Below are positions 1 to 30,847 of a stretch of DNA of 30,847 nt, piece after piece. The notes beneath the pieces are model-generated. The model did not search any database and was not told the origin of the DNA. It saw only the letters and a list, made by a program, of their open reading frames with translations. Position numbers and translations under genes: made by a program. Within the stretch, counting starts at the first letter, position 1, and each line of letters starts with the position of its first letter. The DNA comes from a virus. Location of the stretch: the IMG/VR virus record IMGVR_UViG_3300036978_000118, positions 1 to 30,847 of that record; one strand, written 5' to 3'.

Positions 1-448
1 ATGAGCAGTTTTGAATGTACTGAACACACTCCTCAAAATTATTAGTGGTGATCCATGGAACCATTCCTATACACATATCACCGAATCGAACATCTGTTGG
101 CTCTTCATATATTGATATGTTTGGGTATCCAGCAGAGAATAATTCCTTAATTGAATTAATCTCATTTGAGTTTTTGAAAAACACATCATGGTTTCCAAGA
201 ATAATATGCATATGTATGCCATTCTTTTGGAACATATCAATGAACCGAGTTCTCACTTGGGAAAGTGTGTTAAAATTAACATACTTTCGTCTATCTAGCA
301 GATCTCCTAGATGGATAACCTGTTTGATATTGTGTTCTTCCAGATATGGGAAGAATTGATTTTCAAAATACTCAAGTGAGTAGTTGAGAAAGTGTGGGGA
401 GTCATTTCTGATCCCGAAATGCGTATCACCTATGATTGCGATTTTAAT
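1..448 (-). CDS. 47: gp47-like recombination endonuclease subunit (Mre11 family), partial at the left edge
   Basis: Only the N-terminal 149 or so residues are present; the gene runs off the left edge. The translation begins (M)KIAIIGDTHFG and then shows GDLLDRR and GNHD, three metal-binding motifs of the calcineurin-like phosphoesterase (Mre11/SbcD) family in the right order and spacing. T4 gp47 begins MKI-LxLGDxHLG in the same way. In T4, gp47 pairs with gp46 to resect DNA ends for recombination-dependent replication and host DNA breakdown. The frame has no ATG, GTG or TTG near its start. A TGA lies two codons upstream of an ATT at 448-446, and this ATT sits exactly where the family Met belongs, with a purine-rich AAAGGATAGGTG just upstream. 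I therefore take ATT (AUU) as the start. The gene follows gp55 by about 20 bases and is probably co-transcribed with it. The family is certain; the start is inferred. Confidence 0.88.
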   Translation of the reverse strand, partial: MKIAIIGDTHFGIRNDSPHFLNYSLEYFENQFFPYLEEHNIKQVIHLGDLLDRRKYVNFNTLSQVRTRFIDMFQKNGIHMHIILGNHDVFFKNSNEINSIKELFSAGYPNISIYEEPTDVRFGDMCIGMVPWITTNNFEECVQYIQNCS

Positions 449-467
449 AAGTCACCTATCCTTTGAA

Positions 468-1040
468 TTATTTCTTAGTTTTCTTTATTTTCTTTTCTTT
501 ATTGAGTTTTGCCTTTTCCTTTAAAGACATCTTCTCTATATCATGTTCTGATAAAAAGAATGTGTTCTGCAAAAACTCAGTAAAGGTAGAAGATCCTTGG
601 TTGTGTTTCAGCCAGTCAACAAATTTACCATCAACATCATTCATCTGAATACACTTGTACTTGATATATGATTGCTTCTTCTCTCTCTCTATTCGACGAA
701 GGAAAGCATAATAAATTATTTGAGTGAAATATGAGAATGGGTTGCTTGACTTTTCTGGATCAAAGTTATGGGCGTATGATATACAATTTTCTATACCATC
801 CCCAACCATATCCTCTTTGAATGGATAATTGATGAAATTTGGTCTGTTTGACAGGTTTTCTGCAATAAGGATAAAGGCTCTTGCTATAGCATCAGAGACG
901 GGTGGCTTTGCATTCCCCTTCTTCTCTGCTTTTATTACATCCTTCTTCCATTCGGTCATCCACTCCAAGAAGTCCTTATTATTTACATAATGTTTGATGA
1001 CCTTGGTTGGTTTAGTTGGTTTTTCTATATCTTCTTCCAT
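468..1040 (-). CDS. 55: Late-transcription sigma factor gp55
   Basis: A 190-residue protein matching the T4-superfamily sigma factor that directs host RNA polymerase to late promoters. The diagnostic core lies at about residues 67-130: NFINYPFKEDMVGDGIENC, then NFDPEKSSNPFSYFTQIIYYAFLRRIEREKKQ. This is the sigma region-2-like segment (core binding and -10 melting) shared by marine T4-like phages. The C-terminus is very basic (KLNKEKKIKKTKK), and the N-terminal segment with YVNNKDFLEWM is typical of the marine versions. No Shine-Dalgarno sequence precedes the ATG; instead a sigma70-type promoter ends 7 bases upstream, so the message may be leaderless. This is consistent with host-type expression before late transcription starts, while the TATAAATA boxes elsewhere in the window would be targets of gp55. 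It lies between the 241-residue unknown gene and gp47. Confidence 0.92.
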   Translation of the reverse strand: MEEDIEKPTKPTKVIKHYVNNKDFLEWMTEWKKDVIKAEKKGNAKPPVSDAIARAFILIAENLSNRPNFINYPFKEDMVGDGIENCISYAHNFDPEKSSNPFSYFTQIIYYAFLRRIEREKKQSYIKYKCIQMNDVDGKFVDWLKHNQGSSTFTEFLQNTFFLSEHDIEKMSLKEKAKLNKEKKIKKTKK

Positions 1041-1047
1041 ATGAATC

Positions 1048-1076
1048 AGTATATCACAAATTTAAGAATCTTTCAA
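1048..1076 (-). promoter_or_regulatory. Sigma70-type promoter for gp55
   Basis: On the minus strand, TTGAAA (1076-1071) is followed by exactly 17 bases and then TATACT (1053-1048). TGA precedes the -10 box, giving an extended -10. The predicted transcription start is at or one base before the gp55 ATG at 1040. This is a near-consensus host housekeeping promoter, unlike the TATAAATA boxes in front of the structural genes. Confidence 0.7.
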
Positions 1077-1088
1077 GTTTTTACTTGA
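1073..1088. promoter_or_regulatory. Inverted repeat overlapping the gp55 -35 box (candidate operator)
   Basis: TCAAGT-AAAA-ACTTGA on the minus strand is a perfect 6-base inverted repeat around a 4-base centre. Its promoter-proximal arm overlaps the first bases of the TTGAAA -35 element. The placement suggests a binding site for a repressor or activator of gp55. No regulator is identifiable in the window, and a short AT-rich repeat could arise by chance. Confidence 0.35.
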
Positions 1089-1154
1089 CAGTTTTTTAGG
1101 GTGTCTGTATAATCACTTGTGTGGAGTATAAAGGGAAAAGATAAAGGTCCTCAT

Positions 1155-1178
1155 ATTACTCTGAGTATACTCAGTAAT
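1155..1178. repeat. Palindrome at the 3' end of the 241-residue gene
   Basis: CTGAGTATACTCAG (1161-1174) is a perfect 14-base palindrome. After a 2-base bulge the arms extend by 4 more pairs (ATTA/TAAT). It overlaps the TGA stop of the gene at 1171-1896. On the minus strand no U-run follows, so it is not a standard intrinsic terminator; it may be an mRNA-end hairpin or a protein site. The rest of the 130-base gap to gp55 holds the gp55 promoter and operator-like repeat. Confidence 0.4.
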
Positions 1179-1896
1179 CATCTGACTTAGGATCTGGATT
1201 CCAATCAGAGAATTTACTTCCAAAATCTTCTCTCTTCTTCTCATCCCCTGTAAACTTATTGGACTTTTTCACTTCTTCTATTATAGTCTGAAGTTGTTCT
1301 GGGTCAAGTACCCCTGAAGTAATTAAATTCATTATTGCTTCTGGTGGGATTATCATAGAGAGATAAACCATTGGTCTATCCTTTAGCTCATCAGGTAACA
1401 TTTTAGACATGTCATCTAGGCCCATATCCTCAATATTGTTCCTTTGAGGTTGGGTTGGAAGTTTAGTTCTCTTACCCTTCTTGCTTGGCTTTGGTCTTTT
1501 ATCAACAAAGTCTGGGGATCCCATTATATTTTTCATCAACTCATCAAATGTCATATTAAATTGATCTTGATCTTCTGGATTTTTTGATTCCAAATCAACG
1601 AATAAAGAATCAATTTCTTCTTCTCTTTTCAGTTCCAGTTCATACATCTTAATTGTCTTTTTAGTTGGTTCAGATATGAACGTCACTTGAGTTGGATGAA
1701 TTATTGATTCCTTCACAACAGATCGAATAAGCCAATCCTTTAATGTTGTGACATCATATGGCTGACCTCTAGGATCCATAATTGTGGTGGTTCTAAACAC
1801 CATAGGTCTTTTTATGACATATGATCCGTCTTCTAGTTTTGACGTGTCTCCGATTAACTCTTCTCCACCTGCTAGTTTAATTAGTTGGTAATTCAT
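1171..1896 (-). CDS. Unknown protein between uvsW and gp55
   Basis: I do not recognise a named family. The first 90 or so residues look beta-rich (MNYQLIKLAGGEELIGDTS, then KRPMVFRTTTI and a DWLIRS motif) and could be a small Sm-like or SH3-like barrel. A charged linker rich in Lys, Pro and Asp follows at about residues 95-175. A conserved-looking C-terminal segment then reads YLSMIIPPEAIMNLITSGVLDP, and the tail is acidic. Proteins with this layout occur next to uvsW and gp55 in marine T4-like phages as uncharacterised genes, as far as I recall. It starts with ATG after TTAGGAGAGTC, a good ribosome site, and overlaps the end of uvsW by 4 bases, so the two are translationally coupled. The context (recombination plus late sigma) suggests a role in DNA metabolism or late transcription, but nothing in the sequence proves it. 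Confidence 0.75.
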   Translation of the reverse strand: MNYQLIKLAGGEELIGDTSKLEDGSYVIKRPMVFRTTTIMDPRGQPYDVTTLKDWLIRSVVKESIIHPTQVTFISEPTKKTIKMYELELKREEEIDSLFVDLESKNPEDQDQFNMTFDELMKNIMGSPDFVDKRPKPSKKGKRTKLPTQPQRNNIEDMGLDDMSKMLPDELKDRPMVYLSMIIPPEAIMNLITSGVLDPEQLQTIIEEVKKSNKFTGDEKKREDFGSKFSDWNPDPKSDDY

Positions 1897-3368
1897 GACT
1901 CTCCTAATTTAATATTTAATATTTTGTAGCTAAACTTCTCATTATTATATATGGATATACGCTCATCCATATGTCTCAGAGTGTGATTTCTGTAGGACTT
2001 GTGGTGTAAATCATCACCTATATCGTATACCACAACACTATCCTTGGTCTCAGACTTTCTCAGACCTCTTCCAATGGACTGTAGAACCCGTACAACGGAC
2101 TTTGATGGAGAGGCGAATATAATGGCATTTATGTTCTTGATGCTTATACCAGTGCTGCACGTGCCATAGGAAGCGACCAGGACGCTGTTGGTGTGTTTGT
2201 TTACCAACTTTCGTATACTTTCTCGTTGATCTACATCAGTTTTCCCACATATCATAAACACATCCTTTTTATTCTTACTCTTTATATTCTCAAAAAGAGG
2301 GATTCCATGTCTCTCTACAAAGTTGAACAGAACCAGAACATTACCCTTTATACTATTTGCCAGATTTGAAATAAAGTCATTCCGCAGTTTATTTGATATC
2401 AACCATTCAATTTCATCTACGTATTTGGCTTTTCTTATGATAGAATAATCTTGTGGATTATACTTTAGAAGGATATTCTTAATTGTTAGATTGGATAAAA
2501 TATTATTATCCATCAAAGTTTTTGTGGTGGTAACTGAATATACTCTACCAAATAACCCCTCAACTATTAATTTATTCGACTGTGTGTTATCTAATGTTCC
2601 TGTAGTGCCTACTCTGTATGGAGTATTCTTCATCTTTCGGATAAGAGTTACAAGAGACTTGCTAGCATATAGATGACACTCATCTCCAAACACACCATCA
2701 AATGAATCAAAAAATGATTCTCCCTCACGGAATATACTTTGCCAAGTTGAAATTACTATTTTCTTAGATGTTTCTTTTTCTTTACCAGCAAATATTGTAT
2801 GCATCTGTCTTATAAGATTAATATCTCTGTTACTATAATCAACAAAATCATTAAATAACTGGGTAACAAGACTTGTTGTAGGAACAACTATTAAATATCT
2901 TTTATCATTATGTTCAAGTAAATATCTCAAACACAAATAAATTATCAAAGACTTACCACTTCCAGTAGGAGATAGAAGTAATATCCTCTTCTTCTGTATT
3001 GCGTTTATTACGGCCTTTATTTGATAATCATGTGGAATAAGTGGTTTCTTATCTGAGTATATTTTTTGATTTGATATCCATGTTGTGATACTCTCAGCAG
3101 TTGCTGAATCATTGTTAAAATTTTTAGTTGTAAATTTATAATTTCTATCAGATAAGAATTTTTCAATATACGAAGATAGACCAGCATATATTGTTCGACT
3201 GGCAAGATTAAACAATCGTATTTTTCCATCCCACCTTTTTGCTCTGAAAGATGGAACAAACTCATGATTTGGAACCTTGAATGTGAAAAACTGAGAAAGT
3301 TCTTTGGCGACATCGTCATCACAATGCACCTTTAACATACTTTCATTTAGTTTTTCGATCTCTATCAT
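1893..3368 (-). CDS. uvsW: UvsW-like ATP-dependent DNA/RNA helicase
   Basis: A superfamily 2 helicase of 491 residues. The N-terminal domain matches T4 UvsW (FTF...F.P.FR...WDGKIRLFN at about residues 28-54). It is followed by PTGSGKS (134-140, Walker A), DECH (229-232, Walker B, the same variant as in T4), TTGT (255-258, motif III) and QSIGRGLRK (430-438, motif VI with arginine fingers). In T4, UvsW unwinds branched recombination intermediates and R-loops and switches replication from origin-dependent to recombination-dependent mode. An upstream TTG at 3395 would add 9 residues. I chose the ATG at 3368 because it overlaps the uvsY stop as ATGA, the usual coupling, and gives the family-like N-terminus. 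It forms a tight cluster with uvsY upstream and the 241-residue gene downstream. Confidence 0.95.
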   Translation of the reverse strand: MIEIEKLNESMLKVHCDDDVAKELSQFFTFKVPNHEFVPSFRAKRWDGKIRLFNLASRTIYAGLSSYIEKFLSDRNYKFTTKNFNNDSATAESITTWISNQKIYSDKKPLIPHDYQIKAVINAIQKKRILLLSPTGSGKSLIIYLCLRYLLEHNDKRYLIVVPTTSLVTQLFNDFVDYSNRDINLIRQMHTIFAGKEKETSKKIVISTWQSIFREGESFFDSFDGVFGDECHLYASKSLVTLIRKMKNTPYRVGTTGTLDNTQSNKLIVEGLFGRVYSVTTTKTLMDNNILSNLTIKNILLKYNPQDYSIIRKAKYVDEIEWLISNKLRNDFISNLANSIKGNVLVLFNFVERHGIPLFENIKSKNKKDVFMICGKTDVDQRESIRKLVNKHTNSVLVASYGTCSTGISIKNINAIIFASPSKSVVRVLQSIGRGLRKSETKDSVVVYDIGDDLHHKSYRNHTLRHMDERISIYNNEKFSYKILNIKLGES

Positions 3369-3802
3369 GAAATTCCTTGAGTAAACTTGATCCAATCTAG
3401 AGCAGATTTAATACTCCATGCTCTATTCCCCATCAATTTAACAACATTCTCAAGATAGTTAACCTTTTCTCTTTGCTGTTTAATCTTTAAAAGTTTAGAA
3501 GAGTATTCTGGATCAGAATCTATAAATCTTTCTGCATCTTGTTTAAGAATAGCAAGATCGAATTGATCCCATCCATGATGCTTCAGCTGTTCTATACTCA
3601 TTTTACCAGTGTAATAGAGCCACTTATCTTTTTCTAGAATAGTGATATATGACTCAAGTGAGTGTAATATATTTTTCTCATCTACTAAGAAGCAGAGACA
3701 TTTGTTGTGAAGTTGTGGAGAACGAAGAGATTCTTTACCAAGTTCCGTGGAATCTATGGATAGATCTTCCTCGACCATTATCTTAATTTCATTTAAATTC
3801 AT
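3365..3802 (-). CDS. uvsY: UvsY-like recombination mediator
   Basis: A 145-residue protein with the features of T4 UvsY (137 residues): an early IDSTEL motif, a central KWLYYTGKMS segment, and a helical C-terminal half (about residues 85-140) with KQQREKVNYLENVVK and a NRAWSIKSALDWIKF motif. UvsY loads the UvsX recombinase onto gp32-coated single-stranded DNA and forms a ring; the C-terminal helices make the oligomer. The neighbours support the call, since uvsW follows with a 4-base overlap and gp3 precedes by 6 bases, the order seen in marine T4-like phages. There is no clear Shine-Dalgarno sequence before the ATG, so translation is probably coupled to gp3. UvsX itself is not in the window. 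Confidence 0.85.
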   Translation of the reverse strand: MNLNEIKIMVEEDLSIDSTELGKESLRSPQLHNKCLCFLVDEKNILHSLESYITILEKDKWLYYTGKMSIEQLKHHGWDQFDLAILKQDAERFIDSDPEYSSKLLKIKQQREKVNYLENVVKLMGNRAWSIKSALDWIKFTQGIS

Positions 3803-3808
3803 AATATA

Positions 3809-4366
3809 TCAGGAAATTGTTTCGGCATTGAAATGCGAATATGTGAAATTCACAGATGCAATTATATTGTCTGTATCTGGCATTGTCGAATCAAAATCAA
3901 GCCCACTTAAATAGTTTGGAAACACATCGTAAAAAGTAAAACGCAGTATTGGTCTATAGGCATTATTCAATACTATAAGTGAAGCATCACATACCTTTTG
4001 CTTCTCTTTTAATATTTCAACATAAGTTCCATATAGAGTTATATCTTTAATCCAGTTAAATATCTCTAACCAGTTGGCAACATTCTCATCAACAGCAAAT
4101 CCTATCTGTAGATCCTCAAGATTTACAGATGTTCCTGGTCTTTGCATCTGTACGGCCTGTGGAACTGCCTGAATAGATACACCAGTTGTTACTGATGGAA
4201 TATTTGCCCTCTGGCAGTAGTATGTCATTGTAGGCGTTCTATTCAATATAAAAATAAATTTATTATTTGTTAAGAAATTAGTTGTTAATGGCTGAAAGTT
4301 TGCATCTGTGAGAAAATCACCAGGCAAATATTCCTTAACTGAATCTGGTATGTTGTTAAAGCCCAT
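3809..4366 (-). CDS. 3: gp3-like tail completion / sheath stabiliser protein
   Basis: About 185 residues. The pattern matches T4 gp3: an early F-x-L-N-R segment, a block on cysteine-bearing strands ending in IPSVTTGVS, then MQRPGTSVNLEDLQIGFAVDENVANWLEIFNWI (T4 has RPGV...DPL.VRFIVDEELKSW...YEWM), a segment with ILRFTFYDVFPNYLSGLDF, and a final strand NFTYSHF. gp3 caps the tail tube and helps tail-to-head joining; the fold is related to tail-tube proteins. A longer reading from a TTG at 4408 is open, but it would start inside the gp23 terminator hairpin and span a late promoter. The ATG at 4366 (MGFNNIP) is therefore preferred. No Shine-Dalgarno sequence precedes it, and the predicted late transcript starts on the ATG itself. 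It sits between gp23 and uvsY. Confidence 0.78.
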   Translation of the reverse strand: MGFNNIPDSVKEYLPGDFLTDANFQPLTTNFLTNNKFIFILNRTPTMTYYCQRANIPSVTTGVSIQAVPQAVQMQRPGTSVNLEDLQIGFAVDENVANWLEIFNWIKDITLYGTYVEILKEKQKVCDASLIVLNNAYRPILRFTFYDVFPNYLSGLDFDSTMPDTDNIIASVNFTYSHFNAETIS

Positions 4367-4371
4367 ATTAG

Positions 4372-4379
4372 TATTTATA
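4372..4379 (-). promoter_or_regulatory. Late promoter (exact TATAAATA) for gp3
   Basis: An exact match on the minus strand to the T4 late promoter box. In T4 this box covers -13 to -6. Here that places +1 on the A of the gp3 ATG (TATAAATA-CTAAT-ATG), giving a leaderless message. It lies directly after the gp23 terminator. Confidence 0.75.
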
Positions 4380-4380
4380 T

Positions 4381-4418
4381 AAAGAAACAGGGAGCTGACT
4401 TTCGTCAACCCCCTGTTT
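4381..4418 (-). terminator. Intrinsic terminator after gp23
   Basis: On the minus strand, AAACAGGGGGTTGAC pairs along all 15 positions (two are G-U) with GTCAGCTCCCTGTTT across a GAAA tetraloop, followed by CTTTATAT. The stem lies 20 bases past the gp23 stop. The U-run is short, so it could also be a stability hairpin for the abundant capsid mRNA. The gp3 late promoter begins immediately after it. Confidence 0.8.
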
Positions 4419-4440
4419 TATTCAGACTATCTAGGCTAGA

Positions 4441-5859
4441 TTATGAATCGTTACCGTGAAGACTTGTGACGCGAAGCAGACGGTAGTAGGTGTTCTTACC
4501 ATCACCGAGACCGACGTTTGCCTCTCGACCACCAGCAAAAGGATTCGCAACCATGCCGTAGCGGGTCTTGAAACCAATCTTTGGTTGGAAGGTGTTTTCA
4601 CCGACCGCACGTACCATTTGAAGCGGAACGTATGGGCAGTAGAACATACCAGCATCGTATGGGGATTGACCCTTATAACCGACACAGACAAAATCAACAC
4701 CAGCAGGAACGAACGGATCAATAAAGACCTTGTACTTGCCATTGAGAACGCCTGCGAAGACGTTACCAGTATCATCAACGTTGAGTTGATTGTTTAGTGC
4801 TGGTGAGAGGTTTAGGAATCCACCCATTGCGAGTGCAGATGCAACATCTGACGAGCATAGGATGAAGTTACCCTTACCACGACGAGTTTCCTTTGAGATC
4901 TGGTTGGCTTCACGTTCAATTTGGAACATGAGACCACGGAATCGTTCTGCACTCCAACGACCATCTGAATCGCTGATAAGATCGTAGTTACCAGCAGTGG
5001 TGAGATCAGCATGTTGTCCACCGGCCTTGGCAGAAGCATAGACTGCGCGGATGATTTCTCGGTTGATTTCGTTAAGAATTTCAACTGAGAGAATGTTTGC
5101 GAGTTCTGACTCTGCGTCGAGACCGTGTACGGCCTTGAGATCTTGTGCAAGTTCTGTGGTGTATTCGGCCTTGAGAGCGCGAGTACGAGCTTCTACAGCA
5201 ACACGTTCGATGCTGAAGGCCATTTCACGGAAACCTGTTGCAACACCTCCACTGGATGCCAGTGATGAAGCAGTAGAAAGATTTTCTGCACTACCAGTCA
5301 AGAATCCACGGAAGAAGTTAAACTGTCCTGCACGGTTGGCTCCTGAAGTCCATGTAGTGGCTCCTGCAACAGGATTAGAGTATGTATAGCCAGTAATGCC
5401 AGCAGCAGCATCAGCTCCACCACCAGTATTACCACAAGCACCTGCGAAGGATGCAACGGCTTCGTCAAACATGGCCTCTGGGCCAGTCTGTGAATCGTAG
5501 CGAGCTCGCATTGCAAAGATAAGTCCTGTTGGTGCGGTCATTGGCTGAACGCCAGCGACATCGTAGGCAACAATGTTTGGCATTGCTCTACGAACAAGTG
5601 AGATAAGAATTGGATCATATCCTGCCAATGCTCCTGCTGTTCCGACTTGAGCCGCAGCAAAATTGCCACCCATTGCGTTGGTTGGGGCCTCGTAAAGCAT
5701 TCCTGATTGCTCACGAAGTGCTCGGCTCTGGTTCTCAAGAAGAACAGCGGTTGTTCTCTTGCGGTGAAGTTCATCAATCTTTGGAAGATCGTTGTGGTCG
5801 AGAATTGCCGACCACTTCTCTGTTAGCAAATCGTAAGGTGTAGTGTTGTTAAAATCCAT
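4441..5859 (-). CDS. 23: Major capsid protein gp23
   Basis: A 472-residue HK97-fold capsid protein of the T4 gp23 family, somewhat shorter than T4's 521. Recognisable segments are PILISLVRRAMPNIVAYD (about 83-100), GVQPMTAPTGLIFAMRARY, MAFSIERVAVEARTRALKAEY with TTELAQDLKAVHGLDAESEL, RRGKGNFILCSSDVASAL, and near the end PLQMVRAVGENTFQPKIGFK and TRYGM. A probable prohead-protease site is LYE|A at residues 55-58, matching the gp21 rule of L/I-x-E before a small residue; cleavage would remove a 57-residue propeptide (65 in T4). The start is ATG after TTAGGAGAAAGAGACAA, a strong ribosome site about 20 bases below an exact TATAAATA box. The gene is more GC-rich than its neighbours, as expected for a highly expressed protein. 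A terminator follows it. Confidence 0.98.
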   Translation of the reverse strand: MDFNNTTPYDLLTEKWSAILDHNDLPKIDELHRKRTTAVLLENQSRALREQSGMLYEAPTNAMGGNFAAAQVGTAGALAGYDPILISLVRRAMPNIVAYDVAGVQPMTAPTGLIFAMRARYDSQTGPEAMFDEAVASFAGACGNTGGGADAAAGITGYTYSNPVAGATTWTSGANRAGQFNFFRGFLTGSAENLSTASSLASSGGVATGFREMAFSIERVAVEARTRALKAEYTTELAQDLKAVHGLDAESELANILSVEILNEINREIIRAVYASAKAGGQHADLTTAGNYDLISDSDGRWSAERFRGLMFQIEREANQISKETRRGKGNFILCSSDVASALAMGGFLNLSPALNNQLNVDDTGNVFAGVLNGKYKVFIDPFVPAGVDFVCVGYKGQSPYDAGMFYCPYVPLQMVRAVGENTFQPKIGFKTRYGMVANPFAGGREANVGLGDGKNTYYRLLRVTSLHGNDS

Positions 5860-5880
5860 TTGTCTCTTTCTCCTAATTTT

Positions 5881-5888
5881 TATTTATA
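5881..5888 (-). promoter_or_regulatory. Late promoter (exact TATAAATA) for gp23
   Basis: An exact late box in the 40-base gap between gp22 and gp23. The predicted start near 5875 gives a leader of about 16 bases that contains the AGGAG ribosome site of gp23. Together with the terminator after gp23 this makes the capsid gene its own late transcription unit. Confidence 0.85.
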
Positions 5889-5899
5889 TAACTTGTAAT

Positions 5900-6850
5900 T
5901 TACAGTGAGGGTTTATTGTTTGTTAACTTTAGTTGAGCCGATAGGGTACGCACATATGCGTCCATTTCTGAACTATTATCGATTATTGGTCTAGTACTGG
6001 ATGAAACACTTTCTCCCAGAACAGTTGATGTGGTGTATGGAACAGTTTCTGTAACGGTTCCATTAAAGTATGAATCTCGGAGAACCTTGACCTTATCTCG
6101 ATATTGATCGATAGAGTCAAATTCAATTCCTTCTGCAAGGGAGGCCAACTTCTCAACTTCTGTATCTGCTAAACCCGAAGCTGCTTCAACGAAGACTTCG
6201 GCGCATTGGTGGGCAACAATTGTGTTCCTGAGATCGATATTTTCCTTGACAATTGAATTGATCTTTGATTCAAGTTCGCTGTTGGCTTCGAATAGTTCGT
6301 CAACAACATTATACTTTTCATCAGGGACATCAATGTAACTGTTCTCAAAGAGATCCTTGAGTCCGTAGATGAAGTTCTCGACGATCTCGTTCTTCATTCC
6401 GGTTTCAACGGCAAGGTTATTTTCAGTCATCCACTCTTCACAGACATAGGTGAGATACTTATCAACACCTTCGCTGATTACGGATACTGAGCGAGACACT
6501 TCGGCCTCTACCAATGTCTTTGCTGCTTCCAGCATAGACGCTTCGATTATTGCAATTTTTTCATTAATTGCGGCCTCAAAGATGGTGATGCATTTTTCCT
6601 GGAAGCTCTCAGAGAGTTCTTCACCCTCAAACAGAGCCGCAGCAAAGTCTGATACATCAAACTGAACATCCTCGGCAACAGGGGCCATTCCAGTTCGTGA
6701 ACCTGGTCGTAATGATGCTTGATTTGCAGCAGCATCACCATCACCAGCAACGACTGGTGCGTCCTGTGGCTCTACTCCGTTGGCGGCCATAGTCCCAGCA
6801 CCGTTTGCTGCAAAGACTGCTTTTTTCTTTAAAATCTTCTTAATATCCAT
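5900..6850 (-). CDS. 22: Prohead core scaffold gp22
   Basis: A 316-residue, strongly acidic and helical protein in the gp22 position between gp21 and gp23. After a Lys-rich start (MDIKKILKKKAVFA) and a low-complexity Ala/Gly segment come SDFAAALFEGEELSESFQEK, EAAINEKI, VDKYLTYVCEEWM, ENFIYGLKDLFENSYI and VPDEKYNVVDELFEANSELE, typical of marine T4-like gp22. It forms the internal scaffold for gp23 assembly and is later destroyed by gp21. Sites matching the gp21 rule are LFE|G, LFE|A, LAE|G and LGE|S. An ATG at 6862 would add four residues, but 6850 has GGAG six bases upstream and 6862 has no ribosome site, so I chose 6850. T4 gp22 is a little shorter (about 269). Confidence 0.9.
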   Translation of the reverse strand: MDIKKILKKKAVFAANGAGTMAANGVEPQDAPVVAGDGDAAANQASLRPGSRTGMAPVAEDVQFDVSDFAAALFEGEELSESFQEKCITIFEAAINEKIAIIEASMLEAAKTLVEAEVSRSVSVISEGVDKYLTYVCEEWMTENNLAVETGMKNEIVENFIYGLKDLFENSYIDVPDEKYNVVDELFEANSELESKINSIVKENIDLRNTIVAHQCAEVFVEAASGLADTEVEKLASLAEGIEFDSIDQYRDKVKVLRDSYFNGTVTETVPYTTSTVLGESVSSSTRPIIDNSSEMDAYVRTLSAQLKLTNNKPSL

Positions 6851-6872
6851 ATTATTCTCCATGTAACTATAT

Positions 6873-6880
6873 TATTTAGA
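6873..6880 (-). promoter_or_regulatory. Probable late promoter (TCTAAATA) for gp22
   Basis: One mismatch to TATAAATA. The predicted start near 6867 gives a leader of about 17 bases with GGAG before the ATG at 6850, which also argues for that start codon. Confidence 0.5.
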
Positions 6881-6899
6881 CAAACTAATGTTTTGACGG

Positions 6900-7544
6900 T
6901 TAGATAGACCGCAAGAAATCTTTAAATATTCTTGCGGCCGTTTCTTCTAATTTTTTACTAGACGTTTTTGAAATAATTTTATTGTGGGTATTTAACTGCT
7001 TTTCATCAAACATCCCATTCCACAACCACTCTCTGCCTTCACGCAGACCAACAACATAAGCGTCCTTTGCAGATGGATCAGAGACTATATCAACAGCAAT
7101 TAATTTATAATCCTCTTGAACCTGATTATATGCCCCAACATTCTTAAGTGAACCAGCACCTCTGGTTGAAACACCTATCTTTACACCCTCTTTGATAAGG
7201 GATTCAGCTATACTTCCCATAGGGGTAGATGTTAAAATCTTAGCCTTTCCGATGAAGTCGTTACCGGATTGCTCCAACCTAACGATTTTGTGGGAAACGC
7301 GAGATAAATCTATTTCCGCAGATGGGGGGTGATTTAATTCACCAAGGGCTCTGTTTTCTTTAATATAGTTGAGGTTGTAGTTGTATACTTCCCGTTGTAG
7401 GGTAGATACAGGATAAAATCTCTTGTTCTTATTAACAGAGTCTCCCTGAATATAGATTCCTTCAATGAATAGGGATTTCTTACCATCCTCGATGGACTCA
7501 GAAATCACACAATCTCCATCAAGGCTTTCTTTTATTAGAAGCAT
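6900..7544 (-). CDS. 21: Prohead core protease gp21
   Basis: A 214-residue protease of the T4 gp21 family (herpesvirus-protease-like fold). The N-terminal part has FIEGIYIQGDSVNKNKRFYP, then the ALGELNHP motif with the probable catalytic His72, SHKIVRLE, and VKIGVSTRGAG with the probable nucleophile Ser126. The His-Ser spacing (54) matches T4 (His85, Ser140). VDIVSDPSAKDAYVVGLREG follows. The enzyme degrades the core proteins (gp22, gp67/68) and trims gp23, making room for DNA and triggering maturation; it then digests itself. The start ATG follows AAGGAATTAAG. It sits 17 bases after the acidic core protein and 50 bases before gp22, all probably from the same late message. Confidence 0.95.
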   Translation of the reverse strand: MLLIKESLDGDCVISESIEDGKKSLFIEGIYIQGDSVNKNKRFYPVSTLQREVYNYNLNYIKENRALGELNHPPSAEIDLSRVSHKIVRLEQSGNDFIGKAKILTSTPMGSIAESLIKEGVKIGVSTRGAGSLKNVGAYNQVQEDYKLIAVDIVSDPSAKDAYVVGLREGREWLWNGMFDEKQLNTHNKIISKTSSKKLEETAARIFKDFLRSI

Positions 7545-7561
7545 TTTTCTTAATTCCTTTT

Positions 7562-7960
7562 TTATTCTTCTTCGTCAGAATCTTCTTCGATGTCGTCGTC
7601 TTCTTCTTCGTCTTCATCTTCATCTCCTGGATCGGACTCTTCTAAGAGCATTTCAGCAATCTCTTCGACTTGAGTCTCATTTAATGTTTCACCTGTTTCG
7701 GCTTCGATTTCGTCAATAATTTCTTGTAGTTGTTCTAGAAGTGCCTCATATTGATCCTCATCTAGATTTGTTTCTGAGAGATCTTCTGATGATTCAGAGA
7801 CTACCTTTTGGTTATGGGAAAACACACTCGGTGCGAAATCCTTGAGTTTTTCTTCCAATAGAAGACCCAAACGAGAATACAATTCTTGCTCGATTAGCTT
7901 CTGGCCACCCACAACATCTTCATTAATTAGTTTGATTACAGCTTCGTTTAAGTTATTCAT
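7562..7960 (-). CDS. Acidic prohead core protein, gp67/gp68-like
   Basis: A 132-residue protein whose last 25 or so residues are almost entirely Asp and Glu. The body is helical with long Glu/Leu runs (EALLEQLQEIIDEIEAETG and VEEIAEMLLEES). It lies between the portal and the gp21 protease, where T4 has gp67 and gp68. T4 gp67 is a small prohead core protein with a very acidic segment that is cut into internal peptides by gp21. The sequence is too low-complexity to prove homology, so the call rests on position and composition. The start ATG is well supported by CGGAG eight bases upstream, and an AATAAATA box lies just above it. Confidence 0.7.
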   Translation of the reverse strand: MNNLNEAVIKLINEDVVGGQKLIEQELYSRLGLLLEEKLKDFAPSVFSHNQKVVSESSEDLSETNLDEDQYEALLEQLQEIIDEIEAETGETLNETQVEEIAEMLLEESDPGDEDEDEEEDDDIEEDSDEEE

Positions 7961-7978
7961 TTTATGTCTCCGTAGTAT

Positions 7979-7986
7979 TATTTATT
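7979..7986 (-). promoter_or_regulatory. Possible late promoter (AATAAATA) for the core-protein/gp21 unit
   Basis: One mismatch to TATAAATA. The predicted leader is about 13 bases and contains GGAG before the ATG at 7960. It overlaps the stop codon of the 74-residue gene. Single-mismatch boxes also occur inside genes (for example GATAAATA at 26746-26753), so this is tentative. Confidence 0.4.
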
Positions 7987-8206
7987 GGTTTATGAATTTC
8001 AACAAGAACAATATAAAGTTATTTTCTGAAGAAATTAGAGTTTTCATGAATTTTTTATCAGATTTCACGAAATATCGTATATTATTCAGTATTGGTTTTG
8101 TGATGTCTATACTCTTATGTGTCTTGAACCTGACAGTAACCACATTGTTACTTGTATTTTTCAGGGCCGTTTTAAGCTCGTCTTTATTATAAAAATATAC
8201 CGTCAT
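7982..8206 (-). CDS. Small unknown protein after the portal gene
   Basis: A 74-residue basic protein (MTVYFYNKDELKTAL...). Its start overlaps the portal stop as TAATG, so it is coupled to gp20 translation. It takes the slot where T4 has gp67/gp68, but it is basic rather than acidic and the acidic core protein follows it. The NVVTVRFKTH strand faintly recalls small SH3/Sm-like phage proteins (DUF2693-type), but the match is too short to claim. The C-terminal half (NFILFLLKFINQ) is hydrophobic. Codon use is AT-rich like the neighbours. The coupling and open frame support a real gene; its function is unknown. Confidence 0.65.
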   Translation of the reverse strand: MTVYFYNKDELKTALKNTSNNVVTVRFKTHKSIDITKPILNNIRYFVKSDKKFMKTLISSENNFILFLLKFINQ

Positions 8207-9759
8207 TACTGCTCTTCAGGGGGAAGGGTTCCCTGAGCCTCAATTTGTTGCTCAATTTGCTTCTTTCTTTCTACTTCAATTTCCTGGTCTATCTGATCCA
8301 TTTCCTGATCAGTCATTTTCAGGATATTCTTTCGAATATATCTCGTTGAATAGAATGTTCCTGTAAAGTTGGCAAGAATATTAAGCATTTCTACCTTCTC
8401 ACGAAGTATCTCATTATCCTTCAATTCATTGAAGTATGAGTCCTTATTGAATGAGTAGATAATATCTTGTGATATTCTTTCCCAATCATTATGAGTAAGA
8501 ATTCCCTTTAATAGACATTGCTTCTTTAGAAGATCTAAGAACAATCCAGAGAACTTTAGTCTGACTCTCTCAACGAACTTGTAGAATTTAATTTCATCTC
8601 TGGTAATTTCTGATGTCTTACCCATATTAAATCCACCAGAGGATTCAAGTCTTGAGATAGGAACATTGAGGGCTCGGTAGAGCTTCTTTTGGAGATACTC
8701 TACATCTTCCATCTGTCCAAGGTTCTGACCGCCATCAAGTGTGGTGATTTCAGTTCCCTTACTTCCTTCTTTTCGTGGAATCCAAAAGTCTTCCAACATA
8801 GAAAGATGTGTTCTATCGTCCTTGATCTCACCTGTTTTCTGATCATAGACCAATTTATTTCTATATCGGTTCATCAATTCTTTCATGTATTGTTCGGCCT
8901 TTTGCTTTGGCAAAGTACCTACGTCAACATAAAAGACTCTTCGTTCTGGTGCTCTAGACATACGATAAATGACCACTGCGTCTTCTATCTGTCTAAGCAT
9001 GTTTAATGGTCTGATTGCCTTATGTAAATACCCCATTACTCGTTTCGTTGAATGATCTATAAGACCAGACGAGATGTAAGTTACAGAGTCAACTGATATC
9101 TTCATTCCAACATTTCCTGTTGGAGTTATTGAATCTGGATCAAGATCTGTGAAGACATAGAACTCTTCAACCTTCTTGACTGTGGGCATCTGAACTCCAC
9201 CAAGAATCTTATTCTCTCGTTCAACTTTTCGGATTTTGCGAATCTTTAGTGGATCTACAGGTCGAAGTTCAACGATACCTCTGTCTGGTTTATTTACATC
9301 GATCACACAATGAAAGTATATCTTTCCATCAATATACCAGCGGCGAAATATCTCAAATCCCTTACTCGAAAAATCTAATAATTTTAAGATATTCTTATGT
9401 TCATTTAATATCTTAAATTTGATATTATCTGAGATTCCTTCGATTTCATCAAGGTTGAGTGTTATACACTTCTTTTTATCATCAAATACAATAGAATCGT
9501 TGATGATATCTTCGATTGCCATATCGACCTCTGGGTAGAGGGACATGGATCTATAGTGATGGACAAGTGCATTTTCATCCTTGTGTTGAGAATGAAAATC
9601 GTGTACGGTAGATAAAAAACCACCTCCGTCGATCACGACACTTCCGTCGTAATCGTCCGGAGGAACAAAGGACGGCGTGTTCTTTTGATCCTCTATATCA
9701 GAGGATAGTGGTTCGTCTTGTCGTTTACCGAATGAAAATCCAAATAGTTCAAATGCCAT
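8206..9759 (-). CDS. 20: Portal vertex protein gp20
   Basis: A 517-residue portal of the T4 gp20 family (T4: 524). Hallmarks are MAFELFGFSFGK at the start, LVHHYRSMSLYPEVDMAIED (about 65-84), a conserved GKIYFHCVID, ELRPVDPLKIRKIRK, GLIDHSTKRVMGYLHKAIRP with LNMLRQIEDAVVIYRMSRAPERRVFYVDVG, then a KLVYDQKTGEIKDDR-type loop and DFWIPRKEGSKGTEI. The dodecamer sits at one capsid vertex, starts prohead assembly, and is the channel through which gp17 pumps DNA. The gene follows gp19 by 23 bases. The ribosome site is G-rich but distant (GGATGG). The product ends in a Glu/Gln-rich tail. Confidence 0.97.
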   Translation of the reverse strand: MAFELFGFSFGKRQDEPLSSDIEDQKNTPSFVPPDDYDGSVVIDGGGFLSTVHDFHSQHKDENALVHHYRSMSLYPEVDMAIEDIINDSIVFDDKKKCITLNLDEIEGISDNIKFKILNEHKNILKLLDFSSKGFEIFRRWYIDGKIYFHCVIDVNKPDRGIVELRPVDPLKIRKIRKVERENKILGGVQMPTVKKVEEFYVFTDLDPDSITPTGNVGMKISVDSVTYISSGLIDHSTKRVMGYLHKAIRPLNMLRQIEDAVVIYRMSRAPERRVFYVDVGTLPKQKAEQYMKELMNRYRNKLVYDQKTGEIKDDRTHLSMLEDFWIPRKEGSKGTEITTLDGGQNLGQMEDVEYLQKKLYRALNVPISRLESSGGFNMGKTSEITRDEIKFYKFVERVRLKFSGLFLDLLKKQCLLKGILTHNDWERISQDIIYSFNKDSYFNELKDNEILREKVEMLNILANFTGTFYSTRYIRKNILKMTDQEMDQIDQEIEVERKKQIEQQIEAQGTLPPEEQ

Positions 9760-9782
9760 ACATTATATAGTCCATCCACCCA

Positions 9783-10352
9783 TCACGCTCCAGCGGCTGA
9801 TGTTTGTGGTTCCCAGTAATCAAATGACATTGTTACTGTGAATTCTGCGAATTGATTCTCCACATCATACGAAAGGTCAAGTGGCGAAACTTCAGTAGGA
9901 AAGCAATTAATCATCTTAATATGCTTGCTGTAGTTTGATGGGCTTTGACCTGCTGCACCTTCTTTATTGGCCGAGATATCATCATAATAGATATCCCAGT
10001 TAGTAACGAGACTATAATTAATAGTGTGCTCGTTTCTTTTATCCATTTTCTCGATCCATCGCTCAAAGCCAGCCTTGAGATTGTGAGATGATTTGCGACC
10101 TGCGGCCTCGTATATAACCAAAGACCAATCGCCATACACACGCTCACCTGAGAACTTAACAGTTCTTCCCTGCCAAAGTACAGGAATTACACCGATAGCC
10201 GATGCAGGAGTCTGGGTTGCCTTGCAGTAAATTGTTTCGATATTTGGATCGATGGCCGCTGCAACTCCCGAAGGAAATGCAAAGTTAACCATGAATCTGT
10301 TGGTTCGTACACCGAAAAAGTTATTTCTGAAATCTGATAATCCGTTTGCCAT
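9783..10352 (-). CDS. 19: Tail tube protein gp19
   Basis: A 189-residue tail tube subunit (T4: 163). It begins MANGLSDFRNNFFGVRTNRFMVNF and contains FSGERVYGDWSLVIYEA, NLKAGFERWIEKMDKRNEH and a C-terminal strand AEFTVTMSFDYWEP, the standard gp19 pattern. Hexameric rings stack inside the gp18 sheath and carry DNA and internal proteins into the cell. Translation starts at an ATG with AAGGAG upstream. It lies 23 bases after gp18 and before gp20, in the canonical order. Confidence 0.95.
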   Translation of the reverse strand: MANGLSDFRNNFFGVRTNRFMVNFAFPSGVAAAIDPNIETIYCKATQTPASAIGVIPVLWQGRTVKFSGERVYGDWSLVIYEAAGRKSSHNLKAGFERWIEKMDKRNEHTINYSLVTNWDIYYDDISANKEGAAGQSPSNYSKHIKMINCFPTEVSPLDLSYDVENQFAEFTVTMSFDYWEPQTSAAGA

Positions 10353-10375
10353 AGTAGGTTACTCCTTATAGAATC

Positions 10376-11569
10376 TTAAAGAGTGTCACTTAAATCTTTA
10401 TTTGTGATCGTTATCTTGACGTAATTAATCGATGGGATTGGTTTAATTAGAACATCCGCAACGAAGGTTTTTGCCTCAATGATTTCTGGAGTATTATTTG
10501 ATTCATCACATATGATTTTATAATCACTTATACCCCTACCAGACTGAATTTCACGAAGAACCGAGTCTGCTGCATTCTTGAATCTATTTCGAGTCAAAGA
10601 ATCATTCTGTTCGAATAGAATTCCTCTTGCCAAAGGCCCGAGAAGCTTCTTCAGATAGATTACAAGGCGTGAAATATTAATTGAAGACATTGAAGAAGTT
10701 GCCGCAGCAAAGGTTTTATCTCCGAAAAGAATGGTCCCCTCTCCTGGGAATGTCACAATTGGATTAACTTTAAAATCATACAAGTTATCCTGTTGTAACG
10801 TGCTTAGATTCTGGACAAGAGAAACAACATTCAATATCTGGCCTCTACGAACTCCTGCTGGAGAGAACCAAGGATATGAGGTTCTATCTGTTCTGGACAA
10901 GCATCCAGCAACATCAGGACCCATTAGTGTTGAAATTAGAGTGTCTGCTGTTCCAGCAACATTTAATTGGTTCTTTCTTCCGTACACATAACATGTAAAT
11001 TCTGGTGAAGAAAGTCCACCTGTATTGGTTATACTGGAAGTAGTAATAGGACTAACATCCAAATCAGAACTGGTGATTCCAGGAACACTAAATACACCAA
11101 ACGCAGGAGATTCCTGACTTACTCTATAATTATAGAATGTCTTGTTCTGGGATTCTCCGTGTGTACTTCCAGCAAAGATTACATCAGTATTTACATTATA
11201 AAATCCAGATGAACCTGCAGAGTTATTGAATCCAACATAACATGGTGAACCATACTGAAGGAAGTTGAATACAGAGTACCATTCTTCCGTCCAAGCAGTG
11301 GCTCCAATTGCTCCTAGATATCCGGCCATGAAAGTTAATCCACTGGCTCCGGCTAGGTTATTTTCAGTTTGTGTTACTGTGTTTAATCGCGAAAACCAGT
11401 TAGGAACGTCATTTACAAGATAAAATCCTTGAGCTTTTTCTGCGGTGTTCCCGAAAAGACTCAGACCTCTAACAGAAACCATGGCTCCTATTGTGGCTGA
11501 CGTGTCTTCTGATGTAGGAACAACCAGCGACTCATCCAATATTGTTACTGATACATTTGGTCGTGGCAT
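10376..11569 (-). CDS. 18: Contractile tail sheath protein gp18 (compact form)
   Basis: A 397-residue sheath subunit, much shorter than T4 gp18 (659). The conserved C-terminal inner domain is clear: RLVIYLKKLLGPLARGILFE, QNDSLTRNRFKNAADSVL, REIQSGRGISDYKIICDE, then a final ADVLIKPIPSINYVKITI strand that links neighbouring subunits. The N-terminus (PRPNVSVTILDES) and GLSLFGNTAEKA are also family-like. The missing length should correspond to the outer protease-resistant domains, which vary among phages. Both termini are intact and the ribosome site (AAGGAG) is good, so this is not a truncated gene. It lies between gp17 and gp19. Confidence 0.88.
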   Translation of the reverse strand: MPRPNVSVTILDESLVVPTSEDTSATIGAMVSVRGLSLFGNTAEKAQGFYLVNDVPNWFSRLNTVTQTENNLAGASGLTFMAGYLGAIGATAWTEEWYSVFNFLQYGSPCYVGFNNSAGSSGFYNVNTDVIFAGSTHGESQNKTFYNYRVSQESPAFGVFSVPGITSSDLDVSPITTSSITNTGGLSSPEFTCYVYGRKNQLNVAGTADTLISTLMGPDVAGCLSRTDRTSYPWFSPAGVRRGQILNVVSLVQNLSTLQQDNLYDFKVNPIVTFPGEGTILFGDKTFAAATSSMSSINISRLVIYLKKLLGPLARGILFEQNDSLTRNRFKNAADSVLREIQSGRGISDYKIICDESNNTPEIIEAKTFVADVLIKPIPSINYVKITITNKDLSDTL

Positions 11570-11633
11570 ATTTTCTCCTTAATACTTTTCTCTCTATTTT
11601 ATATATTCTTTTTAGGTTTTTGGACCTTTTTAC

Positions 11634-14402
11634 TCAACAGAGCCAGTTTTTTGGTTTAAATTTGTCGAACGTGCTATCATTTTTTCCGAACCACATGTCT
11701 TCTCCGTCCCACTCACTACTTGAATTATGTCCGTCATCTATGAACATGGGAAGGATTTCGTTTGCTATATCAACTATTTCTTTATTAAAAATTTCAACAC
11801 GGACATCTCTGTCGGTTAGTCCCTCAAAGAAGTCCTGCCGAGTTGCCCATGCAAACAAGACAAGACACATGACCAGATCGTCTGTATGGCCAACATCTGC
11901 GACATAAGAAGACCCGTCACTTATAAAGGTGGTAAGTTCATCTATAATATCAGAATCACTGACTAATAATTTATCTTGTTCGATCAGGTTCTTTAGAACC
12001 GAGCAGCCGAGCTTCTTGACTGGGATTGTTGTTCTAACACCCAGAGCCACCTTTTTGGCTCCCATTCCAGTCTCTGTTATAATCTGGCCCTTCATTCCCA
12101 TGTAGGCAGACTTGATCAGATTCTCATATGATAGATCGTAGTGTAGAATATCGGCAACCTGACTTCCCAGATCGTTTAGTTCTACCAACACATATGCATT
12201 ATTATATTTCTTTCCAACCGACTGGATGTATGATGGAAGCAACATCGGGGAAATAATATTATTCTTAAACCGAGCCGCTATGGTGAATGGCATTGTGGTG
12301 ATATCAAACACCACGAACGCACTATTGTCTCCACCCTGCCCTCTGGCGACATCTACCGTCATAAAGTATTGACGGTCAGCAGTTCCGTTTACATCAGATC
12401 CCTTTACTGGTTCCTCATATATGGCCAGACCTTCACCATTTTTTTGTTTGGCCTTTCCATAGGCCATAACATTTAACTTCTCAGCCTCAATTAAGGTGTT
12501 GGCAGATCCAATGAACGAACAATTAAATTCCGCATCGAACTGCCTTTCACTTGTGTTTCTAATCTGTAGTTCTTTCCATGGATCATCTCTTAGAGGACCA
12601 CCTGGATATTGTGGAACAGATCTCCAATCAACCTCAAATGCAACATACTCATTGCTATTGGATATTGATCCTTTCCAGAGCTGGTAAAACATATTCAATC
12701 CGCGAGGGGTTGAAATGATAATCATCTGTGTGGTCTGCCCTGCGGTTATAGTTGGGTACACGGACGAGAAAAATTCTTCACCAACCTGTGTTGGAATGTG
12801 GGCAAATTCATCCAAAAATATGCAATTTTTTACAAAAATATTATTGGCATAGAAGGCGTGAAGGTCTTCTACCTCTAATAAATCATAAACATCAATAACA
12901 TCACCATCATATTTTTCTATTAGACATGTACGACCCATCTTTGTTATTATTTGATGGGAATTTATTAGATTATCTGCACAAATATATCCAACAGAGGTGG
13001 AGATTTTATGATCGGGCGTACAAACAAGATTAGAACCATCAGCAAACTTAAGTTTTATTGTTGGTTGGTTTTGTATTCTACTTAATCCTTCAAAGGATTT
13101 AAATCCTTTGGGTGTAAGTACTTGCCATCTCTCATTTTTGTTCCCTTGTTCCATGGACCACCCTGACGGGCGATCCGTTCTTTCGCGGCCAAACTCATTC
13201 GCAGTTTCGATTCGGGACTTCGCTTCATTCCACGATGTGTCTCTGCCATTTTTGCTATCTTCACTGGATTCTTGTTTATCTTCTCCATATGCTCTTTGGT
13301 TTTCTTTTTCCCAGTTAGACCCATAGAAATATTTTCTCCATGTTCTTTGCTCTTCTTTTTTCCAAGACTTGCTTTGCTCATTTTTTCCTTCGTTTCCACT
13401 GAACACTTTTTCCCGGTTTGCATTATTCTCATAGCCTCGGAATAATTTTTCTTCGCTTCCGATAGAGAAATCATTGATAATTTCGCCCATTTCCCACAAC
13501 GACCCTTGAGCATCAGATAATACGCACAACGCATCTTCAGATTGTCGTGCCCCTCCAAAAAGTGTGGAAGAAGTCGATGAGCCAATAAATGCTCTCGTAT
13601 TGTTAGTATAACCATATTGTTCCTCGTATTGTCCCCACCCAAAGACCTCGGAATTATATGGTGTTTTTCTACTACTTCTCCTATCAGAGTCCGTGTCTGA
13701 GCTTTCTCCATCAGCGAAAAGTACCACTTCTTGTATTTGTTTTCTATCATTCTCATCACTATATTTATGATTTTTAGAAATTCTAGACGAATTTGCGTAC
13801 AGATCTGATATGCTTATATCTTCAATTTCACCAGTAATTGGATTTTTTATTGTAACAATAGAATCACCAGAAATACAATTAAATGATCCTCCACGAATAG
13901 CAGATGATGATGTGGCAGATGCCAGAATTTTAGATCCATTTTCTAAAACAATGGTTCCTTTATTCCATTCAACAACACCTTGCTGTAACCAGTGTGGAAG
14001 ATGTTCGTATGATTCCTTTATTCTTCCCAAGATGTCTCTTGCAGTATTGAGTTTGTTTGCCAGAATAGCAACACTCATATTCTGATTGAATAAAATCTTA
14101 TGCAATAGATAACAACAACCTACAGTTGTGGTTTTACCTGATTGTCTTCCCATTTTTCCGATGACAAATCTGTTGTTCACCATTATCTTCACCAATTCTT
14201 CTTGGTATGAATAAAGATCGAATGGAGATACTCCCTTATCCAATGTGATAACCTTTACATATTTCTTTGCGAAATAGATAGGATCTTTGGCACACTTCAT
14301 GTATTCAGAGACCTGCTTTTTGGTAAACTGGTGCTTATAGCCAATAGGCTTTAAGTTCATATTACCAAAATAACCAGGCTTATTCTGCTTGTGCATCCCC
14401 AT
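11634..14402 (-). CDS. 17: Large terminase gp17, precursor with intein
   Basis: A 922-codon precursor; removing the 351-residue intein leaves about 571 residues, a normal gp17 size. The ATPase domain has Walker A GRQSGKTT (85-92) and, after the intein, Walker B IFLDEFA (528-534) followed by the ISTPRG coupling motif. The nuclease domain shows VDVARG (Asp684), VLVELND (Glu741) and GHTDD (Asp842), fitting T4 Asp401, Glu458 and Asp542. gp17 cuts concatemeric DNA and drives it through the gp20 portal with gp16. The start is ATG 14402, with AGGAG eight bases upstream; a TTG at 14405 is the alternative. It overlaps gp16 by 23 bases. The intein splits SFN from CIFLDE, directly before the catalytic Walker B strand, so the unspliced protein should be inactive. 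Confidence 0.95.
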   Translation of the reverse strand: MGMHKQNKPGYFGNMNLKPIGYKHQFTKKQVSEYMKCAKDPIYFAKKYVKVITLDKGVSPFDLYSYQEELVKIMVNNRFVIGKMGRQSGKTTTVGCCYLLHKILFNQNMSVAILANKLNTARDILGRIKESYEHLPHWLQQGVVEWNKGTIVLENGSKILASATSSSAIRGGSFNCISGDSIVTIKNPITGEIEDISISDLYANSSRISKNHKYSDENDRKQIQEVVLFADGESSDTDSDRRSSRKTPYNSEVFGWGQYEEQYGYTNNTRAFIGSSTSSTLFGGARQSEDALCVLSDAQGSLWEMGEIINDFSIGSEEKLFRGYENNANREKVFSGNEGKNEQSKSWKKEEQRTWRKYFYGSNWEKENQRAYGEDKQESSEDSKNGRDTSWNEAKSRIETANEFGRERTDRPSGWSMEQGNKNERWQVLTPKGFKSFEGLSRIQNQPTIKLKFADGSNLVCTPDHKISTSVGYICADNLINSHQIITKMGRTCLIEKYDGDVIDVYDLLEVEDLHAFYANNIFVKNCIFLDEFAHIPTQVGEEFFSSVYPTITAGQTTQMIIISTPRGLNMFYQLWKGSISNSNEYVAFEVDWRSVPQYPGGPLRDDPWKELQIRNTSERQFDAEFNCSFIGSANTLIEAEKLNVMAYGKAKQKNGEGLAIYEEPVKGSDVNGTADRQYFMTVDVARGQGGDNSAFVVFDITTMPFTIAARFKNNIISPMLLPSYIQSVGKKYNNAYVLVELNDLGSQVADILHYDLSYENLIKSAYMGMKGQIITETGMGAKKVALGVRTTIPVKKLGCSVLKNLIEQDKLLVSDSDIIDELTTFISDGSSYVADVGHTDDLVMCLVLFAWATRQDFFEGLTDRDVRVEIFNKEIVDIANEILPMFIDDGHNSSSEWDGEDMWFGKNDSTFDKFKPKNWLC
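13082..13756 (-). CDS. HNH homing endonuclease with NUMOD3-like repeats, nested in the gp17 intein in the +1 frame
   Basis: A 224-residue protein read one base ahead of gp17 and lying wholly inside the intein. The HNH core is EKHHIIPRSLGG...N..NMVILTIREHLLAH (about 30-60), a pattern common in T4-like phage endonucleases. Three or four basic repeats follow, of the type GKK-S-x-E-x-x-E-K-M-S-K-A-S (about 115-205), resembling NUMOD3 DNA-binding modules. Starts GTG 13759, ATG 13756 and ATG 13750 are all possible; none has a good ribosome site, but a CATAAATA box ends five bases before 13756. It ends with TAA inside the codons for the intein strand KGFKSFEGL. By hand count, sample 60-base blocks are 42-57% GC inside and 25-35% in the flanking intein, pointing to later acquisition. 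It probably cuts intein-free gp17 genes so that the intein spreads. Confidence 0.88.
   Translation of the reverse strand: MRMIENKYKKWYFSLMEKAQTRTLIGEVVEKHHIIPRSLGGDNTRNNMVILTIREHLLAHRLLPHFLEGHDNLKMRCAYYLMLKGRCGKWAKLSMISLSEAKKNYSEAMRIMQTGKKCSVETKEKMSKASLGKKKSKEHGENISMGLTGKKKTKEHMEKINKNPVKIAKMAETHRGMKRSPESKLRMSLAAKERIARQGGPWNKGTKMRDGKYLHPKDLNPLKD
13762..13769 (-). promoter_or_regulatory. Late-promoter-like box (CATAAATA) before the nested HNH gene
   Basis: One mismatch to TATAAATA. CATAAATA-TAGTG-ATG has the same 5-base spacing to the ATG as the gp3 promoter, so +1 would fall on the HNH start codon at 13756. It lies inside intein coding sequence, so chance is possible. Confidence 0.3.
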
Positions 14403-14844
14403 CAATAAGTCTCCTGTGTTGCGCTCTATCCTTATTAATCATATCTTGTAGGTCCGATGTTGATCCCACATAAATTGAGTTATTTGTTATATTAGTACTC
14501 TTATCCTTCATCATGTTGGCATTCTTCTCATGTAGGCCAATCAGATCCTTGTTTATATCTGACATGGTTTTCATCATGAGTGCCGCTACCTCGTAGGCTC
14601 TAGGAGAGTCACTGGCCTCGGCAACTTTCATAATTCCATCTAGAGCATTCATTCCATTAGCAATGAGCTCCTTCATATTTGAACGAGCAATAGTGAAATC
14701 AATTTCTAGTTTCTCAACTTTGATTTTCTTTGCTTCTCTTTTTATAGCCTTTGAGGGGTCTATCATAGAAGATGGATCAAAGGAGATGTCTAGTGCTTTG
14801 GATAATTTTTCTGATGGTTCTTCATCAGATGATAGGTTTGTCAT
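14380..14844 (-). CDS. 16: Small terminase subunit gp16
   Basis: A 154-residue, mostly helical, charged protein directly upstream of and overlapping the large terminase gene, the invariable gp16 position. The central segment has FTIARSNMKELIANGMNALDG and later DSPRAYEVAALMMKTMSDINKDLIGLHEK, a helical pair like the oligomerisation core of T4 gp16 (164 residues), which forms rings that recognise DNA ends and stimulate gp17 ATPase. The C-terminus has NNSIYVGSTSDLQDMI, found in marine T4-like versions. It overlaps gp15 by 20 bases at its start and gp17 by 23 at its end, so the three are translated as a block. Confidence 0.88.
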   Translation of the reverse strand: MTNLSSDEEPSEKLSKALDISFDPSSMIDPSKAIKREAKKIKVEKLEIDFTIARSNMKELIANGMNALDGIMKVAEASDSPRAYEVAALMMKTMSDINKDLIGLHEKNANMMKDKSTNITNNSIYVGSTSDLQDMINKDRAQHRRLIDGDAQAE

Positions 14845-15580
14845 AATAAGTTATTCCACTCATAGTCTGGGAATTTCCAGTGTATCCAATATCAAAAATA
14901 TGAATAGATGGTGCTTCTGTTGTGTCACCATCGTATAGATTAACATTTGCATCTTCGATGAGAACTGTGCTTCCTTCTTTTATAGGTCCATAGACATATG
15001 ACTTCATAGTGAAGTCAAAAACACTATTTACAGACCTTCTAGTATCAAAATCTCCCTCATAATCTTCAACAATATTTAAGCTGTTTAATATTATAGGAAC
15101 ATCTACTGTTTTATTCAGAGAATTCATATTTAATGTAACAGTAAAATCTGGAGCAAAATATGGAAGAATCTGTTCAATAATCTGGAGATTGTCGTCTAAG
15201 TTTCTAGAGAATAGATATAACCCAAAATTTATATTATAAGGAACTTCAATGTAGCTACTCCTGACGGTTCCGTCAGTATTGCTAACTTTTTGATTCATTC
15301 GATTTAGTTTTCGTTGAGAATCATACAAAAAACTTGTAATCTCAAATCCCATTCTAGGAAGAGTCATTCTGATGTGTGTATTGTCGGTTATGCTACTTTC
15401 ATTTTTCAGTCTCTGAATGAACTTCTCTTTTGGGCTATATGTTAGAGGAACTCTGGATGTTTCCAAAGAAACTCCATCCTCATCTTTTCTTTGAATATAA
15501 ATTTGATTAAACAACGCACCGAAGGCCACTACAGACTTTCGTATAGATTCGTTGTAAAATGGTTCAAATTTAGTAAACAT
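14825..15580 (-). CDS. 15: Tail sheath stabiliser and completion protein gp15
   Basis: A 251-residue protein in the gp15 slot. Features shared with the family are the FYNESIRKSVVAFGALFNQI start, PLTYSPKEKFIQRL (about 46-59), a MTLPRMGFEI motif, YVEVPYN-like SYIEVPYNINFGLYLFSRN, and LQIIEQILPYFAPDFTVTLN. In T4, gp15 forms a hexameric ring that ends the finished tail and docks onto the gp13/gp14 neck. It starts with ATG after TAGGATATTA and lies 11 bases below gp14. T4 gp15 is 272 residues. Confidence 0.92.
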   Translation of the reverse strand: MFTKFEPFYNESIRKSVVAFGALFNQIYIQRKDEDGVSLETSRVPLTYSPKEKFIQRLKNESSITDNTHIRMTLPRMGFEITSFLYDSQRKLNRMNQKVSNTDGTVRSSYIEVPYNINFGLYLFSRNLDDNLQIIEQILPYFAPDFTVTLNMNSLNKTVDVPIILNSLNIVEDYEGDFDTRRSVNSVFDFTMKSYVYGPIKEGSTVLIEDANVNLYDGDTTEAPSIHIFDIGYTGNSQTMSGITYYDKPII

Positions 15581-15591
15581 TAATATCCTAA

Positions 15592-16518
15592 CTAGTAATT
15601 GCCAGATGAGAAAGGATCTGTCTCTGTGAAGTCAAACAAATCAGTATTATTTTTCTGAACATCAAAGTCTTTGTTATCCCCAGCAGATTCTTCTGTGTGT
15701 GGGTCTTTGGACGTATTGATCGTGGTTTCTTCTTCAGATATTGTGTAATATCCTACAGTACCTGCTTTATTTAGGATGGTTTGAGTTGCAGCCCCAAACA
15801 ACAGAGTTCCTGTTTCATCAGAGACATACAGATAATCTGTGGCTCCATTTGAGAAGTCAACAACTGTTGCTGTGTAGGAAGCGGCTGAGAAGGTTCCTCC
15901 TGTAACTCCACCAACCTGATAAACTATATCTCCACCAAGAAAGGTATTGTAGACCTTTGTAGAATTGCCAAGTGTGATCTTGGTCAAATACATTTTTCTC
16001 ATAGTCTCAACTTCATCTACCTCAGTAATACCAGTTTCCATTGTCTCGTTAGAGTATGTGAACAGCTCGCATGTGAGTGTATATGTTGTCAATGAACCAA
16101 GCTGGTAGAAAGGAAGCTCATCTTCCACAAAATTAATTTCAAACAAACTCTTGGATAGTGGAAAATAGATCAAATCGCCTTCTCTTGGCTTCTTGATATC
16201 AGGATTTCGATTATACACTTCTTGCTTAAATCTTGTTATAGAAACGCTAAGAGTTACTCTATCAGTAATATCAATTCCAAATTTGTTAATAACATCTCTC
16301 TGGCCAGCAAATTTAAACACATCTTGAACATACATCTCTATTACATGACCATAACTAAACTTTGATAATATGTCTTCACCAAACATCTTATCCAATTTTA
16401 CATATTCTCTTGGAATATAATAAACATCTCTACCAGTTGCTTTAATGGTTTCGATAGTAAGCTCGTCTAGGAGACTTTGTTCGTTTTTGAAATCACCAAA
16501 GAATGGGTTTATTGCCAT
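15592..16518 (-). CDS. 14: Neck protein gp14
   Basis: A 308-residue neck protein. The start MAINPFFGDFKNEQSLLDEL is the family signature. It continues with VYYIPREYVKLDKMFGEDIL, SKFSYGHVIEMYVQDVFKF, FGIDITDRVTLSVSITRF and REGDLIYFPLSKSLFEI. gp14 forms the lower ring of the neck that completes the head and binds the tail. A TTG at 16527 would add three residues; I chose ATG 16518 because it gives the standard N-terminus. The C-terminal third (from about 185) is less conserved and carries a beta-rich insertion compared with the 256 residues of T4. It starts 5 bases after the gp13 stop. Confidence 0.93.
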   Translation of the reverse strand: MAINPFFGDFKNEQSLLDELTIETIKATGRDVYYIPREYVKLDKMFGEDILSKFSYGHVIEMYVQDVFKFAGQRDVINKFGIDITDRVTLSVSITRFKQEVYNRNPDIKKPREGDLIYFPLSKSLFEINFVEDELPFYQLGSLTTYTLTCELFTYSNETMETGITEVDEVETMRKMYLTKITLGNSTKVYNTFLGGDIVYQVGGVTGGTFSAASYTATVVDFSNGATDYLYVSDETGTLLFGAATQTILNKAGTVGYYTISEEETTINTSKDPHTEESAGDNKDFDVQKNNTDLFDFTETDPFSSGNY

Positions 16519-16523
16519 AGTAA

Positions 16524-17327
16524 TCAACCAATATAGAAATCTACGGGGAGCTCATGGGTTTGTTGTAATTCGTTCTCTATCTGTGCCACTTCAGCAACGG
16601 CCTCAGAGTAGATCTGAGCCCCTTTAAGACTTATACCACCAGGAAGCTGTACTCCATCATACTTGGCCATATTGGCTCCCCACTGCCTCTTAATGAGAGC
16701 CGTGACGTACTTCTTAAGAATTCTATCATTGTATATTGCCGTGTGCTGTTCTGGATCAATTAATGCATACGTCTGTAATATTAAATAATCTCCAGGATTC
16801 AGACCGGTCAAATCACCATCAATATGAATTCTTCCTGTTGATTTACTGAATGATATTGCTTTTTCTGGTGAGAAAAAGTCTTCAATCAATTTCATGTACT
16901 GCTTGGTGGATGCATAGTTTGCAAGTCCCATTGAACCATTGCTGCCCATTGCAGTATTTACACCAAAGTAATCAACCAAGGCCAGCTGATATTTGATATC
17001 AAACATACTGGATCCTGAGAAAAATCCAAATTGAAACAGCTTGACAACCGTCAATATGTCATTTCCATCTGGTCCATCGCCACCAGGACCATTGGTTGGT
17101 CCTATATTAGCAACATCAATATATTTGTTGGCAATATCCTGTGCAGTCATAGGATATCGAAAGAAGGCCTTCTCTGCACCGTCAAAGTGGTATTCAGCAA
17201 AGAACTGAAGGGCCTCATCAAGACGGTCCTCAGTTTGCTCTCTGTCAATGTTGATGGTAATAACAGGAGACCCGAGAGTCCGTAGAGCATAATCTATTAA
17301 TGAATCTCTTGAATTTGGTGCGGCCAT
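16524..17327 (-). CDS. 13: Neck protein gp13
   Basis: A 267-residue neck protein. It starts MAAPNSRDSLIDYALRTLG and then has a DEALQFFAEYHFDGAEKAFF segment (about 32-51), FSGSSMFDIKYQLALVDYF, ISFSKSTGRIHIDGDL and NDRILKKYVTALIKRQWGAN, the usual gp13 blocks. gp13 binds the portal after packaging and, with gp14, seals the head. A Gly/Pro-rich loop at about 77-90 is an insertion relative to T4. The ribosome site is AAAGGAG, immediately below an exact TATAAATA. This is probably the first gene of the neck/packaging late unit (gp13-gp14-gp15-gp16-gp17). Confidence 0.93.
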   Translation of the reverse strand: MAAPNSRDSLIDYALRTLGSPVITINIDREQTEDRLDEALQFFAEYHFDGAEKAFFRYPMTAQDIANKYIDVANIGPTNGPGGDGPDGNDILTVVKLFQFGFFSGSSMFDIKYQLALVDYFGVNTAMGSNGSMGLANYASTKQYMKLIEDFFSPEKAISFSKSTGRIHIDGDLTGLNPGDYLILQTYALIDPEQHTAIYNDRILKKYVTALIKRQWGANMAKYDGVQLPGGISLKGAQIYSEAVAEVAQIENELQQTHELPVDFYIG

Positions 17328-17341
17328 AAAAACTCCTTTAT

Positions 17342-17349
17342 TATTTATA
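17342..17349 (-). promoter_or_regulatory. Late promoter (exact TATAAATA) for gp13-gp17
   Basis: An exact late box in the 30-base gap upstream of gp13. The predicted start near 17336 makes a leader of about 9 bases that begins with the GGAG ribosome site itself. Confidence 0.85.
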
Positions 17350-17357
17350 AAGAATTT

Positions 17358-17951
17358 TTATTGCTTATCAGGAGTCTTTGGTTGTATTGTGTGAGTAGTC
17401 ACCGAAATCTTATCCATATCAGTGTAAGATATGACATTCTCGATGTACCACCGTCTGGTGACTGGGTCTACACCCTCTTCTTCTGGGGATTGCTTATAAT
17501 TAGTAAATCCCGGCATGGAAAGAGGGCACTGAAGCTTTGGGTAATCCAATTTGGAGTACTTTTCTCCCTCAGAGACCAGCCAAGTACCTTCCTTATCTCC
17601 ACACCCACAACCACCACAGAAGTGCTTCCCAGGAGTCGTAGACTCCTTCAGGTGCTCACATGGGGGCATAACGCCACCACTATCCATATTACCAAAGCAA
17701 GAAAGCACTCTCAATTGCTTGATAGGCTTATTTACTTTATTGTCTTGGATTCCCCTTGATGATATTGCTGTTGCGAAACTTTGGAGCATTGACATCTTTT
17801 TTTTTACCAGACTTTGCTCTGGGATGTCAGTCTTTCTAAACTCTGGTGGCGCAGTATTTTTAATCAACTCTGCATTATTTGTAGTGGCAGGAGTTTGCGC
17901 TGGTGTCTCGGGACTTTGATTTTTCTTATTTTTACCGCAATTGCAACCCAT
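17358..17951 (-). CDS. Cys-rich protein of unknown function before gp13
   Basis: I recognise no named family. The protein is 197 residues. It begins MGCNCGKNKK, with Cys3 and Cys5, followed by a Pro/Thr/Asn-rich, probably disordered stretch (10-45). The second half has Cys85, Cys98, the cluster HFCGGCGCGDKEGTW (Cys112, 115, 117) and Cys142 in LQCPLSMPGF. The CxxCxCGD cluster with flanking Cys looks like a metal site (zinc or iron-sulfur), but this is inference. An aromatic DPVTRRWYIENVISY segment follows. The start ATG has AAGGAA upstream, and the gene follows the 507-residue gene by 10 bases, so it belongs to the fibre transcription unit. It may assist the neighbouring Cys-rich appendage proteins or the neck. 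Confidence 0.75.
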   Translation of the reverse strand: MGCNCGKNKKNQSPETPAQTPATTNNAELIKNTAPPEFRKTDIPEQSLVKKKMSMLQSFATAISSRGIQDNKVNKPIKQLRVLSCFGNMDSGGVMPPCEHLKESTTPGKHFCGGCGCGDKEGTWLVSEGEKYSKLDYPKLQCPLSMPGFTNYKQSPEEEGVDPVTRRWYIENVISYTDMDKISVTTHTIQPKTPDKQ

Positions 17952-17961
17952 AATATATTCC

Positions 17962-19485
17962 TTATGTTAAAATTATTCTCCTAAACAACATGAAGTTCAC
18001 TGTTCTATTTAGGTTAAAAGTAGTATTTTTTCCAAAGTTTTCTCCAGTTAATAATGACTGGCCGTACAATAGATTCATAGAATCGAAGGTATTTTCCCCA
18101 TTCGGGAATGATTTGAGGTACTTATCTGTCAAAAATGTGGTTGAACAGAAAACATTATTTAGATCAATAACATCAGACAGAGTAGAATTTGTTCTATGTT
18201 GCTCGGCCAAGAACATCATCTCAAGTATAGATGGAACATAATAGTCGATAAATCCATTTCTGAGCTTACCTGTAATTGTGTTTAATGTTCTTGTCTGTAG
18301 TTTAGTTGTTGTGGATAAGTCTCCATAACAATTTAAATATCCATCATAGTATGATGTCGTGAAAGATGATATCGTGTCTGTAGTATAGGCCAGAGGGGAC
18401 TTTAAGTATGTTTTATTAACTATAATTGCCCATGACTTATAAGCAGATTCATCTGATGTAGTTACAAATGTAGACGATGGAGACGAGAAATTTAATGCAC
18501 CATATACTCTAGAGAATGAGGTGGCATTCGTCTTCTTTGGTGAAAAGTTACCAATATAGATTCCACCCTGAAACTCATCACCTACAGAAAGCCCTAGAGC
18601 ATTAAATTCTGCTTGTGAGTATGATGTAGAATTTAGATATCCAGAAGTTTTAGTTGGATTTTTTGGAGCATATTCGTGATCACAGTATGCAACATCAGCA
18701 TCAACTGTTATTGGATCTACCCAATATCCAGTACATAAATAGCTTGGCTTTATATTGCAACTATACTCTAATGTGTCAGTGTCTAGAGTATAGCATGGCC
18801 CCAAAGAATCTTCGGCAAAGGCATCTGATGATGATATCATTCTTGATGTTAGACCAGAGCTGGAGCATGATGCTATTGGAGCACCTTCTACTATTTCCTT
18901 TGAACAGGCCATATTTACATTGAATGTGGTATCATAAAATGTATCTTCTCCACTGGTGTCTATAATTGCTAAGTTGGCACACTCTCTTGGTGAACATACA
19001 TGCTGACATGTAACTCCAATAGCAGATCCATTCTGTATGGTCAATGAACAACATGCATTTGGTATACGAACGTCTATTGTTGTTTCTGCACTATTAATAG
19101 TAACTGATTTTTGACATAATGTAACAGAATCATTTATTGTATTCCACTGACCACCAATTCTAGTGCATTCACATTCAGTTATATTCGGTTGAATTCCAAA
19201 AGAATTACTTCGGAAAAATGTGTTAGATGTAGAGTATGGTAAGGCATTAATGGCTGCTACCTTCTGTTCTGTGCTTAGATATGCACATGCACAGCAATAT
19301 CCTTTTATTGCAGATGTTGGGCATGGGGCATCAAGATCTGTTAGGAAAATACCAGAACGAGAGAAACATTCGTGGAATGTTATATTCTCACTTGTTCCAT
19401 CTGAGAAACAACACTTACCAACCTGCTTTATGTCGGTTCCATAATCAAATGTACTTTTAATTCTTGATCTGAATTGTAATGTCAT
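17962..19485 (-). CDS. Cys-rich structural protein with degenerate DUF1566-like C-terminus
   Basis: 507 residues. The N-terminal half (about 23-230) has Cys-rich modules: GKCCFSDGTSENITFHEC, GYCCACAYLSTE, CECTRIGGQW and NACCSLTI. From about 290 there is a module like the fibre proteins upstream: LSVGDEFQGGIYIGNFSP, then WAIIVNK and GFIDYYVPSILEMMFLAEQ. This corresponds to the GG-[IV] start and DWY-[IV]-PS-x-x-E-L core of DUF1566, but the later WSS and RPVR motifs are missing. There is no collagen-like stretch. It starts as ATGA overlapping the stop of the 1659-residue gene. It is probably a virion appendage subunit working with its neighbours; the exact role is unknown. Confidence 0.75.
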   Translation of the reverse strand: MTLQFRSRIKSTFDYGTDIKQVGKCCFSDGTSENITFHECFSRSGIFLTDLDAPCPTSAIKGYCCACAYLSTEQKVAAINALPYSTSNTFFRSNSFGIQPNITECECTRIGGQWNTINDSVTLCQKSVTINSAETTIDVRIPNACCSLTIQNGSAIGVTCQHVCSPRECANLAIIDTSGEDTFYDTTFNVNMACSKEIVEGAPIASCSSSGLTSRMISSSDAFAEDSLGPCYTLDTDTLEYSCNIKPSYLCTGYWVDPITVDADVAYCDHEYAPKNPTKTSGYLNSTSYSQAEFNALGLSVGDEFQGGIYIGNFSPKKTNATSFSRVYGALNFSSPSSTFVTTSDESAYKSWAIIVNKTYLKSPLAYTTDTISSFTTSYYDGYLNCYGDLSTTTKLQTRTLNTITGKLRNGFIDYYVPSILEMMFLAEQHRTNSTLSDVIDLNNVFCSTTFLTDKYLKSFPNGENTFDSMNLLYGQSLLTGENFGKNTTFNLNRTVNFMLFRRIILT

Positions 19486-22400
19486 GATGGGCTACAATCT
19501 TCGTACAGGGTAGAATCAATAACTGAACAGTCTAGAGAAATACAAACAAATGTTCCATCACCAACAGGAATACTCTTATTTTTGAATGTTGAATCGAAAG
19601 AGCCTTCTGGACAACCTCCGGGGCATTCCGGAATAGGATATATTGACAATAAATCACTAACTCCAAAACCAACACAACTTCTATTTTGAGGTCCGGCTGT
19701 GAATATGTTATTATATGCTGTAATCAAATCATTATCAATACTTGTTGATCCATAATTACATGATTTATCAGAAAAAATACATCTGTGTAACATACAATTT
19801 GTAAATCTTCCAAAGAATATATTGGCTGATCCTCCTGGAGTAGTTGAAACCGGGTCATCACAACCACCATAACGAAGTCCACTTGCATTCCAATGATTTA
19901 TTCCATCATAATATCCTGAAAGTGTAATAGCACCATCATCATCACGTATAGTAACTCGCTTCATTCGTATAATAAAATTATTTTTAACAGAATCATATAT
20001 TGCTATAACTCCTCTTAAGCGAAATTCTTCAAGTATAGGTTCTATTAGTGCACCAGGAGAAAAGTCACTACACCTATCACATCCACCTGCAACGGTGGAG
20101 CAAGGATTAGTAGAAGTTGGACATGGAGCAGCGGCGACAAATGATTCTCCCTTACATGAGCACCCAAAAGGCGGTTTCTCTCCGACTTGTCCAAAATCTT
20201 CTACCGAAACAAATGGGTATGCTCTATATGCACAGTTTTCTTGCCAAGAAATACTTTCTTCCCCTTGAACACATCCACCACACGAACATTTTTCTTGTGA
20301 TCCTAATCCATTACCAAAATTAGTATTAATAATTTTATCACCACAATAATTGTTGTCAAAATACATACCATGACATGCGGCCAGATATGGTATTACACAA
20401 TAAAAATTGGATACATAATTTGGAGCCTCTAGAGAACACACACAAGGTGAGATATTTGGTAGACCTTGAGTTGGATCACATCTATCAGGTGCACCAAATC
20501 TCAAAATATATGAATTACTCAAAGTTCCAGAATTAATATCTAATTCTGTACCAAGATATGATTCAGATAATTTCACCAAAGATTTATCAGTATTTGTGGA
20601 CGTTCCCAACAGGTCAGCACTACTATAGGTTATACCAATCATAGTAGGTTCGTGTGCGTTAGTAAAAATAACCATACGCAATTTATTGATATGATTTACA
20701 AATCTATGGTAAAATTCATTAGGTTCTGTAATATTTGAAGGAATAAGTAACTGCTCGGTTGGGTTCTTTTGTTCTGCATCTATTAACTCCTGCGTCACCA
20801 TATATTGTTTATAATTTTTTAGTTTAACACAAAAATTATATTTGGTATTTCCGTTGGAAGATAACTCTGAGGTTATTGTTGTGATTGCTGGGTTTTCACT
20901 TCCTCTTGGATCCGCAAATACACCATTTACTTGTTTTTCTGTAAATTGCAACTCATTATAAGCAAATAAACCAACACCTGCATTACTATAGATTATCTCA
21001 GTTCCACCATTAGTTAATGTTGGTGATTCCAAAATAATTGCTGCTTTTCTCGTCTTTCTTAAAGGAGATGAAATAATACCATTTAATGTGTCTGTCCATC
21101 CAGGTTCAACAGAATTATTTCTCCACACATAATCACCAGCATAATCCATTGTTAATGGATGCCCAATTCCAGTAGACGAATCTATATTATTACCTACCCA
21201 TCCATTAGAAAAATTATTTAGGATGGCATTTTTTGCATAAAAACCAATACTTTCATTTCCTGTAATAGTGTGGGTTACTGATCCAGTAGTTCTGATACTA
21301 ACACCTAAGTCAGAATAACCAGTAAACTTATATGTGTTATATGTATCTACACCATATGTAAATGTATGATTTAATTGGTTATCTGTAATATCAGTTGGTA
21401 TTGTTTTTGTAAACAGTAAATATGGTGATTTTACGACTGCGGATGATGTGTTATTATAAGTCAACCCTTCTGATATCGCTGGGGCATCAATAGCCTGATA
21501 TAATATTTTATTATAATTTGTTGAATATGTCATTGAGGACGGTACGGTGTTTGTTGTAACTTTTCTATACCGTAATCCAATATCATCTGAATGATAATAT
21601 CGTGCTGAGTTCTCTGGAGAAAATGAACCTGGATACTCATAATATGCTGGGTATACGTTTCCAGTATTTGAATTATCCGCATCAATATTTAATATTTTAT
21701 TTAGTTTAGCAGAAGAACCACTCAACAAGGAAATTGAATTTCCATTATTATGAGATACTACAGAACCACCATCATATATTCCTTTTCCTCTAGAATTTAT
21801 TCCATATAACGGACAATTCAACTCTTTACGTAAATCATCAGTTTTAAACTGTATGTTGGTGTCTGTGTTTGTTATATGATAAAAAGCGTCTTGCCCATTA
21901 TTTTTAATATAAGTATTCAAATATCCATACGGAAGATAATTATAGTCTCCATCATAATCTGGATATAGAACACTAATAGTATTCCAATAACTAATCTCAG
22001 CTGTACTAAGTTCATTTGCTTCGTCACTTGTTGTTGAAGTCACAGGAAAATCTGTTCCAGAATCCACATCTCTATATGTTAGATTAAACTCTGCCATATA
22101 ATTTCTAGCAAAATTCTTAGGATACCATGTTCTTAAAAGATATAATTTAAATGAATGCTTTTGAGTTGTATGTTCAGTCATTCCTGAAGTATCAATAGAA
22201 AAACAAAATTGTAAATCATTACCATCAGCACTTGTATGAAATCCTGGACCAGTTACATCAATGTAATAATCCATAGAATTTAAGGATACGTGTGTGTTTA
22301 GTATGTTACCAGCCGTATTATCATATAGATCTGTCGAAGTTGAGTATGCACTTGTTGTATTTTTTCTAGATATAGTCGATGGTTCTGTATCGGTAGACAC

Positions 22401-24461
22401 ATCAACACATTGAGTGGTTGGTTCTTCAGTTCTAATACTCTCACAGTCCCCTGTAGAGATACAATTACATGGATCATCAATACAAACAGCAGAAGTTGCG
22501 GTAGGAGTATATCCTTGGGGACACGTAGAAATATCATCTATTTGTATACATGGTGTGATAGGATCTGCACAATTACAGCATATCCCAGGAATAGGAGTAG
22601 GGCAATCAGGACAAGGTCCACCCTTATCTGGGCATGATGTACATGGATCACATTGCGAAGACGAACACAGGACTCCTTGAGTCCATACGCCATTAAAATT
22701 ATCACATACTGTATTCGATGTATTATAACAGGCAGTTTGTTCTGAATCGACATCATAATAACAACATGTACCTTGTTCACCAACGCAGTTTAATATAGCA
22801 GGTGGAAGTGAAGTACAGTCTGAAAAACTTTCCGAAGGACAGCTACTAGTAGAGGTTAAATTTTCATTGGCAGTCCATATATTAGTTGTACACTCACCCT
22901 GTAATGTTATACTACATTCAATTGCTTCACCATTACACTTACAACAAGTACCATATAATGGTGGGCCAGGTGTTCCTATACACGCACAGTTAACACTTTC
23001 ACATATCTCTCCAGCACCCATGAATACTCCAACAGAAGCATTACATTCGGTTAGTGTCTTTTGAGTACATGCTGCATCTTTGCAACATGCTCCAACCTTA
23101 ATATTTTGCACACAGCAATCTACATCAGAGCATGGACCAGCAAATGCCAACCCACCCAAAATTTCTTCACATTCTATCTTGGTAAATTCATCACCAAGAC
23201 ATTCGCCATTCTTACAGCACGATACCTTTGTTCCAAGACATTCATCAAAGCACAGACGTTGTAAGTTTGTTCCATTGGGATTTGCTCCGAATGATCCACA
23301 GGTAACACCAAACAAGAAATTACCACCAAAAGCAATACATTCAGCATAATTTGTATTTTCAATACATTGCCCATTTGAGCAACAGACACCTAATGTTGAA
23401 CCACATGCGGAATTGCATGATTGTAGTGGGCTAAATGTTCCTGATAAGACATCACACTGATTCTTTGAGGAATAGTCTAAACAATTCTGACCACTAGGTC
23501 CAGAATAACAACACGATCCAAACAAACCTCTGAGTTCACATGTTTCTTTTGTTGTATCAACACCTCTGGCAGCGACAACTGCATACCATGAGGCTCCTTG
23601 GTCGAATGATGTTATATTCAACACAGACTTACCACATGTCAGATAATTTTCACCATCCTCAAAGTATGTGTTAGCAGGGAAATTCCATATATCATCACTC
23701 TCCGTTATAAGAGTAAACGATACAATTTCACTTGGCTTAAATGTTCCATTGAATGCTGAAATTCCGTTAGGTGTTCTGATATAGAACGAACCAGCATCAT
23801 CAAGATTCAATACAACAGGTTGTGCTGAATCTGTTTTATGTGTCGGAGCAACATATTTTACCTTTGCTCTTGGAAGTATCTTAGAAAAACTAGGAGGAGA
23901 ACTAGATCTCTCAAAATTCAACACACCATCGTAAAATGTACCAGAGGTAATTCCTATGGTGGTGCTAGAAATCTGATTACTTGTTTTGAGGTATATTAAT
24001 GTATTATCAGTCAGTGACGCAGAGTCTGCGGCTCCACTTGCTGGGGTGTATATTGAATTGATATAAATTGCTTCAGAATCTTCTGTTATGACCAAAGACC
24101 CAGAAGCCGAGAGTCCCTTCATGACAAAGGAGCTAGTTCCATTTCCAGACTGCAGAAATGAGAAGGTGGTTACATCTGTATTTTCAGCTAAACGATCAAC
24201 AACATCAACGGTTGTGTGTTCTATTGCCGTAAGTCCACCAAATGCACCTAGAACAGTTAATTCTACTCCATCAGAAAGAAGAACCGTGGCCCCTGCTCCA
24301 TAAAATGAAATATCTGATATGTGTGGTGCAAGAGGACCTGTTGCTCCTGTTGCCCCGAAAGTTGATCCAGTTGGTCCTGTTGGGCCAGTAGGTCCCATTG
24401 AACCAGTAGGTCCCACTGGGCCAGATGATAATGTGGTAAATCCAATTGCGCTGCTAGACAT
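19482..24461 (-). CDS. Giant Cys-rich tail-fibre-like protein with collagen-like repeat
   Basis: 1659 residues, the largest gene here. A short collagen-like Gly-Pro-Thr stretch lies at about 14-43. A beta-rich region with no Cys until about 275 follows. From about 315 to 700 there are seven disulfide-type modules, roughly GxCC-x(n)-C-x(n)-C-x5-G-x-[FW]-x(n)-C-x3-C (GSCCYSG, GVCCSNG, VSCCKNG, GACCKDA, GTCCKCN, GTCCYYD, GICCNCA). The rest is a long Ser/Thr/Asn/Tyr-rich beta region and a last Cys-rich part (from about 1370) with CSCKGE, CSTVAGGCDRC and a C-terminal CPEGS segment. There is no signal peptide or membrane helix, as expected for a virion protein. The position upstream of gp13 equals the T4 gp10-12/wac block, so a fibre, whisker or adhesin is likely. 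No catalytic motif was seen. Confidence 0.8.
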   Translation of the reverse strand: MSSSAIGFTTLSSGPVGPTGSMGPTGPTGPTGSTFGATGATGPLAPHISDISFYGAGATVLLSDGVELTVLGAFGGLTAIEHTTVDVVDRLAENTDVTTFSFLQSGNGTSSFVMKGLSASGSLVITEDSEAIYINSIYTPASGAADSASLTDNTLIYLKTSNQISSTTIGITSGTFYDGVLNFERSSSPPSFSKILPRAKVKYVAPTHKTDSAQPVVLNLDDAGSFYIRTPNGISAFNGTFKPSEIVSFTLITESDDIWNFPANTYFEDGENYLTCGKSVLNITSFDQGASWYAVVAARGVDTTKETCELRGLFGSCCYSGPSGQNCLDYSSKNQCDVLSGTFSPLQSCNSACGSTLGVCCSNGQCIENTNYAECIAFGGNFLFGVTCGSFGANPNGTNLQRLCFDECLGTKVSCCKNGECLGDEFTKIECEEILGGLAFAGPCSDVDCCVQNIKVGACCKDAACTQKTLTECNASVGVFMGAGEICESVNCACIGTPGPPLYGTCCKCNGEAIECSITLQGECTTNIWTANENLTSTSSCPSESFSDCTSLPPAILNCVGEQGTCCYYDVDSEQTACYNTSNTVCDNFNGVWTQGVLCSSSQCDPCTSCPDKGGPCPDCPTPIPGICCNCADPITPCIQIDDISTCPQGYTPTATSAVCIDDPCNCISTGDCESIRTEEPTTQCVDVSTDTEPSTISRKNTTSAYSTSTDLYDNTAGNILNTHVSLNSMDYYIDVTGPGFHTSADGNDLQFCFSIDTSGMTEHTTQKHSFKLYLLRTWYPKNFARNYMAEFNLTYRDVDSGTDFPVTSTTSDEANELSTAEISYWNTISVLYPDYDGDYNYLPYGYLNTYIKNNGQDAFYHITNTDTNIQFKTDDLRKELNCPLYGINSRGKGIYDGGSVVSHNNGNSISLLSGSSAKLNKILNIDADNSNTGNVYPAYYEYPGSFSPENSARYYHSDDIGLRYRKVTTNTVPSSMTYSTNYNKILYQAIDAPAISEGLTYNNTSSAVVKSPYLLFTKTIPTDITDNQLNHTFTYGVDTYNTYKFTGYSDLGVSIRTTGSVTHTITGNESIGFYAKNAILNNFSNGWVGNNIDSSTGIGHPLTMDYAGDYVWRNNSVEPGWTDTLNGIISSPLRKTRKAAIILESPTLTNGGTEIIYSNAGVGLFAYNELQFTEKQVNGVFADPRGSENPAITTITSELSSNGNTKYNFCVKLKNYKQYMVTQELIDAEQKNPTEQLLIPSNITEPNEFYHRFVNHINKLRMVIFTNAHEPTMIGITYSSADLLGTSTNTDKSLVKLSESYLGTELDINSGTLSNSYILRFGAPDRCDPTQGLPNISPCVCSLEAPNYVSNFYCVIPYLAACHGMYFDNNYCGDKIINTNFGNGLGSQEKCSCGGCVQGEESISWQENCAYRAYPFVSVEDFGQVGEKPPFGCSCKGESFVAAAPCPTSTNPCSTVAGGCDRCSDFSPGALIEPILEEFRLRGVIAIYDSVKNNFIIRMKRVTIRDDDGAITLSGYYDGINHWNASGLRYGGCDDPVSTTPGGSANIFFGRFTNCMLHRCIFSDKSCNYGSTSIDNDLITAYNNIFTAGPQNRSCVGFGVSDLLSIYPIPECPGGCPEGSFDSTFKNKSIPVGDGTFVCISLDCSVIDSTLYEDCSPS

Positions 24462-24466
24462 AATAT

Positions 24467-24474
24467 TATTTATC
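24467..24474 (-). promoter_or_regulatory. Possible late promoter (GATAAATA) for the 1659-residue gene
   Basis: One mismatch to TATAAATA. GATAAATA-ATATT-ATG puts +1 on the start codon at 24461, the same geometry as gp3. A GATAAATA also occurs inside a gene at 26746-26753, so this one is tentative. Confidence 0.4.
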
Positions 24475-24476
24475 TC

Positions 24477-27400
24477 TTAAATTTCTGGTGTACATCCACT
24501 TGGGCAAGAATTACATTGACTAAAATCAGTATCTTCCAGAATTGCTTCTATATTATCATCAACACATCCAACGATTATTGGTATTCTGCGAACTGGTCTA
24601 AGTTTTCCTACCCCAGTTTTTCTATTAATAGATTGAACCAGACCAGAATTTTCAGAATTGTCAAATACCTGTACTAACATGTTCTCTCCAGCGGCAACGG
24701 CTATTGAGAGTTCATATGCAGTCTTGTTGTTAAGACCAGAATAATCTGAAGCAATAAATCTATATTTCTGATTTTTATTAAGAGCACTTGGAGATTCCTG
24801 TAGAGAATAACTAGAATAATCAAGATGATTGGTAGCACTCCAACTCTTTAGATATGGAATGCTAGTAGAACTCCAGTAATTTGTGGTACTTAGAATAGAT
24901 CCATTCCCAAGAAGAATTCCACTATTAAGTTCTTGTCTATTTTCAAAAATATAATTTAATTCAATTATTGATGGGATATACCAATCATTGTATCCACCAT
25001 AAGAATTTTGGTTTAGTATTGATATTTGTTTTGTGCAGCTATTTTGAGGATTATTTACATCCCACATCTCTGAATATTTTGATTTGAAGGTATTGATATT
25101 ACTTTCTACAGCAGACTCAACTACTGAGAAATTCCAATTACTTCTTTTTGAAATATTTGCTGTATTATAAAAACAGAATCTATCAAATGCCTTTGCATCA
25201 GATACCCCATTTACATCTCTGAACCACAGTTTTGGATTTTCTTTAGACGATTCGTCAAAAATTCTGGTTGAGAGAAGACCATCAACACCAAATGTCGTTA
25301 TTGGTTCACTATTATAGCTACCAATTCTTGCTCTTCCCTCTTCCATACCCCATGATAAATTTTGCTCATCATATGCATCCTCTGGAGCAACAATTAGTGC
25401 CCATAGCATGTGTATGGATTTTTCACCATAGTGTTGCTTTGCGAGATACTTATATAGTGGTGAACTTGTTGAGAGTTTCTCTGATATAATATAATTTAGA
25501 TCGGCTACATCATTTCCTATTGGATATGCAAAGGTTCCATTGGCCGAATTATAGTCAGCCGAACCAACATATTGAATATTATCCCCCCACAATACTGTAG
25601 TGGATACTCCCTGTATGGTGGTTACATCGGTAACTGTTTGTTGAATATAAGGAGTACCATACTTTAACAAACATCTCTTAAGAGCATTATTAAAATAATT
25701 TAAATCCATTGTGGTAGATGATTTAGTTCTAATAAAATACTCAAAATTCACATCTGTTGCATATGCACCAAAAGTTCCTAAATTGGCTCCATTAGATCCA
25801 CCACAATTCTTGAACGGCCAATAATACGAATTTGGACCCGTTACATTACCTCTTGGATAGACTCTACAGGCCAATGGTTGACCATATGCAGTCAGAGGAT
25901 TACCATATGATGAACATGGGGAAGGCATTCCTATGACCCCTACAAGGTAACCACCACCCATTTTTGTTCCTATCGGAAGACACGGCTGATTATTTGTAAC
26001 CTTACAGTCTACAGACTCATTAAAATATGTCTCAATGAAATTTCTTCCACAACATTCAACTTCAGAACAATTTGATCCAGGACCATGAAAAATTCCAGTA
26101 CAAGCTGACGGATGAACGTTATCAGTACATGTATATTCACCATCAGTTTGTCTGGTGCAACAGGCTCCACTAATTGCAGCACAACACTCAGCATCTGTGT
26201 TTGATGTACATGTTCCTGCTGAAAACACGGACCCCGGAAAAGAAGAACATTCCTGTGCCGTTAGATCGAAGCAGAACCCTCTAAAACAACACTTTCCTAA
26301 AGCTGGGTTTGAACTGACACATGTAGCTGGACAAGTAAAACTGGAAGAATTATTTCCACCGGCAGCACAAATCTCTCCAGGAAAGAATGTTCCCTTATAC
26401 TGTAGACATTTCTCTATTGATGAGTTAATGCACTTTCCGTTAACACAACAGGCTCCCTCTGCATAACAATCACCAGATGAAATTCTATCCAAACATGCAG
26501 TAGTACTGAAACTTCCCCCCACATTGGAGCAGTAAGATTCACTAACATAGTCCATGCAGTTGATTTCTGTTGTATCACTCTGACAGAAACAACAAGATCC
26601 GAAATTCTCTGAAGTTAGAGCCTGTGGTGTAAATGAAGCACCTTGACTGAATGTTATTTCTGGGAATTTGAATGTTAAAGTATCAGAACCAGTCACACCC
26701 AAATATAGAGTAGTATTTGCTTTTCTAGTAGACTCAGTTAATTGATATTTATCATTGTTGATATAGAAGTTGCCATAATCAACATTAAAGAATGCAAATC
26801 CAGTAACACCTGTCTGCCCAAGAAGATTTTGACCCGAAAAATCATATGTTGGTGCATTTACGTTTTGATTGTTGTGTATTGGATGGCGGTCTGCGGCCAT
26901 ATCAACACTAAGGAGTCCACCAGTTCCAGAAGTATACACTGAACCATCTATTGCATAGATGACAGAACCAGATTTATATAATATCTCACCGGTATTACCA
27001 ACTCTATTATTAGTAAATGTTTTGCCTACAAGGTAGATGTATGATGCGTCTGTGCTTATTCCAACTAGTGCTGGACCGTTGGCTTCAAAGGTTCGTATCT
27101 TTAAGGCCAACTCATCGTTTATTGGATCAGAACCGACAAAGTTTGGTTGTATCACAACCTTATTATTATTAACAAAAGAATCTACAAAGCTATATAAAAC
27201 CGAATGACCGTGAAGTGACACCGTACCACTAGTCAATCCTCGTCCTATCACCACTGATTGAGGAACTCCGTTTATGAAACTTACACCAGTTGATCCAAGA
27301 AATTGAATGTACTTGGTTTTACCACCAGTAAGGGTGAATGTTATTCCAGAATTTAAATATGCGGCTGATATTATTCCAAGCCCAGTTGGTCCATATGGAC

Positions 27401-27524
27401 CAACATCAGCGTTTCCAGTGGCTCCTGTTGAACCAGTTACTCCATTTGTACCAGTAGCACCAGTAGGTCCTATTAAAATAGTACCATATACTGGGATTAT
27501 AGAACTTCTTGGAAATGCACTCAT
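24477..27524 (-). CDS. Collagen-like, Cys-rich tail fibre protein with DUF1566-like head
   Basis: 1015 residues in a clear domain order: a collagen-like GPTGATGTNGVTG stretch (19-48); a beta-rich, Cys-free region (50-305); Cys-rich modules (309-497: GSCCFCQ, GACCVNG, GKCCFRG, GACCTRQ, ending in a CC pair); and a DUF1566-like region (about 510-1000). The last starts GTKMGGGYLVGVI, continues with WALIVAPED and GYNDWYIPSIIELNYIF, and ends with YWSSTS and KLRPVRRIPI. DUF1566 is a C-type-lectin-related module common in phage and bacterial surface proteins, so the C-terminus is the likely receptor-binding end. A Cys-rich coda (CNSCPSGC) closes the protein. The start ATG shares its A with the upstream gene's stop (TAATG), and an exact late promoter lies 7 bases above. 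Confidence 0.85.
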   Translation of the reverse strand: MSAFPRSSIIPVYGTILIGPTGATGTNGVTGSTGATGNADVGPYGPTGLGIISAAYLNSGITFTLTGGKTKYIQFLGSTGVSFINGVPQSVVIGRGLTSGTVSLHGHSVLYSFVDSFVNNNKVVIQPNFVGSDPINDELALKIRTFEANGPALVGISTDASYIYLVGKTFTNNRVGNTGEILYKSGSVIYAIDGSVYTSGTGGLLSVDMAADRHPIHNNQNVNAPTYDFSGQNLLGQTGVTGFAFFNVDYGNFYINNDKYQLTESTRKANTTLYLGVTGSDTLTFKFPEITFSQGASFTPQALTSENFGSCCFCQSDTTEINCMDYVSESYCSNVGGSFSTTACLDRISSGDCYAEGACCVNGKCINSSIEKCLQYKGTFFPGEICAAGGNNSSSFTCPATCVSSNPALGKCCFRGFCFDLTAQECSSFPGSVFSAGTCTSNTDAECCAAISGACCTRQTDGEYTCTDNVHPSACTGIFHGPGSNCSEVECCGRNFIETYFNESVDCKVTNNQPCLPIGTKMGGGYLVGVIGMPSPCSSYGNPLTAYGQPLACRVYPRGNVTGPNSYYWPFKNCGGSNGANLGTFGAYATDVNFEYFIRTKSSTTMDLNYFNNALKRCLLKYGTPYIQQTVTDVTTIQGVSTTVLWGDNIQYVGSADYNSANGTFAYPIGNDVADLNYIISEKLSTSSPLYKYLAKQHYGEKSIHMLWALIVAPEDAYDEQNLSWGMEEGRARIGSYNSEPITTFGVDGLLSTRIFDESSKENPKLWFRDVNGVSDAKAFDRFCFYNTANISKRSNWNFSVVESAVESNINTFKSKYSEMWDVNNPQNSCTKQISILNQNSYGGYNDWYIPSIIELNYIFENRQELNSGILLGNGSILSTTNYWSSTSIPYLKSWSATNHLDYSSYSLQESPSALNKNQKYRFIASDYSGLNNKTAYELSIAVAAGENMLVQVFDNSENSGLVQSINRKTGVGKLRPVRRIPIIVGCVDDNIEAILEDTDFSQCNSCPSGCTPEI

Positions 27525-30500
27525 TATTGATTATTTATAATTGATTCTGATAATATCGGAACCTGCCAAAGTTTAAAATTTTCGTCTGTATTGGAATATT
27601 TTTGTTTATCACATCTGATCAACTTTATTGGTCTAACCTTGTGTTGGTTTGTTCTTGGAACTCTAGATATTACCATATTATCAGATATTCCGTCAACATC
27701 AACATCAATTGCCCAGCAATCAGAACCATGGGTTATTCCAGAGGAAGTCTTGATTCCCTCATTGTTTGTTAGATTAAATGCTCCGGTAGATGACCAATGC
27801 CATCCATGTAGGGGGGTATAGCCCAATTCAACCAAACGAGAGTTTATATTAAATTCAGATGTGTTTCTACACTGATTGGCCAAATATGCCAGCTCATCTA
27901 TACTTGGGATAAACCAAATGGTAGAATTTACATCATCAGTAGACTTATTTCTATTGTAAATTGAAAGGGCTCTTGCAGCCGTAATCTCGGAACTTACAGG
28001 GGTATAGTTTGCCATTGTTGCCCCATCAATTGAAACTCCAATATTATAATAAAAGTACTCTGCTCCAACAAGTCTTATCGTATTATAGAGTCCATAGTTT
28101 CTGGTCCAATTTCCAATCATAGACTGAGTTGGTCTATTTTCTAAGAAAGTTGTAGCAGAGGTGTCGAATCTAGCGGATGAACATGTAAGGAAGCTGTTGC
28201 CATATAGGCTTAGTTGACTTGACGCAGTATTTCCTGAGTCATAAATATATCCTTCCTTGTATGAAAGATTATTAATAGTAAACTCATCAACTTCATTGGT
28301 TCCTAGATTAACTAGTGGACCCCATGCAACCGATCCATTTGACCATATAAATTCATGTGTGTTAGACGAACCATCAACCAAGGTGTCATCATCGTTAAGA
28401 TTTACTGGGTGTGGTGATATAAGAACAATATAAGAATCACCATCAGAATCGCACACATTGACTGGATCAATTCCATACCCAGAGTAGTCATAATTCGACT
28501 TATATTCAACACCATTGGATAGTGTAGTTCCAGTTAATGTTCCAAAGGAACTTATAGAGCCATCGAATAGATTAGATCCAAAGCATGTGGTTCGATTTGG
28601 ATTGAATATTCCAACGACAACACCACCATCATATTCTGCTCCAGGAGATAATAATAGATTTTCTATGATAGAATAACATGGAATATCTGCCGCAGAGCAG
28701 ACAAAGGTTCCACATGTAGTTCCATCACCAAAATATGATTTAAATTCTGCTAAACAATTGGATCCAGTTATACCTGCAGAGCAAGTTATACCAGAATCAC
28801 AACATCCACCAAAGCCATCCACACACACACTAAGATTTTCTGAGGTTGAGCAGTTAACTCCTGCACCCTGAAAGAAACCTTTTGAATTGTAGCAGTTATC
28901 AGATGATGTCTCGGAGCAACCCCCATTACCATCACAACACGCACCTATATCATTTTTTGTGTTAGAGCAATTGAAATCCAAACACGATTTCTTTATGGTT
29001 GTGAATGGGTTCCATTTATATTGTAATTGAGTTTCTGATGCTATAGATGCACAATCACAGAATGTAAGTTCCTGACAATCAACCACAATATTCTGTGTGT
29101 TTGAATAAAGGCAACAGGCTCCTATATTGGAACACATTCCGGTAGAACCACCACAGGTTACTCCCTCATAGAAGTATCCAAGACAATCAGAATTATATCC
29201 AAGTTCACAAGTACAATCAGTATTACAACACACACCATAAATGCTGTTGTATGTCAATCTATAGGCTGTATCTAAATCTGCTGGAAGACATGGATAATTA
29301 GTCTCATTTAGTAGTATAGGATCGGTTATTGATCCAACCCTATCTAAATTAGTATTATATTGTGCAGGTATGCCAATATATCTTGAACCAACAGATATGA
29401 AATTAATAACATCATACTTTGCAGAAGGGCAAAAATATGATCCAGTTTGCCATATTACATTTGGTTCAAATACAAATTTAAATGCTAGGGTTGCTCCAAT
29501 TACTTTAAAATTATCATTAACTATATCGGATACAGAATCAAATGTTGAATAATATAGTCTATTAGGTTCTGTTGATATATTAAAATTATCGGGTAAAATT
29601 ACAGTAAATGCTTTGGTAGAATTTGTTGTTACATCTTTCTTGATCATTATATGATGACCAGAAACGTATTCATTAACATCTGAAAGAATATTTAGATAAT
29701 CTTTCAGGTAAAACACAGATCCAACTGATGGATCTATAATCCACGCCTGTATCTTATTTGATTGAAAATTAATTGGATTTAGAACAACTAACTGTTCGGC
29801 TCCATTTAATATCCCAAATCCAACAGAGGTCTGTTCTATATTATATGTCGTTCCTGTGAGACCAGACTGAATATTTCCTGGGTTATTCACAACCAAAGAT
29901 CGTGAAGGACCTCCGGTAATATTGGTGGTTCCTAAGTTATAGACATCATAAGTGACCTTTATGGTCTCTGACGGCTCAGTTCCATTTGGAGGTAACCCAG
30001 TATATTTAATTTCGACAAATGGAGATGAATTGGTCTTTATATTCTTAAAGTTTAATCTAGTTGCTACTGGGAATGTCGATGAGTGTGCTAATCCATCGTA
30101 TGTCTCTGTGACATTATAAACAATCTCTGATGATGCCAGAGGAGAGAAGTTTCCACTGGTTGTTCCTGTTATTCCTAGTCTATAATTTCCAGGAAGTATT
30201 GTAATTTCATCTGAAGATCTGACGGAACCGTCTATGTATACTGTGTTTACCTTAGAACTAACATATGAGAAGAACGTTATTCCAGATCCAGTAGCACCAG
30301 TAGGACCGTATCCACAGGCTCCAATTGGGCCAGAATTTCCAGTAATACCAGAAGATCCAGTGATTCCAGTAATTCCAGCGAATGTCAATCCAGTAATAGC
30401 AAATGGTGATGAACCATATGGAGATTCCTCAGATGTCGATGCTCCTAGAGAAACATATTGTGGATATTCGTGTCCAAGTGATAAAAGATATTGCACACCA

Positions 30501-30847
30501 GGATTATTATTTCGTGTGCTTTGATCTATTTGATAAGTAACTGAATAATTACCATCATTGATTAAGTCACTTCCATATAATACATGTGACAATATTGTTC
30601 CAACAACACCATCTCCAGACCCAGGTACTACTTCTTGTGATATTGGGAATAAAACAAACGATCCACTATCAAGTAAAAATTGTTCACATCGATTATCTGG
30701 AGTATCATAATAAGCTACACTAACAACAAGATTTTCATACGGTTGTTGATACGAATATGATACAAATTTAACCTTTGTTATTTTAAAATTACTATCTAAA
30801 TGCCATCCTATGGTTCCTGGTATAATTGTTTTTATATAAATTATAGG
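27524..30847 (-). CDS. Collagen-like, Cys-rich tail fibre protein with DUF1566-like head, partial at the right edge
   Basis: The frame is open from its TAA at 27526-27524 to the right edge (1107 residues visible), so the gene starts outside the window. A TTG at 30592 is internal, since the frame continues upstream with SGSFVLFPISQEVVPGSG. The visible order is an N-terminal beta region; a collagen-like stretch (about 30,395-30,270; GITGITGSSGITGNSG); a beta region; Cys-rich modules (about 29,230-28,670; GVCCNTD, GACCLYS, GACCDGN, GGCCDSG); and a DUF1566-like end with YDGGVVVGIFNP, TIWFIPSIDELAYLA, HWSSTG, DCWAIDVDVDG and KVRPIKLIRC. It is a paralogue of the 1015-residue protein in layout, probably by old duplication. 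It likely forms a distal tail fibre or whisker. Confidence 0.85.
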   Translation of the reverse strand, partial: PIIYIKTIIPGTIGWHLDSNFKITKVKFVSYSYQQPYENLVVSVAYYDTPDNRCEQFLLDSGSFVLFPISQEVVPGSGDGVVGTILSHVLYGSDLINDGNYSVTYQIDQSTRNNNPGVQYLLSLGHEYPQYVSLGASTSEESPYGSSPFAITGLTFAGITGITGSSGITGNSGPIGACGYGPTGATGSGITFFSYVSSKVNTVYIDGSVRSSDEITILPGNYRLGITGTTSGNFSPLASSEIVYNVTETYDGLAHSSTFPVATRLNFKNIKTNSSPFVEIKYTGLPPNGTEPSETIKVTYDVYNLGTTNITGGPSRSLVVNNPGNIQSGLTGTTYNIEQTSVGFGILNGAEQLVVLNPINFQSNKIQAWIIDPSVGSVFYLKDYLNILSDVNEYVSGHHIMIKKDVTTNSTKAFTVILPDNFNISTEPNRLYYSTFDSVSDIVNDNFKVIGATLAFKFVFEPNVIWQTGSYFCPSAKYDVINFISVGSRYIGIPAQYNTNLDRVGSITDPILLNETNYPCLPADLDTAYRLTYNSIYGVCCNTDCTCELGYNSDCLGYFYEGVTCGGSTGMCSNIGACCLYSNTQNIVVDCQELTFCDCASIASETQLQYKWNPFTTIKKSCLDFNCSNTKNDIGACCDGNGGCSETSSDNCYNSKGFFQGAGVNCSTSENLSVCVDGFGGCCDSGITCSAGITGSNCLAEFKSYFGDGTTCGTFVCSAADIPCYSIIENLLLSPGAEYDGGVVVGIFNPNRTTCFGSNLFDGSISSFGTLTGTTLSNGVEYKSNYDYSGYGIDPVNVCDSDGDSYIVLISPHPVNLNDDDTLVDGSSNTHEFIWSNGSVAWGPLVNLGTNEVDEFTINNLSYKEGYIYDSGNTASSQLSLYGNSFLTCSSARFDTSATTFLENRPTQSMIGNWTRNYGLYNTIRLVGAEYFYYNIGVSIDGATMANYTPVSSEITAARALSIYNRNKSTDDVNSTIWFIPSIDELAYLANQCRNTSEFNINSRLVELGYTPLHGWHWSSTGAFNLTNNEGIKTSSGITHGSDCWAIDVDVDGISDNMVISRVPRTNQHKVRPIKLIRCDKQKYSNTDENFKLWQVPILSESIINNQ
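27532..27539 (-). promoter_or_regulatory. Late promoter (exact TATAAATA) for the 1015-residue fibre gene
   Basis: An exact late box lying inside the last codons of the upstream fibre gene. TATAAATA-ATCAATA-ATG predicts a leader of only about 2 bases, with no Shine-Dalgarno sequence. Confidence 0.75.

What the first reader, a model, noticed from the sequence alone, without database searches (positions are those of the whole stretch)
12825..13877. Homing endonuclease overprinted inside an intein: two proteins from the same 675 bases in different frames
Seen: the gp17/intein frame is uninterrupted for 351 codons. A complete HNH/NUMOD3-type gene (13082-13756) is read in the +1 frame within it. 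The HNH frame reads as a real protein; the intein frame there reads as featureless hydrophilic sequence. The open intein frame is not expected by chance. A stop arises wherever an HNH codon ending in T precedes one starting AA, AG or GA. By hand count about 50 of 225 HNH codons end in T and about 70 encode Lys, Asn, Asp or Glu, yet no such junction exists. Under independence this is of the order of 1e-8. Known: intein endonucleases are normally fused in frame, and 'fractured' genes have split-intein halves with a separate endonuclease ORF between them. Inference: this is an intermediate in which a free-standing endonuclease gene invaded a mini-intein and selection kept the host frame open as a long linker.
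Basis: partly seen in the sequence, partly recalled or inferred. Interest (0 to 1): 0.9.

Follow-up and report, generated by a model that had tools for sequence, protein, structure and literature searches.

The report
Intein with endonuclease overprinted inside it
In a T4-like phage's DNA-packaging gene, a self-removing protein segment (an intein) and a DNA-cutting gene that can spread it are written over the same ~670 letters in different reading frames; at least 25 other phage contigs keep the same arrangement, so it is a lasting design and not an accident or a passing stage.

Summary
The window's gp17/TerL gene (minus strand 14405-11634) holds a contiguous 351-aa intein (12825-13877). An intact 224-aa HNH endonuclease gene (13082-13756) lies in its +1 frame. 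The same architecture, always +1, with no stop or frame-breaking indel, occurs in 25 other viral contigs (HNH identity about 43-64%). None of 2098 risky codon junctions contains a stop, against 36% T use at equivalent extein junctions. AlphaFold gives a confident Hint splicing fold split around a disordered linker; the overlapping frame gives a confident HNH domain. The intein frame is kept open but otherwise drifts: its hydrophilicity is a by-product of the HNH. Intein and HNH move together (96-100% nt identity between phages whose exteins are mostly 66-82% identical), a homing signature. The overprinted form is one clade, so 'intermediate' is not supported. One member (L054) lost the HNH by a 684-nt in-frame deletion and kept the mini-intein. 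The HNH sits between splicing blocks A and B, where sister inteins at this TerL site are split. A T4-type late promoter box lies 13 nt upstream of the HNH ATG. Splicing, HNH translation and cutting are inferred. Nearest precedent: the ShiLan out-of-frame HNH insertion, which has no intein.

The parts
13878..14405 (-). TerL (gp17) N-extein, ATPase half, ending ...SSSAIRGGSFN
   Evidence: Pfam Terminase_6N 9e-19; PHROG terminase large subunit 1.5e-60
12825..13877 (-). Contiguous 351-aa intein (C1 ... N351), frame uninterrupted
   Evidence: 0 stops; Hint fold predicted with Foldseek matches to gp41-1, NrdJ-1, VidaL and Cat inteins; sequence relative in PDB 6dsl CatC, E 3e-10, found with the HNH-free relative L054
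13788..13877 (-). IntN part of the splicing domain (block A, CISGDSIVTIKN..., about 30 aa)
   Evidence: AF2 pLDDT 78-94 for residues 1-30; alignment A2
13164..13787 (-). Intein-frame linker, residues 31-238, predicted disordered; mostly overlaps the HNH gene
   Evidence: pLDDT below 50 throughout, blocks mostly 23-39; composition equals no-stop synonymous shuffles
12825..13163 (-). IntC part of the splicing domain (block B TPDH, blocks F/G, ...YANNIFVKN)
   Evidence: mostly pLDDT 85-95; alignment A1
13082..13756 (-). HNH-NUMOD3-like homing endonuclease gene (224 aa plus stop), +1 frame of the intein; its 3' end runs into the IntC coding sequence
   Evidence: phrog_655 homing endonuclease 3.8e-30; HNH residues invariant in 17 aligned members; AF2 mean pLDDT 78.6, HNH domain mostly above 90
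13762..13769 (-). CATAAATA, T4-type late promoter box, 13 nt upstream of the HNH ATG
   Evidence: same spacing as the gene at 19482-24461 (13 nt) and close to 24477-27524 (15 nt); NATAAATA is the cyanophage late promoter (PMC2984593)
13782..13793 (-). Conserved nucleic-acid motif AAYTCRTCTARA upstream of the HNH gene, function unknown
   Evidence: second Ser codon TCT in 24/24 contiguous family members that carry the motif
11634..12824 (-). TerL C-extein, nuclease half, starting C(+1)IFLDEFAHIP
   Evidence: Terminase_6C 3.9e-13
468..1040 (-). gp55-like late sigma factor, the expected reader of NATAAATA boxes
   Evidence: phrog_234 1.6e-56

Best explanation
This is a mobile intein in a T4-like phage TerL gene whose homing endonuclease is encoded out of frame, in the +1 frame, over an internal linker of the intein instead of being fused in frame. 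Most likely working: (1) the TerL mRNA is read through in frame as one 923-aa precursor (shown: the frame is open in all members; inferred: it is translated); (2) the Hint domain, made of residues 1-30 and about 239-351, folds around a ~208-residue disordered loop and splices the exteins into functional TerL (fold predicted; splicing inferred from conserved residues and from TerL being essential in T4); (3) the HNH protein is made by independent internal initiation at an ATG inside the intein sequence, in this phage probably from its own gp55-type late promoter box 13 nt upstream, giving a leaderless or near-leaderless late message (inferred); (4) the HNH cuts intein-less TerL genes and the intein plus HNH cassette is copied in as one unit (inferred from the sequence signature of horizontal transfer). 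Selection on the intein frame in the overlap amounts to 'no stop codon, no frameshift'; selection on the HNH frame is ordinary protein-level constraint.
For: Open intein frame with +1 HNH in the window and 25 other contigs, length always a multiple of 3. Null models rejected. Natural control: free-standing HNH homologues have closed alternate frames. AF2: Hint high confidence, linker disordered, HNH domain confident; Foldseek hits inteins at probability 1.00. Splicing residues: C1, T and H of block B in the aligned members, Cys+1 and C-terminal Asn or Gln in all contiguous members. HNH catalytic-type residues invariant. Homing signature: L003 v L005 intein 96-100% nt against exteins mostly 66-82%, with a gradient downstream; L013 v L014 alike. 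HNH loss by in-frame deletion in L054, in a TerL flank near-identical to L004. In several members (L008, L009, L010) an in-frame stop lies just upstream of the HNH ATG, so frameshift fusion cannot make the HNH there and internal initiation is required. NATAAATA box at -13 in the window and 9 of 19 relatives examined, at -37 with a good SD in L011; gp55 sigma in the window.
Against: No protein or RNA data. The window's penultimate intein residue is Lys and not His, which is uncommon though shared by relatives. The promoter box is absent or altered (NATATATA) in other members, and the divergent ones mostly lack it. No Shine-Dalgarno sequence at the window's HNH ATG. HNH specificity for the TerL site is not tested.
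Confidence: 0.82

Rival explanations
1. The intein no longer needs the linker frame: TerL is made from two separately started pieces (IntN half ending somewhere, IntC half from an internal start) and the intein trans-splices; the open frame is incidental.
For: Related inteins at the same TerL site are split, with IntC started separately. Engineered and natural TerL inteins trans-splice at this kind of break (PMC11766414).
Against: 0 of 26 members have a stop or frame-breaking indel in the linker frame although 12-29 stops are expected per member tested.
Confidence: 0.05
2. The HNH is made by +1 programmed frameshifting from the TerL-IntN frame, giving an IntN-HNH fusion like the in-frame IntN-endonuclease fusions of sister inteins.
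For: Sister group has IntN fused in frame to HNH or GIY-YIG endonucleases. A conserved motif AAYTCRTCTAR lies just upstream.
Against: In L008, L009, L010 and others a stop in the HNH frame lies between the motif and the HNH start, so a shift there would abort. Start ATG, late promoter box or SD present instead.
Confidence: 0.08
3. The insert is removed at RNA level (group I intron or bypass element) and the intein frame is not translated across it.
For: HNH genes are common passengers of phage introns (general knowledge).
Against: No intron family in Rfam near the locus. A spliced or skipped insert would not need an open frame in 26 of 26 members. The HNH-less derivative L054 leaves an in-frame scar, not a precise excision.
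Confidence: 0.02
4. The intein frame is an assembly or sequencing artefact, or a decaying pseudogene.
For: All members are metagenomic contigs; no isolate carries a close copy.
Against: 26 contigs from many samples agree in frame, with purifying selection on the HNH protein (codon position 3 changes most) and conserved splicing residues.
Confidence: 0.02

Closest known systems
ShiLan domain and Pacc40 gp60 insertions (Arsenault, Gosselin and Gogarten 2025, PMC11855218)
   Same: HNH endonuclease hidden out of frame in an insertion whose host-frame reading stays open; inferred homing
   Different: Those insertions sit directly in a non-essential methylase, have no splicing domain and are thought to stay in the protein; here the host is an intein in the terminase, so the linker should be removed, and the HNH appears to carry its own late promoter box
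Fractured genes: split inteins with a free-standing homing endonuclease between the halves (Dassa et al. 2009, NAR; title seen, paper not held; features from general knowledge)
   Same: Endonuclease gene lies between intein halves of a phage gene; such split versions exist at this very TerL site
   Different: Here the intein gene is not split: one open frame runs through the endonuclease gene
Atypically split TerL inteins AceL-TerL, GOS-TerL and engineered Cat (PDB 6dsl)
   Same: TerL host; break after a ~25-37 residue IntN; nearest solved sequence relative is CatC, E 3e-10
   Different: Those are split; judged from extein sequence recalled from memory they probably sit at another TerL site (site 3 here); this intein is contiguous
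Canonical maxi-inteins (bifunctional, in-frame endonuclease)
   Same: Intein plus endonuclease move as one unit
   Different: Canonical: endonuclease domain in the same frame between blocks B and F; here another frame and between blocks A and B
T4 mobD-like / phrog_655 HNH homing endonucleases
   Same: HNH nuclease domain with repeated NUMOD3-like DNA-binding region
   Different: Those are free-standing genes, about 31-36% identical in the listed isolates; the free-standing homologues examined have closed alternate frames

Membership tests
Intein (Hint splicing domain) | N-terminal nucleophile C/S and block A | tested here: met
   C1 invariant
Intein (Hint splicing domain) | Block B TxxH | tested here: met
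   T287 and H290 invariant
Intein (Hint splicing domain) | C-terminal Asn or Gln and +1 C/S/T | tested here: met
   N or Q and Cys+1 in all contiguous members; the uninvaded site mostly carries C, M, L, V or I at +1
Intein (Hint splicing domain) | Hint fold | tested here: met
   AF2 plus Foldseek, gp41-1 intein E 7e-8
Intein (Hint splicing domain) | Protein splicing activity | not testable with these tools
   needs expression
Canonical bifunctional intein | Endonuclease domain in the intein's reading frame | tested here: not met
   HNH in +1 frame in all 26 members
Canonical bifunctional intein | Endonuclease between blocks B and F | tested here: not met
   It lies between blocks A and B; the B-F stretch has no insert
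Fractured gene with split intein | Host gene broken into two ORFs | tested here: not met
   Single 923-aa ORF; met in sister loci such as L062-L065 and L183-L200
Group I intron carrying an HNH gene | Intron RNA structure | tested here: not met
   No intron match in Rfam at E up to 1
ShiLan-type out-of-frame HNH insertion | HNH out of frame with host frame open | tested here: met
ShiLan-type out-of-frame HNH insertion | No splicing domain in the host frame | tested here: not met
   Hint domain present
HNH homing endonuclease (phrog_655, T4 mobD-like) | HNH motif residues and repeated DNA-binding region | tested here: met
HNH homing endonuclease (phrog_655, T4 mobD-like) | Cuts the cognate empty site | not testable with these tools
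   horizontal-transfer signature only

The most novel reading that the evidence does not exclude
Overprinting protects the endonuclease. Because the HNH gene shares its DNA with the frame of an essential gene, any frame-breaking indel that would inactivate it also destroys TerL, so the usual decay of endonucleases in the homing cycle is slowed and loss is limited to missense or stop substitutions and rare in-frame deletions (as in L054). The dual coding would then be a selected, stable third way of housing a homing endonuclease in an intein, beside in-frame fusion and gene fracture.
Probability: 0.3. Interest if true: 0.88.

Novelty: new variant of a known kind. Interest (0 to 1): 0.8.

Why it matters
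Inteins were known to house endonucleases by in-frame fusion or by gene fracture. This is a third arrangement, recurrent and long-lived, in an essential phage gene, with empty, mini, overprinted, IntN-fused and fractured states all present at one insertion site. It makes the origin of split inteins and the decay of homing endonucleases directly testable, and it is a clean case of two proteins sharing one sequence where one frame needs only to stay open. It also warns that in-frame searches will miss endonucleases of this kind.

Tried and rejected
Group I intron or bypass: no Rfam support, and the frame would not need to stay open. Frameshift production of the HNH at the conserved NSSR motif: stops intervene in L008 and L009. 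Upstream ORF coupled to the conserved TAR stop: +2-frame ORFs are only 2-14 codons in all but one member. Selection for a hydrophilic linker: observed hydropathy equals no-stop synonymous shuffles, mean z -0.26. Extra constraint on intein-frame first positions: synonymous third-position identity in the HNH (0.90 / 0.59 in the 0.9 and 0.6 identity bins) matches the single-coded IntC (0.91 / 0.57), so only the no-stop constraint is visible. The apparent excess over the exteins reflects co-mobility of the intein. Bacterial and archaeal genomes: no relative found. Isolated phages: only distant free-standing mobD-like HNHs. Dassa et al. 2009 could not be read.

Full report
What was checked. The TerL (gp17) gene runs on the minus strand from 14405 to 11634 as one 923-aa frame. 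Pfam and PHROG place terminase ATPase and nuclease domains on either side of residues 177-527. The inserted 351 residues begin with Cys and end with Asn before a Cys (12825-13877). A 224-aa ORF in the +1 frame, 13756 to 13082, matches phage homing endonucleases (phrog_655, 3.8e-30).

Chance. Reshuffling synonymous codons of the HNH, or redrawing them from extein codon usage, gives 16-17 stops in the intein frame on average and never zero in 20,000 trials. The same holds in each of 14 relatives tested. Across 25 members, third-position T is never followed by AA, AG or GA (0 of 2098 junctions), whereas in the exteins 968 of 2705 such junctions carry T. Free-standing homologues of the HNH offer a natural control: their alternate frames are closed.

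It is a family. Searching viral contigs with the HNH and with IntC gave 25 further contigs (besides near-identical and partial ones) with the same anatomy: N-extein, IntN, HNH in +1, IntC, C-extein, no stops, length a multiple of three (L002 begins at the intein). HNH identity to the window is about 43-64%. No relative was found in bacterial and archaeal genomes, and isolated phages have only distant free-standing HNHs.

Structure. With an alignment of the family, AlphaFold2 gives the intein frame a Hint domain (residues 1-30 and 239-351, mostly pLDDT 85-95) and a completely disordered stretch between (31-238, below 50). Foldseek finds gp41-1, NrdJ-1, VidaL and Cat inteins. The +1 frame gives a confident HNH domain followed by a less confident helical repeat tail. 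The endonuclease thus sits between blocks A and B, after about 40 residues of IntN, not at the canonical place between blocks B and F. That is near the place where AceL/GOS-TerL-type inteins are split (IntN 25-37 residues; PMC11766414); the nearest solved sequence is CatC of that kind.

States at one site. The same TerL position is empty in many contigs. It holds a contiguous overprinted intein in 26, a 145-aa mini-intein in L054, and split inteins in 31 contigs. In 21 of these the endonuclease (HNH or GIY-YIG) is fused in frame behind IntN and stops before a separately started IntC; in 10 it stands free between the halves. No contiguous in-frame endonuclease was found there, within a search that was seeded by HNH and IntC similarity. 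In an IntC tree the overprinted forms and L054 make one group (support 91/85), with L054 nested beside L003, L004, L005 and L007 (100/99). L054 has a 684-nt in-frame deletion with a remnant of the HNH 3' end in the +1 frame, and its TerL flank is almost identical to that of L004. So the mini-intein is derived from the overprinted form. The arrangement is stable and old, not a fleeting intermediate. Whether the ancestor was a mini-intein or a split intein is not settled.

Selection. The HNH evolves as a protein: codon position 3 changes most and position 2 least, with invariant HNH residues. The intein frame in the overlap shows no constraint beyond being open: its hydropathy equals that of no-stop synonymous shuffles, and HNH third positions (intein first positions) change as fast as ordinary synonymous sites in single-coded IntC.

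Mobility. Intein and HNH are 96-100% identical in L003 and L005 while the exteins are mostly 66-82% identical, rising to 90% just downstream of the insertion; L013 and L014 behave alike. This is the signature of recent transfer of the whole cassette between diverged phages, as expected of homing. Cutting itself is not shown.

Expression of the HNH. In the window CATAAATA lies 13 nt upstream of the HNH ATG. NATAAATA is the late promoter of T4-like cyanophages (PMC2984593), and the window encodes a gp55-like late sigma factor. Of eight minus-strand boxes in the window, five lie within 29 nt upstream of gene starts, among them two large genes at 13 and 15 nt without a Shine-Dalgarno sequence; the HNH box is a sixth. 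The total number of boxes is not above a first-order Markov expectation; it is their position that is non-random. Of 19 relatives examined, nine have the exact box at the same spacing and one (L011) has it farther up with a good ribosome-binding site; several others have NATATATA or nothing. In L008-L010 the HNH frame is closed just upstream of its ATG, so independent initiation is needed. Overall, internal initiation is well supported; the late-promoter step is likely in this phage but not general.

Comparison with the known. The closest precedent is the ShiLan domain, an out-of-frame HNH insertion in a mycobacteriophage methylase (PMC11855218), which lacks any splicing domain. No paper found in the searchable library describes an endonuclease overprinted on an intein; that library lacks most subscription journals, so priority is not proven. 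The finding is a new variant: an intein with its homing endonuclease in another frame.

Limits. All members are metagenomic contigs; no RNA or protein evidence exists here. Splicing, HNH translation and cleavage are inferences.

Noticed in passing
window 13782-13793 (-): Nucleic-acid motif AAYTCRTCTARA in the IntN coding sequence about 25-35 nt upstream of the HNH start: Ser codon TCT in 24/24 family members (31% usage in exteins), not conserved in split relatives. Possibly an operator like the one I-TevI uses to repress itself, or an RNA element; unexplained.
   Followed up: partly
L001 3084-4627, L108 1975-3342, L054 2644-3574, L066 880-1831: A second TerL intein site at the Walker A region: LAGLIDADG-like in-frame inteins (L054, L066) or split inteins with another nuclease-like ORF between the halves (L001, L108).
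   Followed up: partly
L006 6299-7317, L009 3861-4883, L064 4648-5611, L066 2401-3937, L069 3859-4317, L108 3903-4318: A third TerL intein site, always split in the loci seen: with GIY-YIG-like or other nuclease-like ORFs between the halves, or with no endonuclease at all (L069, L108); resembles AceL/GOS-TerL.
   Followed up: partly
L061-L065, L143-L144, L153-L154, L159, L163-L164 and others: Split TerL inteins in which an HNH or GIY-YIG endonuclease is fused in frame to the C-terminus of IntN, followed by a stop and a closely spaced or overlapping start of IntC.
   Followed up: partly
window 19482-24461 and 24477-27524 (-): Two large genes have NATAAATA 13-15 nt before ATG and no Shine-Dalgarno sequence, suggesting leaderless or near-leaderless late mRNAs in this phage.
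   Followed up: no
L013, L014, L146, L149: Inteins ending in Gln (HQ|C) and not Asn.
   Followed up: no
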